Part shown: positions 1-64,000 of the stretch, piece after piece
How the letters are laid out: every line of letters begins with the position of its first letter
How positions within the stretch are numbered: position 1 is the first letter of the stretch
Origin: Thalassotalea agarivorans
GTDB lineage: Bacteria; Pseudomonadota; Gammaproteobacteria; Enterobacterales; Alteromonadaceae
Assembly (NCBI RefSeq): GCF_030295955.1
Contig: NZ_AP027363.1
Coordinates: 1,612,001-1,676,000 of the forward strand
Length of the DNA stretch: 64,000 nt
Direction of reading: 5' to 3'
Notes under the pieces: generated by a model
What the model saw: only the letters and a program-made list of their open reading frames with translations
The model's database searches: none
Told to the model about the DNA's origin: nothing
Made by a program: the position numbers and the translations under genes

Positions 1-1
1 A

Positions 2-538
2 GATCTTATGGAAAAGCTTGCGTCACTTAAAAGTTTGCAAGCGAGCTTTTCTCAAACCATTCTTGACGAAGAGCAAAATGCGCTACAATCCTCTACCGGT
101 GAACTATCGCTCGCCCAGCCAAACAAAGCATTGTGGCACGTGCAGTCGCCAGATGAGTCTATGATTATTTCAAATGGCGAAAATATTTGGTTTTACGATC
201 CGTTTATTGAACAAGTCACCATTTTTGATTACCAAACCTCAGTGGTGGATACGCCGATATTACTGTTAACATCAACAGACGACGCGTTATGGCAGAAGTA
301 TGACATTACTAGCACTGCCAGTGAAACATATGTCGTCACATCAAAAGAACAACAATCTCAGGTGGTGTCGTTAACGCTTAATTTTAACGGTCAAGAGTTG
401 GTTGGATTTGCTTTATTGGATGCTACCGGGCAACGCAGTGTTGTTACGCTCTCGAACGTGAGAAAAAATCATAAAATGAAGATGGACAAATTTGATTTTA
501 TTGTACCGGAAGATACCTTTATAGATGACCAACGATAA
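2..538 (+). CDS. lolA: Outer-membrane lipoprotein carrier LolA (5' truncated by window edge)
   Basis: LolA is the periplasmic chaperone that takes lipoproteins from the LolCDE transporter to LolB at the outer membrane. The visible part matches the family: an early helix ([12 protein letters not shown]), the strands around [12 protein letters not shown] and the strand [12 protein letters not shown]. The reading frame is open to the window edge and no signal peptide is visible, so the true start lies upstream. It overlaps rarA by 14 bases, as in the common lolA-rarA arrangement, which supports the call and suggests co-transcription. Confidence 0.9.
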
Positions 539-1877
539 TCAAAATTTTAGTTTTGGCTTTAATGACGAAGCCACGCATGATGCGTTGCCGTTAGCTGCTA
601 AACTGCGTCCACAAACCATCGCAGAGTATTCTGGACAAACCCATATCTTATCAGCTGACATGCCGCTTCGAGTGGCAATAGAGCAAGGACAGCCGCAGTC
701 AGTGATTTTTTGGGGCCCGCCGGGCACAGGTAAAACCACGCTTGCTGAAATTATCGCGAAACATGCCAATGCTGAAATTATTCGTTTGTCAGCTGTCACC
801 GCTGGTGTAAAAGATGTACGTGGTGCAATAGAACAAGCAACGCACAACCTAACGATACTAAATAAAAGAACGGTCTTATTTATTGATGAAGTCCATCGGT
901 TTAACAAAAGCCAACAAGATGCGTTCCTACCTTTTATTGAAGATGGCACCATCATTTTTGTTGGCGCGACTACTGAAAATCCTGCGTTTGAATTAAATCG
1001 TGCAATCATTTCAAGAACCCGCGTCTATCGTTTAAACAAATTAGACGATGACGCATTAATGCAAGTGCTCGCAAGAGCCAAGCAGTATTATGATGAACAA
1101 TCGCTGTCGTTGCAGTTAGAAAAGACAGCCGAGCACACGCTTATCAACCTCGCTGACGGTGACGCTAGGCGCTTGTTAAACCTACTTGAAGGTGCTGTCG
1201 AAGCGTTGGCATCTGCTAGCGAAGCAAACATCACATCGGCTTTATTGGAGCAAGTAGCAGGCGATAAGGTAGCGATGTACGATAAGGGCGGCGACGCTTT
1301 TTACGATCTCATTAGCGCTTTTCATAAATCGGTGCGCGGGTCAGATGCTGATGCGGCGCTATATTGGTATGCGCGCATTCTCGTTGCTGGAGGCGATCCT
1401 CTCTATGTTGCGCGCAGACTATTGGCTATTGCCAGTGAAGACGTCGGTAATGCCGATCCAAGAGCCATGCAAATTGCGATCAATGCTTGGGATACATTTT
1501 CCCGTGTCGGGCCTGCAGAAGGAGAGCGAGCCATAGCGCAAGCAACGGTCTATTTGGCGTTAGCGCCAAAAAGCAATGCGGTCTATAGTGCCTTTAAACA
1601 AGCATTAGCGCTGGCACAGCAGTCAAATGGCTTAGATGTACCTAAACACCTTAAAAATGCCACTAGCAGCATCACCAAGGAGTTAGGCCATGGCCAAAGT
1701 TACCGCTATGCTCATAATGAAGAAAATGCCTTTGCCGCCGGCGAATGTTATTTTCCTGAGGAATTAAAACATACTAGGCTTTATCATCCGGTTGACAGAG
1801 GGCTGGAAAAACAACTAAAACAGAAGCTAGAATTTTTACAAACACTAAACGAGGAAAGTGATGAGCAACGCTATTAG
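525..1877 (+). CDS. rarA: Replication-associated recombination protein A (RarA/MgsA), AAA+ ATPase
   Basis: RarA is a clamp-loader-like AAA+ ATPase that acts at stalled or gapped replication forks. At 450 residues it has the usual length. Walker A (GPPGTGKTT) is near residue 65 and Walker B ([14 protein letters not shown]) near residue 118. The C-terminal helical domain contains the family string [19 protein letters not shown]. The ATG overlaps the end of lolA. The 3' end overlaps crcB, so lolA-rarA-crcB read as one translationally coupled unit. Confidence 0.95.
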
Positions 1878-2256
1878 CCACTGGCTGATTTATGTGTATG
1901 TCGCTATTGGTGGCGCCGCAGGTGCCAGTCTCCGTTTTTTTGTCTCTGAAATAATGTTACATTTCTTCGGAAAGGGCTTTCCTTTTGCCACCTTGACCGT
2001 TAATATCACGGGCTCATTAATCATGGGTATCTTATATGGCATGCTCGAACAGGGTATAATTGAGCCATCACCGACGAAAACCCTGCTTACGATTGGCTTT
2101 CTCGGTGCATTAACAACGTTTTCAACGTTTTCATTAGATACATTTTTATTGTTCCAAGAAGGGCAAACAATAAAAGCCATACTAAATGTATTTTTAAATG
2201 TGGTGCTGTGCATTGGCGCAGCAGCAATAGGACTTTTTGTCGTAACAACTAGATAG
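1861..2256 (+). CDS. crcB: Fluoride channel CrcB/Fluc
   Basis: A small four-helix membrane protein that exports fluoride as a dual-topology dimer. Family motifs are visible: [10 protein letters not shown] in the first helix, NITGSLIMG in the second (pore Asn), and [14 protein letters not shown] in the third (Phe/Thr pore residues). The ATG at 1861 is preferred to the GTG three bases earlier because GAGG lies six bases upstream. It overlaps the end of rarA. No fluoride riboswitch is apparent; the gene seems to rely on the upstream operon. Confidence 0.93.
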
Positions 2257-2267
2257 ACACGTGATAA

Positions 2268-3557
<1,290 letters not shown>

Positions 3558-3573
3558 GGTTAAACGGATAAAG

Positions 3574-3604
3574 AAAAAACCGGTGTTTTCACCGGTTTTT
3601 TTTT
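3574..3604 (+). terminator. Rho-independent terminator after serS
   Basis: A perfect 7-bp stem (ACCGGTG / CACCGGT) closes a TTTT loop, with A-run and T-run flanks. The nine T's after the stem make it a strong terminator for the serS transcript. Confidence 0.9.
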
Positions 3605-3662
3605 GAAAGTATTTAGTCAAAACATCTTTCTTAAATCCTAACGCTGTTTATTAAATGTCATC

Positions 3663-4157
3663 ATGATCAAAAATCTTCTTATTCAAGCATTGTTTTTTGT
3701 CGGACTTTTCCTGCTTTTTAGCTGGTTTAAAGAGCTCGACATGCTTGAAATTAATCAAGACGTCAGTCAATCTGCCGAAACTATGACGTCACTTTCTGGC
3801 GAACAAATTAGCATTGCAACACCAGGTAAAGCAAAGCTCGTGTACTTCTTCGCGCCTTGGTGTCAGGTATGCAACTTTAGTATTGATAACTTAGAGAGCT
3901 TTCATCAGCAGGGCTTAGATATCGAAGTGTATGCAATCGCCTTAGACTACGAAAACGAGGATGCGGTAAAACAATTTGTTTCGCGCCATGAATTATCTTT
4001 TCCTATTTTGCTAGGCGACAATCAAATGAAGCATCGTTTCAAAATTAAGGGCTATCCAAGCTATTATTTAGTGGATAAACACAACAAGGTTGTTGCTAAG
4101 TCGATGGGTTATTCTACAGAAGTCGGTATGCTTGCTAGAACCTTACTAATTAAATAG
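3663..4157 (+). CDS. Membrane-anchored thioredoxin-fold protein (TlpA/ResA-like)
   Basis: A likely periplasmic thiol-disulfide oxidoreductase held by one N-terminal membrane segment (residues about 4-21, followed by WFKE). The active site is WCQVC, with cysteines 67 and 70, and the thioredoxin cis-proline is at GYPSYY (Pro132). The electron donor and substrate cannot be read from sequence. It stands alone between serS and a carboxypeptidase, not beside cytochrome c maturation genes, so the exact role is open. Confidence 0.8.
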   Translation: MIKNLLIQALFFVGLFLLFSWFKELDMLEINQDVSQSAETMTSLSGEQISIATPGKAKLVYFFAPWCQVCNFSIDNLESFHQQGLDIEVYAIALDYENEDAVKQFVSRHELSFPILLGDNQMKHRFKIKGYPSYYLVDKHNKVVAKSMGYSTEVGMLARTLLIK

Positions 4158-4232
4158 TAAAAGCCACTGTCATCCTTTCTCAGTTTTGTATACACTTAGG
4201 TGCACTTTCATCAGCACATACGGAAACAGGTT

Positions 4233-5375
4233 ATGTCTGTCACCTTGCCATATATTACCGACAATTTTGATAGTGGTAATATCCGCGTTTTAGACGCGTC
4301 TGATCCAGAAAATATTGCTCTGGAAATTAAACAAGATAAAGATTCTGATTTTTACCAGTGGTTTCATTTTAAACTGCATAATACCGCCCATATCAAACAC
4401 GTTATGCATATTAAAAATGCAGGCCAAGCGGCTTATGTAGAAGGTTGGGACGATTATCAAGCGGTTGCCTCTTATGATCGTGAACATTGGTTCAGAGTAC
4501 CCACTAGCTATGACGGTCAAACACTGACCATTACCTTTATTCCAGAGCATGACAGCGTATATTTCGCTTATTTTGCGCCATATAGCTATGAGCGTCACCA
4601 AGATCTTATTCATAGCGCACAACACCATTTAGATTGCCAAATGCAAGTCCTTGGCCAAACCATCGATGGTCGTGACATTACCTTGCTGCAAGTAGGCGAA
4701 GTAGCTGAAGGCAAAAAGTCTATTTGGCTAACGGCACGTCAACATCCAGGTGAAACCATGGCAGAGTGGTTTATGGAAGGTTTTATCGATAGATTGCTTG
4801 ATGAAGACGACGGTGCAGCGCGTGCTTTACTGAACAAAGCAGTGTTTTATTTGGTGCCTAACATGAACCCAGACGGGAGCTACAGAGGGCACTTAAGAAC
4901 CAATGCAAATGGTGTAAACCTCAACAGAGAATGGCAACAGCCTTCAATAGAGAACAGCCCTGAGGTCTATTACGTTAGGCAAAAAATGGTTGAGACTGGC
5001 GTTGATATGCACCTTGATATCCACGGAGATGAAGCGCTGCCGTACAACTTTGTTAGCGGTTGTGAAGGCGTGCCAGCGTGGGACGACAAGATGCATCAGT
5101 TGCAAGAACAATTCAAAGCAACCTTGTTGGCGATAACACCAGAGTTTCAAGATGACAAAGGTTATGACATTGACGAACCAGGTCAAGCAAACCTTACTGT
5201 GGCCTCTAACTGGGTAGGCAACAACTTTAACTGCCTAGCTTATACAGTAGAGATGCCATTTAAAGACAATATTCTTCTGCCCGATGAAATCGTCGGTTGG
5301 AATGACGGTCGCAGTGCTTTATTAGGTAGAGACACATTGTCTGCTATCTATCAAATCGTAGATGATTTACGATAA
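4233..5375 (+). CDS. M14-family zinc carboxypeptidase (cytosolic carboxypeptidase-like)
   Basis: This metallopeptidase resembles the CCP/AGBL branch of M14, with an N-terminal beta-sandwich (about residues 1-125) before the catalytic domain. Zinc ligands fit H171 and E174 (RQHPGE) and H264 (DIHGDE). The catalytic Glu fits E340 (TVEMPFKD), and the substrate-binding motif NPDGSYRGH...NGVNLNREW is present. There is no signal peptide, so it should be cytosolic. The ATG at 4233 is preferred to a GTG 33 bases upstream because family members begin near this MSVT region. The natural substrate in bacteria is unknown. Confidence 0.85.
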   Translation: MSVTLPYITDNFDSGNIRVLDASDPENIALEIKQDKDSDFYQWFHFKLHNTAHIKHVMHIKNAGQAAYVEGWDDYQAVASYDREHWFRVPTSYDGQTLTITFIPEHDSVYFAYFAPYSYERHQDLIHSAQHHLDCQMQVLGQTIDGRDITLLQVGEVAEGKKSIWLTARQHPGETMAEWFMEGFIDRLLDEDDGAARALLNKAVFYLVPNMNPDGSYRGHLRTNANGVNLNREWQQPSIENSPEVYYVRQKMVETGVDMHLDIHGDEALPYNFVSGCEGVPAWDDKMHQLQEQFKATLLAITPEFQDDKGYDIDEPGQANLTVASNWVGNNFNCLAYTVEMPFKDNILLPDEIVGWNDGRSALLGRDTLSAIYQIVDDLR

Positions 5376-5390
5376 AACAATAACAGGTAT

Positions 5391-5418
5391 GCCCGAAAGT
5401 GACCCTTTCGGGCTTTTA
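5391..5418 (+). terminator. Rho-independent terminator after the M14 peptidase
   Basis: A perfect 9-bp stem, GCCCGAAAG / CTTTCGGGC, with a TGACC loop, followed by TTTTATTT. Confidence 0.85.
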
Positions 5419-5466
5419 TTTACCCGATCATAATAATAATGCTTAAACGCAGTTCAGGAGTTAAAT

Positions 5467-6948
5467 GTGCAAGAGTTTGTCGATGCGCTAAATAGTGTAA
5501 TTTGGAGCCCAGCGCTAATTTATTTGTGCTTAGGGGCAGGTTTATTTTTTACCATTGTGACGCGTTGCGTTCAGTTTCGCCATTTCGGTGAAATGTGGCG
5601 CTTGTTGTTAAACAATAAGAGTTCAGAGCAGGGGATTTCATCATTCCAAGCGCTCGCCGTATCGTTATCGGGCCGTGTTGGTACCGGTAATATCGCGGGT
5701 GTAGCAGCGGCTATCGGTTTTGGTGGCCCTGGTGCGGTATTTTGGATGTGGGTTGTAGCATTTTTCGGTGCAGCGACGGCTTACATTGAATCAACCAATG
5801 CTCAAATTTATAAAGAGCAGGAAGATGGCGTATACCGTGGTGGTCCAGCGTATTACATTGAAAAAGCCTTAGGTCAAAAATGGTACGCGTGGATGTTTGC
5901 ATTAGCGACAATCCTTGCTTGTGGTTTGTTACTGCCAGCGGTTCAATCAAATGGTATCGGTGATTCATTAGTTAACGTATTTGGTACGGGTGGATCAATT
6001 GATTCTGTGTTTGGTGAACTTGCACTAACTAAAGTGTATGCCGCGGTATTTATCGTTTTACTACTTGGATTCATTATCTTTGGTGGTGTTAAACGTATCG
6101 CAAGCTTCACACAAATCGTAGTGCCATTTATGGCATTAGCTTACATCATTATTGCATGTTCAATGATTGCGCTTCACATCGATATGCTTCCAGGCATTAT
6201 CGGTATGATTTTCGCCGATGCATTCACGCCAATGGCAGGCTTTGGTGCAGCAATTGGTTGGGGTGTAAAACGTGGTGTTTATTCTAACGAAGCAGGTCAA
6301 GGTACAGGCCCACATGCGGCAGCAGCAGCTGAAGTCTCGCACCCTGCGCAGCAAGGTTTAGTACAAGCGTTTTCTGTTTACATTGATACCTTGTTCGTAT
6401 GTTCTGCAACAGCGTTTATGATTTTGATCACACAGTCTTATAACGTAATGCCAGACGGTGCGACAGAATTTGTTGTTCAAAACCTTAGTGCAGATACGGT
6501 AATTAACGGCCCAGCGTTTACCCAAATAGCGGTAGATAGTGTGTTATCAGGTTTTGGTAAACCATTTATTGCGGTAGCCTTGTTCTTCTTTGCGTTTACA
6601 ACCGTATTGGCTTACTACTTTATTGCAGAAAACAATGTGTCATACATTAACCGTACCATTAAAATACCAGCGTTACGCTTCGTGTTAAAAGTTGTGCTTA
6701 TGTCTGCTGTATTTTACGGCACAATAGCGCAACCTGGCGCTGCTTGGGGCATGGGCGATGTTGGTGTTGGTTTAATGGCATGGTTAAACATTATTGGTAT
6801 TATCGCAATCTTCTTCGTTGCTAAACCAGCATTAAAAGCGCTGAAAGACTATGAAGCACAGCAAAAAGCGGGTGTTGAAGAGTTTAGTTTTGATCCAGAA
6901 AAACTCGGCATTAAAAATGCGGACCACTGGGTTAACAAAGATAAATAA
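5467..6948 (+). CDS. Sodium:alanine/glycine symporter (AGCS family)
   Basis: An inner-membrane Na+-coupled amino-acid importer of the AgcS/AlsT/DagA type. The family signature SGRVGTGNIAGVAAAIGFGG lies around residues 67-86, and about ten further hydrophobic segments follow. GTG at 5467 is the start: AGGAG sits six bases upstream, and the nearby ATG at 5465 is out of frame. Alanine or glycine is the likely substrate from family knowledge; specificity is not provable here. It is monocistronic, with terminators on both sides. Confidence 0.9.
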   Translation: MQEFVDALNSVIWSPALIYLCLGAGLFFTIVTRCVQFRHFGEMWRLLLNNKSSEQGISSFQALAVSLSGRVGTGNIAGVAAAIGFGGPGAVFWMWVVAFFGAATAYIESTNAQIYKEQEDGVYRGGPAYYIEKALGQKWYAWMFALATILACGLLLPAVQSNGIGDSLVNVFGTGGSIDSVFGELALTKVYAAVFIVLLLGFIIFGGVKRIASFTQIVVPFMALAYIIIACSMIALHIDMLPGIIGMIFADAFTPMAGFGAAIGWGVKRGVYSNEAGQGTGPHAAAAAEVSHPAQQGLVQAFSVYIDTLFVCSATAFMILITQSYNVMPDGATEFVVQNLSADTVINGPAFTQIAVDSVLSGFGKPFIAVALFFFAFTTVLAYYFIAENNVSYINRTIKIPALRFVLKVVLMSAVFYGTIAQPGAAWGMGDVGVGLMAWLNIIGIIAIFFVAKPALKALKDYEAQQKAGVEEFSFDPEKLGIKNADHWVNKDK

Positions 6949-6970
6949 CCACTCTCTTTAAAAATATGAA

Positions 6971-7000
6971 AAAAGCGCCAGAACAGGGCGCTTTTTTTTT
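6971..7000 (+). terminator. Rho-independent terminator after the AGCS symporter
   Basis: The stem AAAAAGCGCC / GGCGCTTTTT encloses a seven-base loop (AGAACAG) and runs directly into a T-tract. Confidence 0.9.
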
Positions 7001-7048
7001 GGATTCTCGTTAAAATAGCAGGGTAATAACCTAGGAGTATTAAATTTT

Positions 7049-7378
7049 ATGGCTGTTATTAACTGCCCAGCGTGCAACAAAAAGATTTCAGATAAAGCTA
7101 AAACCTGCTCTCATTGCGGTATCGACTTAGTTAATCTTGATAGTGAAAAATTAAAAGCGATAGAAAGCATTAATAAAGCTAGACGCGCAGCGCGTGTAAC
7201 TAATTTATCCTTTATTGCGTTATTGCTGTTTTGTGGTGGTTTCCTTACGCTTTACTGGCAAAACTTTCAGCCAGGCTCTTGGCAGTACTTAGCGACGATT
7301 ATTACCAGTGCGGCAGGTTTTTGTTTGTACATTTTAACGCGCGCATGGAACATCGTGCTTAAGAAGAAAAGAAAGTAA
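7049..7378 (+). CDS. Zinc-ribbon membrane protein of unknown function
   Basis: A 109-residue protein that opens with a four-cysteine zinc ribbon (CPAC ... CSHC, residues 6-23). A charged linker and two hydrophobic helices (about residues 50-68 and 80-98) follow, then a lysine-rich tail. The ribbon should lie in the cytoplasm. The family is widespread and uncharacterised. It ends three bases before the YeaC gene, so the two are probably co-transcribed. AGGAG lies about nine bases before the ATG. Confidence 0.75.
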   Translation: MAVINCPACNKKISDKAKTCSHCGIDLVNLDSEKLKAIESINKARRAARVTNLSFIALLLFCGGFLTLYWQNFQPGSWQYLATIITSAAGFCLYILTRAWNIVLKKKRK

Positions 7379-7381
7379 CGT

Positions 7382-7672
7382 ATGAACATTGAAACACTCG
7401 TCAATAATATGACACCAGAGCTTTATGAGCGCTTAAGTTTTTGTGCTGAAACAGGTAAATGGCCTGATGGTTCAGTTGCTAGTGAGGCGCAACGTGGTCA
7501 TGCGGTGCAATTAGTAATGGCTTATCAAGCCAAGCATTTAGATTCCGATCAAATGATGACCGTTGGCTCTAACGGCGAACTTGTGACTAAGTCTAAATCT
7601 GAGATTAAGGCGCAATTTGTCTCGTCTGATAGTAACGATAGTATCGCTACTTTTAAGAATGACGAACTTTAG
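7382..7672 (+). CDS. yeaC: YeaC-like protein (DUF1315)
   Basis: A 96-residue soluble protein. The core MTPELYERLSFCAETGKWPD followed by a QLVMAYQAKHL helix matches the DUF1315/YeaC family. E. coli YeaC has no established function. The C-terminal 20 residues are acidic and Ser/Asp-rich and look disordered. Coupled to the preceding zinc-ribbon gene. Confidence 0.8.
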   Translation: MNIETLVNNMTPELYERLSFCAETGKWPDGSVASEAQRGHAVQLVMAYQAKHLDSDQMMTVGSNGELVTKSKSEIKAQFVSSDSNDSIATFKNDEL

Positions 7673-7705
7673 TTTTGAGCAAAAATTTTTTGCCTTAACA
7701 ACTAT

Positions 7706-7798
7706 GAAATTTCACCGAATATAGCGGTGTAGTTTCAAACTTTCTTGGGTTATTACTCCTAAAGGAGCAATAGCCCAGGGGTGTTGCGTGACACCCCT
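7706..7798. other. Train of three hairpins
   Basis: Three inverted repeats follow one another. Hairpin 1 is GAAA(7706)...CACCG-N7-CGGTG...TTTC(7736). Hairpin 2 has 14-base arms 7747-7760 and 7763-7776 with only two non-Watson-Crick positions (both G-U capable) and a two-base loop. Hairpin 3 is a perfect 8-bp stem, AGGGGTGT / ACACCCCT, with a six-base loop (7777-7798). No T-run follows, so this is not a standard terminator. It could be a structured RNA, a folded-DNA recombination site or a remnant of a palindromic element. Confidence 0.55.
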
Positions 7799-8112
7799 AG
7801 GGCATACCCCCACGCCCCAACTCGGTTTGACGACCCCGCTATTGTTTTTTAATGATGTCGACGCATCGTCTCAATAGCACATCCATGTCCTATTTCACCT
7901 TGTTCTTCGTCCATGAAGAACTCATGCGTGATCATCAAAAACCACTATCGGCAACCCTCAATGGGGATTAGGTTATGTTGCACTGCTCGTTGTGTTTGCT
8001 CTATTGATAAGTAGAATTCAAGTTAGTATTTTACTGTTTTAATTAATGATTTAGTGTGTGAATTTAAAGAATAACTAAGACACCCACCGTAACTGGTAAG
8101 GCGTTAAATGCT
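7799..8112. other. Intergenic region without a supported gene
   Basis: A short C-rich stretch (7799-7838) is followed by AT-rich DNA. A 38-codon open frame from an ATG at 7855 has no ribosome site. In another frame, about 7935-8041, a start-less stretch encodes a hydrophobic helix and stops. Both may be debris of a former gene, but neither can be called. Nothing else is recognisable. Confidence 0.35.
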
Positions 8113-8559
8113 ATGAGAGTATTCTACTTAACAATCTTAATTTTGCTTACGACGATGAAAGCTAAATCAGAGTCATTAGACTATTTGGTTTGGGGAAAAT
8201 ATTGCGGTGAATGTGTGGATAATTGCGCTACCATGCATAGAATAGATGCAGACACCTATAAGGTGGATACCACCGATAGCTTTTTTGCAGGTAAGCCATT
8301 TGATTATGTATTTAAAGGACAAAAGGCTACTAAAGAAGAGTGGACGAAACACTCTTGGGTTTTCTCAATAGTTTTTCCTAGCTTGAAGGAAAATGAGGTG
8401 GTTTATGGAGAACCTGATGCGTATGACCAATGTGGTGTTTATCTTAGTTATTCTTTAAATGGTAACCCATTCAAAGTTTTAATAGACCTAAACAATAAAC
8501 CTGAAGAATTCAAAGAAATAATTAGTGCTCTATTCGAAGGTAGGCAACAGAGTAAATAA
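8113..8559 (+). CDS. Secreted protein of unknown function with a cysteine cluster
   Basis: A 148-residue protein with an N-terminal signal peptide (hydrophobic residues 4-14, probable cleavage near KAKSES). The mature start carries a four-cysteine cluster within YCGECVDNCATMH. This could bind a metal or form disulfides. The C-terminus ends in an amphipathic helix (PEEFKEIISALFEG). I do not recognise a named family. It is the first of four AT-rich accessory genes here, all in the same direction but with gaps around 100 bases, so operon structure is uncertain. Confidence 0.6.
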   Translation: MRVFYLTILILLTTMKAKSESLDYLVWGKYCGECVDNCATMHRIDADTYKVDTTDSFFAGKPFDYVFKGQKATKEEWTKHSWVFSIVFPSLKENEVVYGEPDAYDQCGVYLSYSLNGNPFKVLIDLNNKPEEFKEIISALFEGRQQSK

Positions 8560-8664
8560 GACACCCTGAGAAACCAAATATAAAAAACAAAGATTGTTGT
8601 GCTGAATTGTCTTACATCAAAATCGAAAAAACATAATCTATTGTTTTAGGAACATACAGAAACC

Positions 8665-9198
8665 ATGAATAAATTTTCTCTATTGATTGTCATTATCGGG
8701 TTTTGCTTTAAAAGTGTTGCTGTTGAATCTGACAAGATCAAAATAGAACTGTCCAACATAAAAGCAGGGGAACATGTATCCGTAGAATGGCGCGGGTATC
8801 CAGTTTTAGTCTTTAAACTAAACAAAACTCAACTAATATCCATTGCGAATAATAGAACTAGCGATTCAGTTAAAAGTTATAAGGCTCAAATTGCCAAATT
8901 TGAAGAGATATATGGGCAGCCGATAACAACTATTTTAGACGAGGCTACTTCATTATCCGATAGAGTTTCAAAAGAAGGTATAGTTGTTCTTTTTGCTGTC
9001 AGGAATGAAAGTGGTTGTATGATAATTGAAAATAAAAACGCAGGAACACTAGAGGACCCATGCTCGTTTCGCCAGTTTACATATGATGGCAGGCCTGTAT
9101 CCGGTCAAACGGAAAAAAGTTGGAGTTTATTAATGCCTCCCTATGAGATAGTAAACGGAAATGTATTCATTTTAGATAATGATTCGTTTGGCAGTTAA
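8665..9198 (+). CDS. Exported Rieske-fold-like protein lacking [2Fe-2S] ligands
   Basis: A 177-residue protein with a Sec-type signal peptide (residues 1-20) and no twin arginine. The mature part follows the layout of ubiquinol-cytochrome c reductase Rieske subunits. IKAGEHVSVEWRGYPVLVF (about 32-50) matches the 'G..v.v.WRGkPv.i' strand pair. RNESGC (113-118) falls where box 1 CTHLGC is expected. DPCSFRQFTYDGRPVSG (131-147) falls at box 2 CPCHGS..D.SGR..kG, and LLMPPYEIVNGNVFIL matches the closing 'l.vPpYef....i'. Both disulfide cysteines are kept (C118, C133). All four cluster ligands are replaced (Arg113, Glu115, Asp131, Ser134). The assignment rests on this pattern alone. Confidence 0.6.
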   Translation: MNKFSLLIVIIGFCFKSVAVESDKIKIELSNIKAGEHVSVEWRGYPVLVFKLNKTQLISIANNRTSDSVKSYKAQIAKFEEIYGQPITTILDEATSLSDRVSKEGIVVLFAVRNESGCMIIENKNAGTLEDPCSFRQFTYDGRPVSGQTEKSWSLLMPPYEIVNGNVFILDNDSFGS

Positions 9199-9260
9199 TG
9201 TCCGTATTGTTAAACGACGATTCTAAATGAACTCCTAAATTTATTTTAAAGATGTAGCTA

Positions 9261-9890
9261 ATGCCCTTGAAAATGATTTTAACTTTAATGCTTTTTACAT
9301 TATTTAGTCCTGAGAAGGAAGACGTGAATCATTATCCGTTTTTTACTAATTTAGAGCCATTTTTTAAAACAAACCTTTCTTCCGATATTTATCCAGGGGA
9401 TAAATATTCAGATACTTGCCCAGATGGATCTGATTTTATGGCTTTAGCAAAACATTTTGAAGAAGGGAGTATTGTTTATACGGCTACATGTTTCTATGAA
9501 GACGAAAAGGTAATGATAGAACACGTATGGATTGACGAAGAAAAGCATGCGGAATATCTTGTAGATATAAATTTGGATAAAATAGGGTTATATAGAACAA
9601 GGCTTTCTGCTCAGCATATGGCCGTAGCTTATTTCTGTGATAATAAAACTTCTTATGTTGAAATATATAAAAACTCCGGTGAATTGTACGCAGTATTTTA
9701 TGACTCTAAGAGGCGTTTTTCTGATATATCTTATTTAATTGAGAAAGCTGAGTTTTGGTTTTTTGCGAATAATAGTGAAAATGTTGTAAACAAAAACTAT
9801 CCCATCGTACTAGATAAATGCACGAGTAATTTGTCAGACAAACGTTTAATTGAATATAACTCTTGGACTTGGAAGTATAAGGGTTCTTAA
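9261..9890 (+). CDS. Exported hypothetical protein
   Basis: A 209-residue protein with a short hydrophobic N-terminus (MILTLMLFTLF), probably a signal peptide or anchor. An acidic, aromatic-rich mature region follows with isolated cysteines (CPDGSD, TATCFYED, YFCDNK, DKCTSN). No family is recognised. It lies two bases from the downstream three-helix membrane gene, which points to co-transcription. Base composition is visibly more AT-rich than that of the flanking core genes. Confidence 0.55.
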   Translation: MPLKMILTLMLFTLFSPEKEDVNHYPFFTNLEPFFKTNLSSDIYPGDKYSDTCPDGSDFMALAKHFEEGSIVYTATCFYEDEKVMIEHVWIDEEKHAEYLVDINLDKIGLYRTRLSAQHMAVAYFCDNKTSYVEIYKNSGELYAVFYDSKRRFSDISYLIEKAEFWFFANNSENVVNKNYPIVLDKCTSNLSDKRLIEYNSWTWKYKGS

Positions 9891-9892
9891 CC

Positions 9893-10189
9893 ATGGCAAT
9901 CTTTTCAATAATGCTTGGCAGTATCTTCTTTGTAATCGCTATAGTTTGGTTTACCTTTGTCGCTTTGTTTTCAGATCCCAACAATGCAGGGGTTGGTTTT
10001 GGTTTTATCTTAGGCATTTTACCAGCGATTCTAAGTTTGCTACTTACCATACCCAGTACAGTGATTAGATCAATTCACGTTATTAAACATAAACCCCAGC
10101 AAACAGTAAAAGAGAAAGCTATTTTGTGTATAGGGTTGTTAATTTCCGTGGCTTATTGTTGCGCCTTTATTAAATTAAGTTTTGCTTAG
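9893..10189 (+). CDS. Small three-helix membrane protein
   Basis: A 98-residue protein with hydrophobic segments at about residues 4-25, 33-58 and 76-96. The basic linker IHVIKHKPQQTVKEK sits between the second and third. No family is recognised. It begins two bases after the preceding exported protein and ends before a bidirectional terminator, making it the end of the accessory patch. Confidence 0.55.
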   Translation: MAIFSIMLGSIFFVIAIVWFTFVALFSDPNNAGVGFGFILGILPAILSLLLTIPSTVIRSIHVIKHKPQQTVKEKAILCIGLLISVAYCCAFIKLSFA

Positions 10190-10213
10190 CTGTTTAGTAA
10201 ACAAAACCAGACA

Positions 10214-10243
10214 CAAAAAAGGAGGCAAACGCCTCCTTTTTTA
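10214..10243. terminator. Bidirectional terminator between the accessory patch and rlmI
   Basis: The stem AAAAAAGGAGGC / GCCTCCTTTTTT has an AAAC loop. The A-run and T-run are symmetrical, so it can end transcription of both converging units. Confidence 0.85.
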
Positions 10244-11431
10244 ATTTACCTGTAGCACAAGGCCTTTTAGGTAATAGCCTTCTGGATAATTACTGGCAAT
10301 AGGGTGGTCAGGTGCCTGTTGCAAGCGCTCAACGATAAAAGCTTCTCTTTTGGCATCCAACGCAGCATCAGCAACCACTTTTTGGAATAGATTCGCATCC
10401 ATTAAACCTGAGCAAGAAAACGTCAGTAGTAAGCCGTTAGGTACCAACAGCTGCATGGCTAGCATGTTAATGTCTTTGTACCCGCGACAAGCGCGTGTTA
10501 GCTCTGCCTTTGAATGCACAAACTTTGGCGGATCTAATACGATCATGTCAAAGGTTACGTTGTCTTTTTTATATTTGCGCAGAAGGGCGAACACGTCGTC
10601 TTTAACAAAGTCTATTTTCGACAAATCGAGCGTATTTAATTCGGCATTTTGCTTAGCTAGATCAAGCGCTGTTTGCGATACGTCGACATTGGTTACTTTT
10701 GCTGCACCTTGTTTAACGCAATGCAGTGCGAAGGTGCCTGTGTAAGAAAAGCAGTTCAACACGTTTTTACCTTTGGCGTAGGTTCCAGCAACGCGTCTCG
10801 ATTCGCGTTGGTCAAGATAGAAACCAGTTTTATGACCTTGTTCAACATCAACCAGAATGTTAACGCCGTATTCGCTAATTTGTGTTTGCGTAGTTTCTAG
10901 TGGCTTATGCAGCCAACCTGTGGTTAGTTCCAAACTTTCTTTCTTGCGCACATCGACGTCAGAACGTTCATAGATGCTGTGCTCAGGATAAAGCTCGGTT
11001 AAACAATTAACGACCGTATGTTTATGAAATTCAGCGCCTGCACTTAACATTTGGCAGACAATAATATTGTCATAAACATCAATGGTAATGCCAGGTAGGC
11101 CGTCCGACTCTGCTGCGATTAGTCGATATCCGGTTAAATTACCTTGTTCAATAAAAAATGTGCGTCGATTTTTCGCGTTTTCTAGTTTTCGATAGAAGAA
11201 GGAGCGATCTATTTCTTCTTGCATATCGAATGTCCAAACCCTGACTCGGATTTGAGATTGTGGTGAAAAAGCGCCTTTTGCTAACCAATTTCCCTTATTA
11301 TCAAAAACATCTACAGTTTCGCCAAGTGACGGATTTCCTTTGATTTTTGAGATAGCTTTCGAAAAAATCCAAGGGTGTTTTCGCAATAAAGATTTTTCTC
11401 TACCAACATTTAAATAAATTCTTGCTGACAT
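10241..11431 (-). CDS. rlmI: 23S rRNA m5C1962 methyltransferase RlmI
   Basis: Methylates C1962 of 23S rRNA using SAM. At 397 residues from ATG 11431 it matches the E. coli length. An in-frame start 33 bases further upstream would add residues the family lacks. The N-terminal PUA domain begins [20 protein letters not shown]. The SAM site is [12 protein letters not shown], then LDPPKF, and the catalytic cysteine region is [11 protein letters not shown] lone gene converging on the upstream accessory patch. Confidence 0.93.
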
Positions 11432-11524
11432 GTGCCTATACTTAGATAAGGATGTATGGCGCAAATTTTAAGTAATGCCGAATTAGGGTGCAAATTTATA
11501 TTTAATAATAAGCGAGGTTAATCG

Positions 11525-11794
11525 ATGAAAGTAAGCTACTTAGCAAACGTTTCCGGTCGCGTTCAAGGAGTTTATTTTAGAATGTCTGCCCAACAACAGG
11601 CAATAGATCATCAGTTAAGCGGCTATGCAAAAAATCTTGACGATGGAAGCGTGGAAGTTCTTATGTGCGGCGAAGAACAGCAAGTAAAAGACATGATTGA
11701 ATGGTTACAGCATGGATCAGAGGAATCTGAAGTTTCTAATGTTGACGCTAAACAAGTAGAGTGGCAATCTGTTCCCTTCTTTTCAATAGGTTAG
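11525..11794 (+). CDS. acyP: Acylphosphatase
   Basis: Hydrolyses acyl phosphates in the cytosol. The 89-residue length is typical. The phosphate loop GRVQGVYFR (catalytic Arg at its end) and the catalytic Asn in YAKNLDDGSVEV are intact. Divergent from rlmI. The downstream oxidoreductase starts 27 bases after the stop, suggesting one transcript. Confidence 0.93.
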   Translation: MKVSYLANVSGRVQGVYFRMSAQQQAIDHQLSGYAKNLDDGSVEVLMCGEEQQVKDMIEWLQHGSEESEVSNVDAKQVEWQSVPFFSIG

Positions 11795-11820
11795 AGACTA
11801 GCTTAACTGCTGTTTATGTT

Positions 11821-12786
11821 GTGAAAGCATTAGAAGTAAGAAACAAACAACTTTCATTTACTCAAAGGCCAATGCCACTCGTTGGTGCAGGTCAACTGTT
11901 GGTAAAAATAAACGCGATTGGTATAAATAGAGCCGATTTGCTGCAAGTTGCAGGAAAATACCCACCGCCAAAAGGTGAATCTGATATTCCAGGCCTCGAA
12001 GTATCTGGAGAAGTAGTTGAACTTGGCGAAGGCGTGACTGATTTTTCCGTAGGCGAAAGTGTATTTGGTTTAGTCGCTGGAGGCGGCTATGCGGAGTATG
12101 TTGTTATTCATGCAGGACATGCCATCAAAAAGCCAAATCGTTTAAGTGATGAAGAGGCAGCCAGTATTGCAGAAACTTTTCTTACCGTATGCCAAGCCTT
12201 TTTTATTGTTGGTAATTTACAACAAGGCGGCAATGTATTTATACATGCTGGTGCCAGTGGCATTGGTAGCGCTGCCATTCAACTAGCCAAAGCGTTTAAT
12301 TGCCAGGTAACTGTCTCCGTCTCAAGCCAAGCAAAAGCAGACTATTGCGCGCAATTGGGAGCAGATAATACCATTGTTTACACAAAGCAAGATGTGTTGG
12401 CGACCGCTTCAAGTTTTAGCAACACTGGCTATGATTTTGTATTAGATGTTGTGGCGGGGAATATGCTGAACACCAATGTCGAGCTGTTAGCTCGCGATGG
12501 AGAGATAGTCGTGCTTGCTATGCTGTCAGGGCGCTATTGTGAGCAATTCGATATCGCTAAGCTGTTGTTAAAGCGGGGCAGTGTTAAGGCGTCTACTTTG
12601 AGAAACCGTAGCGATCAATACAAAACTGAGTTAGTTAGTTTGTTTAAACAGCGCTGTTTACCTTTGTTTGAGCAACAAGTTCTTAAGCCAACAGTGCACC
12701 AAGTGGCTGCTTGGCAGGATATGAAACAGTTGCATGAGGTTATGGCGCATAACCAAAACCTCGGCAAATTAGTTGCTCACATTTAA
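11821..12786 (+). CDS. Zinc-free NAD(P)H quinone oxidoreductase (MDR superfamily, PIG3 type)
   Basis: About 322 residues of the medium-chain dehydrogenase/reductase fold. The N-terminal half holds INRADLLQVAGKYPPPKG and PGLEVSGEVVELGEGV, the quinone-oxidoreductase/PIG3 pattern without zinc ligands. The cofactor loop is HAGASGIGSAAIQLAKAF. The likely start is the GTG at 11821 (KALEVRNKQL follows); an ATG just upstream is out of frame. No clear ribosome site is visible, so translation may depend on acyP. The physiological substrate is unknown. Confidence 0.8.
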   Translation: MKALEVRNKQLSFTQRPMPLVGAGQLLVKINAIGINRADLLQVAGKYPPPKGESDIPGLEVSGEVVELGEGVTDFSVGESVFGLVAGGGYAEYVVIHAGHAIKKPNRLSDEEAASIAETFLTVCQAFFIVGNLQQGGNVFIHAGASGIGSAAIQLAKAFNCQVTVSVSSQAKADYCAQLGADNTIVYTKQDVLATASSFSNTGYDFVLDVVAGNMLNTNVELLARDGEIVVLAMLSGRYCEQFDIAKLLLKRGSVKASTLRNRSDQYKTELVSLFKQRCLPLFEQQVLKPTVHQVAAWQDMKQLHEVMAHNQNLGKLVAHI

Positions 12787-12794
12787 ATTCCTCG

Positions 12795-13013
12795 TCAATC
12801 CGATACGCGTATAAAGCGTTGCTGAACTTTGCCATCGCGCTCTACCGTGTCCATAAACATGGAAAGAGGGCGCGCCCAAATGCCTCGTTCACCATACTCT
12901 GGCTGATATATCACTAATTCTTCCTCTGTTTCACTGTGTGTTGCTAAATACAAAACACGGTAAAAGTTGCCCTTAAAATGTTGATATCTGCCAGGTGTGA
13001 TGGGTTGTTGCAC
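12795..13013 (-). CDS. DUF1653 protein
   Basis: A 72-residue protein matching DUF1653: PGRYQHFKGNFYRVLYLATHSET then LVIYQPEYGERGIWARPLSMF. Function unknown. It starts with GTG at 13013, with GGAG about seven bases upstream on the minus strand. Convergent with the oxidoreductase gene, leaving eight bases between stops. Confidence 0.85.
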   Translation of the reverse strand: MQQPITPGRYQHFKGNFYRVLYLATHSETEEELVIYQPEYGERGIWARPLSMFMDTVERDGKVQQRFIRVSD

Positions 13014-13135
13014 GAATAATCTCCGATTGCATAACTGATTGAGTTGTATTTTAAGGGAAGTTAGCTAGATTTATAAGGGTAATTTCAGCTAAGAGGACGG
13101 GCGTTATTATCTTGGCATACCAAGGAGACGTCACT

Positions 13136-14071
13136 ATGACCAAGATAGCTGTTGTTCAACACACACCTACGTTTCTAAATAGCGTCGCAACCGTGAATTC
13201 AATGTGCGAAACGCTGATACAGTTAAGTGAAGAAAAAACAAAGCTCGCTATATTTCCCGAAGCCCACATTTGTGGCTATCCCGCTTGGATATGGCGACTA
13301 AGGCCAGGCGGCGATTGGGGCACATATACTAGTTTACATAAACAGTTACTTGAACAAGCAATTCATGCTCAGTCACCACTGTTGGAGCAGCTAAAACAAT
13401 GCTGTTTACATCACAATATTGGCGTACTGTTTGGTTGTCATGATAAGGACAATGCATCAAGCGGCACCTTGTACAATACAACTTACCTTATTGACGATTC
13501 AGGCGTGGTAATCAATCGACACAGAAAACTTATGCCAACAAACCCAGAGCGAATGGTCTGGGGGTTTGGTGATGCAAGTGGCCTTAACGTGGTAAGTATG
13601 GCCAATGTTAACCTTGGTAGTTTAATTTGTTGGGAAAACTATATGCCGTTAGCGCGTTATGCATTGTACGCTCAGGACATTCAGCTTTATATTGCACCAA
13701 CATATGATAGTGGCGAGGATTGGTTGAAATCAATGTCCCATATTGCCAGAGAGGGCAAGTGTTACGTGGTGACCTGCGGTGTTGCTATTAAAAAAGACGA
13801 TATCTGCCATGACATTCCAGATATTGCGGGTCTTTACACAGAAGATAATGAGTGGATAAATGCGGGTGATTCTGCCGTGTTTTCACCGTCTGGTGAATGT
13901 ATTGCGGGCCCAATATCAAATGAACATGGCATTCTGCCTTTTGAGCTTGATATAGATAGCATTGCAATAGCGAAAAGGGCACTAGATGTATGTGGCCATT
14001 ATGCTCGCCCCGATATATTCAAGCTTACAGTAAATACTGCTAAGCAAGACCCCGTAGACTTTAAACGCTAA
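13136..14071 (+). CDS. Nitrilase (carbon-nitrogen hydrolase family)
   Basis: A 311-residue enzyme with the nitrilase-superfamily triad: E42 in FPEAH, K131 in HRKLMP, and C165 in LICWENYMPLARY. The CWENYMPL context and GYP after the first Glu are typical of true nitrilases, which convert nitriles to acids and ammonia, rather than amidases. The start at 13136 has AAGGAG nine bases upstream; an in-frame ATG 24 bases earlier lacks one. It stands alone, with no aldoxime or nitrile-hydratase genes nearby. The natural substrate is unknown. Confidence 0.85.
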   Translation: MTKIAVVQHTPTFLNSVATVNSMCETLIQLSEEKTKLAIFPEAHICGYPAWIWRLRPGGDWGTYTSLHKQLLEQAIHAQSPLLEQLKQCCLHHNIGVLFGCHDKDNASSGTLYNTTYLIDDSGVVINRHRKLMPTNPERMVWGFGDASGLNVVSMANVNLGSLICWENYMPLARYALYAQDIQLYIAPTYDSGEDWLKSMSHIAREGKCYVVTCGVAIKKDDICHDIPDIAGLYTEDNEWINAGDSAVFSPSGECIAGPISNEHGILPFELDIDSIAIAKRALDVCGHYARPDIFKLTVNTAKQDPVDFKR

Positions 14072-14184
14072 TGCCTCGGTACAGGGGACGCGCAGCAGTG
14101 CTGCTAGGGACAAGGAACGTTGGCGAATTTTAAACACTTTGTTTGCAACATTTGCCATGCCTATATTTCAAATTTAATAGACTA

Positions 14185-14240
14185 TTGGATACAAGAGCCC
14201 ATATTTTGGGTATGAGTGAACTGACGACAGGTCGTCTTTA
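14185..14240 (-). pseudogene. tRNA-fMet 3'-half relic A
   Basis: On the minus strand this reads GACGACC..GTCGTCAGTTC, then a diverged T-arm, then GGGCTCTTGTATCCA. It is a decayed copy of the initiator tRNA's 3' end. The 5' half is not recognisable. Relic B, about 97 bases away, is similar to it throughout, so A and B look like a duplication of each other. Confidence 0.55.
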
Positions 14241-14279
14241 TATCAATGTGCAAGGTATTGTGATGCTTGAAAAAAGAAT

Positions 14280-14335
14280 TGGTTGCGGGAGCCCATGTTT
14301 TGGGTGTGAGCGAACTGACGATCGGTCGTCTGTAA
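14280..14335 (-). pseudogene. tRNA-fMet 3'-half relic B
   Basis: On the minus strand it ends GGGCTCCCGCAACCA, identical to the last 14 bases of the intact genes plus one. GTCGTCAGTTC lies upstream but the T-loop is corrupted. There is no 5' half. Confidence 0.65.
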
Positions 14336-14371
14336 ATCAAAGTAAAAGTATTGGATTGATATAAAAAGAAT

Positions 14372-14448
<77 letters not shown>

Positions 14449-14558
14449 TCCGAATGGTGATTGATGTTGAATACATCGCTCACGAGCCGCTATTGTTGTT
14501 TTGATTCCCATAACTAGGAACAACGTTATTCTTATTTTGTTTCCTATAACTAGGAAAT

Positions 14559-14625
14559 TGGTTGCGGGAGCCCCTAATTTTGAAAAGAGGGAACTGACGA
14601 CCAAGGTCGTGCACTCCAAACCTGG
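14559..14625 (-). pseudogene. tRNA-fMet 3'-half relic D
   Basis: On the minus strand it ends GGGCTCCCGCAACCA. The preceding GACC..GGTCGTCAGTTC is tRNA-like, but an insertion has replaced the T-loop. It lies between the two intact copies. Like the intact copy upstream of it, it is followed by a TTTCCTA...TAGGAAA-type hairpin. Confidence 0.65.
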
Positions 14626-14658
14626 CTATTCTTATTTTATTTCCCATAACTAGGAAAG

Positions 14659-14735
<77 letters not shown>

Positions 14736-14764
14736 CCTGTATGTGCAATATTTATAGTCGCTAC

Positions 14765-14835
14765 ACTGACGACCTTCGGCATCTTCGTGGTATTTGCAGT
14801 CCGACTAACGATTTATCGTTCTGCTCCATCCCGCG
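14765..14835 (-). pseudogene. tRNA-fMet relic F (keeps the 5' end)
   Basis: On the minus strand it begins CGCGGGATGGAGCAG, identical to the intact genes. The anticodon arm is then replaced by unrelated sequence, and it resumes with CGAAGGTCGTCAGT. It is the promoter-proximal member of the array and now looks non-functional. Confidence 0.6.
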
Positions 14836-14877
14836 CCTGTATGTTTGTTTAAAGGGTTATCCCTGAAAACGAGGCGT

Positions 14878-14906
14878 ATCTTAATGACACCCGATTCAAT
14901 TTGCAA
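14878..14906 (-). promoter_or_regulatory. Predicted sigma-70 promoter for the tRNA-fMet array
   Basis: On the minus strand, TTGCAA (14906-14901), a 17-base spacer and TAAGAT (14883-14878) are followed by a GC-rich start region (ACGCCTCG), as expected for stable-RNA promoters. It points into relic F and then the intact genes. Confidence 0.55.
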
Positions 14907-15075
14907 GCGATTTTCTGAAAAAAAGTGTTAACTGCTCACTTGCTAGGCAGTTAGGTCTAATTGTAACCAAAATCTGTCAAATCTTCATTAATTTTGCACC
15001 AGAAACAGCAAACTTAGTAACGTTAAATCAATAAATAAGATATAATCGCGCGGTTATTCATAGTGAGGTAATTAT

Positions 15076-17202
15076 ATGTATCAGTTTTTGGCGCTAACAT
15101 CCCCAGGTATCGAAATCTTGATGGCTCAAGAGTTAAAAGATTTAGGTGCTGAGCAGGTTGTTCAAAAGCCAGAAGGTGTTTATTTTGAGGCTAGCTTAGA
15201 ACAGGCATACCATATTGTATTGTGGACACGCCTAGCTACACGTGTTTTAGCCAAAATAGGTGAGGGCCCAGCTCAAGATAAACAAGCATTATTTACCTCA
15301 GCGTTAGCGATTGATTGGCAATCGCATTTTGGCGCCCACAATACCTTTGCAATTGACTTTGTAGGTACCAACAGGGAATTACGCAACAGCCAGTTTGGCG
15401 CACTTACGGTTAAAGATGCGATCGTCGATTACTTTGTTGACCGTGGCGACAGTCGCCCGAATGTAGACAAGCATGAGCCAGAAATACGAATTCAAGCTCG
15501 TTTGCTCAAACAACAAGTTACTTTCTTTGTTGATTTCTCAGGCAGAAGCTTGTTTCAACGTGGCTATCGCTTTAAAACGGGTGCGGCACCGCTGAAAGAA
15601 AACTTGGCAGCCGCTATCATACTGCGCAGTGGTTGGTTGGAAGACACATCGTTACCATTGCTTGATCCAATGTGTGGTTCGGGCACTATTATTATCGAAG
15701 CTGCCTCAATGGCGTTAAGACAAGCACCAGGCTTAAACCGCATGTTCTGGGGGTTTGATAGTTGGAAGCACCATCAAGAAGATACTTGGGAAGCGGTACG
15801 TAACCAAGTTAAGCAACAAAGCCAAGATAATGGCGAAGAAAAGTCTTTCGCTGTTTATGGCAGTGATTCAGACTCGCGCGTTTTAAAAGAGGCAGAGCGC
15901 AATATTGCTAACGCAGGCTTAGCGCAATTCATCAAAGTGACTACCAGCGACGCTAGTAAACTTGTGAATAAGTATGGCGAGCGCGGCTTCATGGTGTTTA
16001 ATCCGCCATATGGTGAACGTATTGGTGATTTACCTGAATTAGTAGATACCTTTTCATCACTAGGTACATTGTTTAAATCTCGATTTAAAGATTGGAATAT
16101 CGCTATCTTTACCGCCAACGTCGAACTTTTAAATCTATTAAAATTAGCGAGTCATAAACGATACAAGTTTAAAAATGGCCCTCTTGATTGCCAACTTGCC
16201 ACCTACAAACTAGACGAAAAGCAATTTGCTAAAGAAGCTGCTGCCCAAGAGCAAAACACCTCATTTGCAGAGTCCGCGTTTTCTAATCGTTTAAAGAAAA
16301 ACTTAAAACAACTTAAAAGCTGGCTCAAGAAAGAACAAATTACTTGTTATCGAGCTTATGACGCCGATATTCCAGAATATAATGTTGCTGTCGATATATA
16401 CAATGAATATGCGGTTGTATCAGAGTATCAAGCGCCAAGTAAAATAGCGCCAGAGAAAGTCGCGAAGCGTTTACAAGAAGTGTTGTTCTGGGTACCTAAA
16501 ATACTAGATATACCCCCGAGCGATGTCGTTTTAAAAACGCGCGCCAAGCAAAAGGGACGCAACCAGTATCAACGTGTTGAGAAGAAAGAACGATTTATTA
16601 CGGTTAATGAATACGGCGCAAAACTTAAAGTTAACCTTTGGGATTATTTAGACACAGGCCTGTTTTTAGATCACAGAAAAACGCGTCAAATAGTGGCCAG
16701 TATGGTGAAAGGTAAATCGGTGTTAAATCTGTTTTCATATACGGGCTCTGTCTCTGTACAAGCGGCATTACATGGCGCAGAAAGCGTTACAACAGTAGAT
16801 ATGTCTAATACCTACCTGTCATGGGCGCAGGACAACTTTGAACTGAATAAGTTAAGCGGTAGTCAGTATAGCTTTATACAAGCGGACTGTCTGACTTGGT
16901 TAAAAGAAAGCAAATATACCTTTGATTTTATTTTTATCGATCCACCCACGTTTTCAAATTCAAAACGCATGGACAACACCTTTGATGTGCAAAGAGACCA
17001 CGTAGAACTACTAAAAGATGCGGTAACATGCCTCAATGACGGTGGCACGATCATGTTTACCAATAACAAACGTAATTTCAAAATGGATAGCGAAGCAGTA
17101 GAGCAGTTAGGCCTTAAAGTTAAAGCTATGTCTGAATTAACACGAGATAAAGACTTTGCGCGAAACAAACATATTCACAACAGCTGGCTATTAACCAAAT
17201 AA
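15076..17202 (+). CDS. rlmL: Bifunctional 23S rRNA methyltransferase RlmKL
   Basis: At 708 residues it has the full fused length. The N-terminal THUMP domain and RlmL half (m2G2445) contain DPMCGSGTIIIEA and FNPPYGERIG. The C-terminal RlmK half (m7G2069) contains VLNLFSYTGSVSVQAA and IDPPTFSNSKRMD. A TATAAT at 15041-15046 is a likely -10 element, though no good -35 accompanies it. A glutaredoxin gene and uup follow within three bases each, matching the order seen in related bacteria. Confidence 0.96.
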   Translation: MYQFLALTSPGIEILMAQELKDLGAEQVVQKPEGVYFEASLEQAYHIVLWTRLATRVLAKIGEGPAQDKQALFTSALAIDWQSHFGAHNTFAIDFVGTNRELRNSQFGALTVKDAIVDYFVDRGDSRPNVDKHEPEIRIQARLLKQQVTFFVDFSGRSLFQRGYRFKTGAAPLKENLAAAIILRSGWLEDTSLPLLDPMCGSGTIIIEAASMALRQAPGLNRMFWGFDSWKHHQEDTWEAVRNQVKQQSQDNGEEKSFAVYGSDSDSRVLKEAERNIANAGLAQFIKVTTSDASKLVNKYGERGFMVFNPPYGERIGDLPELVDTFSSLGTLFKSRFKDWNIAIFTANVELLNLLKLASHKRYKFKNGPLDCQLATYKLDEKQFAKEAAAQEQNTSFAESAFSNRLKKNLKQLKSWLKKEQITCYRAYDADIPEYNVAVDIYNEYAVVSEYQAPSKIAPEKVAKRLQEVLFWVPKILDIPPSDVVLKTRAKQKGRNQYQRVEKKERFITVNEYGAKLKVNLWDYLDTGLFLDHRKTRQIVASMVKGKSVLNLFSYTGSVSVQAALHGAESVTTVDMSNTYLSWAQDNFELNKLSGSQYSFIQADCLTWLKESKYTFDFIFIDPPTFSNSKRMDNTFDVQRDHVELLKDAVTCLNDGGTIMFTNNKRNFKMDSEAVEQLGLKVKAMSELTRDKDFARNKHIHNSWLLTK

Positions 17203-17204
17203 AA

Positions 17205-17432
17205 ATGAAAAAGTATCAATTGTATAGCAGCGATGGCTGCCATTTATGTGAACAAGCCCACGCACTTATCAGTGAATTGATTAGTGAAAATACACTCAAC
17301 GTAATCGATATCGTTGAATCAGAACAGCTAGTCGCTCGTTTTGGCGTTCATATTCCCGTGTTTGAGAATACAGAGACACAAGAACTTGTGTATTGGCCGT
17401 TTGATAAAAGCATGATTGCCAAGGTGTTATAA
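17205..17432 (+). CDS. Glutaredoxin-like protein (DUF836 family)
   Basis: A 75-residue thioredoxin-fold protein with CHLC at residues 12-15 (SSDGCHLCEQAHALI) and the cis-Pro strand VHIPVFEN. The redox partner is unknown. It is wedged between rlmL and uup with two- to three-base gaps, so it is certainly in their operon. Confidence 0.85.
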   Translation: MKKYQLYSSDGCHLCEQAHALISELISENTLNVIDIVESEQLVARFGVHIPVFENTETQELVYWPFDKSMIAKVL

Positions 17433-17434
17433 GC

Positions 17435-19354
17435 GTGGAAATTATAAGAATTACGCAAGGTGAATTAGCCTACGGTGACGCTAAGATACTCGATAATGCT
17501 GACTTTCGAGTAAATACTAATGAGCGCTTGTGTTTAGTGGGTCGAAACGGTGCAGGTAAATCATCTTTACTAAAAATATTAAATAAAAATCAGGATCTTG
17601 ATGACGGCGAACTTGTCTTTAGCAATGACGTAACTGTTGCTATGTTAGAGCAAGATCCGCCGCGTCATGTTGATATCACGGTATTTGATTTTGTTGCTCA
17701 AGGCGTCGCCGAAAACGCCGAACTCATTCAGCAATACCATAAATTAGTCACCTTGGTTGCCGAAAGTCCTGACGAAACAAACTTAAACAAACTTGCAACG
17801 CTGCAAGGAAAGCTTGAGCAAGCCAATGGTTGGCAAGATGAACAACGCGTTGAACAAGTGCTATCAAGGTTGTCTTTGCAGGCGGATGTTAAAGTATCGT
17901 CACTATCGGGTGGTTGGCTAAGAAAAGTTGCATTAGCAAAAGCATTGGTGACCAATCCAGACGTTTTATTACTTGATGAACCGACTAACCATCTTGATAT
18001 AGACAGTGTGCTCTGGCTTGAGCAGTTTCTTAAAGAATTCAATGGCACTATCGTATTTATTAGCCACGATAGGGCATTTATTCGCAGTATGGCAACACGT
18101 ATCGTCGATTTAGATCGCGGTATCTTGAAGAGTTACCCTGGTAACTACGACGATTACCTTGCTCAAAAAGAACACGACCTAAACGTTGAAGTAGAGCAAA
18201 ACAAGCTGTTTGACAAACGTTTAGCAGAAGAAGAGGCGTGGATTAGGCAGGGCATAAAGGCTAGAAGAACGCGTAACGAAGGGCGTGTACGTGCGCTCGA
18301 AAAGTTACGTGTTGAGCGAAAGCAACGCCGCGATTTACAGCATCAAGGCGATATACAAGTCGCGCAAGGCGAGCGCTCAGGAAAGTTGGTATTCGAAGCG
18401 CAGGACTTATCGCTTAATTTTGGTGAAAAACACATATTAAAACATTTAAACCTTCTGATTAGTCGCGGCGATCGCATTGCGTTTATTGGTGGCAACGGTA
18501 CAGGCAAATCAACGCTTATAAAATTAATGACCGAACAGGTTCAACCGTCAAGCGGTAAAATGCGTGTTGGTGTTAATTTAGATATAGCCTATTTTGATCA
18601 ACACAGAGCGCAGCTCGATCCTGATAAAACGGTTCAAGATACAGTAGCCGACGGCAAACAAGATGTTAGCTTTAATGGTCGTACACGCCATGTACTAGGT
18701 TATTTACAGGATTTTCTGTTTAGCCCTAAACGTGCTCGCACACCTGTTAGAGCGCTTTCTGGTGGTGAAAAAAATCGATTATTACTGGCTAAATTGTTCT
18801 TAAAACCGTCTAATTTATTGATTTTAGATGAACCAACCAATGATCTAGACATAGAAACTTTAGAATTATTGGAAGAAGTCGTTGCAAATTATGCAGGAAC
18901 CGTTATTTTAGTCAGCCATGATAGAGACTTTGTTAATAACAGTGTAAATTCTTGTCTTTATTTTGACGGCAGTGGCAACTTAGTCCAAGTGGTTGGTGGA
19001 TATGATGATTTGTCGGCTTATCTGCAAGATAAAGCGGCAAAAGAAGCCGCGTTAAAATCTGTCGGTCAGACAAAAGAAAAGGCTGCTAAGAAAAACGATA
19101 AGGAACAAAGTCGTAACAGCAACCTTGTTAAGAAAAAGTTATCTTATAAAGATTCTCGAGAATTAGCGGCACTGCCGGAACTAATAGAAACGTTAGAATC
19201 TGAACTAGAACAGTTGCAGGAAGAGGTAAATACGCCAGAGTTTTTTGCTCAAAGTGCTGATATTACCAACGAAAAATTGAACCAGCTCGCCGAAACAGAG
19301 TCAAAGCTGGAAGCTGCCTATGAAAGATGGCAGGAATTAGACGAATTAAAGTAG
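17435..19354 (+). CDS. uup: ABC-F ATPase Uup
   Basis: A soluble tandem ATPase without membrane domains. Walker A motifs are GRNGAGKSSLL and GGNGTGKSTLI, signatures LSGGWLRK and LSGGEKNR, and Walker B motifs LLLDEPTNHLD and LILDEPTNDLD. The C-terminal coiled coil (about residues 555-637) is the Uup DNA- and ribosome-associated domain. GTG start, two bases after the glutaredoxin stop. Uup is linked to ribosome function and to limiting precise transposon excision. Confidence 0.94.
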   Translation: MEIIRITQGELAYGDAKILDNADFRVNTNERLCLVGRNGAGKSSLLKILNKNQDLDDGELVFSNDVTVAMLEQDPPRHVDITVFDFVAQGVAENAELIQQYHKLVTLVAESPDETNLNKLATLQGKLEQANGWQDEQRVEQVLSRLSLQADVKVSSLSGGWLRKVALAKALVTNPDVLLLDEPTNHLDIDSVLWLEQFLKEFNGTIVFISHDRAFIRSMATRIVDLDRGILKSYPGNYDDYLAQKEHDLNVEVEQNKLFDKRLAEEEAWIRQGIKARRTRNEGRVRALEKLRVERKQRRDLQHQGDIQVAQGERSGKLVFEAQDLSLNFGEKHILKHLNLLISRGDRIAFIGGNGTGKSTLIKLMTEQVQPSSGKMRVGVNLDIAYFDQHRAQLDPDKTVQDTVADGKQDVSFNGRTRHVLGYLQDFLFSPKRARTPVRALSGGEKNRLLLAKLFLKPSNLLILDEPTNDLDIETLELLEEVVANYAGTVILVSHDRDFVNNSVNSCLYFDGSGNLVQVVGGYDDLSAYLQDKAAKEAALKSVGQTKEKAAKKNDKEQSRNSNLVKKKLSYKDSRELAALPELIETLESELEQLQEEVNTPEFFAQSADITNEKLNQLAETESKLEAAYERWQELDELK

Positions 19355-19370
19355 TGAGAGTTAGTTGTAA

Positions 19371-21194
19371 ATGAAGAAGTTTACCAAGTCAGTATTAGCC
19401 GCAAGTATTCTAAGTACCTTGTGTTTCTCAGCAGCTAATGCCGCAAAATATACGGTTGTCGATAAAGGCGAAGTTAATGGCGTTAAATTTACCTATGGTC
19501 AAGCGTCCAACAATGCGGGCGAAATGGCGATATCCGGAACCAACATTTTAAACTTTCCAGTGCAGTTCGAATATATCTCTGATGCCACGTTTGATTTGAT
19601 ATTTCTGTATGCGCAAAGCAACGCTATTTTAAGTCGCGATTTAGAGCCGATAGAAGACTTTGAAGCGTTAAAAGCAGGCAACCCAACAGCGAATGATTTA
19701 GCGTGGACTGTGCTATATCTAAACGCGAATGCTAGTAATCCACTTTTTCAAAAAGTCGGTGCCGTTGTAGCTATGTACAATGCAGGCGCGGGCAGTACAA
19801 CAGAAGAAATAGCGGTTTTTGACAAAGTATTTGAAGGTACTGGTGATTTAACTCGCTCTACGACTGATTATGTCAATGGTATTTCAAATGGCAGCTGGTT
19901 ATATGGCACAGCATCTTCTCCATATGTACCGATTGACCACACGACTGAAGTTTATGATGAAAATGGTGATGTTGTAGAATCTGTCACGCGTACCATGTTT
20001 GTTAAGGAATTCGCACTCGATGGTGAAGACGGTTTCATTACGCGTGGTTATTTATACTCACCATCAGGTGATTTAATTCCAGTAAGACCTTTTGATCAAA
20101 CCTATGGTGGTATATCTGCAGTATCAGATTATAACGATGACGCTCAGATTGCGGTAGGTTACGCAAGTACTGAAATTAATGAAACCGTATTAGAAGTAAT
20201 AGAATCTGACGATTTTGTTGAGATTAACGGTCAGTCGCAGATTGGCTGTAAAAACCCAGATAGCCTTAACCTGATCCCGTTTGAAGTTTGTGTTGAAACG
20301 ATATTGCTAAGCACCGCTTATTCAACAGAAGCTACAAAGTGGACTATAGACCCTGTTAGTGGCACCACCGAAGTAGAGTTATTAGGTAAGCTTATTACCG
20401 AACAAGACGAAGATGACTTACGTTCGTTTGTTAGCTACGCACAAAAGGTAAACTCGTCGGGTGTAGCGGTAGGTTATGCTGAAGGTTGGTTTAACGACAA
20501 CAGAACGGGCCCGCGTGATATTACGCAATTGTATGCTGTTGTGTATCGTGATGGTAAAGTGCTAGATTTTAACGAAAATAAGGCAGAGTACTTTAACTCG
20601 CGCGCGTATGACATTAACGACAATGGCATTGCTGTAGGGCATACGTCACATTGGGTTAATGGTTCAATTCGTACCAGCTTTTATTATGTTGATACCAACG
20701 AAGAACAACCAACACTTGTTATGCCAAAAGACTTTTTCGTCGGCTCTGCTAGTACAGCACGTGCTATTAACATTCACGGCCAAGTTGTCGGTGAAGGTGA
20801 AGTAGAATTTCATAATGACAGTGGTGGACAAAAACAACGTCGACGCAATGCGTTTTTATACGATATTGAGTCAGACACCTTTACTAATGTGAATGATTTA
20901 TTGTCTTGTGAGCAGCGTTTAGACTACACCATAGTTGAAGCTCGAGATATCGACGATAACGGCGGTATTTCAGCAACAGCACTGATTAAAGCACCACGTT
21001 TAGATGCCAAAGGTGAGCCAGTTGAAGGTGTCTTTGATGACGTTTTACGCGCGGTATACCTGCAAACAACCGATGGTGAAATTGAAGACTGTGCCCAAGA
21101 TGATGAAAAATATGAACGTCAAGGTGCCGGTATGGGCATTCTAGCAACGTTTATGTTGTCTTTATTTGCTATTAGACGCAGACTGTTCAAGTAA
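19371..21194 (+). CDS. DUF3466 exported protein with C-terminal membrane tail
   Basis: A 607-residue protein with a Sec signal peptide (cleavage near ANAAKY). It contains repeated segments of the form 'ISDYNDDAQIAVGYA', 'KVNSSGVAVGYAEG', 'INDNGIAVGH' and 'AINIHGQVVGEG', which suggests a beta-propeller of HAF-type repeats. It ends with GAGMGILATFMLSLFAIRRR, a glycine-hydrophobic-arginine tail resembling GlyGly-CTERM sorting signals. Function unknown; its place after uup is conserved in related genera. Confidence 0.82.
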   Translation: MKKFTKSVLAASILSTLCFSAANAAKYTVVDKGEVNGVKFTYGQASNNAGEMAISGTNILNFPVQFEYISDATFDLIFLYAQSNAILSRDLEPIEDFEALKAGNPTANDLAWTVLYLNANASNPLFQKVGAVVAMYNAGAGSTTEEIAVFDKVFEGTGDLTRSTTDYVNGISNGSWLYGTASSPYVPIDHTTEVYDENGDVVESVTRTMFVKEFALDGEDGFITRGYLYSPSGDLIPVRPFDQTYGGISAVSDYNDDAQIAVGYASTEINETVLEVIESDDFVEINGQSQIGCKNPDSLNLIPFEVCVETILLSTAYSTEATKWTIDPVSGTTEVELLGKLITEQDEDDLRSFVSYAQKVNSSGVAVGYAEGWFNDNRTGPRDITQLYAVVYRDGKVLDFNENKAEYFNSRAYDINDNGIAVGHTSHWVNGSIRTSFYYVDTNEEQPTLVMPKDFFVGSASTARAINIHGQVVGEGEVEFHNDSGGQKQRRRNAFLYDIESDTFTNVNDLLSCEQRLDYTIVEARDIDDNGGISATALIKAPRLDAKGEPVEGVFDDVLRAVYLQTTDGEIEDCAQDDEKYERQGAGMGILATFMLSLFAIRRRLFK

Positions 21195-21216
21195 CAACAC
21201 GCTTAATTTCTTAAAT

Positions 21217-21247
21217 AAAAGCCTTTCTTTTTAGAAAGGCTTTTTTG
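21217..21247 (+). terminator. Rho-independent terminator after DUF3466
   Basis: The stem GCCTTTCT / AGAAAGGC with a TTTT loop is preceded by AAAA and followed by six T's. Confidence 0.9.
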
Positions 21248-21312
21248 TTTGTTCGCAATTTTATTCGCTTCAACTAGGCTAATAGTATCAGGGGCAAACG
21301 TGAGCGAAACAA

Positions 21313-22644
21313 ATGGGCAAGGTGTGGCTGATATGCGGGCTGTTTTTATTGTTGTCGATCCCACTTTTTTTATCGATTGATACCTTAGCGCCGCAGCCTT
21401 TTACTTTTTTTAGTTTTCGTAAAGTCTTTATTCAGTTCACAGGTATAGTCGCCATCTTAGCGATGAGCATCGCGATATTATTGTCGATTAGATTAGCCAT
21501 TGCGGAAAAAGCACTCGGCGGACTCGATAAATCGTACAGATTGCATAAATGGATGGGAATAATTGCGCTTTCATTTTCAGTATTACACTGGTTAGCAGTT
21601 GAAGGTGCCAAATGGCTTGTTAAAGCAGGGGTTTTAGTAAAGCCTGCTCATCATCATTCGGAAGAGGCAATTTCTAGTGTAGAAGCTACGTTAAAGTCGT
21701 ATAAGCATCTAGCCAAAGATCTAGGCGAATGGGGCTTTTACTTATCGGTAGCATTGATTGTGTTGGCGCTGGTTAAATGGTTTCCTTACCATCTGTTTAG
21801 AAAAAGCCACAAATGGTTAGCCATTCTTTTTCTTCCGCTGGTCTTTCACAGTATTGTGTTGTTTAAATTTGACTATTGGTCAACCTTTTTTGGCTGGCTT
21901 TGCTTGTTGGTTATGTTGTTAGCCACGCTTGGCTGCATTTTAGTCTTGTTCAACAAAGTAGGTAAGGCGCGCAAAGTTGAAGGAAAAATAATTAGTTTAA
22001 CTGCGTATCCTGGTGTTAAGGCTATTCAAGGAACTGTATTGCTAGACACTGGATGGGCAGGGCACAAAGCAGGACAATTTGCATTTGTTACCTCTAATCA
22101 AAAAGAAGGCGCACATCCTTATACCATTGCGTCTGCCTGGAATGAGCAAGAACAAGAGTTATCCTTTGTAGTAAAAACGTTAGGTGATTGGACTAAGAAA
22201 CTGCCTGATTATTTGACCGTAGGTATGCCCGTTACTATCGAAGGGCCGTATGGCTATTTTGACTTTGTAAGCCCCGCACCAAAGCAAATTTGGATAGCAG
22301 GTGGCATAGGTATAACCCCCTTTATAGCCAAAATGAAAGAGCGAGCGTTAAAACCCAGTGATTTACCCGTTACTTTGTTTTACGTGACTAAACAATATGA
22401 TCAGCAAGCGGTAGAAAAACTAAAAGAAGACGCACTACAGGGGAACATTCGTTTAATTGTTTACGATAGCAGCGAAAAAGGGCGTTTTACTGCCGACTTT
22501 GTCACAGAGCACGTGGAAGACTGGCAGCAGGCTAGTGTTTGGTTTTGCGGCCCAGCATTGTTTGGTAAACAGATAAAAGATGCATTATCAAAACAAAGCG
22601 AGCGTAAGATAGAGTTTCATCAAGAACTATTTGATATGAGATAA
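21313..22644 (+). CDS. Ferric-reductase-like transmembrane flavocytochrome
   Basis: A 443-residue protein. The N-terminal half has about six membrane helices with paired histidines suitable for heme b (YRLHKWMG, SVLHWLAV, KSHKWLA, LVFHSIVL). The C-terminal half has FAD-binding HPYTIAS, NAD(P)-binding GGIGITPF and the closing VWFCGPALF. This is the NOX/FRE architecture that moves electrons across the inner membrane. Substrate (Fe3+, oxygen or a partner protein) is not readable. It is flanked by terminators, so it is monocistronic. Confidence 0.82.
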   Translation: MGKVWLICGLFLLLSIPLFLSIDTLAPQPFTFFSFRKVFIQFTGIVAILAMSIAILLSIRLAIAEKALGGLDKSYRLHKWMGIIALSFSVLHWLAVEGAKWLVKAGVLVKPAHHHSEEAISSVEATLKSYKHLAKDLGEWGFYLSVALIVLALVKWFPYHLFRKSHKWLAILFLPLVFHSIVLFKFDYWSTFFGWLCLLVMLLATLGCILVLFNKVGKARKVEGKIISLTAYPGVKAIQGTVLLDTGWAGHKAGQFAFVTSNQKEGAHPYTIASAWNEQEQELSFVVKTLGDWTKKLPDYLTVGMPVTIEGPYGYFDFVSPAPKQIWIAGGIGITPFIAKMKERALKPSDLPVTLFYVTKQYDQQAVEKLKEDALQGNIRLIVYDSSEKGRFTADFVTEHVEDWQQASVWFCGPALFGKQIKDALSKQSERKIEFHQELFDMR

Positions 22645-22669
22645 AAAAGCCACCTAGCGGTGGCTTTAT
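22643..22669. terminator. Bidirectional terminator between the flavocytochrome and abgT
   Basis: An A-run leads into GCCACC / GGTGGC with a TAGC loop, then TTTATT. It lies between two converging genes. Confidence 0.75.
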
Positions 22670-22674
22670 TGATA

Positions 22675-24261
22675 TTAAGGCGTGTAGTAAGTGGCAGAGC
22701 CCGGTCCTACAGGTAATCCAAGAGCAAATACCCAGACGTAAAACAGAATCACCCAGCCAACAAAGAAGATCATACTATATGGCAACATGGTGGCAACAAG
22801 GGTACCTATGCCCATATCTTTTTTGTACTTACTTGCTACAGCTAGGATCAGGCCAAAATAACTCATCATCGGGGTTATCAGGTTGGTGACCGAGTCTCCA
22901 ATACGATAAGCCGCTTGAATGGTTTCAGGTGCGTAGCCTACAAGCATTAACATAGGGACAAAAATAGGTGCAGTCGCTGCCCATTGAGCAGAGCTCGAGC
23001 CTAAGCTTAGGTTAATCACAGCACACATAAAGATAAAGAAGACAAATATTTCTGGCCCCGTTAGGCTCAGTGCTTGCAACAAATCCGCACCATTAACCGC
23101 TAAAATCGTGCCTAAGTTTGTCCACTTAAAAAAGGCAACAAATTGAGCAGCAAAAAACACTAAGACAATGTACATGCCCATAGAGCTCATGCTTTTAGAC
23201 ATTGCGTCAATCACATCTTTATCGTTTTTCATGGTGCCTACAACACGGCCATAGACAAATCCAGGAATAGAAAAGGTGATAAAGATAATAACAACAATAC
23301 CTTTCAAGAAAGGAGAGCCAGTCACTTTGCCGGTTTCTGGGTGCCTTAAAATACCGTTTTCAGGCACAATCGTTAATGCAAGCACGGCGCAGGTAAGTAA
23401 AAATGCAATGCCGGCCCATTTTAAGCCCTTTTTCTCTAGTGCGGTTAAGTGTTCTACTTTGTTTCCTGACAAATCTTCAGACGCTTCACTGTCGTTGTAT
23501 TTGCCTAAACGCGGCTCGACAATTTTTTCTGTAATTAGTGTGCCTAATATCGCGATCATAAACACAGAGGCAAACATGAAGTAATAGTTAGCCTCAGGGC
23601 CTACTTCATAGCTCGGATCTATCATTTGAGCCGCAGGCGTGGTGATACCAGCAAGGAGTGGGTCAATGGTGCCAAGTAATAGGTTGGCGCTATAACCCCC
23701 AGAAACACCGGCAAATGCAGCTGCAAGACCTGCTAACGGGTGTCTGCCTAAACTGTGGAATATCATGGCAGCTAGCGGGATTAACACCACATAACCTAAT
23801 TCTGACGCTGTATTAGATAAAATCGCGGCAAAGACAACCGCAAAGGTAACTAAACGCTTAGAAGCGCCCATCACCATGCCTCGCATCGCAGCAGAAAGTA
23901 AACCAGAATGCTCAGCAACACTTACACCTAGCAAAGCTACTAACACAGTGCCCAATGGCGCGAAACCAGTGAAGTTAGTAACTAGCCCCGTCATAATGCG
24001 TTGAAGGCCTTCAGCACTAAGTAAGCTGACTACTTCGATTATGCCATCTTCTTCTCTACCTTTGGCGCCAACAGGTCTAGGATCTATAGCGGTTAAGCCA
24101 AAGTAATCTGCAATACCTGAAAATACAATGATAGCGACACAAAAAATGGCGAATAGTGTGATGGGGTGCGGAAGTAGGTTTCCAAAAAATTCTACCGTAG
24201 ATAAGAAACGGTTAAACAAGCCTTTATTATTATTGGTATTGGGCATAGCCGTATTTGTCAT
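22675..24261 (-). CDS. AbgT-family transporter
   Basis: An inner-membrane transporter of about 528 residues related to E. coli AbgT (p-aminobenzoyl-glutamate) and to MtrF/YdaH antibiotic exporters. It opens with FLSTVEFFGNLLPHPITLF and contains GVSVAEHSGLLSAAMRG, the family's hairpin region, plus about ten other membrane helices. The start at ATG 24261 (MTNTAMPN) is chosen; a longer frame adds 20 residues of unlikely sequence. Direction of transport and substrate are unproven. Confidence 0.85.
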   Translation of the reverse strand: MTNTAMPNTNNNKGLFNRFLSTVEFFGNLLPHPITLFAIFCVAIIVFSGIADYFGLTAIDPRPVGAKGREEDGIIEVVSLLSAEGLQRIMTGLVTNFTGFAPLGTVLVALLGVSVAEHSGLLSAAMRGMVMGASKRLVTFAVVFAAILSNTASELGYVVLIPLAAMIFHSLGRHPLAGLAAAFAGVSGGYSANLLLGTIDPLLAGITTPAAQMIDPSYEVGPEANYYFMFASVFMIAILGTLITEKIVEPRLGKYNDSEASEDLSGNKVEHLTALEKKGLKWAGIAFLLTCAVLALTIVPENGILRHPETGKVTGSPFLKGIVVIIFITFSIPGFVYGRVVGTMKNDKDVIDAMSKSMSSMGMYIVLVFFAAQFVAFFKWTNLGTILAVNGADLLQALSLTGPEIFVFFIFMCAVINLSLGSSSAQWAATAPIFVPMLMLVGYAPETIQAAYRIGDSVTNLITPMMSYFGLILAVASKYKKDMGIGTLVATMLPYSMIFFVGWVILFYVWVFALGLPVGPGSATYYTP

Positions 24262-24440
24262 AGCCAAATTCCTTCGTTTGGACTGCGATATGCAATAATG
24301 ATGTTTTAATAAGGAAAGCAAGATACCATAGCAGCGCTTTTGGCACTAGGTTTACTCGCTGTTTTAGGTGATTCCTTTGCAAAAGGTTTGTAAAGATTTG
24401 CGAGCGAATATAAGCGCTCAATGACAATACGTTATTCATA

Positions 24441-24467
24441 AAAAAAGCCTCAAAAGTTGAGGCTTTT
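24441..24467. terminator. Terminator downstream of fabA
   Basis: The stem GCCTCAA / TTGAGGC with a three-base loop is flanked by AAAAAA and TTTT. It separates fabA from abgT on the minus strand. Confidence 0.75.
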
Positions 24468-24495
24468 ATAAAAATATTGAGCGTATTCAGCTGAG

Positions 24496-25011
24496 TTAGA
24501 AGCTGCTTGTATCAGTGAACAAGCCTACTTTTAAGTCAGTCGCTGCATATATCTCTTTGCCATCGACTGAAACCGTACCGTCAGCAATACCCATGAATAG
24601 CTTGCGTTTGATTACACGTTTCAAGTCGATTTTATAGGTAACTTTTTTAGCGGTAGGTAATATTTGGCCAGTGAACTTCACTTCGCCCACACCTAATGCA
24701 CGACCTAAACCAGGTCCACCTGACCAAGCAAGGTAAAAACCAACAAGTTGCCACATAGCGTCTAAGCCAAGGCAGCCTGGCATTACAGGATCATCTGTAA
24801 AGTGGCATTCAAAGAACCAAAGGTCAGGGTTGATATCAAGTTCAGCGATAATTTCGCCTTTACCGTATTTACCACCTTCTTCCGTAATCGATATAATGCG
24901 ATCCATCATAAGCATATTGCCTGAAGGCAAATGGCTATTGCCAGGTCCAAACATTTCACCTGTGCCAGCTTTAATGAGATCTTCTTTCGTAAATGACGAT
25001 GCTTTAGTCAT
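24496..25011 (-). CDS. fabA: 3-hydroxydecanoyl-ACP dehydratase/isomerase FabA
   Basis: Introduces the double bond of unsaturated fatty acids at the C10 stage. At 171 residues it is full length, with catalytic His70 (FECHF) and Asp84 (GLDAMWQL) both present. A FabR-like palindrome lies 43 bases upstream of its start, consistent with control by membrane-lipid unsaturation. Confidence 0.97.
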
Positions 25012-25053
25012 ATTTATAGTCTTTATAGATGATTATTTTCGGGTCGCCATTTT

Positions 25054-25071
25054 AGTGTACACTTGTACGCT
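25054..25071. promoter_or_regulatory. FabR-like operator upstream of fabA
   Basis: AGTGTACA-CT-TGTACGCT is an 8-2-8 palindrome with one mismatch. It closely resembles the FabR operators known upstream of fabA and fabB in gammaproteobacteria (AGCGTACA/TGTWCGCT half-sites). The position is right for blocking the fabA promoter. Confidence 0.65.
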
Positions 25072-25181
25072 AAACAAGTCGGATGAGTGTGTTAAAGCGC
25101 ATAAATATTGTGCAAACACGATTATATTTGCTTTAATTTTGGTTATGCGTAACCATATGCATGGCAGAAATGGAGGGATAT

Positions 25182-25442
25182 ATGACAGAAGAGAGCAAAA
25201 AACACGCATTAACTAACGCCGAAAAACAGCAACGCTACCGAGAGCGTCAAAAAGCTAAAGGCAAGAAGGAAATGCGAGGCTATTTAACTAAAGAAGCCTT
25301 AACCTGCTACGAACTCATTCAAGAGCAAACTGGCTGGTCCGATAGTATTATTCTGAGTAATGCTATTCGGCTAACCTATGCAGCTTATAAGAATGGTCAA
25401 ATAGGGCTATTGAATAATTGGCTCAATGAAAACGACTTGTAG
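25182..25442 (+). CDS. Small basic protein, possible DNA-binding
   Basis: An 86-residue protein from ATG 25182, chosen because GGAGGG precedes it by about five bases; a 21-base extension lacks a site. The N-terminal half is very basic (EKQQRYRERQKAKGKKEMRG). The second half, YLTKEALTCYELIQEQTGWS followed by a helix, has a strand-helix-helix look that could be a ribbon-helix-helix. No family is recognised. Divergent from fabA and upstream of the broken uvrY. Confidence 0.55.
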   Translation: MTEESKKHALTNAEKQQRYRERQKAKGKKEMRGYLTKEALTCYELIQEQTGWSDSIILSNAIRLTYAAYKNGQIGLLNNWLNENDL

Positions 25443-25494
25443 TAAGATAAACGAAAAAGCGATGTGGACAAATAAGAAGTAATAAGGAATTCGC

Positions 25495-26129
25495 GTGATT
25501 AAAGTATTGTTAGTGGATGACCATGAATTAGTCAGAACGGGCATTAGACGTATTTTACAAGATGTAAAAGGCTTTTCTGTCATAGGCGAAGTGTGTTCAG
25601 GTGAAGAAGCTGTGCAGTTTTGCCGTAAGGAAGAACCTGATGTAGTGCTTATGGACATTCAAATGCCTGGTATTGGCGGCTTAGAAGCAACAAAACGTAT
25701 CATACGTTATTCACCAGATGTAAAAATTATTGTGTTAACCGTGCACAGCGAAGATCCAATTCCTACAAAAGTTATGCAAATTGGCGCAGCCGGCTATCTA
25801 ACAAAAAGCGCGGGACCTGAAGAAATGATTAATGCGGTAAGAGCGGTAAACGCTACATAACGCCAGACGTAGCTCAGCAAATGGCGCTAAATCAATTCAA
25901 ATCACCTGAAGAAAACCCATTTAATGCGCTGTCTGAACGTGAACTACAGATTATGTTTATGATCACGCGTGGTGAAAAGGTGCCTGATATTTCTGAGCAG
26001 CTGATGCTTAGTACTAAAACAATCAACAGTTACCGCTATAGAATGTTTGAAAAGCTTAATGTCAGTAACGATGTTGAGCTAACCCATCTAGCAATTAGAC
26101 ACGGCATGTTAAATACGGAAAAACTATAA
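25495..26129 (+). pseudogene. uvrY: uvrY/gacA response regulator split by a frameshift
   Basis: UvrY is the response regulator of the BarA-UvrY system that drives CsrA-sequestering small RNAs. The receiver domain is intact (D54 in LMDIQMPG, K104 in LTKSAG) but stops at 25858-25860 after AVNAT. The next frame reads RYITPDVAQQMALNQF without a break, then the LuxR-type helix-turn-helix (LSERELQIMFMITRGEKV ... STKTINSYRYRMFEKL). Homologues read V-N-A-G-Q-R-Y-I at this junction, so about ten bases are missing. The parts could be made as separate proteins, the second from ATG 25881, but the normal fused regulator is not encoded. Confidence 0.85.
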
Positions 26130-26132
26130 CTT

Positions 26133-27989
26133 GTGTCTAGTTTAACCCCTCAATTTGACGCCAAAGCCTTTCTAAAATCTGTGTCTGATCAGAGTGGTGT
26201 TTATCGTATGTACGATGAGCACCAACAAGTTATTTATGTAGGTAAAGCGAAGCAGTTAAAAAAACGCTTAGCCAGCTACTTTCGTAAAGATGTTGGCAGT
26301 GTAAAAACTCAGGCGCTTGTTGCTCAAATTCGGGCAATTGACGTGACGGTTACCCATACAGAAGGTGAAGCGTTGATACTCGAAAACAACTATATCAAGC
26401 GCTATAAACCTAAATATAACATCTTACTCCGCGATGATAAATCGTACCCTTATTTACTGATTACCGATCATCGCCACCCCAAATTGGGTCTGCACCGCGG
26501 TGGTAGAAAGATTAAAGGCGAGTATTTCGGGCCTTACCCAACGGTAGGCGCCGTCTGGGAAAGCTTACGCTTAATGCAAAAACTCTTTCCCATTCGCCAG
26601 TGTGAAGACAGTTACTATCGTGCTCGCAGCAGGCCATGTCTGCAGTACCAACTAGGGCGATGTAGTGCTCCATGTGTCAGTAAAATATCGGATAATGATT
26701 ACACTGAGCAAGTAAAGCTAGCCAAGCTGTTCTTGAGAGGGAAAGATTCAGAGGTTATTGATCGACTCGTAGAAAAGATGGAAGTTGCTAGTACAGAATT
26801 ACAGTTTGAACAGGCAGCAAAATATCGTGATCAAATCGCCACATTACGAAAAGTACAACAGCAGCAGTTTGTTAGTGGCATCGCCTCTGAACTCGATATT
26901 GTTGGTTTTTATCGCGAGAAATCTCAAATATGTATCCATTTATTGTTTATCCGCGACCAAAAAATCTTAGGTTCAAAAAGTTATTTTCCGAGCATTCCTG
27001 CTGAAACAAGCGATAGCCAAGTATTGCTTGCCTTTATCGGACAGCATTATTTAACAGGGGACTTAATTCAATCGAGTATTCCCAAGGAAATAGTGATTGG
27101 CGAAATAGATAGCAATGAAGCCGAAGATCTAGACACAATTAAAGGCTTGTTAGATAAAGCAGCAGGTAGAAAAGTAAAACTGTCACAGTCAGTAAAAACT
27201 GAGCGAGCGCAATATCTAAAACTTGCTAATACTAATGCCCAGCAAGCGTTAAAGAGCAAAAACAGCCACAAAGAATCGATGTTGGCACGCTTTGACGCAT
27301 TAAATGAAGTCTTTGAGCTACCTCAAGGTATCAATCGCCTTGAATGTTTTGATATTAGCCATACCATGGGGCAACAAACGATTGCGTCATGTGTAGTATT
27401 CAATAAAGAAGGACCTCTCAAAAGTGACTATCGGCGATACAATGTCGTTGGCATTACTCCTGGCGATGATTACGCTGCTATGGCTTTTGCATTAAACAAA
27501 CGTTACGGCAAAGCTAGCAAAACAAATGATGTAAATTTACCCGACATCGTGTTTATTGACGGCGGTAAAGGGCAGTTGGCTAAAGCAGAACAATTTTTTG
27601 CGCAGTTACCCATAGACGAAATACCATTGTTAATAGGTGTTGCCAAAGGTGAGTCCAGAAAGCCTGGGCTTGAAACCTTAATAATGGCAGGAAGCCATCA
27701 GCTGATTAATTTGCCTTCTACATCGCCGGCACTTCATCTTGTACAACATATAAGAGACGAGTCACATCGATTCGCTATAGCAGGGCATAGAGCTAAACGA
27801 CAAAAGCAAGCAAACAAATCGTCACTTGAGAACATTCCAGGTATTGGCGCAAAGAAACGCCAAGCATTGCTTAAATACCTAGGTGGGCTTCAAGAAGTAA
27901 AACAAGCGGATATCATTACCTTGGAGAAGGTGCCTGGTATCAGTAAGCAACTTGCGCAAACGATTTACGACGCTTTACATGACAATTAG
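26133..27989 (+). CDS. uvrC: UvrABC excinuclease subunit C
   Basis: Makes both incisions in nucleotide excision repair. The 618 residues contain the GIY-YIG domain (SGVYRMYDEHQQVIYVGKAK, from about residue 19), a cysteine cluster (CLQYQLGRCSAPC), the UVR helix pair (about 200-240), the RNase H-like nuclease domain (DISHTMGQQ, FIDGGKGQL) and a C-terminal helix-hairpin-helix pair (IPGIGAKKRQALL, VPGISKQLAQTI). GTG start four bases after the uvrY stop, so uvrY-uvrC remain coupled despite the uvrY lesion. Confidence 0.96.
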   Translation: MSSLTPQFDAKAFLKSVSDQSGVYRMYDEHQQVIYVGKAKQLKKRLASYFRKDVGSVKTQALVAQIRAIDVTVTHTEGEALILENNYIKRYKPKYNILLRDDKSYPYLLITDHRHPKLGLHRGGRKIKGEYFGPYPTVGAVWESLRLMQKLFPIRQCEDSYYRARSRPCLQYQLGRCSAPCVSKISDNDYTEQVKLAKLFLRGKDSEVIDRLVEKMEVASTELQFEQAAKYRDQIATLRKVQQQQFVSGIASELDIVGFYREKSQICIHLLFIRDQKILGSKSYFPSIPAETSDSQVLLAFIGQHYLTGDLIQSSIPKEIVIGEIDSNEAEDLDTIKGLLDKAAGRKVKLSQSVKTERAQYLKLANTNAQQALKSKNSHKESMLARFDALNEVFELPQGINRLECFDISHTMGQQTIASCVVFNKEGPLKSDYRRYNVVGITPGDDYAAMAFALNKRYGKASKTNDVNLPDIVFIDGGKGQLAKAEQFFAQLPIDEIPLLIGVAKGESRKPGLETLIMAGSHQLINLPSTSPALHLVQHIRDESHRFAIAGHRAKRQKQANKSSLENIPGIGAKKRQALLKYLGGLQEVKQADIITLEKVPGISKQLAQTIYDALHDN

Positions 27990-28067
27990 TGTCAAAAGCG
28001 TATAGAATATTTTCGCAATAATAAGTAGTACTTGCATTAAGCAAGTCACGCCTAACAGTCATTAATA

Positions 28068-28670
28068 ATGAGCGTGTATAAAAATATGTGGACTATCCCA
28101 AATCAAATAACAGTTTTTAGAATAATTTTAATTCCCGTTTTCGTGGTTATATTTTATTTACCAATCAGTTGGAACCAATTTGGCGCATTCGCCGTGTTCT
28201 GGCTTGCTTCAGTTTCTGATGGCCTTGATGGCTATTTAGCTCGTCGACTTAATCAATCTTCACCTTTTGGTGCATTTATTGATCCAGTAGCAGATAAATT
28301 GATGGTGGTGTGCTCGCTGGTAATGATTTCAGAGCATTATGGGCAGTGGTATGTCACAGTGCCTGCCGCCATTATTATCTCTAGAGAAATTTTAGTGAGT
28401 GCATTGCGAGAATTTATGTCTTCACGTGGTGTACGTGACGTTATTGCTGTATCTAATATGGGTAAGTGGAAAACAGCGTGTCAGATGCTAGGTATTATGG
28501 GCCTAATTTGGTATCCAGATTACGACGTACCCTTAGTTCTATTTGATTTTCCTCATATTATTTTAAATGTTGCGGCATGGATTTTTTATGCAGTGGCAAC
28601 CGTTTTAACTATTTGGTCATTAATCAGCTATTTAAAAGCAGCGTGGCCAGAATTAATGTCTAAAAAATAG
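28068..28670 (+). CDS. pgsA: CDP-diacylglycerol-glycerol-3-phosphate phosphatidyltransferase
   Basis: Makes phosphatidylglycerol-phosphate in the inner membrane. The CDP-alcohol phosphotransferase motif DGLDGYLARRLNQSS..GAFIDPVADK is complete. Four to five membrane helices; 200 residues. A second ATG 18 bases in (MWTIPNQITVFR) fits the E. coli N-terminus equally well, and neither has a clear ribosome site. The order uvrY-uvrC-pgsA followed by Gly-Cys-Leu tRNAs matches E. coli. Confidence 0.93.
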   Translation: MSVYKNMWTIPNQITVFRIILIPVFVVIFYLPISWNQFGAFAVFWLASVSDGLDGYLARRLNQSSPFGAFIDPVADKLMVVCSLVMISEHYGQWYVTVPAAIIISREILVSALREFMSSRGVRDVIAVSNMGKWKTACQMLGIMGLIWYPDYDVPLVLFDFPHIILNVAAWIFYAVATVLTIWSLISYLKAAWPELMSKK

Positions 28671-28764
28671 GGGTTAAAAAAGCGACAAATTTAACGAAAA
28701 GCTGTTAAATTTTCAGCATATTTGTTACTTTTTAACCGAACAGAAAAAAATTAAACTTTTATTG

Positions 28765-28792
28765 TTGACTCAGAACTAATTCAATGTAGAAT
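28765..28792 (+). promoter_or_regulatory. Predicted promoter for the Gly-Cys-Leu tRNA operon
   Basis: TTGACT (28765-28770), a 16-base spacer and TAGAAT (28787-28792) are followed by a C-rich start region. The first tRNA begins 33 bases further on. Confidence 0.6.
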
Positions 28793-28824
28793 GCACCTCC
28801 GTTGACAGGGAGTCATCAATTAAA

Positions 28825-28900
<76 letters not shown>

Positions 28901-28940
28901 ATTTTTCTAAGGAAACACCCTCAACTCGAGTTGATGAAAC

Positions 28941-29014
28941 GGCGGGTTGGCAGAGTGGCTATGCAGCGGATTGCAAATCCGTGGACCTCGGTTCGACTCC
29001 GGGACCCGCCTCCA
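28941..29014 (+). tRNA. tRNA-Cys (GCA)
   Basis: A 74-base cloverleaf with encoded CCA. Acceptor GGCGGGT; anticodon arm CGGAT-TGCAAATCCG carries GCA. Corresponds to E. coli cysT. Confidence 0.95.
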
Positions 29015-29018
29015 TTTT

Positions 29019-29105
29019 GCCCGGGTGGTGGAATTGGTAGACACAAGGGATTTAAAATCCCTCGCTGGTAACAGCGTGCCGGTTCAAGTCCGGCCCCGGG
29101 TACCA
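29019..29105 (+). tRNA. tRNA-Leu (UAA), copy 1
   Basis: An 87-base class II tRNA with encoded CCA. Acceptor GCCCGGG; anticodon arm GGGAT-TTAAAATCCC carries UAA; long variable arm CGCTGGTAACAGCG. Corresponds to E. coli leuZ. It begins four bases after tRNA-Cys. Confidence 0.95.
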
Positions 29106-29130
29106 TTTCATCCGCTGATGTTGAACGGTG

Positions 29131-29159
29131 TTGAAATAGAAAATAGGATGCGCTAGAAT
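29131..29159 (+). promoter_or_regulatory. Predicted second tRNA promoter within the cluster
   Basis: TTGAAA (29131-29136), a 17-base spacer and TAGAAT (29154-29159) are followed by GCGCGCC, a GC-rich discriminator typical of stringently controlled stable-RNA promoters. It would drive the second Gly-Gly-Leu set. Confidence 0.6.
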
Positions 29160-29177
29160 GCGCGCCGGAAATATAAA

Positions 29178-29253
<76 letters not shown>

Positions 29254-29274
29254 ATTTCCACAAGCCTTTACCAA

Positions 29275-29350
<76 letters not shown>

Positions 29351-29403
29351 ACTTCTTTTAGAAGCACTAGATCACCAATTATCTAGTATAAAAATCTTCC
29401 CGT

Positions 29404-29490
29404 GCCCGGGTGGTGGAATTGGTAGACACAAGGGATTTAAAATCCCTCGCTGGTAACAGCGTGCCGGTTCAAGTCCGGCCCCGGGTACCA
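29404..29490 (+). tRNA. tRNA-Leu (UAA), copy 2
   Basis: Identical over 87 bases to copy 1. Its last 17 bases (TCCGGCCCCGGGTACCA) recur three times downstream in the tandem array. Confidence 0.95.
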
Positions 29491-30010
29491 TTTAATAATC
29501 TCTTATTAAATCCTTTGTTCCGAACTTTCACCGGTCCCCTTATCAAGTACAAAATACGTCCTATATTTTGCCTGTTAGGCCACAACTTGTGTTGGTAAAT
29601 GTTCCATACATTTACATTCCGGCCCCGGGTACCATTTAATAATCTCTTATTAAATCCTTTGTCCAGACTTTCACCGGTCCCCTTATCAAGTACAAAATAC
29701 ATCCTATATTTAGCCTGTTAGGCCACAACTTGTGTTGGTAAATGTTCCATACATTTACATTCCGGCCCCGGGTACCATTTAATAATCTCTTATTAAATCC
29801 TTTGTCCAGACTTTCACCGGTCCCCTTATCAAGTACAAAATACATCCTATATTTAGCCTGTTAGGCCACAACTTGTGTTGGTAAATGTTCCATACATTTA
29901 CATTCCGGCCCCGGGTACCATTTAATAATCTCTTATTAAATCCTTTGTCCGAACTTTCACCGGTTCCCTAATCAAGTACAAAATACATCCTATATTTTGC
30001 CTGTTAGGCC
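29491..30010 (+). repeat. Tandem array of 143-144-bp units, each ending in the tRNA-Leu 3' end
   Basis: Units span 29491-29634, 29635-29777 and 29778-29920, followed by a partial unit to about 30010. Each full unit ends with TCCGGCCCCGGGTACCA, the last 17 bases of tRNA-Leu (29618-29634, 29761-29777, 29904-29920). Each begins with an AT-rich hairpin (ATTTAATAA-TCTC-TTATTAAAT). A second hairpin (GTAAATG-N7-CATTTAC) sits just before the tRNA tail. Units differ at only a few positions. Open frames on the opposite strand are by-products: 143 is not a multiple of three, so no frame carries through. Confidence 0.92.
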
Positions 30011-30181
30011 AAAACTTACTTTTCGCTTTAACTTAGCAGCGCATATCATTGATTTTAAACCAATAGCTACTAAAGTTTTCGTGCTTTAGGTTGACCGCAG
30101 ATCTCGCATTCTTTATCCTTTAACAATCAATGAGCTATTATTAGCATGTTGACTAAAAATGATGTTTATTTGGAGTAGGCA

Positions 30182-30649
30182 ATGGATATATACAAAGTGG
30201 TTGGCATGGTAGCTATATTGGTGAGCTCAGGTGCTTATGCGGAAAATGAACAAACGACCGTATATAAATGTGTAAAGCAGGGTGTTACAGCCTATAGTGA
30301 TATTCCTTGTGCTAAGGACGCACAGCAGATTGTCTATAGCACAAAGTCGAGCGCAGTCAGTTCAGTAAGCACATCAGAAGACAATCAACAAACACTTGCT
30401 GACACTCAGGCTAAAGTAGCCGAACGCAAGAAAGCGCGTGAAACAGACAAAATAAACAAAAAGATTGTACGTCTACAGCAACAAATGCAGCAAGAGCTCG
30501 CTGATTTGGATAATACCACTAATTTTGCAATTGAGCGTCGCAATGGCAAGAGCTATGACGACATCATTGCCAAGCGTCAAAAAGAAGTTAGAAAGAAATA
30601 CGAACGTTTAATTCAACAACAACGAAAGCAGTTAGAAAACATCCAATAA
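30182..30649 (+). CDS. Periplasmic DUF4124 protein with coiled coil
   Basis: A 155-residue protein with a signal peptide (cleavage near AYAENE) and a DUF4124 domain (TTVYKCVKQGVTAYSDIPC, about residues 26-44, with a cysteine pair). A charged C-terminal coiled coil rich in Lys/Gln/Arg occupies about 80-155. Function unknown. It stands alone between the tRNA-Leu repeat array and the efflux operon. Confidence 0.75.
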   Translation: MDIYKVVGMVAILVSSGAYAENEQTTVYKCVKQGVTAYSDIPCAKDAQQIVYSTKSSAVSSVSTSEDNQQTLADTQAKVAERKKARETDKINKKIVRLQQQMQQELADLDNTTNFAIERRNGKSYDDIIAKRQKEVRKKYERLIQQQRKQLENIQ

Positions 30650-30829
30650 ATGTCGAATTTTTGTCTACGCTTACATGTCATCTCAAAAAAGTGGTGAATC
30701 ATCGCCACTTAATTCAATAATTTAACTAAATGTATACAATGTAAAACTATGTAAACCTTATTGTTGTGGCCTACGTACAACGGTACCATCACAAGGTTAT
30801 TTGTATTTATTATTAGAAAATTTAGTTAA

Positions 30830-32287
30830 ATGTCTAAAAACACATTGTTAACCATGAGCTTGTCGTTGTCGGCATTACTCGTTGCGTGTTCCTCCCCAAG
30901 CGGCATTACGACGCAGAGTAGGGACTTTAAATCGCCAACGCAGTGGTCCAACGTACATTTGAATGCCAAGGAAACAGAACAACTAGACAACAGCATTGTT
31001 GCTGTTGATGATTGGCTACGTAATTTCGAAGATATAAAACTCATTCGTTTAACAGAGAAGTCTTTAAGCAAAAACTTCCAACTTAAAGCGAGCGCGATTG
31101 ATGTTGCAATCGCAGAGCAACGATTAAATATCTCTGAAAGCACTGATTGGCCAGCACTTGATCTTGCCTTTAGCGGTCAAAGACGAAAATCCATTGTATC
31201 CGGCAATGAGCTGTATACAACAGACTATGACCTTTCTTTAAATTTATCTTATGAGCTAGATTTGTGGGGCAAGCTTTCCGACCAACAGCAACAAGATCAA
31301 CTTGATTATCTAGCGGCAAACCTGCGTTATGAAGACGACAAGAACAACTTGGTAGCGTCTGTTGCTAGTGCTTGGTTTAATTTGCAAGAAGCACAACAAC
31401 TCGCGTTGTTGTTTGAAGAACGAGCACGTAATCTAGAGCATAATTTAGAGTTGATCCAAGCCAGTTATCGATTGGGCTTAAATCAAGCATTAGATATTTA
31501 TTTATCGCAAAATGATGTGTCGCGTGAACTAGCGCGCGTTGAAGAGCAGCGTCAAAAAGTGCTAGAGAATAAACGGTCTTTAGAAATACTGCTTGGCGAC
31601 TTTCCATCTTCAGCGATTACTGCGCCATCTGAGCTTCCTCGTATAAACAGTAAAATTGCCACTGGCTTACCGTCTGATTTACTGACCAGAAGAAAAGATA
31701 TCCAAGCGCTTTGGTATGAGCTTTTAGCGCTAGACGCTGGCCTTGCTGTTGCACATAAGCAACGCTTTCCTAGAATAGCATTATCTGCTTCAACGGGTAC
31801 AAGCGCGCCAGATTTATCTGATTTGCTTGATGCAGATGCACTAGCCTGGTCGTTGTTAGGTAATGTGACAACACCACTGTTTGATGCTGGTCGTCTTTCA
31901 TCTTTGGAAGAAACCGCTAGACTTCAAGTGGTGAAGCAAGAACAAAACTATTTGTTGGCAGTACATAACGCCTTTGCAGAGGTCGAAAATGCTATCAGCA
32001 ACAGAGCAGCGTTATTAAGCCGATACCATTATTTTGTGGATGCGCGAGAAAACGCATTAGAAGCTGAATCGCTGTCTTTCAACCAATATATGAAAGGGAT
32101 TGTTAGCTATAGTGCAGTGTTAGAGTCTCAGCGTCGTGCCTTTGATGCTCAAACCAACGTTATACAGCTAACAAATCAATTACTTCAAAACAGAATTCAA
32201 TTGCATATCGCACTAGGCGGCAGCTTCGAAGAAGTTGCAGAGCAATCAAATACCGCTGCGATTAATCAGAGTGATACCGATGCCTAA
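30830..32287 (+). CDS. RND efflux outer-membrane factor (OprM/NodT-type lipoprotein)
   Basis: A 485-residue TolC-like channel. The lipobox LVACSS gives a lipidated N-terminus. Two tandem outer-membrane-efflux domains follow, with characteristic NLSYELDLWGKLSDQQQQDQ and GNVTTPLFDAGRLSSL. First gene of a three-gene operon: the adaptor's ATG overlaps its stop region by eight bases. Confidence 0.9.
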   Translation: MSKNTLLTMSLSLSALLVACSSPSGITTQSRDFKSPTQWSNVHLNAKETEQLDNSIVAVDDWLRNFEDIKLIRLTEKSLSKNFQLKASAIDVAIAEQRLNISESTDWPALDLAFSGQRRKSIVSGNELYTTDYDLSLNLSYELDLWGKLSDQQQQDQLDYLAANLRYEDDKNNLVASVASAWFNLQEAQQLALLFEERARNLEHNLELIQASYRLGLNQALDIYLSQNDVSRELARVEEQRQKVLENKRSLEILLGDFPSSAITAPSELPRINSKIATGLPSDLLTRRKDIQALWYELLALDAGLAVAHKQRFPRIALSASTGTSAPDLSDLLDADALAWSLLGNVTTPLFDAGRLSSLEETARLQVVKQEQNYLLAVHNAFAEVENAISNRAALLSRYHYFVDARENALEAESLSFNQYMKGIVSYSAVLESQRRAFDAQTNVIQLTNQLLQNRIQLHIALGGSFEEVAEQSNTAAINQSDTDA

Positions 32288-33536
32288 ACAAAAAACGCTT
32301 TTTACCAAAATAATTTTACCTATTCTTATTTTGATTGGTTTTATCTTTGCAGCGCGAATTGTTATTAGTAATCCGCCGCAAACACCACGTTTTAAGCCTA
32401 GTGGCGCGCCACAGCTTAATGTGGAAGCTCGAACGCTTTCCAGTGAAAATATTGCAATTACCATCGATAGCTACGGTACTGTTAAGCCAAGAACACAATC
32501 GATATTGTTTCCTCAAGTATCAGGGCAAATAACAGATATTAGCCCTAAATTTAGAGAAGGTGGCTTCTTTGAAAAGGGTGAAATGTTGGTACAACTTGAT
32601 GACAGAGATCATGTTTCTGAAGTTAAGATAGCTCAATCAACTTTATTCAACGCTAAACAATCATTAAGTGAAGAAGAAGCTCGAGTAGAACAAGCAAAAC
32701 AGGACTGGGACCGTATCGGCAATGGCGGCGAAGCACCCGATCTTGTATTAAGAAAGCCGCAGTTAACCGCAGCACAAGCCAAAGTAAGCAGTGCAGAGGC
32801 AACATTAGCTAAAGCACAGCTAGCGCTTGAGCGCACACAAATTAAAGCGCCTTATGATGGTCGCATCTTGTTTAAATATGTTGATGTAGGTCAAGTTGTA
32901 TCGTCAGGTACGCAGCTAGCACAAATTTACGCGACCGATTACGTCGAAATTAGGCTACCAATCAAAAACAAAGATCTACCTTACATGGTATTACCTGAGA
33001 GCAATCGCTTTAGAGAAGAGTCGGTTAATCAACAACCATTAGTTGCCGTACATTCAGATTTAATCGGTAAACAAACTTGGTACGGCAAAATCGTTCGTAC
33101 AGAGGGTGCGTTTGATGCAAATTCGCAGCAGCTTTTTGTTGTCGCTCAAATAGACGATCCCTATGGTTACAATGACAACAATGCCTTACCGATTAAAATT
33201 GGTCAGTACGTGTCGGCGGAAATCAATGGGCGAGTGGTAAATGGCGCGATTACAGTGCCTAACAAAGCGATTTACCAAGGCAGTTATGTTTATATCGTTA
33301 AAGACGGAAAATTACTGCGTAAAGAAATCGATATCGCGTGGCAAAATGCTAACTTTGCCATCCTAGCTCAAGGTGTTAATGCCGGTGAAAAACTGGTTAT
33401 TACACCGCTAGGGCAAGTTAACTCTGGTACACCCGTAGCAATAACTAAGTTAGATGACGTTGAAGTGAAAGCGGAAGTCGCCGCTAAAAAGAAAGGCCCT
33501 AAGGCGCCAGCTACAAGCCAAGGAGAAACTAAATGA
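32280..33536 (+). CDS. RND efflux periplasmic adaptor (membrane fusion protein)
   Basis: A 418-residue adaptor with one N-terminal membrane anchor (about 9-27). A lipoyl half-motif is at GQITDISPKFREGGFFEKGE, a coiled-coil hairpin at about 105-175, and the second lipoyl half at ERTQIKAPYDGRILFKYVDVGQ. The beta-barrel/MP domain ends in a Lys-rich tail. ATG 32280 is the start because it overlaps the outer-membrane gene's stop. Confidence 0.9.
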   Translation: MPKQKTLFTKIILPILILIGFIFAARIVISNPPQTPRFKPSGAPQLNVEARTLSSENIAITIDSYGTVKPRTQSILFPQVSGQITDISPKFREGGFFEKGEMLVQLDDRDHVSEVKIAQSTLFNAKQSLSEEEARVEQAKQDWDRIGNGGEAPDLVLRKPQLTAAQAKVSSAEATLAKAQLALERTQIKAPYDGRILFKYVDVGQVVSSGTQLAQIYATDYVEIRLPIKNKDLPYMVLPESNRFREESVNQQPLVAVHSDLIGKQTWYGKIVRTEGAFDANSQQLFVVAQIDDPYGYNDNNALPIKIGQYVSAEINGRVVNGAITVPNKAIYQGSYVYIVKDGKLLRKEIDIAWQNANFAILAQGVNAGEKLVITPLGQVNSGTPVAITKLDDVEVKAEVAAKKKGPKAPATSQGETK

Positions 33537-36500
33537 TCGCTTGGTTTGCGCGCAATCATGTAGCCGCTAATTTGTTAATGATCACCATAGTTATGCTAGG
33601 TGTCGTAACATTGCGTGGCAATATACCTATTGAAGTCTTTCCAAGCTTTGAATCTGAAACGATTCGTGTCAGTGTCTCGCTTCGTGGTGCTACGCCTGAA
33701 GATGTAGAGCAGGGCGTTTCTATTCGCATTGAAGAAGCGGTGCAGGATTTACAAGGCATAAAAAAGATCACGTCTCGTTCAAGTGAAGGCTCTTCGCGCG
33801 TCACTTTAGAAGTAGACAAAGGCTATGATCCAAGAGAATTACTTGCGGATGTAAAAAGTCGTGTCGATGCGATAAACACCTTTCCAGCAGAGGCAGAAAA
33901 ACCTGTCGTTTCAAACAACCCATGGCTTAGAGACGTTATTACCGTCACTATAGCGTCAGAATATGGTGAAAAAGAAATTCGTGAATTTGCAGAGCAGGTG
34001 CGCGATGACTTGTTGCGTCTACCTAATGTTACACAGCTGCAACTTGACGCCGTTCGAAATTATGAAATTAGCATTGATGTTAAGCAGGCCAAATTAAGAG
34101 AGCACAATGTTTCGCTAGAAGATATCGCGCAAGCGGTTCGAAATAGCTCATTAGACATGTCGGCAGGTAACGTTAAAACCGATGGTGGTGATGTATTGGT
34201 GCGCTCAAAAGGGCAAGCCTATCGTAAAGATGAATTTGAAAGAATCGTTGTTAAAACTAATCCAGACGGCACCATGTTGCGTCTACGCGATGTAGCACAA
34301 GTAAACGATGGGTTTGAAGAAACACCGCTTAGAGCCCGTTTTAATGGTCAACAAGGCGCCATGATTGAGGTTCAGCGTATCGGCAATCAAAGTGCTATCG
34401 ACGTTGCCGATGAGGTAAAAGCGTATATAGACAAGCGCCAAGCTACCTTGCCTGATGGCTTTACACTAAGCTATTGGGATGACGATTCACAAGTCGTTAA
34501 GAATCGTTTAAACACATTGATTAGTAATGCCTTACAAGGTGGTTTCTTAGTCCTATTGTTACTTACGCTATTCCTGAGACCTTCAATCGCATTTTGGGTA
34601 TTTATAGGCATACCTGTGTGTTTCTTAGGCGCGTTTATGGCTATGCCGTTACTTGGCGTGACGATAAACATAATGAGCTTGTTCGGGTTTATCGTGGTGC
34701 TTGGTATTGTTGTAGATGACGCCATCGTTACCGGCGAAAACATATACAGGCACAGCCAAATGCCTGGATACAAAACAGGCCTAGAAGCTGCAATTAAAGG
34801 CACGCAAGAAGTTGCGACACCAGTAACCTTTGGTGTGTTAACAACAGTCGCTGCATTTATGCCACTGCTGTTTATTGAAGGGCGCAGAGGCGATTTCTTT
34901 TCTCAAATTGCGTTAATTGTAATTCCAGTACTTCTTTTCTCATTGATAGAGTCAAAGTTTGTATTACCAGCCCATTTAAAGAACTTAAAGTTACGCCATG
35001 AAAAAACGAAAGTGTCAAAACTCAGTGAGTGGCAACAGAAGTTTGCTGATGGTTTTGAAGCGGCGATTCTAAAATACTATAAACCCGCGCTTGGTTTTGC
35101 TACGCGCAACCGATTTGCCACGCTAATGACCTTTATCGGTGTTTTTGTGCTGATTTTGTCCTTTATCATGTCGGGTTGGACAAGGTTTACCTTTTTCCCT
35201 CGTATTCCATCTGAGACCGTTAGAGCAACTATAACGATGCCAGTGGGTACAAGTTTTGAAGTGGTTGATGGTTATGTGGCTAAAATTTCTGACGCGGCGA
35301 AACAACTGCAAGAAAAGTATCGCGACGTAAATGGTCAAAGTGTTATTTTAAACACGTTAGCGACCACTGGTGGTTGGCGTGGCGATAATCAGGGACAGGT
35401 TCGTTTTGAAATCTTACCTGCTGAGAAAAACTACTTTGGTATCGGCTCAAGAGAGCTGGTCAATGAATGGCGAGATTTAATTGGCCCGCTGCCTGGCGCT
35501 GAAAGCGTTACCTTTAGAGCTGAGTTTGGCCGAGGTGGCGACCCTATTGATGTGCAATTGTCAGCAACTAGTATGTCTTTGCTCGAAACAGTAGCAGAAG
35601 AGGTTAAAGCCTATATTGCCACCTATCCAACAGCGTTTGATATTGCCGATTCAATGTCTGATGGTAAAGAAGAAATTCAAATTGAACTGACTGACCAAGG
35701 TTATGCGATGGGTATGTCGATTTCATCGATTACCAGCCAAGTTAGAAATGCTTTTTTTGGTTCTCAAATTCAACGTATTCAACGTGGTAGGGACGATGTC
35801 CGTGTAATGCTTAGATTCCCGCGTGAAGAGCGTGGTTCGATATCTAGCTTGAAAGACATGTTAATCAACACGCCTAACGGCGGCAAAGTGCCGCTATCCC
35901 ATGTTGCGAAACTTAAGCCTGGTAAGAGCCCGTCGAGCATTATTCGTATCGATCGTTACCGTACGTTAAATATCACGGCAGACGTAGATAAAAAGTCGAC
36001 TAACATGACGGCGCTTAACGCTGATCTTAATCAGTACTTGCAGCAGTTGATGCAGAAATATCCGGGCGTAAGCTACGAATTAGAGGGCGAGGCGAAGGAA
36101 CAACAAGAGTCGTTTGGCAGTTTATCTGTAGGCTTAGTACTCGTGTTCTTTGTGATTTATTGTTTATTGGCAATACCGTTCAAGTCATATATCCAGCCGT
36201 TGATTGTTATGTCTGTAATACCTTTTGGCGCAATTGGCGCCGTGGTTGGCCATTGGATAATGGGAATGGATCTAACGATATTCAGTATCTTAGGTATTAT
36301 GGCGTTGATTGGTGTTGTTGTTAACGACAGTCTAGTCTTAGTTGATTTCGTTAATAAAATGCGAGAAAAGGGCCATAACGTGATGGACGCTGTATTGTCA
36401 GCAGGTCAAGCGAGATTCAGGCCGGTTATGTTAACTTCATTAACAACCTTTATCGGTTTAATGCCGCTCTTGTTTGAAAAATCAACACAGGCTCAGTTCT

Positions 36501-36655
36501 TGATCCCTATGGCGGTATCACTTGGTTTTGGTATTATTTTTGCCACACTAATTACCTTAGTATTAGTTCCTGTGAATTATTTACTTGTTGAAGATGGTAA
36601 AAACGGATTAAATAAGCTTAAACAACACTTATTTTCTGACAAAGCACACGTTTAA
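33533..36655 (+). CDS. RND efflux transporter (AcrB/MexF-like inner-membrane pump)
   Basis: A 1040-residue proton-driven pump with two repeats of six helices and two large periplasmic loops. The N-terminus (MIAWFARNHVAANLLMI) and RIEEAVQDLQGIKKITS are typical. The TM4 acidic pair is VLGIVVDDAIVTGENIYRH. Its ATGA overlaps the adaptor stop. The sequence is nearer to the divergent 'MdtB/CzcA-adjacent' bacterial group than to AcrB, so drugs or other hydrophobic compounds are likely but unspecified substrates. No dedicated regulator is adjacent. Confidence 0.92.
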   Translation: MIAWFARNHVAANLLMITIVMLGVVTLRGNIPIEVFPSFESETIRVSVSLRGATPEDVEQGVSIRIEEAVQDLQGIKKITSRSSEGSSRVTLEVDKGYDPRELLADVKSRVDAINTFPAEAEKPVVSNNPWLRDVITVTIASEYGEKEIREFAEQVRDDLLRLPNVTQLQLDAVRNYEISIDVKQAKLREHNVSLEDIAQAVRNSSLDMSAGNVKTDGGDVLVRSKGQAYRKDEFERIVVKTNPDGTMLRLRDVAQVNDGFEETPLRARFNGQQGAMIEVQRIGNQSAIDVADEVKAYIDKRQATLPDGFTLSYWDDDSQVVKNRLNTLISNALQGGFLVLLLLTLFLRPSIAFWVFIGIPVCFLGAFMAMPLLGVTINIMSLFGFIVVLGIVVDDAIVTGENIYRHSQMPGYKTGLEAAIKGTQEVATPVTFGVLTTVAAFMPLLFIEGRRGDFFSQIALIVIPVLLFSLIESKFVLPAHLKNLKLRHEKTKVSKLSEWQQKFADGFEAAILKYYKPALGFATRNRFATLMTFIGVFVLILSFIMSGWTRFTFFPRIPSETVRATITMPVGTSFEVVDGYVAKISDAAKQLQEKYRDVNGQSVILNTLATTGGWRGDNQGQVRFEILPAEKNYFGIGSRELVNEWRDLIGPLPGAESVTFRAEFGRGGDPIDVQLSATSMSLLETVAEEVKAYIATYPTAFDIADSMSDGKEEIQIELTDQGYAMGMSISSITSQVRNAFFGSQIQRIQRGRDDVRVMLRFPREERGSISSLKDMLINTPNGGKVPLSHVAKLKPGKSPSSIIRIDRYRTLNITADVDKKSTNMTALNADLNQYLQQLMQKYPGVSYELEGEAKEQQESFGSLSVGLVLVFFVIYCLLAIPFKSYIQPLIVMSVIPFGAIGAVVGHWIMGMDLTIFSILGIMALIGVVVNDSLVLVDFVNKMREKGHNVMDAVLSAGQARFRPVMLTSLTTFIGLMPLLFEKSTQAQFLIPMAVSLGFGIIFATLITLVLVPVNYLLVEDGKNGLNKLKQHLFSDKAHV

Positions 36656-36685
36656 CGTGTGTTTTGTCATAACAAGGACACTGTG

Positions 36686-37036
36686 ATGGCTGAAGAAACC
36701 ATATTTTCTAAGATAATCCGACAAGAGATCCCAACTCCCTTATTGTATCAAGATGAACTAGTAACAGCGTTTAGAGACATTTCTCCGCGCAAGAGTACTC
36801 ATATCCTGATTATTCCGAACAAACTAATCCCAACTGTTAATGACGTTGAACAAGAAGACGAATTAACTCTGGGGCGTATGATTACCGTTGCCAAGCAATT
36901 GGCAAAAGAAGAGGGTATTGCAGAAGATGGTTATCGTTTGATCATGAACTGCAACGACCACGGAGGGCAAGAGGTGTACCACATTCATATGCACTTGCTC
37001 GGTGGGGAACCTGTAGGTCCAATGGTTGCGGGCTAA
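36686..37036 (+). CDS. hinT: HIT-family purine nucleoside phosphoramidase HinT
   Basis: A 116-residue HIT protein that hydrolyses aminoacyl-AMP-type phosphoramidates. The histidine triad is [11 protein letters not shown]; the N-terminal region [18 protein letters not shown] is standard. ATG 36686 is preceded by AAGGA; an upstream in-frame start would add nine non-family residues. Confidence 0.93.
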
Positions 37037-37132
37037 AATCGATAAGTCGCTGTAAACGTGGGATTAGTTGCCATGACGGTACAAAAGTTATGGCACATAC
37101 TAGTATATAGATAAAACTTTCGAGACAACTCG

Positions 37133-38206
37133 TTGAATTGGAATTCTTTAATAGAAGATAGAAATCGATTTTTCTGGATTCTACACACCGCCGGTTGGTT
37201 GGGCTTTGCCTTTATCCATTTCCTTGGGTCATTATTACATGATCTGCGGGATATCTTTGTCATCATCATTTTCTTAAACGCCTACGCTGGATGGCTGCTA
37301 ACCATTCCTCTACGTTACGTTTACCGCAAAGCCTGGAATCTAACTCCAGGTAAAATTGTCATTGTTATTATCGTCTGTTCTTATGTTGTTGGTGTTTTAT
37401 GGCGTGTGGTCGCTAATATAAACTATTGGGAAATATACAAACATGGCTTTAGGCCAGACTTTTGGCTGATGTATACCCAAAATAGTATTTGGTTTTTCTA
37501 TATCATCCTTAGTTGGAGTGTGTTGTATTTTGGTATTAAGTACTACCAGATGCTGCAAAAAGAAAAGCAAAATGTATTACAGGCCAATACTGTTGCGCAT
37601 CAGGCGCAGCTGAAAATGCTTAGATATCAACTTAACCCGCACTTTTTGTTTAATACCTTAAACGCCATTTCGACGTTAATCATGGTTAAAGACAACAAAA
37701 CAGCCAATGGTATGGTCACCAAGCTAAGTGAGTTTTTGCGCTACACGCTAGACAAAGATCCGATGAAAAAGGTTAATCTAGCGACCGAATTTAAAGCGTT
37801 GCAGTTGTATCTAGATATCGAAAAAGTCAGGTTTGAAGAGCGTTTACAAGTGAATTTCGTGCTTGATGATGATTGTAAAGAAGCCTTGGTACCTAGCATG
37901 ATTTTACAGCCTATTGTAGAAAACGCGATCAAGTATGCTATTGCCGTACAAGAGGATGGCGGTACCATTGATATACACTGTAAGCACTTTGGCAACGATC
38001 TACTTTTAGAGGTTGCAGATAATGGTCCCGGCGCCGAAATAAAAAATGGTAATCTACATCGTGAGAATGGTGTTGGATTAGCAAATACCCGTGAACGTCT
38101 TCAGGCATTATATGGTGAAAACTTTGCTTTAGTTGTGTCGAATAATCGACCGCAAGGTGTTAAGGTAAATATGCGCATGCCATACGAAGTATCTGAGGAA
38201 TCCTAA
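37133..38206 (+). CDS. LytS/YehU-type sensor histidine kinase
   Basis: A 357-residue membrane kinase. About four hydrophobic helices occupy residues 10-145. A coiled linker leads to the His_kinase domain, with phospho-acceptor H in LRYQLNPHFLFNTLNAIS and the ATPase region VENAIKYA ... VADNGPG ... GVGLANTRERL. The start is TTG at 37133 with only a weak ribosome site. The next gene encodes its LytTR partner. The ligand is unknown. Confidence 0.88.
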   Translation: MNWNSLIEDRNRFFWILHTAGWLGFAFIHFLGSLLHDLRDIFVIIIFLNAYAGWLLTIPLRYVYRKAWNLTPGKIVIVIIVCSYVVGVLWRVVANINYWEIYKHGFRPDFWLMYTQNSIWFFYIILSWSVLYFGIKYYQMLQKEKQNVLQANTVAHQAQLKMLRYQLNPHFLFNTLNAISTLIMVKDNKTANGMVTKLSEFLRYTLDKDPMKKVNLATEFKALQLYLDIEKVRFEERLQVNFVLDDDCKEALVPSMILQPIVENAIKYAIAVQEDGGTIDIHCKHFGNDLLLEVADNGPGAEIKNGNLHRENGVGLANTRERLQALYGENFALVVSNNRPQGVKVNMRMPYEVSEES

Positions 38207-38211
38207 ACGTG

Positions 38212-39030
38212 ATGTTAAAAACACTGATTGTTGATGACGAACCACTTGCAAGAAAAGGGCTTAGAATACGCTTATATGAGCTCAACAATATCGACATTGT
38301 TGGTGAAGCGAATAATGGTCAGGCAGCAATAGATTTTGTGTTAGAAAATGATGTTGATTTGGTCTTTATAGATATCCAAATGCCAGGCATCACCGGTATT
38401 GAAGCAGTAGAACAGTTACTAAACAAAGCCGAAAACTTGCCACATTTTATTTTTGTGACTGCGTTTGACGAATATGCGTTGAAAGCATTTGAAATGCACG
38501 CGATAGATTATTTGTTAAAGCCTGTTGATGAAGACAGACTAGCAGAAGCCGTAGAGAAGGTTACTCAACGCATAGCCGAACAACAAAAAGCGCAACAAAC
38601 CAACAAATTAGTTGCTTTAGTCAGCCAATTAAGTGGCCAAGAAGCAGAGGTGATATACGAATCTCTCGCCAATCAAGAAGACATTAGCTTAAAAACATAT
38701 TCAGATATTTTACCAATCAAGGATTCGGGTGAAGTAAGTCGCGTACCGGTGAATTCAATTTTATGGATTGATGCGGCGGGCGATTATATGTGCGTTCACA
38801 CCGAAAATGACGGTACACACATACTGCGCAAAACGATGAAACAGTTAGAAGAAATTCTAGATCCTAAGATATTTGTGCGTAGTCACCGTTCTTCTATTGT
38901 TAATATTAATTTTATTCAAAAGTTTTGTAGTCAGCTAAACGGCGAATACTACTTAGTGATGAAAAACGGTAAAGAATTAAAGGTGAGCAGAAGCTATAAA
39001 GATAAAGTTAAGCAGCTCGTTACTGTTTAA
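38212..39030 (+). CDS. LytTR-family response regulator
   Basis: A 272-residue regulator. The receiver domain has the acidic pair VDDEP and phospho-acceptor Asp in VFIDIQMPG. The C-terminal LytTR DNA-binding domain spans about 170-270 (ILWIDAAGDYMCVHT, FVRSHRSSIVNINFI). A GTG three bases earlier is also possible. It directly follows the kinase, forming an AlgZR/YehUT-like pair. Target genes cannot be told from here. Confidence 0.9.
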   Translation: MLKTLIVDDEPLARKGLRIRLYELNNIDIVGEANNGQAAIDFVLENDVDLVFIDIQMPGITGIEAVEQLLNKAENLPHFIFVTAFDEYALKAFEMHAIDYLLKPVDEDRLAEAVEKVTQRIAEQQKAQQTNKLVALVSQLSGQEAEVIYESLANQEDISLKTYSDILPIKDSGEVSRVPVNSILWIDAAGDYMCVHTENDGTHILRKTMKQLEEILDPKIFVRSHRSSIVNINFIQKFCSQLNGEYYLVMKNGKELKVSRSYKDKVKQLVTV

Positions 39031-39033
39031 TGA

Positions 39034-40032
39034 TCATCCTTTTAAAATAGTCGATTGCATTTCAACTAAGTGGCTATTTACCGCTTTTGTTTGTTGTATA
39101 GCCGTTTTTAATGGCACAAGTACCATTTCCTGATTTACTTCTCCAACCATTTTGTCTGTTTCACCCAATAAAACAGCTTGTACCGCTGCAACTCCCATCC
39201 TAGTTGCCATTACGCGATCTTTCGCATCAGGATTGCCACCGCGTTGAATATGGCCAAGCACACAAACAGTGCAATCAATGTTATGTGATTGTTTTAGTTG
39301 CGTAGCTAATGTTTGAACGCCGCCAGGCCAGAGGTTTTCTGCAACTACAATTACGTAGCTACGATTTCGCTTTTGTTTTATTACGTTTATCTCTTGAGCT
39401 AACTCAGAGAGCGTTTTGTCAGTATCAGAAACATTAGTGTTTTCAAATGACATAATATGTTCAGCGCCACTGGCGATACCGGTGTTAAAAGTAAGGTGTC
39501 CGCTGTGTCTACCCATGAGCTCGATTGCAAAAACGCGATCGAAAGCTTGTGCCGTGTCACGTATTTTGTCTATCGCATCAAGCGCCGTATTTATGGCCGT
39601 TGAGAAGCCAATTGTATAGTCAGTGTTATCTAAATCATTGTCTATAGTGCCAGGCAACCCAAGCATTTGCCCAGGCCAAAAGCGCTTTAACGCAAGTAGG
39701 CCATTAAAAGAGCCATCGCCACCGATCACAATTAATGCATCTATTTTTGATTTCATTAAGTTTGTGGCTGCTTGTTTTAAACCGTCGTCATCACACATTT
39801 GCGGACAACGGGCGCTTTTTAAAATGGTGCCACCTAAATGGACGATTTGAGCAACATCGTCACTGGTAAGTAAACAATAGTTGTCGTCTATGAGGCCATT
39901 GTAACCTTGCAAGTAACCATAGACCTGCACGTCATGTTTCTCACAGGCGAGCACTACGCCGCGAATTGCAGCATTCATGCCCGGTGCATCACCACCACTT
40001 GTCAATAAAGCTATTCGTTTTGATTTTGTCAT
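39034..40032 (-). CDS. pfkA: 6-phosphofructokinase
   Basis: The committed step of glycolysis. At 332 residues it has the short bacterial length. Phosphate-binding LLTSGGDAPGMNAAIRG, ATP-site GGDGSFNG, substrate-site PGTIDNDLDNTD and ELMGRHSGH are present. The GGDGS and PGTIDND pattern favours ATP over pyrophosphate as donor. Its stop lies three bases from that of the converging LytTR gene. Confidence 0.9.
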   Translation of the reverse strand: MTKSKRIALLTSGGDAPGMNAAIRGVVLACEKHDVQVYGYLQGYNGLIDDNYCLLTSDDVAQIVHLGGTILKSARCPQMCDDDGLKQAATNLMKSKIDALIVIGGDGSFNGLLALKRFWPGQMLGLPGTIDNDLDNTDYTIGFSTAINTALDAIDKIRDTAQAFDRVFAIELMGRHSGHLTFNTGIASGAEHIMSFENTNVSDTDKTLSELAQEINVIKQKRNRSYVIVVAENLWPGGVQTLATQLKQSHNIDCTVCVLGHIQRGGNPDAKDRVMATRMGVAAVQAVLLGETDKMVGEVNQEMVLVPLKTAIQQTKAVNSHLVEMQSTILKG

Positions 40033-40125
40033 CTATGCTCAGAGATAAAGTAAAACCTGTGTTAAGCATAGAGGATAATGGAAATGAGTTAATCAGTTTT
40101 TTTGATTTAAATGATGTAGGTCAAA

Positions 40126-40153
40126 TAAAAAAGCCTCCAGATGGAGGCTTTTA
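40126..40153. terminator. Terminator downstream of asnS
   Basis: An A-run followed by AGCCTCCA / TGGAGGCT with a short loop, then TTTT. On the minus strand it ends the asnS transcript. Confidence 0.8.
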
Positions 40154-40158
40154 GAATC

Positions 40159-41559
40159 TTAGTAAGCAGCTGTTTTAGGTGCTCTTGGGAATGGAATGAC
40201 ATCCCTTACATTGCCAACGCCTGTTGCGTAGGCAACTAAGCGTTCAAAACCTAAACCAAAACCAGCATGTGGCACTGTGCCGTAGCGACGTAAGTCTCTG
40301 TACCAACTGTAGTCAGCTGGATCTAAATCCATCTCGGCAAGGCGAGCATCTAATACATCTAGACGTTCCTCACGTTGTGAACCACCGATGATTTCACCGA
40401 TGCCTGGCGCTAATACGTCCATCGCTGCTACTGTTTTACCGTCATCATTCAAACGCATGTAAAATGCTTTGATATCTTTCGGGTAGTTTTGTAAAACGAC
40501 AGGGCCGCCTACATGTTCTTCGGCTAGATATCTTTCGTGCTCTGAGTTTAAATCAATGCCCCAAGACACTGGGTTTTCAAACTTCTTGCCACAGTTAAGT
40601 AGGATATCTATTGCGTCAGTGTAATCCATACGTGTAAATTCGCTGTCGATAACACTGTTTAAGCGGTCGATAACCGTTTTGTCTACACGTTGTTGGAAAA
40701 ACGCCATGTCATCTGCGCGCTCTTCAAGTACTGCTTTAAACACGTACTTAAGCATATCTTCTGCTAGATCTGCGGCAATAGATAGATCGGCAAACGCAAT
40801 TTCAGGTTCTACCATCCAAAACTCGGCCAAATGTCTTGACGTATTTGAGTTTTCAGCACGGAACGTAGGGCCAAAGGTGTATACCTTAGACAATGCACTC
40901 GCGTAAGTTTCAACGTTTAACTGACCCGAAACCGTTAGGAACGTTTCTTTACCAAAGAAATCTTCGCTGTAATCGATATCGCCTTGCTCTGTACGAGGCA
41001 AGTTTTCCATATCAAGCGTTGATACTCTAAACATTTCGCCAGCACCTTCACAGTCGCTGCCTGTTACAATTGGTGTTGCAATCCACATATAACCACGTTC
41101 GTGGAAAAAACGATGGATAGCTTGAGCCAACGTGTTACGTACGCGCGTTACGGCACCACCAATATTAGTGCGAGGGCGCAAATGCGCATGCTCACGTAAA
41201 AATTCAATACTATGACGCTTGGCTGCCATAGGGTAGGTGTCAGGATCTTCAACTAGACCGTATATTTCAACGCCTGTTGCTTGAATTTCAAATGCTTGTC
41301 CTGAACCTTGCGACTCAACCAGCTTACCAGTCACTTTTACAGAGCTACCTGTTGTTAGCTTTAATACTTCAGACTCGTAATTTTCGAGGTCATTGGGAAC
41401 TACCGCCTGAATCGGATCAAAACATGAACCATCATGAATCGCTAAAAATGAAATACCGGCTTTAGAATCGCGACGTGTGCGAATCCAGCCATGAACTGTG
41501 ATTTCTTGATCTACTGGATATTTTCCAGATAGTACATCGGTAATCGCTATTACTGACAT
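40159..41559 (-). CDS. asnS: Asparaginyl-tRNA synthetase
   Basis: A class IIb synthetase of 466 residues. N-terminal OB-fold anticodon domain ([19 protein letters not shown]), motif 2 [21 protein letters not shown] (about 220-240) and motif 3 [10 protein letters not shown] near the C-terminus. A complete enzyme in its own transcription unit. Confidence 0.97.
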
Positions 41560-41702
41560 TGATTGACCTCTTTTCTCTCTGTCATTGTTCGCTTTGAATT
41601 AAGGGATGCTATGTTACCTTGCTTGGCAAGAGAAACAAGAAAAACTTGTTCTTTTTACAAGGAAATAACGCTTTTATTGATATATGGCTTAGTCGTTAAA
41701 AT

Positions 41703-43007
41703 TCAACTCGCACTAAAACAATTATCCTGATCTAGTGCGCTAGCAATGGCAGAGGTTAGTGCATTTAGATCTGCGCTCGTAGCCACGTAGGGCGGCATAA
41801 TATAAATCAACTTACCAAAAGGTCTAATCCATACGCCTTGGCTAACGAAATGTGCTTGAATATTTGCCATATTGACCGGCTGATGTGTTTCGACAACGCC
41901 GATTGCACCTAACACGCGAGTATCAGCAACTCTAGGGTGCGATTTAAGTGGCAGAATGTTGTTCTTTAGTTGTGACTCTATTGCTGCAATTTTGCTTAGG
42001 TAGTCGTCTTGTTCAAACAAAGATAAACTGGCATTGGCAACCGCACATGCTAAAGGGTTGCCCATAAACGTCGGCCCATGCATAAAACAACCCGCTTCAC
42101 TTTCACTAATCGTATCAGCTACTTGTTGCGTTGTAATTGTTGCTGCCAATGTCATATAACCACCGGTTAATGCTTTACCTAAACACATGATATCGGGTGT
42201 AATGTCAGCCCATTGGCAAGCAAACATTTTACCTGTGCGTCCAAATCCGGTAGCTATTTCATCGCAAATCAACAACACATCATATTTGTCGCACAGTGCT
42301 CTACAGGCTTTTAAATAGTCTTTGTGGTAAATACGCATACCACCGGCACCTTGCACAATCGGCTCAATAATAAGGGCGGCCATTGATTGATGGTGCTGTT
42401 CAAACAGGGCGGTAAGTGATGTTAGTTCTGATTCGTCAAAATCTTGTTCGAAACGTGTTTGCGGCGCAGGGGCAAATAAATGTTGCTGCATTACGTTTTC
42501 AAACATGTGATGCATACCGTTAACGGGATCGCAAACGCTCATCGCGGCAAAAGTATCGCCATGGTAACCATTTTTTACCGTCAATAAGCGCGTTTTTTTG
42601 TGCTGACCTTTTGCTTGCCAGAATTGATATGCCATCTTTATGGCGACTTCAACCGAAACAGAGCCACTGTCGGCAAGAAACACTTTATCTAGTCCAGCAG
42701 GCGTTAGATTTACTAAACGCTGTGCTAAATCCACCGCAGGCTTATGGGTTAAACCGCCAAACATGACATGCGCCATCTTTTTTGTTTGTTCAACAACGGC
42801 GTTGTTTAAAGTAGGGTGGTTATAGCCGTGAATAACTGACCACCAAGAAGACATACCATCTATCAAGGATTCACCGCTGGCTAAATTAATATGCACACCA
42901 GACGCACTCTCTACACAATAAACAGGTAAAGGATTGGTCATAGACGTGTACGGATGCCAAAGATGTTTTTTATCAAAAGAGAGAATATCTGTATAATTAT
43001 TAATCAT
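41703..43007 (-). CDS. bioA: Adenosylmethionine-8-amino-7-oxononanoate aminotransferase
   Basis: Converts KAPA to DAPA in biotin synthesis with SAM as amino donor. The 434-residue PLP class III fold contains HLWHPYTSM, SGSVSVEVAIKMAYQFW, LICDEIATGFGRTG and PLP-lysine LGKALTGGYM. Divergent from bioB, as in E. coli. Confidence 0.96.
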   Translation of the reverse strand: MINNYTDILSFDKKHLWHPYTSMTNPLPVYCVESASGVHINLASGESLIDGMSSWWSVIHGYNHPTLNNAVVEQTKKMAHVMFGGLTHKPAVDLAQRLVNLTPAGLDKVFLADSGSVSVEVAIKMAYQFWQAKGQHKKTRLLTVKNGYHGDTFAAMSVCDPVNGMHHMFENVMQQHLFAPAPQTRFEQDFDESELTSLTALFEQHHQSMAALIIEPIVQGAGGMRIYHKDYLKACRALCDKYDVLLICDEIATGFGRTGKMFACQWADITPDIMCLGKALTGGYMTLAATITTQQVADTISESEAGCFMHGPTFMGNPLACAVANASLSLFEQDDYLSKIAAIESQLKNNILPLKSHPRVADTRVLGAIGVVETHQPVNMANIQAHFVSQGVWIRPFGKLIYIMPPYVATSADLNALTSAIASALDQDNCFSAS

Positions 43008-43033
43008 TAGTTAATTTTGGTGGTTTAAATTCG

Positions 43034-43061
43034 TTGACAGCAAGTTAATGCAGGCTAGACT
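43034..43061 (+). promoter_or_regulatory. Possible bioB promoter in the bioA-bioB gap
   Basis: TTGACA (43034-43039), a 16-base spacer and TAGACT (43056-43061). The 96-base divergent region should also hold a BirA operator, but only single GGTTTAAA half-sites are visible (about 43023 and 43095), so none is called. Confidence 0.35.
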
Positions 43062-43103
43062 ACCTATATTTTTATACTTTCGCAATCAATCACAGGTTTA
43101 AAC

Positions 43104-44162
43104 ATGAGTGCAACGCAACATTTAGGCGAAGTCCGTCACAATTGGACAGTAAAAGAAGTAAACGCCTTATTCGAATTACCTTTTAACGATTTAATGTTTT
43201 ATGCGCAATCTGTGCACAGACAACATTTCAATGCCAATGAAGTCCAGGTAAGCACCTTGTTATCAATTAAAACGGGCGCGTGTCCAGAAGACTGTAAGTA
43301 TTGCTCACAAAGCGCGCGTTACAAAACCGATATTGAAAAGGAAAAATTGCTTGAAGTAGAAAAAGTGTTGGAAGCAGCAAAAGCCGCTAAAGCACAAGGT
43401 TCTACGCGTTTTTGTATGGGCGCGGCTTGGCGTAATCCAAAAGAGCGTGATATGCCGTATGTCACAAAAATGGTGAAAGAAGTTAAAGCACTAGGCCTAG
43501 AAACTTGTATGACTCTTGGTATGTTAGACAACGATCAGGCGCACCAGTTAAAAGAAGCGGGCTTAGATTACTACAACCATAATTTAGATACGTCACCTGA
43601 ACATTATAACCAGATTATAACTACGCGAAGCTATCAAGATAGATTAGATACGTTAACTAACGTGCGCGATGCCGGTATGAAAGTATGTAGCGGTGGTATT
43701 TTAGGTTTAGGTGAAAAAGCGACTGATCGTTCATCATTATTGGCGCAGCTAGCTAACTTGTCGCCACAACCAGAAAGTGTACCAATTAACATGTTGGTTA
43801 AAATTGAAGGTACGCCATTGTCTAACGTTGATGATTTAGACAACTTTGATTTTATTCGTAGCATTGCTGTAGCACGTATTATGATGCCTAAGTCGCACGT
43901 AAGATTGTCTGCAGGACGCGATGCCATGAACGAACAAATGCAGTCGCTTTGTTTCCTAGCAGGTGCCAACTCGATTTTCTTCGGTTGCAAACTATTAACT
44001 GCAGGCAACCCTGAAACCAACCAAGATGTTATTTTGTTCAAAAAGCTGGGCATAAATACCGAAACGGTTGACAGTATTGAAGACGAAGCTACGCAAGCTA
44101 AGTTAAAAACAGCTATCGTCGACCAAGAAAACAAAGATTTATTCTACAACGCAGCGCAGTAG
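43104..44162 (+). CDS. bioB: Biotin synthase
   Basis: A radical-SAM enzyme that inserts sulfur into dethiobiotin. The cluster motif [10 protein letters not shown] (CxxxCxxC) is near residue 57. [13 protein letters not shown] and the conserved C-terminal [11 protein letters not shown] are intact; 352 residues. First gene of bioBFCD, with one to 21 bases between genes. Confidence 0.97.
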
Positions 44163-44163
44163 T

Positions 44164-45300
44164 ATGCCGTTCAGCTTTATAGAAGAAGCGCTTAAACAGC
44201 AAAAAGATAAACATCGTTACCGTACACGTATTGTCACTTCGACCGATGCGCTTAGCGTAATGTGGCAAGGTAGCGATGATTTTATCAATTTTTCTTCTAA
44301 TGATTATCTAGGACTCAGCCACGACAGCCGTGTTATCAATGCGCTGCAAACAGCAGCCGAAAAGTACGGCGTTGGATCTGCATCGTCAAGTTTGGTCACT
44401 GGTTATCATGATTCTCATAAACAGTTGGAAGACAAGCTATGTGAGTGGCTAGGGTATCCATCGGCACTATTGTTTAATAGCGGATTTACTGCCAATTGTG
44501 CTGTGCTCGATGCGATCGGTAAAAAGGGTAGCTGTTTGTTTTTAGATAAATTAAGCCATGCCTCTATTATCGATGGTGCGCGCAGTAGCGAAGCGGACTT
44601 TAAACGGTTTGCTCACAATAATATCGAACATGCTGAATCACTATTAACCGCCTCTGAGCACAAACATAAACTTATAGTGTCTGAAGGGGTGTTTAGCATG
44701 GATGGCGACTGTGCGCCGCTAAATGAATTAGCGCGTTTATCAAAGCAATTCGATGCGCCGTTATACATTGATGATGCGCATGCAGTAGGGGTGATAGGTG
44801 AGCAAGGCACAGGAAGCAGTGTAGTTAAACCCGATATACTAATGGTTACTTTCGGTAAAGCCTTAGGTACAAGTGGCGCTGCAATTCTGTGTAGCGAAGC
44901 TATTAAAGAGTATTTAGTTAATGTCAGTCGCCATTACATATATTCCACGGCAATAAGCCCTGCAATCGCTACAGCAACTTGTGCTGCAATTGATATTGCT
45001 CAAACTGAAGAATGGCGCCGTGAACGTATTGTAGAAAACGTTCAATTGCTAAAACAGGGATTACGTGACGATATTAAAACAACGGATAGTAACTCTTCTA
45101 TACTAGGTATTATGTTAGGAGATGAACAGTCCACGATTGAGGCTTCTCAATCGCTTAAATCAAAAGGTATTTGGCTGTCTGCAATAAGGCCACCTACTGT
45201 ACCTGTTGGTCAAAGTAGGTTACGCGTTACCATAAACTCCAATCATAATACTAATCAAATCAATAAGTTAGTCAGTTGTTTAAACGAGGTTATAGTTTAA
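44164..45300 (+). CDS. bioF: 8-amino-7-oxononanoate synthase
   Basis: A PLP enzyme joining pimeloyl thioester and alanine. NFSSNDYLGLSHD, the histidine context YIDDAHAVGV and PLP-lysine TFGKALGTSGAA are present; 378 residues. It starts one base after bioB. Its TAA overlaps the bioC ATG. Confidence 0.96.
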   Translation: MPFSFIEEALKQQKDKHRYRTRIVTSTDALSVMWQGSDDFINFSSNDYLGLSHDSRVINALQTAAEKYGVGSASSSLVTGYHDSHKQLEDKLCEWLGYPSALLFNSGFTANCAVLDAIGKKGSCLFLDKLSHASIIDGARSSEADFKRFAHNNIEHAESLLTASEHKHKLIVSEGVFSMDGDCAPLNELARLSKQFDAPLYIDDAHAVGVIGEQGTGSSVVKPDILMVTFGKALGTSGAAILCSEAIKEYLVNVSRHYIYSTAISPAIATATCAAIDIAQTEEWRRERIVENVQLLKQGLRDDIKTTDSNSSILGIMLGDEQSTIEASQSLKSKGIWLSAIRPPTVPVGQSRLRVTINSNHNTNQINKLVSCLNEVIV

Positions 45301-46085
45301 TGTCTAATTTCCAAGAACGAGTAAAAATTGCTAAGTCTTTTGGTGGCGCTAGCGATAGTTACGACGTAAGTGCGAGGCTGCAAAGGTTTAGTGGCAAACA
45401 TTTAATGCCATGGTTACCGAATCGCCATGATCTCACCGTACTTGATTTAGGCTGTGGCACCGGCTTTTTTACCGATATTTTAGCTAGCCAATATGAGCAA
45501 GTGATTGGTTTAGATATTTCCACCAAAATGCTTAATTTTGCAAAGCAAAAACGAAACAAAGCAATCACCTGGGTAGAAGCGGACGCATTTAAATTGCCTT
45601 TTGCAGACAATAGTCTTGATTTTATCTATACCAATTTAGTGATCCAATGGTGTGAACCGTTGCAAGATAGCCTCAATGAAATGATGCGCGTGCTTAAACC
45701 TGGTGGTTTAGTTGCCTTTAGCACATTGATTGATGGCACCTTGTTTGAATTGAAATCTGCTTGGAAACAAGTAGATGACGATCAACACGTCATCGATTTT
45801 AGAACACTTGAATCACTAGAAAGCGCTGTAAACCAAGGCGCGTTTAGGTTACTGGAAAGCAAACAACAAGACGTAATTTTAGAGTATGAAAACGTTATTC
45901 ATCTCGCTAGAGAATTGAAAGGCCTGGGTGCTAACCATGTGCCGAAGAAAAGAAATAAAGGTCTAGCCGGTAAAGATAAGTGGCAAAAAATGGAAACCAG
46001 TTATTCAGATTTCCAAGAGCCCGGTGGCGTATATCCAGCGACTTATAAAGTATATTCTGGGCTATTAGTAAAACTTTCTGATTAA
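45300..46085 (+). CDS. bioC: Malonyl-ACP O-methyltransferase
   Basis: Starts pimelate-moiety synthesis by methylating malonyl-ACP. The SAM site VLDLGCGTGFFTDIL and the region VIQWCEPLQDSLNEMMRVLKPGG are typical. The start (ATG 45300) lies within TAATG at the end of bioF. No bioH lies in this window, so the demethylating esterase is elsewhere. Confidence 0.93.
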   Translation: MSNFQERVKIAKSFGGASDSYDVSARLQRFSGKHLMPWLPNRHDLTVLDLGCGTGFFTDILASQYEQVIGLDISTKMLNFAKQKRNKAITWVEADAFKLPFADNSLDFIYTNLVIQWCEPLQDSLNEMMRVLKPGGLVAFSTLIDGTLFELKSAWKQVDDDQHVIDFRTLESLESAVNQGAFRLLESKQQDVILEYENVIHLARELKGLGANHVPKKRNKGLAGKDKWQKMETSYSDFQEPGGVYPATYKVYSGLLVKLSD

Positions 46086-46106
46086 TCTATAAGAACACAC
46101 AATATT

Positions 46107-46775
46107 ATGACGAGACGGTTATTTGTCACTGCAACTGATACCGATGCAGGAAAAACACATTTTACTGAAGCATTAATTTACGCTTTGGTAAAAAAACAAT
46201 ATAACGTAGCAGCATTTAAACCCATTTCTGCGGGTTGTGAAAATGTAGACGGGCAGTTGCTAAATGAAGATGCTCAGCGCTTACATGGTAGAGCGAATCT
46301 AGGCCAAACGATTGAAAATGTAAATCCATTTGCATTTGAACCACCGATAGCACCGCATATCGCTGCCAAAGAAGCCAATCAAACATTATCGTTGCCATTG
46401 CTTACGTCAGCTTATCAGCGCCTGCCATTAGCGATGTCGGATTATGTCATTACTGAAGGTGCAGGGGGCTGGCAACTACCAATTAATGAAACAGAATACC
46501 TATCTGAATTCGCGATTAGTGAATCAATGGATATTATTCTTGTCGTTAATATGAAACTAGGCTGCCTTAACCACGCGCTACTCACATTAGCGGCAATTAA
46601 AGCAACAGGACTAAACCTTGTTGGTTGGGTTGCTAATTGTTACCAAGGCATGTCACGTTTAGAAGATAATATAGCGACGCTAACTGCCAAAGTAGATGCG
46701 CCGCTACTTGCTGTATTACCTTATGAATCAAATATAGAGTCGTTATCAGCGAAGATAGATCTCAGTCATTTATAA
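46107..46775 (+). CDS. bioD: Dethiobiotin synthetase
   Basis: ATP-dependent ureido-ring closure. The P-loop is TATDTDAGKTHFTEAL (Gly-Lys-Thr), with TEGAGGWQLPI as the second conserved strand; 222 residues. Last gene of the biotin cluster. Confidence 0.95.
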   Translation: MTRRLFVTATDTDAGKTHFTEALIYALVKKQYNVAAFKPISAGCENVDGQLLNEDAQRLHGRANLGQTIENVNPFAFEPPIAPHIAAKEANQTLSLPLLTSAYQRLPLAMSDYVITEGAGGWQLPINETEYLSEFAISESMDIILVVNMKLGCLNHALLTLAAIKATGLNLVGWVANCYQGMSRLEDNIATLTAKVDAPLLAVLPYESNIESLSAKIDLSHL

Positions 46776-46820
46776 AACGCTAATCAACCATCATCCATCC
46801 AACACTTAAACAGCTTACGT

Positions 46821-47231
46821 TTAATCGTATGTTTTCTTCGTTAACTCATTTATGCACGCTTGGGCAATAAAGCCTGAGCGCGTAGTGTAGTTCGAGTTGC
46901 GACTCACGCAGTCATCAATCTTTTTAATCAATAATTCTGGTAGCGTCACATTAATCTTATGGCTCTTGCCTAAAAATGGTGTGATATCAATGTCGATAAC
47001 CGCCCAAACAATAGCGGGAGAAGGGTGGTTTACCCTTTGCGTATCGATATTGCTTGCACGTGGAATAGACTCTCCGTACTCCGCCAATATTTGAAGATGT
47101 TCTTCTACGGCAATTTCTAACTTATCAAGACCAGATTCAATCCCAGATGCTAGCACCATGCATCCAACGATATCAGGGGCAGAGCATTCGTAACCGTCGC
47201 TTACTGTTTTGATCATTACCGGGTATTTCAT
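46821..47231 (-). CDS. Orphan HicB-like antitoxin/regulator
   Basis: About 136 residues from ATG 47231. The N-terminal HicB fold (MIKTVSDGYECSAPDIVGC ... VEEHLQILAEYGESIPRAS) is followed by a C-terminal ribbon-helix-helix domain (KINVTLPELLIKKIDDCV, then RSGFIAQACINEL). HicB normally neutralises the HicA RNase and represses its own operon. No hicA is present on either side. Four 33-bp repeats begin 32 bases upstream and are likely binding sites. Confidence 0.75.
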   Translation of the reverse strand: MKYPVMIKTVSDGYECSAPDIVGCMVLASGIESGLDKLEIAVEEHLQILAEYGESIPRASNIDTQRVNHPSPAIVWAVIDIDITPFLGKSHKINVTLPELLIKKIDDCVSRNSNYTTRSGFIAQACINELTKKTYD

Positions 47232-47262
47232 CGCGTTCTCCGTACATTTTAAGTAAAAATAC

Positions 47263-47394
47263 AATAACCCTTATAACTCCGCATGTAAATAACTAAATAA
47301 CCCTGATACCTCCAATGTAATTTACTATGATAACCCTAGTAACTCTATACATAGCCAATATGATAACCCTAATAACTCTACAGGAGTAAAATGT
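47263..47394. repeat. Four 33-bp iteron-like direct repeats upstream of hicB-like gene
   Basis: Cores of the form RATAACCCTNRTAMCTCY start at 47263, 47296, 47329 and 47362, exactly 33 bases apart (about three helical turns). The 15 bases between cores are not conserved. A partial fifth copy lies in reverse orientation near 47488-47505. The array spans the expected promoter of the hicB-like gene, suggesting cooperative repressor binding. Confidence 0.85.
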
Positions 47395-47512
47395 AAACAC
47401 TTACTGTGGTCAGAGTACCCTTTATAGATGGAGTGGTAGTATTTGAGTAGATCGACAAAGGATCGCTATTGATCCTCTACTTTATTAGGGGTTGTAAGGG
47501 TTATTTGTCAGA

Positions 47513-47540
47513 AAAAGAAAACGCCGTGTAATACGGCGTT
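47513..47540 (-). terminator. Terminator for the small secreted-protein gene
   Basis: ACGCCGT / ACGGCGT with loop GTAAT. Read on the minus strand, it is followed by a T-rich run (TTTTCTTTTT). Confidence 0.75.
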
Positions 47541-47564
47541 TGAAAGGCAAGTACTATGGATGTT

Positions 47565-47846
47565 TTACTTGCTATGTCTTGATTCACACATCGACAGGTG
47601 TGGGTCACTCGCGGTTGAATCGCAATTTAATGCACATTCAAACTCGCCAACATAATCGACATTCATATTGTGTAAGGTGAATTTTGCAGCTGTTTTGCAA
47701 TTTTCTAAAGAATCGTATGTACCCACAGGAACGAAAGTTTCTGGGTTGTCTCGCTCTAAATAGATAAAGCCCGTCCAGGTATCTTCCTTAACTGGCATGG
47801 CATAAGCAAAATAAGCGACCGCTGCAACAATAAATAGGTATCTCAT
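47565..47846 (-). CDS. Small exported cysteine-containing protein
   Basis: A 93-residue protein with a short signal peptide or anchor (RYLFIVAAVAYFAYA). The mature part has four cysteines (ENCKTA, EFECALNCDS, SMCESR), which probably pair as disulfides in the periplasm. No family recognised. It lies in the same direction as the hicB-like gene but is separated by a terminator and the repeat array. Confidence 0.55.
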   Translation of the reverse strand: MRYLFIVAAVAYFAYAMPVKEDTWTGFIYLERDNPETFVPVGTYDSLENCKTAAKFTLHNMNVDYVGEFECALNCDSTASDPHLSMCESRHSK

Positions 47847-48016
47847 AGTGTTTAAGCTTTGTTAAAAAATAGTATTAATCGGAGTATAAAAAAATACAAA
47901 GTACGAAACTGTTATTAGATTGTAACACCCTTTGATGTAATACGAAAGCTTTAGTAGTTAATAAGCGATAATAGCGGGTTGTTTGTTAAAAGTAAGAATG
48001 GGGAGGGGATAAGAAT

Positions 48017-48093
48017 TGGTCGGGATAGCAGGACTTGAACCTGCGACCTCACGTCCCCCAGACGCACGCGCTACCAGACTGCGCTATATCCCG
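48017..48093 (-). tRNA. tRNA-Pro (GGG)
   Basis: A 77-base cloverleaf with encoded CCA. Acceptor CGGGATA / TATCCCG, anticodon loop CTGGGGG (GGG), T-arm GCAGGTTCAAGTCCTGC. C1-G72 is typical of tRNA-Pro. Confidence 0.92.
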
Positions 48094-48182
48094 AATCAAT
48101 GTAAAGCGAGGCTAGTTTAACCTGTTAGCCTCGCAATGCAATCAAATTTAAAGGTGTGTACGTTTGATTGATTGAAAATTAA

Positions 48183-49868
48183 TCACTTCTTTGGTTGTTC
48201 AATCGTATTAGCAACCGCAAAACGTTTAATGTAGTTAACGCCGTCAATCATTAACGGAAAATCTTCTTTTAGCGTAATAGGGGCTTGTTGCTGCCTTGAA
48301 TAGCTATTGAAATTACCCGATTGATCAATAAATACGGATTTATCTTTATTAAAGACCAATATGCCTTGTTCATTGGTGTTAGCAATGACGCGATTTTCTT
48401 TAAGGGTAAATATGTCTTGGCCTACGCTATATCGTGTCGTTGCAAGTCCACAATTTAACCAGTTCTTCATTAATGTCGGCGCAATATCCATATGACTGGT
48501 TAATGTTCTTACTTTTTGAAAATTATCGCTGTTAAATGCTAACAAACTCGGTTTTTCAATCAGCTCTGTTTGGGTAAGCTCATTGCCTAGTGTTGAAACA
48601 TAGACGTTGTCTTTAATTGCTTTGTTTTGCTGCGCTAACATAAGCGCATCTAAAAACAGGGTAAGTTGATAATCATCTTGTTGATCAAAAAAGACGATAT
48701 GAAGGCCAGGTTTAACTTTCTTAAACTCATCTTCTAACACTAAGCCCGAAATATCGGGTTCGTTTCTAAACACGTCAAAGGCGTCTATTAACCATGTTGG
48801 TAATGCCGCTTTGTTCTCATCGCCAACTAAGGTAAATGTGGATACCAGCTGTTGATTAGCAATTGCATCTAACAATACTGGTTTGGCATTTTGTGCAAGC
48901 ACGTCATCCTGATAGATGTTTGGCAGGCTATAAAGCAGGTTAAACCATGCTTGCGCACTATCCGAAGTATCTATATGTCGTTTAAGCATCAAGCTTTGAA
49001 GTGCAGACCTGTCGAGAAGTCGTTCAATTTGAGACTGTTCAAATATCTTTTTAGACAACACAATAAAGGTAGAATGATCAATCGCTTCGCTCGCGTGGCA
49101 CTGCGCAGAGTCTATTGAATAGGCTGGAATAGTACCAACCAAACTAAGCGGCGCATTCTTACGCTCTAAATAGTCTTCTTTATTAAACAAATCATATTTT
49201 GTCAGCAAGGTTTTTGCAGTTGCAGGGTAAGAAAGTGGTAAAACGGTATCTTGTCTTAGTATATCGTACTCTAAGTTTGCATCAGCCCAAATATGCAGAA
49301 TATGGCTGAAGAAGAACGAAACCACCAGGCCAGCAACGATGAAACGTGCAAACACCGTTTTTTGTAACTGTCTTAAATGACGCCAAGCATAGTTACTGAC
49401 CAGCAATTGAAACACTAAGATAACAATGGCTAACACAATGGTAGTAAACCAAAATTCGCGAGGGCGTATTTCTATTTGCGCGGCAATAACATCAAGTATT
49501 TGCGAGCTAGCAGAGGCATTAATGTGGTAACCCAATCGAGAATAGATAAAAGCATCAAGTGCCAACAACATTAACACCACGGTAAATACAAGCGAGGCTA
49601 CGCCTCTAATGACGCGAGTTTTAGGATAAACCAAAATTAGTGGGAAAATGAGCAGTACAAAGCTACCAAAAATCAAAAACGCTATATGGCTAAGCCAGTT
49701 GGTAATTAAATATGTGGTACCTAATGTGGTGTCTGGCATACCTTCAATAACAATATATGCGCTTGAAAGCACAATGGCTGCGATGATATTGAAAAACGTA
49801 AACCAATGGCTCCAACTAACTAGATGGAGCAACCGTTTACTATAGGATGCGGATTCATTACTAACCAT
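48183..49868 (-). CDS. yejM: YejM/PbgA-like DUF3413 membrane protein with degenerate sulfatase-fold domain
   Basis: E. coli YejM (PbgA/LapC) senses periplasmic LPS and adjusts LpxC turnover. The N-terminal DUF3413 region has five membrane helices (KRLLHLVSWSHWFTFFN onward). A periplasmic domain follows. It keeps the C-terminal family stretch TSHMDIAPTLMKNWLNC but lacks the usual 'NVLLITVDxLR' metal-site strand; the equivalent region reads STFIVLSKKIFEQ. Adjacent to yejL and divergent from yejK, the conserved order. 561 residues, slightly short for the family. Confidence 0.82.
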   Translation of the reverse strand: MVSNESASYSKRLLHLVSWSHWFTFFNIIAAIVLSSAYIVIEGMPDTTLGTTYLITNWLSHIAFLIFGSFVLLIFPLILVYPKTRVIRGVASLVFTVVLMLLALDAFIYSRLGYHINASASSQILDVIAAQIEIRPREFWFTTIVLAIVILVFQLLVSNYAWRHLRQLQKTVFARFIVAGLVVSFFFSHILHIWADANLEYDILRQDTVLPLSYPATAKTLLTKYDLFNKEDYLERKNAPLSLVGTIPAYSIDSAQCHASEAIDHSTFIVLSKKIFEQSQIERLLDRSALQSLMLKRHIDTSDSAQAWFNLLYSLPNIYQDDVLAQNAKPVLLDAIANQQLVSTFTLVGDENKAALPTWLIDAFDVFRNEPDISGLVLEDEFKKVKPGLHIVFFDQQDDYQLTLFLDALMLAQQNKAIKDNVYVSTLGNELTQTELIEKPSLLAFNSDNFQKVRTLTSHMDIAPTLMKNWLNCGLATTRYSVGQDIFTLKENRVIANTNEQGILVFNKDKSVFIDQSGNFNSYSRQQQAPITLKEDFPLMIDGVNYIKRFAVANTIEQPKK

Positions 49869-49925
49869 TCAAATATAGTCTCTTATAGATAGTTATTATT
49901 ATAAGTGTAAGGTTAAATTACTAAG

Positions 49926-50144
49926 TTACTGTTTTATGATAGATTGTTGCAAGGCTTGCGTAAAATTATTTACGATGCTTTCTTGCAATTCAGCCGGTAC
50001 TTGCTGAGATATAACTTCTGTAATGGTGTTTCCAAGGCACATTAAGCTTAAATCAGCTTCTGCTTTTTCGTCGATTAAGACATCCATCAATTGTTTGATA
50101 ATTTTTTCTACACGTTCTGTAGGATATTTAGATACAATAGGCAT
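49926..50144 (-). CDS. yejL: YejL family protein (UPF0352)
   Basis: A 72-residue protein with SKYPTERVEKIIKQLMDVL, ADLSLMCLGNTITEVI and a C-terminal FTQALQQS, matching YejL/DUF1414. Function unknown. Upstream of and co-directional with the yejM-like gene. Confidence 0.9.
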   Translation of the reverse strand: MPIVSKYPTERVEKIIKQLMDVLIDEKAEADLSLMCLGNTITEVISQQVPAELQESIVNNFTQALQQSIIKQ

Positions 50145-50214
50145 AATAAATTAGTTGTTAAATTAGCATTCGCTAAGTTTATCAAATGCCCACTCGAATA
50201 AACATACACAATAT

Positions 50215-51255
50215 ATGAGCATTATTATTTCAAACATAGCTATCCACTATGTACAACGCAATATTGAATCCAATGAAGTTGAACTAACATTCGGCCCACA
50301 AGACATTGATATTAATAGCAAGATCGAAACATTCGTAGATGCATTACACCATATCTATAATGGTAAAGGCGCGAAGGCTTATGGCAGCTTTAGCCTGCAT
50401 CCAAGTGAATCAGAACATGTGCCTTTTAAACATTTAATGCAGGATTACCTTGATTCCAACGAGTCGTTTAACGAGTTTAGCGTAAAAGCAGCTAATGCGC
50501 TGTCAGCTGAAATTGCAAAATATGACATTGAAGAACAAGGTTATTTAGTGCTTTGCCATTATGAATATATGGGTGGTCGATTCTTGTTAGTGTGCGTATT
50601 GCCGCAATCTGAACACTACAGTGTAGATGGCGAACTTAATTTATCAGCAAACAAGCATCTAGATACAGCAAAGCTGCAGTTAGCTGCCAGAATCGATTTA
50701 TTTGACTATGAAAGCAATCAAGATAGTCAAAAATACATTTCTTTTATTAAAGGACGCGCAGGGCGCAAAGTATCAGACTTCTTTCTAGAGTTTTTAGGTT
50801 GTGAAGAAGGCTTAGATGCTAAGTCTCAAACACAAACCTTAGTGCAAGCAGTGGAAGACTTTGTTTCGGTAAACCAATTAGAAGCGCAAGAAAAGCAATC
50901 AGCACGTAAGGAATTACTCGATTACTGTAAGGAAAAGAAAGCTAGCGCACAAGAGGTGAATGTAAAAGAAGTGGGCGAAATGCTTGCGCAAGAGGGCGGG
51001 AAAGACTTTTATGAGTTTGTCCAAGAGCAATCTTATCCAATGGAAGAGTCATTTCCACACGAACAGGCTGTCGTCAATAAGGTCACTAAGTACTCTGGCT
51101 ATGGAGCAGGTATAAGTATTAGTTTTGAAAGAAGCCATTTTGGTGAAGAAGTGGTGTATAATGCAGCTAATGACAGTTTAACAATTTATAAAGTACCGCC
51201 TAACTTAAAGGCACAGTTACAAGCATTGCTTCAAGAGAGCAATGAAAGCGAATAA
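50215..51255 (+). CDS. yejK: Nucleoid-associated protein NdpA/YejK
   Basis: A 346-residue protein of the YejK family. The N-terminal ALPSLNIAIH-like start appears here as IISNIAIHYVQRN. The middle shows KYISFIKGRAGRKVSDFFLEFLGC and the C-terminus a DNA-binding beta region (GISISFERSHFG). Divergent from yejL with a 70-base gap. Confidence 0.92.
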   Translation: MSIIISNIAIHYVQRNIESNEVELTFGPQDIDINSKIETFVDALHHIYNGKGAKAYGSFSLHPSESEHVPFKHLMQDYLDSNESFNEFSVKAANALSAEIAKYDIEEQGYLVLCHYEYMGGRFLLVCVLPQSEHYSVDGELNLSANKHLDTAKLQLAARIDLFDYESNQDSQKYISFIKGRAGRKVSDFFLEFLGCEEGLDAKSQTQTLVQAVEDFVSVNQLEAQEKQSARKELLDYCKEKKASAQEVNVKEVGEMLAQEGGKDFYEFVQEQSYPMEESFPHEQAVVNKVTKYSGYGAGISISFERSHFGEEVVYNAANDSLTIYKVPPNLKAQLQALLQESNESE

Positions 51256-51317
51256 ATACTGTAACGCGTAACCAATAAATGCTTTATATATCAATACATT
51301 ATCAATTTGAGGTAAAT

Positions 51318-52352
51318 ATGACAGAATTAACGATTAAGCGCCCAGACGATTGGCATGTTCACTTAAGAGATGGCGAATCACTTGCCACTACAGTGCCTGA
51401 CATCAGTCGATATTTTGGTCGCGCAATTGTTATGCCTAATCTTGTTCCGCCTGTGATGAACGCAGAGCAAGCAGCTGAATATCATAGCCGCATTATGGCT
51501 GCCAATCCTGCAGCACATTTTACGCCATTGATGGTGCTTTACCTTACAGACAACACCACAGCACAAGATATTAGAGATGCAAAAGCGAGCGGCATTGTTT
51601 ATGCCTGCAAGCTTTATCCGGCAGGTGCTACGACTAATAGCTCTTCGGGTGTTACTGATATCAACAACATCGAACAAGTGGTTGCGGCGATGCAAGAAGT
51701 TGGAATGCCGCTGCTTATTCATGGTGAAGTAACACATAGTGATATCGATATTTTCGACAGAGAAGCAGTGTTTATTGACACCATATTAAAACCGCTCGTT
51801 GCAAAATACCCTGATTTAAAAGTTGTGTTAGAGCACATTACCACCAAAAATGCTGTTGATTTTGTCAAAAGTGCTTCGGATAACATTGCAGCTACAATAA
51901 CTGCGCATCATTTGTTGTACAACAGAAATCACATGTTAGTTGGTGGTATACGCCCACATTACTTCTGTTTACCGGTGTTAAAACGTAACACACACCAAGC
52001 CGCACTTGTTGCTGCGGCCACAAGTGGCAGCAAAAAGTTCTTCTTAGGTACTGACTCAGCGCCACATCCAAAACATGCTAAAGAATCAGCCTGTGGCTGC
52101 GCAGGTTCATATACAGCGCATGCTGCCATTGAATTGTATGCTGAAGTATTTGAAGCTGAAGATGCACTTGATAAGTTAGAAGCGTTTGCTAGCTTAAATG
52201 GTCCGGCATTCTATGGCTTACCTGTAAACAATGACGAAATAACATTAGAAAAATCAACTTGGGATGTACCAGAAACGATGGCATTCGGCTCTGACGTTGT
52301 GGTACCGATTCGCGCAGGTGAACAAATTGCCTGGAAAGTAAAAGGCGAGTAA
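51318..52352 (+). CDS. pyrC: Dihydroorotase
   Basis: Third step of pyrimidine synthesis. A type II (E. coli-like) enzyme of 344 residues. Metal ligands lie in [12 protein letters not shown] (HxH), the carboxylated lysine in [11 protein letters not shown], and further His/Asp in HGEVTH, LEHITT and GTDSAPH. ATG 51318 is chosen for the GAGG eight bases upstream; a 39-base extension lacks one. Confidence 0.96.
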
Positions 52353-52360
52353 GTTAAATC

Positions 52361-53239
52361 ATGCAATTATTTGTAGATGACCTAACGGTAATAGACTTTT
52401 CATACCTATGCCAACAACGTGGTGTTGTTGGCGAAAGCTGGATTGTTGACGTAGTGTTGGACGGTGATTTAAATGATCAAAGTATGATTTTAGATTTTGG
52501 TGTTGTTAAGAAGCAGATCAAGGCTATTATCGATGACGCAGTTGACCATAAGTTATTGTTACCAATCCATTCTTCAGCGTTGAAAGTATCTGATTCAACG
52601 CATCAGGTTGATCACGAATATGTCGATTTCATGGCAACTCGTGGTAGTTTGTTTTTACAGTCACCAAAACAAGCCTTTGCCAAAATAGAAAGCAAATCTA
52701 TTGATATTGATTCCGTTACTTCTCATTTAACGCAGGTGATTGCCGAACAATTACCGAATAATGTGCAAGGTTTAACCTTAACCTTGCGTCCAGAAGTCAT
52801 TAACAGTGATTACTACCACTATACGCATGGTTTGAAACTCCATGACGGTAACTGTCAGCGAATTGCCCATGGCCATCGGTCAAAAATTGGCATTTACTTG
52901 AATGGTCAGCGCAGCATTGACGCTGAGCATGCTTGGTGTGAGCGTTGGCGCGATATCTATATTGCGAGTGAAGAAGATCAGGTTGATATCGACCAAATAG
53001 AATTGTCCAGTTATGCCATGGATAATGTGTCCGATCAGCATAAATACTTTTCATACAGAGCACCGCAAGGACGTTTTGATATAGCGGTAATGAAAAACCA
53101 ACTCGAGATTGTTGATTGTGATTCAACCGTTGAACTTTTAGCTGACTTCATTGCCAGAACACTTAACAAGCAATATAAACAAGAAGTAAAGGTTGTTGCC
53201 TATGAAGGTGTTGCCAAAGGTGCTATCGCCACTGTTTAA
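52361..53239 (+). CDS. Two-domain 6-pyruvoyl-tetrahydropterin synthase/QueD-like protein
   Basis: A 292-residue T-fold protein that looks like two PTPS units in tandem. The first half keeps the 'MILDFGVVKKQIKAII' and 'VDHKLLLP' motifs but lacks the zinc histidines. The second half has the zinc set (HYTHGLKLH and CQRIAHGHRSKI) and ends with YEGVAKGA, which matches the catalytic Glu segment. Thus the active-site parts appear shared between halves. A role in queuosine or pterin synthesis is plausible but unproved. It overlaps the M23 gene by 38 bases. Confidence 0.7.
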   Translation: MQLFVDDLTVIDFSYLCQQRGVVGESWIVDVVLDGDLNDQSMILDFGVVKKQIKAIIDDAVDHKLLLPIHSSALKVSDSTHQVDHEYVDFMATRGSLFLQSPKQAFAKIESKSIDIDSVTSHLTQVIAEQLPNNVQGLTLTLRPEVINSDYYHYTHGLKLHDGNCQRIAHGHRSKIGIYLNGQRSIDAEHAWCERWRDIYIASEEDQVDIDQIELSSYAMDNVSDQHKYFSYRAPQGRFDIAVMKNQLEIVDCDSTVELLADFIARTLNKQYKQEVKVVAYEGVAKGAIATV

Positions 53240-54050
53240 ATCATTTCTTACATTACTTGCCTGTTTACCTTTGTTGTCGAGCGGCAATGAAGCCAACATG
53301 TTTACCTTATCTGGTGAAATAAAGCAGGGCGGTTACGTGCTTGGCAAAGTGCAGCCTGGTGCTCGTGTAATGCTTGATGGAAAGCCGCTGCAGGTGAGTC
53401 CTACAGGCGACTTTGCTTTTGGTATAGGTCGAGATGAGACAGAGGCAAAACAGCTAACTATCGAGGAAAATGGTAAAAAAATAGACCGTTTTTTGCCTGT
53501 TCAAACCAGAGAATACAAGCTGCAGAAAATAAACGGTATCTCGCCACGCTTAATGAACCCGTCTGAGCAAGATCTTGAACGTATTGCGCTAGACAGCAAA
53601 CAAGTAAAAGCGGCACGTTCAGGATTGTCAGATTATTCATACTTCGCTAGAGGGTTTATAAAGCCAACAAAAGGGCGCATCACTGGCGTTTACGGCAGTC
53701 AGCGTATCTACAACGATAAACCTGGGAATCCACATTTTGGCATTGATTATGCGAACAAAACAGGTACGCCTGTGCTCGCTCCAGCTGCCGGTAAAGTCGT
53801 TTTGTGGGTGCCTGACATGTTCTTTTCTGGCGGTACCATGATTATTGATCACGGACACGGCATCTTTAGCACTTTTATCCATTTAAGTGACGCATATGTA
53901 AGCGTTGGAACGGACGTTAAACAAGGAGAAAAAGTGGCGGCAATTGGTTCGACAGGGCGTTCAACTGGCCCACATTTGGATTGGCGCGTAAATTGGTTTG
54001 ACGTGCGTATCGACCCACAATTGGTTTTAGATACACCCGCAATCCCTTAA
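53202..54050 (+). CDS. M23-family peptidoglycan endopeptidase (LytM domain)
   Basis: A 282-residue exported protein with a signal peptide or lipobox-like N-terminus (LFKSFLTLLACLPLLSSG). An N-terminal beta domain (about 30-110) precedes a full LytM domain. Zinc ligands fit HFGIDYANKTGTPV (HxxxD) and HLDWRVNW (HxH partner), with VDHGHGIFSTFIHLS-like IIDHGHGI. Predicted to cut peptide cross-links in the periplasm. Its start lies inside the pterin-synthase-like gene in another frame. Confidence 0.88.
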   Translation: MKVLPKVLSPLFKSFLTLLACLPLLSSGNEANMFTLSGEIKQGGYVLGKVQPGARVMLDGKPLQVSPTGDFAFGIGRDETEAKQLTIEENGKKIDRFLPVQTREYKLQKINGISPRLMNPSEQDLERIALDSKQVKAARSGLSDYSYFARGFIKPTKGRITGVYGSQRIYNDKPGNPHFGIDYANKTGTPVLAPAAGKVVLWVPDMFFSGGTMIIDHGHGIFSTFIHLSDAYVSVGTDVKQGEKVAAIGSTGRSTGPHLDWRVNWFDVRIDPQLVLDTPAIP

Positions 54051-54151
54051 AATGTAGAAGCTCATATCTAATCTGACCCTAATAATTGACAGGATTAGAT
54101 GCGATCTGACAGACTGCAATGAGCGAACAGCAGTCAGTCATAATAAGAACA

Positions 54152-54757
54152 ATGCGTACAATATTTTTCTTCACATTATTCATCTTTTCTTGTCATTTAT
54201 TAGCAAATGATAAGCTACCATCAACGATTCCTGAGCTAGAAAAAGCGGCTCTAGATGGGGATTCTAAAGCGCTCGTACAACTTGGCTATAAATACTTCAC
54301 AGGCGATGGGGTCGATAAAGATGTTGTGAAAGCCAGAGAGTATTACTTAGAAGCTACAAAATACGGTGAAAGTTATGCGTTTAACAATCTTTGTAATATA
54401 TATCTTTATGGTGAAGGCGTTGAAGTTGATTATGTAGTAGCATTCCAATATTGCAGAGAGGGTGCAAAGCTCGGCAACCCAAGTTCTATGGTGATGCTTG
54501 GGGAAATGACTGCAAACGAAAATGGACTATTCAAAGATAAGCGTGATATAGGCATGGATTTATCCTATCAGTTCTATGAAATGGCTGCCAAACGAGAACA
54601 TCCTCATGGGCAATACATGCTTGGTTACTATTATGAGAATGGTATCGTTACAGAGAAAGATTTAAAAGTAGCTAAAGACTGGTATACGAAAGCGGCAGAG
54701 CAAAACCACATATCAGCGAAGCAAGCAATAAACAGACTTAAACAGCTTAATCACTAG
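54152..54757 (+). CDS. Exported Sel1-repeat protein
   Basis: About 201 residues with a signal peptide (RTIFFFTLFIFSCHLLAND). Four Sel1-like repeats follow, each with the A/G-x-x-Y-x-x-G pattern (ALVQLGYKYFTGDGV, AFNNLCNIYLYGEGV, SMVMLGEMTANENGL, GQYMLGYYYENGI). Such repeats are protein-binding scaffolds. An ATG at 54119 would add 11 residues before the signal peptide. The 3' end overlaps the convergent recombinase gene by four bases. Confidence 0.75.
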   Translation: MRTIFFFTLFIFSCHLLANDKLPSTIPELEKAALDGDSKALVQLGYKYFTGDGVDKDVVKAREYYLEATKYGESYAFNNLCNIYLYGEGVEVDYVVAFQYCREGAKLGNPSSMVMLGEMTANENGLFKDKRDIGMDLSYQFYEMAAKREHPHGQYMLGYYYENGIVTEKDLKVAKDWYTKAAEQNHISAKQAINRLKQLNH

Positions 54758-55647
54758 AAAGGTAGCGCTCTTGCTGCCTTTTTCTTCGCTTTATCGGCAC
54801 GTCTGTCGTAATTTTTAGTCGTTTCTACCGAAGAATGGCCCATTAAATCTTGTACAACAAATACGTCTTCACCACCTTCTAGTAGCTTAGTAGCAAAGGT
54901 TCTGCGCAAATCATGCGGCGTAAGTCGTTTTAAACCAGCTTCTTTATATCGCCTAATAATGATGTCATAAATGGTTTGCCCAGAGATAGGCTGGTCAATT
55001 AATTTGTTGCCTTTACGGGCACGCAAAAACAGTGGACCAGGCTCTAATCCGCGCTCATCTAGCCATACATCGAGTATTTCCATAATACGTTGATGCAGTG
55101 CATTGATTCTTTCTTTATTACCTTTACCAATCACACGCAAAGTGCCTTCGGCTGCGTCAAAATCCGATAACATTAGGTTTGCCGCTTCAAGACGTCGCAG
55201 ACCTGCGCCATATACAAGCGCAATTACAGCAGCATCTCTCATCGCAATAACGCCTTCGAGCGTCATGCAGTGATCAATCAATGCATTGAGCTCTTCAAGA
55301 TCTAGCGCGCGTCCTTTAATAGAGCGAGAACCTCTAACACGTTTTATTTCTTTAATATGTTGATAGGTTTCAACATCGATGTCGCCATTGCGCCATGCTT
55401 CTTTAGCAACGCCTTTTAACGCAGACAGATAAACATTTTGAGTGGCAGGTGATTTGCCTGCTTGTGATAAATCAGACATAACCGAAAGAACTGTACGATA
55501 ATTTAATGTCGACCAGTCCACTTGTTGATGATGCTTTTTCTTTGCCATCAATCTTGCAAGCACATTTAGCATTGATGTCATGGTGACACGACTTTGTGCT
55601 GACTGAAGTGATAAAAGGTAAATATCCGAAGCTGATTGCACACTCAT
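54754..55647 (-). CDS. Lone tyrosine recombinase
   Basis: A 297-residue phage-integrase-family recombinase. The catalytic residues are present: Arg in YGAGLRRLEA, Lys in VIGKGNKER, HxxR in LTPHDLRRTFATKL, His in LMGHSSVETT, and Tyr in TKNYDRR. The N-terminal SAM-like core-binding domain fits about residues 15-100. It differs from XerC and XerD, and no phage, island genes or obvious att repeats adjoin it. Target unknown; it may be a solitary housekeeping or domesticated integrase. Confidence 0.8.
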   Translation of the reverse strand: MSVQSASDIYLLSLQSAQSRVTMTSMLNVLARLMAKKKHHQQVDWSTLNYRTVLSVMSDLSQAGKSPATQNVYLSALKGVAKEAWRNGDIDVETYQHIKEIKRVRGSRSIKGRALDLEELNALIDHCMTLEGVIAMRDAAVIALVYGAGLRRLEAANLMLSDFDAAEGTLRVIGKGNKERINALHQRIMEILDVWLDERGLEPGPLFLRARKGNKLIDQPISGQTIYDIIIRRYKEAGLKRLTPHDLRRTFATKLLEGGEDVFVVQDLMGHSSVETTKNYDRRADKAKKKAARALPF

Positions 55648-55903
55648 AGATTAATCATCATTTTTTATGGTGACGCTACGTAAAAAATAGACAAGTTTTG
55701 GCTATCATGGGACTCAGATTTTACGTACGTGCACGCTATTGTTATTTAATAATCGCCAAATAGCATTGTAAAACACTGATATTTATACGATTTAATGAAA
55801 GCCCCGTATAATAAGGGCTACAAAACGCGTCAATTATTACTTATTAAAATACAGATTTTAAACGATAATGCAAATGATTTAGCTAAAAAAGGTTTAACTA
55901 GCG
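55648..55903. other. AT-rich intergenic region upstream of the recombinase
   Basis: A 256-base AT-rich stretch. A TTTTACGTACGTGCACG segment (about 55717-55733), which contains the palindrome TACGTA, lies about 70 bases before the recombinase start and is a possible binding site. No ORF or RNA gene is supported. Confidence 0.3.
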
Positions 55904-56143
55904 TTATTTTGTTTTAAAGCCTTTTTGTTTACATGCGAATTTGTTTTTATGCAGCTTGTGTAGCTTTTCTTTTATCTTTTCACTTTTCTTATTGCTAACG
56001 CCTGCTTTTAGTTTGCTGTTTTGCTTTTCAATTTTTTGATCTAACTTTTCGCAGGATTTTTTAGTTACGTCGTTGTTAGCTTGCGCAAAGAAACTAGTTA
56101 AGCTAATCGTCAACACACTGAGAAGAAAAAAACGTTTAAACAT
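55904..56143 (-). CDS. Small exported lysine-rich protein
   Basis: A 79-residue protein with a clear signal peptide (cleavage after FFAQA). The mature part is about 55 residues, highly basic and helical (KLDQKIEKQNSKLKAG, KKSEKIKEKLHKLHKN) with two cysteines that could bridge the ends. Unrecognised family. Monocistronic on the minus strand. Confidence 0.6.
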   Translation of the reverse strand: MFKRFFLLSVLTISLTSFFAQANNDVTKKSCEKLDQKIEKQNSKLKAGVSNKKSEKIKEKLHKLHKNKFACKQKGFKTK

Positions 56144-56194
56144 AGTTTTTACTATTCTTTTTATTACTGTGTTTTCACTATATCAAAAACAAAC

Positions 56195-56917
56195 TTATTC
56201 AACAGCCTCTATTAGTGGCACGATTAAACAAGCACTAAAGTTACTGTCAAAAATGATCACGACATCCTCATCTGCTGTTTGCGGATCAAAATTATCAGTA
56301 ATCACGTTACATGTATCACCGTCTAGTGTTATTGAAACAACTTGAGTGTTTGCCTTTTCCAACGCTATTTCACTCTATAATGTTTTATTCATTAGCGTTT
56401 GGTCTACAACATTTCCATCTACTGATAGCACGGCTTGCGTGCCTGTTGTAATGACACGTGTATCAACCACCCAAGCAGATATTTCATTGCCCGATGTAGT
56501 ACTTTTAGGTAAATCAGCTACAACTAATTCAAAATAATTGTCACTATTACTGCCTAAAGCAAAAATAAGTTGGTTTGGCGTGATATCGAGCTCTTTTTCT
56601 AACATAGCTAAGCTCGTTTGGCTGTTGTCGTCTATTAGGTTGAATGTGGTATCAAAGTCATCGTCATCATCGCTAATAAAGGTGATTAGATTTGATGAAG
56701 AACCGCCTAAAATTGACAAGTCATATATAGTACTTGTTTGGTCTTCTACTTCGGCTGTTACTGTTATATCAGACGTTGCACCTGTATCAAGGTTAACTAA
56801 ATTGAACGTTTGAACCTTAATCGCATAAGGTTGCGGCACCTCTACATCAGTATCAGAATCTGAACCACAGCCAATTAAAGCGACAAATAACCCAAGATAT
56901 ATCAGTGATTTATACAT
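56195..56917 (-). pseudogene. Lipoprotein gene interrupted by an in-frame TAG
   Basis: The first 180 codons encode a lipoprotein (lipobox ALIGCGSDSDTD) with an acidic beta-rich body resembling DUF4397-type domains. A TAG at 56377-56375 ends the frame after MNKTL. The same frame then stays open for 59 more codons (SEIALEKANTQVVSITLDG ... VVIIFDSNF ... LIVPLIEAVE) to a TAA at 56197-56195. It contains two cysteines and protein-like composition. A nonsense mutation in a formerly 240-residue protein is the simplest reading; readthrough is possible. The shortened protein may still be made. Confidence 0.65.
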
Positions 56918-56977
56918 ACTTAACTCCTCGAACAGATGATTAACTTAACTATGGTACAAATTGTGATTTAATCAAAT

Positions 56978-58219
56978 TTATTGCGCCAGGATAACATCAA
57001 CTATTTCGCTTTGTTCTGTGTTCATTTTTAAGTCTAACAAATGCCCTACTAACTCAAAAATTGTCGTAACTTCAAATTTGTCGACTTTATGACGCGCTTT
57101 GAAATCTGGGCCATAGCCAATAAAGATAGCGTCCAAACCTATATACTGATTACCATCATATCCGTGTGTCGCTAATTGCACATAACCATTTGTGTTGATA
57201 AAGGTATAAGGTGGTCTGGCATCAACAATTAAATCTGGCCGTTGCGGGGTCTCTTTTTCCATGTGCCAATGCTTTGGAAATTCACGCGCAAGATAAACGT
57301 CATATAAGGTTTTGTTTTCTCTTTCGCTCGCTCTTAATAATTGTGATCGGGCGTCTAAAATAGTTTTTGAATCGCCATATAACAAGAGTTGTGTTTGACC
57401 ATTTGTTACATTGGTAAGACGCTCGAGCGTCTCCGCAGAAATGATATCTTGCCAATAAACAGCGCTTGGTTCCCCAGCACTGACCATTCCGTGATCAGAT
57501 ACAATAATCAAGTTAACTTCATTATTAAACTCTTGGTCTAAAGCATCAACAAAGTCGCCTAACAGATTATCTAGTTTTTCTATTTCTAGTTTAACCTCTT
57601 CACTTTCAGGGCCATATAAGTGCCCCGCTGTATCTACTGACGAAAAATATGTCGCCATAAATCCTGGCTTTTGATCTGCAGGCATTCTCAACCAAAATAG
57701 TATTTGATCTAGCCTCTTTTTGTTGTCGACACCACTGTCGTAATAGAAATTATAGCTGGGTACAGCGACACGTGTTGCAAACGACTCAGGCCAAAAGTAA
57801 ACACCTGTTTTTATGTTTTGCTTTTCTGCTATAGACCAAATAGGTTCTGCGGTTAACCATGCAGGTTCTTTTTCCGCGGCGCCTTTGTAGTATTGTGCAT
57901 TAAGTTCACGATGGTAAAACGTATTATGGACGATGCCATGCTCGTTTGGATATTTACCGGTTATCATCGAAATGTGATTAGGAAATGTTTTGCTAGGATA
58001 AACTGGTTGCAGGCCACTATTGGTAGTGCCTCTATCGATTAGTTTTAGTAGCGTTTTAGGTTTGAATTTTTGAAGATAATAAAAAGCAAAGCCATCTATA
58101 GATATCAATACAACAGGCGTTTGTTGTTCGACAATGTCTACTTGCACTTCTTCTTGCTGCGCCGAGGCGGCAATAGAAACAGAGACTAATATGGCAATTA
58201 TTATTGTTTTAAACGTCAT
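56978..58219 (-). CDS. Periplasmic NPP-family phosphodiesterase/nucleotide pyrophosphatase
   Basis: A 413-residue exported enzyme of the alkaline-phosphatase superfamily, with a signal peptide cleaved near ASAQQ. Two-metal site: D42 (ISIDGF), nucleophile T78 (YPSKTFPNH), DTAGHLYGP, SDHGM and ATHGYDG. Thr as nucleophile and the FPNH context mark the nucleotide pyrophosphatase/phosphodiesterase group. The substrate cannot be read. Upstream of it on the minus strand is a hairpin terminator. Confidence 0.88.
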   Translation of the reverse strand: MTFKTIIIAILVSVSIAASAQQEEVQVDIVEQQTPVVLISIDGFAFYYLQKFKPKTLLKLIDRGTTNSGLQPVYPSKTFPNHISMITGKYPNEHGIVHNTFYHRELNAQYYKGAAEKEPAWLTAEPIWSIAEKQNIKTGVYFWPESFATRVAVPSYNFYYDSGVDNKKRLDQILFWLRMPADQKPGFMATYFSSVDTAGHLYGPESEEVKLEIEKLDNLLGDFVDALDQEFNNEVNLIIVSDHGMVSAGEPSAVYWQDIISAETLERLTNVTNGQTQLLLYGDSKTILDARSQLLRASERENKTLYDVYLAREFPKHWHMEKETPQRPDLIVDARPPYTFINTNGYVQLATHGYDGNQYIGLDAIFIGYGPDFKARHKVDKFEVTTIFELVGHLLDLKMNTEQSEIVDVILAQ

Positions 58220-58235
58220 TACTTACACAAGAAAA

Positions 58236-58262
58236 AGCGGTTACTTAATAGTAACCGCTATT
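58236..58262 (-). terminator. Terminator after the phosphoribosyltransferase
   Basis: A perfect 10-bp stem, AGCGGTTACT / AGTAACCGCT, with a TAAT loop. On the minus strand it is followed by TTTTTC. Confidence 0.8.
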
Positions 58263-58268
58263 ATTTGA

Positions 58269-58829
58269 TTAGTCTAAAAGCAAATCCGTAATATTTTTAA
58301 GGTCCTGTTTACCGCTTTTAAGCTCTTCATCCGTTAATCCCGACAACTCATGCGGAAATACCAGCCATTCTTCTGAAGAATGAACGTAGTAATCAGGTTT
58401 AATATCTACCTTTGAATTCTTTGGTTTATACCAAGGACACGCTATACGTACATCTTTTGGCATGTTGTTACGCATTAGTTTCTTTAACTGTTTGATTAGT
58501 GCATCGATACTACGACCAGAATCAAACACGTCATCAACAATAAGCAAACCATCTTCTGCGTTGGCGTTTTCGATGATGTAGTGTAATCCGTGTACTTTGA
58601 TTTCCTTACTTTGTTGGTTGATACCATAGTATGAGGACGTACGTACGGCGATATGGTCAGTTTCTACTTTTTTGTAATCAAAAAACTCTTGCACGGCAAT
58701 ACCAATAGGTGCACCTCCGCGCCAAATACCCACGATGAATTCTGGGCGGAATCCATCTTTATACACTTGGTGCGCTACGCGAAAAGAGTCCTCAAGTAAT
58801 TCTTGAGCAGTAATATATTTTTTGTCCAT
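58269..58829 (-). CDS. Type I phosphoribosyltransferase (hypoxanthine/purine salvage-like)
   Basis: A 186-residue protein with the PRPP-binding signature GLLIVDDVFDSGRSIDALI near residue 95, the N-terminal strand FIVGIWRGGAPIGI, and the flexible-loop region VRTSSYYGINQQ. The YYGI and PWYKP elements resemble hypoxanthine/xanthine phosphoribosyltransferases. Base specificity is inferred only. Confidence 0.8.
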   Translation of the reverse strand: MDKKYITAQELLEDSFRVAHQVYKDGFRPEFIVGIWRGGAPIGIAVQEFFDYKKVETDHIAVRTSSYYGINQQSKEIKVHGLHYIIENANAEDGLLIVDDVFDSGRSIDALIKQLKKLMRNNMPKDVRIACPWYKPKNSKVDIKPDYYVHSSEEWLVFPHELSGLTDEELKSGKQDLKNITDLLLD

Positions 58830-58916
58830 GAATGAACCATAGTAAGCGAGTAATGGCTACAATTATAAACGCTCACAATACAAATGGTTAGTCCATAATT
58901 GTTATTTTTGTTTTAA

Positions 58917-60098
58917 CTATTGGGTGTAACTGTTTAAAAGATCTAACTTAGCAGTATATTTTTGGTCAATGTCAGATACTTTGTTGTAACGAAGCGCTTT
59001 TTTCATTGCAGATTCTGCTTTTTCATACTCACCCATTTGGCTATAAACTTGAGCTAATTTGTAGTGACTAGAGTGGATTTTATCATCTAATTTAAGTGAC
59101 TTTTTAAGGTAAGAAATCGCAAGTTTATAGTTACCTTTGTAGAAATGCTCGTCTCCAATCATGGCATAGTAGTATGGGTTGTCTTTTCTTTTGCGATGCA
59201 GGATTTGGTTGATCTCATGAGCGTCGTCGTATTTACCTTGCTTAAACAGTAGCATCGCTTTGTTATTGAGCGTGTTAAGGTTGTTGTCATTTATTGCTAA
59301 CACAACGTCATACACCTGCATAGCCTCGTTTTCATAGTCGTTTAAGCGATATAACACACCTAAATTGCCCCAACTTGAGTCGAAACTAGGTTTCACATCA
59401 ATAGCAGCTTTAAGATAACTATATGCTACGCGATACTTGCCTTTAACCATGGCTTCCGCACCTTTGTTGTTATAAAACATAGCTACAATGGTATCTTGGT
59501 CAACCGCTTTTCTATGGAAATTTTGTTTGCCCACATAAGGATCGAAGTCTACTTCGTAACCTATTTTTCCTTCAAAATAGACAGTTGATATATTACGTTT
59601 TGCGGTAGGATACAGCTTAACGTTTACATGCCCTACTAGCGCTGAATAGTCGCCATGGCGTTCCCAATATTCAGGCACTCGCACATCCTGAAACACAACA
59701 TCAAAGCCCGCATATTTAGATAAGCTATAGGCTAATATCGTTAAGGACATGCAATTTGCTGTATTTGAATTGTAGGTTTCAATAGCGGTTAAGGTGCTAT
59801 TATTTTGATATTTAAGGTTTAGTTCTTTTTCTTGGAAAAGGTGGTCGATTAACCGGTTGGTTTTGTTTCTAAACTTCTCACTACGTCTTAACTGGCTATC
59901 GACAAACTGTTTCATTTCATCATTTAAGGCGAATATTTGTTCAGGTGTTTCAATCTTAAGTGGTTCTCGCAGGATAAATTCATCATCTAGAAACAATTCT
60001 GGTTGGTTTACCATTGCCTGTTCAGCTTGTTTATCTGCAATTGATACGCTGCAAGCACTAGTAAACAGCATTAGAAAAAAGATAGTTAAAAAACGCAT
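58917..60098 (-). CDS. Lipoprotein with transglutaminase-like domain and TPR repeats
   Basis: A 393-residue protein from ATG 60098, chosen because GGAGG sits five bases upstream; a longer frame adds 17 residues. Lipobox LFTSACS gives lipidated Cys16. A transglutaminase-like cysteine-protease core shows C116 (NTANCMSLT), H157 (LVGHVNVKL) and Asp184 or 186 (EVDFDPYVG). At least four TPR units follow from about residue 205 (MVKGKYRVAYSYLKAAI, SSWGNLGVLYRLNDYENEA, and so on). A periplasmic hydrolase or peptide-processing role is plausible but not established. Confidence 0.75.
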   Translation of the reverse strand: MRFLTIFFLMLFTSACSVSIADKQAEQAMVNQPELFLDDEFILREPLKIETPEQIFALNDEMKQFVDSQLRRSEKFRNKTNRLIDHLFQEKELNLKYQNNSTLTAIETYNSNTANCMSLTILAYSLSKYAGFDVVFQDVRVPEYWERHGDYSALVGHVNVKLYPTAKRNISTVYFEGKIGYEVDFDPYVGKQNFHRKAVDQDTIVAMFYNNKGAEAMVKGKYRVAYSYLKAAIDVKPSFDSSWGNLGVLYRLNDYENEAMQVYDVVLAINDNNLNTLNNKAMLLFKQGKYDDAHEINQILHRKRKDNPYYYAMIGDEHFYKGNYKLAISYLKKSLKLDDKIHSSHYKLAQVYSQMGEYEKAESAMKKALRYNKVSDIDQKYTAKLDLLNSYTQ

Positions 60099-60301
60099 TA
60101 GCACCTCCAATCTACCATTCTGCGAGGTTTCTAATAGATGCGCTTTCATTTGTACTTTTTATTTATCGCGCGATCGTACAACCACACAAAAAGTTGAGTT
60201 ACTTTAAGTTTAGTACAAATAGAAGGATTCGCTTTGTTAGACAATCCTAACGCAGATAAGGATATCTAGTTAGATGAGATGGACTATCGAACACAGCCCA
60301 T

Positions 60302-60356
60302 AAAAAAAGCCTGCTAAAAAGCAGGCTTTCTATGTATGGCGGTGAGATAGGGATTT
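60302..60356 (-). repeat. Duplicate tRNA-Ser 3' end plus terminator
   Basis: TGGCGGTGAGATAGGGATTT (60337-60356) repeats the last 20 bases of tRNA-Ser, 164 bases from the real gene. It is followed on the minus strand by a terminator hairpin (AAGCCTGC / GCAGGCTT, then a seven-base T-run), like the one after the true tRNA. The 110 bases between copies are full of short inverted repeats (for example GAAATAC-N6-GTATTTC). Confidence 0.8.
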
Positions 60357-60466
60357 AATGAAATACGTCCTTGTATTTCACCCTCACGGGCGAACAAGTT
60401 CGTTCAAATTTATTCCCGATAAATTTGTGAACCCTTTTACGGGTCCCATCCCTACTCTGCAGATAC

Positions 60467-60490
60467 AAAAAAGCCCGCAAAAAGCGGGCT
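60467..60490 (-). terminator. Terminator after tRNA-Ser
   Basis: AGCCCGC / GCGGGCT with an AAAAA loop. On the minus strand it is followed by six T's, directly after the tRNA 3' end. Confidence 0.85.
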
Positions 60491-60500
60491 CTTCTTTATA

Positions 60501-60591
60501 TGGCGGTGAGATAGGGATTTGAACCCTAGAGGGGCTACAAACCCCTGCCGGTTTTCAAGACCGGTGCTTTCGACCACTCAGCCATCTCACC
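60501..60591 (-). tRNA. tRNA-Ser (UGA)
   Basis: A 91-base class II tRNA with encoded CCA. Acceptor GGTGAGA, anticodon arm CCGGT-CTTGAAA-ACCGG (UGA), and the long variable arm AGGGGTTTGTAGCCCCT. Confidence 0.95.
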
Positions 60592-60690
60592 AATTTACGG
60601 AGCGCATATTAATGAGTGTCGTATCATTTGTAAAGCACAAATTTTAATAAATCCGTAATTTTGTGTTTGTTTGTCCAATAAGTGTTCAAT

Positions 60691-61842
60691 TTAGCCGAAT
60701 AAGTTTGGAATTGCACGATCAAGCAGTGGAAAAACTTGCTTTGTTTGCCCAGCTGATAACTGCCAATGGCTAGCGATGGCATTACCTATCCAATCGAACT
60801 GGTTAGACGTTGGCATTAAATCTCTACCTTGAAACAAATCGGGTTCTTTAAGGCCTGGCCAAGTACCTAATACTCGTCCCCCCTTTAAACGCCCTCCAGC
60901 TAAAAACATACAACTCGCTGTGCCATGGTCGGTACCAGCTGTACCATTTTCTTTTACTGTTCTGCCAAATTCAGTGCTGACAATCACCAATGTATCATTC
61001 CAATGCTGATCTAAGCCTGCTTTTAACGCGGCAATACCATTATCTAGTTGTTCAAATTGAGTCGCTAACCTTTGCTTTTGGCGGTTATGAGTATCCCATC
61101 CATTCATTTCGAGCATAGCAACATCAGGACCATTATCAGCTAGCATTAATTTCGCTGTGTTTTTTGCCAAATTTACAAAGCTACCTGCTCGTTTTTTCTG
61201 TTCACTTTTATCAACTAAGTTATTCGCAGCAACACCCTCTTTCAAGCTAGATAAAAGTCTTTCGTCATTTTGATACATTTTTTGTAATGCACTATATAAG
61301 TCGTCACTTGCTGATTTTAATGAACTTGGATACCAGGTTGCCGCTTTCTCTTTTCCTCTCAGTGCAATGGGCATAGTTTTACTCACGCCAAGAGCAGATT
61401 TGTGGCTAGATTCAATTAAACGATTAATCCAACCGCTATCATAAGCAAACTTGACTTGCCCTGATTCTAGGTAGTCTTGCCCGTCAAAATGTGAACGCCC
61501 CTTATAGCCAGAACTAACCGCGACAACCGGTGCCAATTGTCCTTGCTGATACAACTGCGATAGCGATGTTAATTTAGGGTGTAGTGCAAATTGTTTATCT
61601 AATTTGTGTGCGTGCGCTAGCAATTCTTTATCAACAATCGTTGGACGATACTTGGACAAACAAGAATCTGAATATGGTATTACGGTATGCAGTGAATCCT
61701 GTGCGCCTCGCAGTACAACCCAAACAATACGTTTTTTCTGTTTGTTTGCGCCCTTAGCTATCGCAGGAAGCGAAAGATAAGTAGCACTTGCAAGTGAGGC
61801 TTGTAAAAAATGTCTGCGAGTAATTTTTGGATGAGTATTCAT
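60691..61842 (-). CDS. Tat-exported DUF1501 protein
   Basis: A 383-residue protein with a twin-arginine signal (TRRHFLQASLASATYLSLPA). The body matches DUF1501 (sulfatase-like fold): VWVVLRGAQDSLHTVIPY, GYKGRSHFDGQDYLESG, WDTHNRQKQRLATQFE and TEFGRTVKENGTAGTDHG. DUF1501 genes nearly always sit with DUF1800; here the partner is four bases upstream. Function unknown. Confidence 0.88.
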   Translation of the reverse strand: MNTHPKITRRHFLQASLASATYLSLPAIAKGANKQKKRIVWVVLRGAQDSLHTVIPYSDSCLSKYRPTIVDKELLAHAHKLDKQFALHPKLTSLSQLYQQGQLAPVVAVSSGYKGRSHFDGQDYLESGQVKFAYDSGWINRLIESSHKSALGVSKTMPIALRGKEKAATWYPSSLKSASDDLYSALQKMYQNDERLLSSLKEGVAANNLVDKSEQKKRAGSFVNLAKNTAKLMLADNGPDVAMLEMNGWDTHNRQKQRLATQFEQLDNGIAALKAGLDQHWNDTLVIVSTEFGRTVKENGTAGTDHGTASCMFLAGGRLKGGRVLGTWPGLKEPDLFQGRDLMPTSNQFDWIGNAIASHWQLSAGQTKQVFPLLDRAIPNLFG

Positions 61843-61846
61843 GGGG

Positions 61847-63172
61847 TTACCTCCTTTGAAACGTTGGGCTCATTAACAGCAAAGCCAGCGCTTCTTCCCT
61901 GCTACCTGCTCTCACTACTTGATCGTACTCTTGCATTGGGTATTGTTTAGCGTAAAGTCTATCAATCAGCTGTTCCGGTTTAGCCTTACGACTAAATCGT
62001 TTACTTACTTGTGTAGACCATTCAATCCTTCTTACCAAAGCATTACCATTGTTCCAAAAGGCCTCTTCGTCTTCATAGCCAGCGGGAGAACCAGCATTAA
62101 ATGGTGTTTGCCCTAATTGACTCAAACTGCCAATTAATTTTCGTCCGTCAATTTTTTTAAGCCCCATAGCCCGCATGGAAGAGAAAACAAAATCTCTGGG
62201 TGTTTTAAATTTTTGCGCCGTTAACTGCCAACTTTGTTCATGCATAAGCATGACTTTTACCACTTCTCGCATGTTTCCTTTTGAGTTTAACCATGCTTTT
62301 TCCATTGATAACACCAACTGTTCATTTGGTTTATCACTGACAAAATGTTTCGCTAACTTGTAGCTTACGTAATGCGCAGTGCTGGGGTGATTAGCAAGCA
62401 TTTTGATCATTTGTTCGCCCTGCTCTATACCTGGCTGAGCGAAGGTATATCCTAGAAGAACTTGTTTTCCGGGTTGATGGCCAAATTCGCGATACTTAAA
62501 CGGTGAACCATTTTCTTTAGGGTTAGATACGCTCCACCCTGAAATGCCGTTAGCCAAAGCTATAACGTCTTGCTGACTATACGGTCCATTAACGCCTAAT
62601 GTATGTAGTTCTAGAATCTCTCGCGCTAAGTTTTCATTGAGCCCCATTTTCCTGCGCATACCAATCTTTGAATCTTTACCAAATGACTTCTCATTATTAA
62701 GGTAGATAAGCATTGCAGGATGCTTATAAACCGCCAATAACATATCTTCAAAGTTACCAAAATAGTTTGGTGCTATAGCTTCCCGTTCAAGCAGAGGCGC
62801 TAGAGCCTGCATGACTCTGCCATTAGTTGATACGCTAAAATGATTGGAAAAGAAGTCTAGTAAACGCCATTGAAACGTAAAGTCATCGTTAAGCACTGCT
62901 CGAGCAACCTCTTCTGAATGCTTAACCTTAATGGCACGAATTTCCTTCTGTAATGCCTTAAGTTCGGTGTCTTTTTGCTGTTTGTTTGCTTTGCGAGACT
63001 TTTTTAACAACAGCTGCACGTTTGCTACATTTAACGAAGAAGAATTAAACGTAATTTGTTGTGAGGCTAGTTGTTGTTCTACCCACTGTTTATGGCTTTG
63101 CTCTGCGTAATCTATACCCGCATTAATGCCGTATCCAAATCGATTCTCAGCTAGAGAGATACTAAAGTTCAT
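61847..63172 (-). CDS. DUF1800 protein
   Basis: About 441 residues from ATG 63172 (a GTG at 63202 would add ten). DUF1800 features: AENRFGYGINAGIDY at the start, FFSNHFSVSTNGR, HPAMLIYLNNEKSFG, LNENLAREILELHTLGVNG and QQDVIALANGISGWSV. No signal peptide is obvious. It forms an operon with the DUF1501 gene, and the pair is probably involved in a periplasmic or surface process of unknown nature. Confidence 0.87.
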   Translation of the reverse strand: MNFSISLAENRFGYGINAGIDYAEQSHKQWVEQQLASQQITFNSSSLNVANVQLLLKKSRKANKQQKDTELKALQKEIRAIKVKHSEEVARAVLNDDFTFQWRLLDFFSNHFSVSTNGRVMQALAPLLEREAIAPNYFGNFEDMLLAVYKHPAMLIYLNNEKSFGKDSKIGMRRKMGLNENLAREILELHTLGVNGPYSQQDVIALANGISGWSVSNPKENGSPFKYREFGHQPGKQVLLGYTFAQPGIEQGEQMIKMLANHPSTAHYVSYKLAKHFVSDKPNEQLVLSMEKAWLNSKGNMREVVKVMLMHEQSWQLTAQKFKTPRDFVFSSMRAMGLKKIDGRKLIGSLSQLGQTPFNAGSPAGYEDEEAFWNNGNALVRRIEWSTQVSKRFSRKAKPEQLIDRLYAKQYPMQEYDQVVRAGSREEALALLLMSPTFQRR

Positions 63173-63308
63173 ATACTGCGTCCTACTAATAACTTCCTTC
63201 ACTATACCCTAACTAATGACATCTGTGCTCGCTAGGTGATTTACGTTTCTTTACTCTTTCAATCTAAACATATATAAACGTTATAAAAAAAATAACGGCT
63301 CGTTTCAG

Positions 63309-64000
63309 ATGAAAATCATATCTATAGCAACCTTATTTGCCTTAACATTATTCAATAATAATAGTGCGCTGGCAGTAGAATCAGATACAACTTTTACACA
63401 ACAACTGAACACTCTAAAACATCACTATCGGCCGATAGTTTTACAAAAAGGGACGACTAAACTTGTAGCACTTGCTGAACTACAAGGCCGAGTTATGGTT
63501 GCTAGTGCAGGTGAGCCAAACAGTATGCCAATAGGTTGGATAAACGAAAGTTATCTAGCCGGACAACATACAAATAAAGAAGCCATCATGGGCGGTGCGT
63601 CAAGACTTTGGTTTGGTCCAGACGCAGGCCCTTACTCGTTGTTTACAGAGAAAGGCAAGGAAGGTTTTTTTGTACCAGCGGCTGTTTCATTGCAGCCATT
63701 TAACGTTACCTCAACAACAACTAGATCAGTGCGTTTTCAGCAGACGGTAGAGTTTACAAACCATCTAGGTACCAAGTTTAAAGCTGCTGTAGATAGAAAT
63801 GTAGTAATAAACGACGCGTCAGATATTGAAAAAGCACTAAACATCGCTATTCCTCAAAATATTAAAAGTGTTGGCTATCAAGTTGAAACTAAAGTAACCA
63901 ACGCAAGCAACAGCCCTTGGGAAAAAAAGACTGGGTTATTTTCGATTTGGGAATTAGGCTCGTTTAATCCATCAGCAGATACAACAATTGTGCTACCTCT
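63309..64000 (+). CDS. Exported DUF6786-like protein (3' truncated by window edge)
   Basis: The frame from ATG 63309 is open to the end of the window (230 codons). It begins with a signal peptide (SIATLFALTLFNNNSALA). The body has VALAELQGRVMVASAGEP, GWINESYLAG, GGASRLWFGPDAGPYSLF and RSVRFQQTVEFTNHLGTKF. This matches, from memory, the DUF6786 pattern with a galactose-mutarotase-like look. Divergent from DUF1800. Confidence 0.6.
   Translation, partial: MKIISIATLFALTLFNNNSALAVESDTTFTQQLNTLKHHYRPIVLQKGTTKLVALAELQGRVMVASAGEPNSMPIGWINESYLAGQHTNKEAIMGGASRLWFGPDAGPYSLFTEKGKEGFFVPAAVSLQPFNVTSTTTRSVRFQQTVEFTNHLGTKFKAAVDRNVVINDASDIEKALNIAIPQNIKSVGYQVETKVTNASNSPWEKKTGLFSIWELGSFNPSADTTIVLP

Follow-up and report, generated by a model that had tools for sequence, protein, structure and literature searches.

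The tandem array that follows the tRNA-Leu(TAA) gene of Thalassotalea agarivorans is an amplification of one member of a family of structured elements that extends across the Gammaproteobacteria. Our preferred reading, which we regard as an evenly balanced proposition, is that the array is an inverted, amplified member of this family and that the family is a putative CsrA-binding RNA. The array lies in a 64,000-nt stretch of contig NZ_AP027363.1 (positions 1,612,001 to 1,676,000), referred to here as the window, and its features are collected in Table 1.

Table 1. Features of the array, its host gene and a sense copy of the element, in window coordinates
Feature	Position	Strand	Remarks
tRNA-Leu(TAA), intact, host RNA of the array	29404..29490	+	last gene of the Gly-Cys-Leu-Gly-Gly-Leu tRNA operon
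Unit 1, 144 bp	29491..29634	.	trailer hairpin, inverted T-arm copy, inverted core, tRNA-Leu tail
Trailer hairpin of unit 1	29491-29510		
Inverted tRNA-Leu T-arm copy, 12/15 bases	29520..29534	.	counterparts in the other units at 29663, 29806, 29949
R1 match, unit 1	29543..29633	-	38.2 bits, E 4.8e-7; GGA in two hairpin loops
tRNA-Leu tail copy 1, 17 nt	29618..29634	+	
Unit 2, 143 bp	29635..29777	.	TRF and unit comparison
R1 match, unit 2	29686..29776	-	33.5 bits, E 6e-6
tRNA-Leu tail copy 2, 17 nt	29761..29777	+	
Unit 3, 143 bp, identical to unit 2	29778..29920	.	TRF and unit comparison
R1 match, unit 3	29829..29919	-	33.5 bits, E 6e-6
tRNA-Leu tail copy 3, 17 nt	29904..29920	+	
Unit 4, partial, diverged, without tail	29921..30017	.	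TRF and unit comparison
Weak R1 match, partial unit 4	29972..30055	-	18 bits, E 0.024
Sense R1 element behind tRNA-Ser(TGA) (60501-60591, minus)	60352..60446	-	95.6 bits; R1 training copy

The array behind tRNA-Leu(TAA)

An earlier note on this DNA had described tandem units after tRNA-Leu, the complete ones ending in its tail, and three full units with a partial fourth are indeed present at 29491-30017. Each full unit terminates in TCCGGCCCCGGGTACCA, the last 17 nt of tRNA-Leu(TAA), which also stands at the ends of the two intact tRNA-Leu genes. TRF gave a period of 143, with 3.8 copies and 97% matches over 29474-30017. Units 2 and 3 show no difference in 143 positions, which bears out the recent expansion that the note had proposed; unit 1 has four substitutions relative to unit 2 and is one base longer. 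The unit is matched at four places in the genome (a single contig of 3.35 Mb), all of them in this array, and an origin of the array by chance is excluded. Open reading frames spanning it were rejected because a period of 143 bp is not divisible by three. When plasmids were searched with the array by blastn, the best 20 of 121 matches covered the tRNA and at most 14 bases after it. Between 28600 and 30200, neither a promoter-like site on the minus strand nor a terminator-like site was found. Elsewhere in the window, a 33-bp repeat runs in tandem for 3.5 copies at 47263-47378.

The identity of the unit emerged from other tRNA genes of the same genome. Across its 48 tRNA loci, several genes, among them those for tRNA-Tyr, -Lys, -Val and -Ser, are followed by exact copies of their own tails, and the tails behind Tyr, Lys, Val(GAC) and two Ser species are preceded by a common chain of hairpins. 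A model of 95 positions and 24 pairs, R1, was built from four of these elements (Ser-TGA, Val-GAC, Tyr and Lys) and from no unit of the window array; its E-values are rough, the calibration having been short. R1 matches the array on the minus strand, which puts the core in inverted orientation with respect to tRNA-Leu. The array very probably belongs to the R1 family. The two hairpins per unit counted in the earlier note are therefore too few, as R1 aligns over its full length on the minus strand in addition to the trailer hairpin. The tail-ended tandem units, the layout resembling E. coli tyrT and the expansion stand from that interpretation, whereas a self-contained tRNA-tail repeat is not supported: in each unit a structured element of wide distribution lies, in inverted orientation, within a copy of the tRNA 3' end, and the 17-nt tail is where that copy ends.

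A plain tandem duplication of the tRNA-Leu tail with its trailer, or the decay of duplicated tRNA-Leu genes, would dispense with any special element. This was first suggested by the frequency of tRNA-Gly and tRNA-Leu fragments in related operons, where tail-type fragments occur in 17 of 139 Gly-Cys-Leu loci, the window included, and head-type fragments in 14 (L022 was removed from these counts as a contig-end artefact). The common hairpin chain before tails at other tRNAs of the genome changed that picture. Both the family core and an inverted T-arm copy are present in the unit; in units 1, 2 and 4, the score of the T-arm copy was reached by 4, 2 and 3 shuffles out of 500. On the sense strand, no tRNA-Leu homology remains in the unit outside the tail. 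Plain duplication is refuted by the R1 matches unless these are due to chance (E 5e-7), and we consider it very unlikely.

The array could also be, chiefly, an extended Rho-dependent terminator of the tRNA operon; Rho termination at tyrT has been the subject of older work. The array is C-rich, G-poor and rut-like and, as stated, has no terminator-like site around it. Rut-like starts with C/G of at least 2 have a density of 22.8 per kb in the array and of 1.5 per kb when both strands of the window are counted, and the window ranks second of 116 trailers. Among these loci, C exceeds G in the first 150 nt after the last tRNA in 106, with the bias fading further on (sign p 0.05-0.11 at 150-450 nt), and terminator-like sites are present in just nine. 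The C-richness of the array is, however, due in part to its inverted orientation, in which GGA loops read UCC; no rut-like hit of that grade is left once the tails are masked, equally high scores are reached by eight of the 635 minus-strand blocks in the rest of the window, and the family as a whole goes unexplained. Termination as the main role is thus distinctly unlikely. Rho-dependent termination of the operon itself is plausible, and the rut-like signals of the array may be a side effect or a secondary role. Before the first tRNA of the Gly-Cys-Leu operon, G exceeds C over 150 nt in 117 of 133 loci.

The corresponding Gly-Cys-Leu operon of E. coli carries the 3'ETS-LeuZ, which passages of PMC6191717 describe as a 3' spacer ending in a Rho-independent terminator. 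Like the array, it is a trailer of this operon, and a role of the array in sponging small RNAs by base pairing could be drawn from it. The two differ in that the E. coli spacer has the Rho-independent terminator, of which none was found at 28600-30200, and pairs with RyhB, which is absent from the T. agarivorans genome (RF00057). We regard such a sponge as extremely improbable.

Several other repeats and fragments were noted in related operons. In Thalassotalea sp. ND16A (L154, 9371-9975), five tandem 121-bp units end in a tRNA-Leu tail and an A/C variant alternates from unit to unit. A tRNA-Gly-like copy kept by several Colwellia genomes (L142 9340-9432, L158 about 4238-4331, L162 to 9326 and 9466, L114 to 5998) has, by eye, inserts in the anticodon loop and T-loop and retains the acceptor stem. 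Pseudo-tRNA-Leu units in L006, L013, L095 and L092 (genera g27 and g21) are not the R1 core, by eye, and contain a GTCTACC-NNN-GGTAGAC hairpin with a varying loop in three of the four genomes. This hairpin was tried as a marker and dropped: it occurred in 186 of 395 genomes at two mismatches and reversed-pattern controls were of like order, so that its matches are mostly chance. A survey of the Gly-Cys-Leu operon by tails alone was likewise abandoned, since tRNA tails and heads are both common there and tails are therefore not special; retained tail lengths after a fixed seed are uninformative by themselves. An exact tail preceded by a pyrimidine was confined, among 274 genomes, to that of T. 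agarivorans. Pairing of the tail with upstream sequence gave mixed results against shuffles over 22 units, the observed value being reached by 46 (unit 2) and 65 (unit 1) of 300 shuffles in the window, and by 4 and 8 of 300 for two E. coli units and 22 of 300 for the spacer copy.

An element family at the 3' ends of stable RNAs

Within the genome of T. agarivorans, R1 matches 19 places at E<=1 and 17 at E<=0.001, and each of the 17 has a tRNA or 5S gene no more than 600 nt upstream. The tRNA hosts are Ser(TGA) twice, Ser(GGA), Lys, Val twice, Tyr, Asp and Thr; five further matches are at two rRNA operons, two pairs behind 5S genes overlapping slightly, and three are the full units of the window array. 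The two weaker matches comprise one behind tRNA-Leu(GAG) and one in a locus without stable RNA. Behind 5S rRNA, L262 and L263 are long composite repeats with five R1 matches, 5S tail copies and a repeated trailer. Inspection by eye also revealed further tRNA tail or head copies without the core at tRNA-Val(TAC) (L196), tRNA-His (L203) and tRNA-Met (L256), and tRNA-Ser heads without the core in L243 and L249.

Beyond this genome, which is counted in both of the following samples, R1 at E<=0.001 matched 96 of 147 genomes and 41 of 52 genera of the same family, with up to at least 25 copies per genome among the matches listed, and 85 of 274 genomes and 72 of 222 genera of the class. Among the matches listed, 28 candidates per genome were scored in the family and 15 in the class, and copy numbers are accordingly lower bounds. 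Tails and orientation were studied at the best matches of different genomes (29 from the family, 29 from the class) and at 12 loci of T. agarivorans. The loci contained 111 elements 70 nt or longer. A tRNA or tmRNA is present within 800 nt of 82 in sense and of 8 in antisense orientation, and 21 have neither nearby; 5S genes are not counted here, and the adjacency figures are biased because the loci are best matches. Four genomes supplied 20 further regions. The nine from two genomes of the family all adjoin tRNA or 5S genes, while no Rfam stable RNA was detected near the 11 from two genomes of other families, so the link to tails is not universal. It is strong in the family of T. agarivorans and common, but not universal, elsewhere. 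In genus g36, three 132-bp units form a tandem array behind tRNA-Phe, likewise inverted, and each of them terminates in the tail of that tRNA; inverted amplification has thus been observed in two genera, each time at a different tRNA.

No Rfam family covers the element at gathering score in the loci scanned. Among hits below that score, the best two, YrlA and sX4, overlie tRNA genes, and one to HPnc0260 (E 0.005) covers tRNA-Val and the beginning of its element, but on the other strand. The open-licence literature searched, passages of PMC9788540 included, contained no description of the element.

The element often consists of a multi-hairpin core of about 95 nt set into a partial copy of the 3' end of the neighbouring stable RNA. 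For tRNA and tmRNA, the junction with the core lies in the T-loop, and the 3' end of 5S rRNA is also used. To the right of the core is the tail of the host RNA and to the left there is often an inverted copy of the same end, so that the whole element could close as one stem. In sense orientation the order, judged by eye, is RNA gene, trailer, often the inverted 3'-end copy, core, tail and frequently a second trailer, with many sense copies located past a terminator-like hairpin. The distance from the gene to the start of the core is 26-137 nt, in most cases 45-75 nt. Among the 61 elements situated within 140 nt behind a tRNA or tmRNA, the right-hand tail copy, with mismatches allowed, beats all 40 shuffles in 52, and the left-hand inverted copy does so in 34. 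Exact tails measure 19 nt in 27 of these elements, 20 nt in five, 17 nt in two, 8 nt in one and less than 8 nt in 26, and where they are long the junction falls in the T-loop; an earlier, cruder pass had found exact tails of 10 nt or more in 26 of 81 placed matches. Hosts of the 5S type follow a like pattern with the 5S 3' end (by eye), and one element of the class-wide sample sits behind tmRNA.

Among known systems, RtT (rttR, RF00391) of E. coli tyrT/V comes closest in layout, being likewise a series of tandem units behind a tRNA, each with that tRNA's 3' tail. The likeness had been pointed out in the earlier note and holds: the rtT unit is 178 bp long and ends in 19 nt of tRNA-Tyr, hairpins precede this tail, and in the predicted fold an upstream strand is complementary to it. 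The right junction, GAGT|AATCC, recurs in several elements of the R1 family. The core sequence of RtT is unlike R1, however (best score over the E. coli units 5.7 bits, not significant), and its predicted fold has, by eye, no pair of GGA loops. RF00391 in turn has no match in the T. agarivorans genome, and none in the window at gathering score. Since R1 misses RtT and RF00391 is absent, the resemblance is one of layout and junction only; the array can be described as built like RtT, but not as RtT. In the 4680 of 5426 E. coli genomes with any match, RtT units occupy 1 to 9 places per genome, with a median of 2 (L235). To our knowledge, RtT has been described from tyrT/V only.

Short, palindromic, multicopy sequences that occur in both orientations also call to mind REP/BIME and MITE-like repeats. 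REP/BIME carry a GTAG-type palindrome linked to a RAYT transposase, and MITEs share their ends with an autonomous element and its transposase. The present element differs from all of these in that its ends often follow the tail of the neighbouring RNA and in its large covarying structure. As regards terminal inverted repeats of the MITE kind, the window array has only the 15-nt inverted T-arm, and elements elsewhere have the left and right copies counted above (34/61 and 52/61).

Pure foldback DNA is the main rival to our preferred reading: a selfish, non-autonomous sequence that inserts in hairpin loops, mainly T-loops, and spreads and amplifies without any function as RNA. It is consistent with the occurrence of both orientations (82 sense and 8 antisense), with the dispersed multicopy occurrence in other families and with tandem expansion in the window and behind tRNA-Phe in genus g36 (G107). 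Moreover, among 12 elements inspected, eleven of them without a nearby tRNA, the flanks of L299, L308, L328 and L300 match each other in inverted orientation at scores of at least 25 (no shuffle control). Against it, the bias towards the sense orientation is strong, the ends match the local host RNA instead of being fixed, and a query with one element had no match in phage or plasmid collections. In addition, the G+C content of the element (0.40-0.72) tracks that of the host (Spearman 0.64 over 58 loci), and copies that follow their host in this way look old. On balance we think this account somewhat unlikely.

Covarying structure and conserved GGA loops

The structure of the core was assessed in two alignments, A3 with 73 distinct sequences, including the four R1 training copies, and A4 with 38 class-wide sequences, both fitted to R1, which favours the structure of R1. 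Standard pairing accounts for 93.5% of pair cells in A3, against 72.9% with partners shuffled, and for 93.3% against 73.0% in A4. Double changes number 320 against 81 in shuffles for A3, where 23 of the 24 pairs covary, and 195 against 58 for A4. When partner columns were slid by 1-3 positions, pairing fell to 29-49% in A3 and 30-47% in A4. An effect of this size, over stems so varied, is hard to obtain without a real structure.

Two of the hairpin loops are set apart by GGA. In A3 the motif is present in loop 2 of 63 of 71 sequences and in loop 5 of 68, as opposed to only two and one in loops 1 and 4; class-wide, the corresponding figures are 37 and 37 of 38 for loops 2 and 5, and two and four for loops 1 and 4. 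Both loops 2 and 5 have GGA in 61 of 71 sequences of A3 and 36 of 38 of A4. An exact CAGGA[ACT]G is formed by loop 5 and its closing pair in 39 of the 71 sequences of A3 and in 11 of the 38 of A4, and the three full units of the window array have their GGA loops on the minus strand. As passages of PMC7652899 and PMC5027483 report, the SELEX consensus of CsrA is RUACARGGAUGU and the CsrB repeat is CAGGA(U/A/C)G, and stems such as UAC-GUA extend CAGGA[ACT]G of the element towards that consensus. With 9 and 8 model pairs, respectively, the stems that carry loops 2 and 5 are longer than those of most SELEX hairpins as given there, which speaks against an easy equation. CsrA is encoded in the T. 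agarivorans genome, and the two conserved GGA loops look like CsrA binding sites.

The sponge RNAs CsrB, CsrC and RsmYZ share with the element the GGA in hairpin loops and the CAGGA(U/A/C)G motif, and several GGA motifs in hairpin loops, as in RNAs of the CsrB type, are found in the elements and, on the minus strand, in the three full units. They differ from the element, which has only two such hairpins per unit, is multicopy and often stands on the 3' ends of stable RNAs. Foldback DNA could accommodate a conserved structure if single-stranded DNA were the substrate of transposition and the structure were kept for that reason; the retention of GGA in two specific loops and not in the other two argues against this. 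Of the accounts considered, a predicted CsrA-binding RNA would best cover the GGA loops together with the sense bias and the association with stable-RNA operons.

Possible functions and significance

If the element is a CsrA-binding RNA, copies in sense orientation would be transcribed through readthrough of the stable-RNA operon and their RNA would bind CsrA as a small sponge, its supply following the synthesis of stable RNA, with tandem copies multiplying the putative CsrA sites. Against this reading stand the terminator-like hairpins, noted by eye, that precede many sense copies, and the exact tails shorter than 8 nt in 26 of the 61 elements. In the window, the inverted orientation also counts against it, as a transcript of the tRNA operon would carry the complementary sequence, in which those loops lack GGA, and no promoter-like site was found on the minus strand at 28600-30200. 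A sponge role of this array would accordingly need a transcript from the minus strand; otherwise the array may be a passenger or an antisense copy.

A bolder and rather unlikely proposal is that these sequences form a new class of element, in which a putative CsrA-binding core is grafted on tRNA, tmRNA or 5S tails, copying the 3' end of the adjacent stable RNA and carrying in front an inverted tail copy that starts near the CCA end, and through which stable-RNA synthesis would feed the Csr system. The ends of such an element could arise by reverse transcription that uses the mature RNA 3' end as primer or as template, halts in the T-loop, usually at a distance of 19 nt from the end, and then switches template. 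Retroviral primer-binding sites come to mind beside these tRNA-tail ends.

One odd repeat has thus led to a testable, class-wide family without Rfam coverage in the loci scanned, which offers a frame for the tyrT/RtT repeats of E. coli and raises the question of how an element acquires ends that match the 3' tail of its neighbour. If the double GGA hairpins bind CsrA, they would constitute many small sponges tied to tRNA and rRNA operons, and growth rate would be coupled to the carbon-storage regulator.
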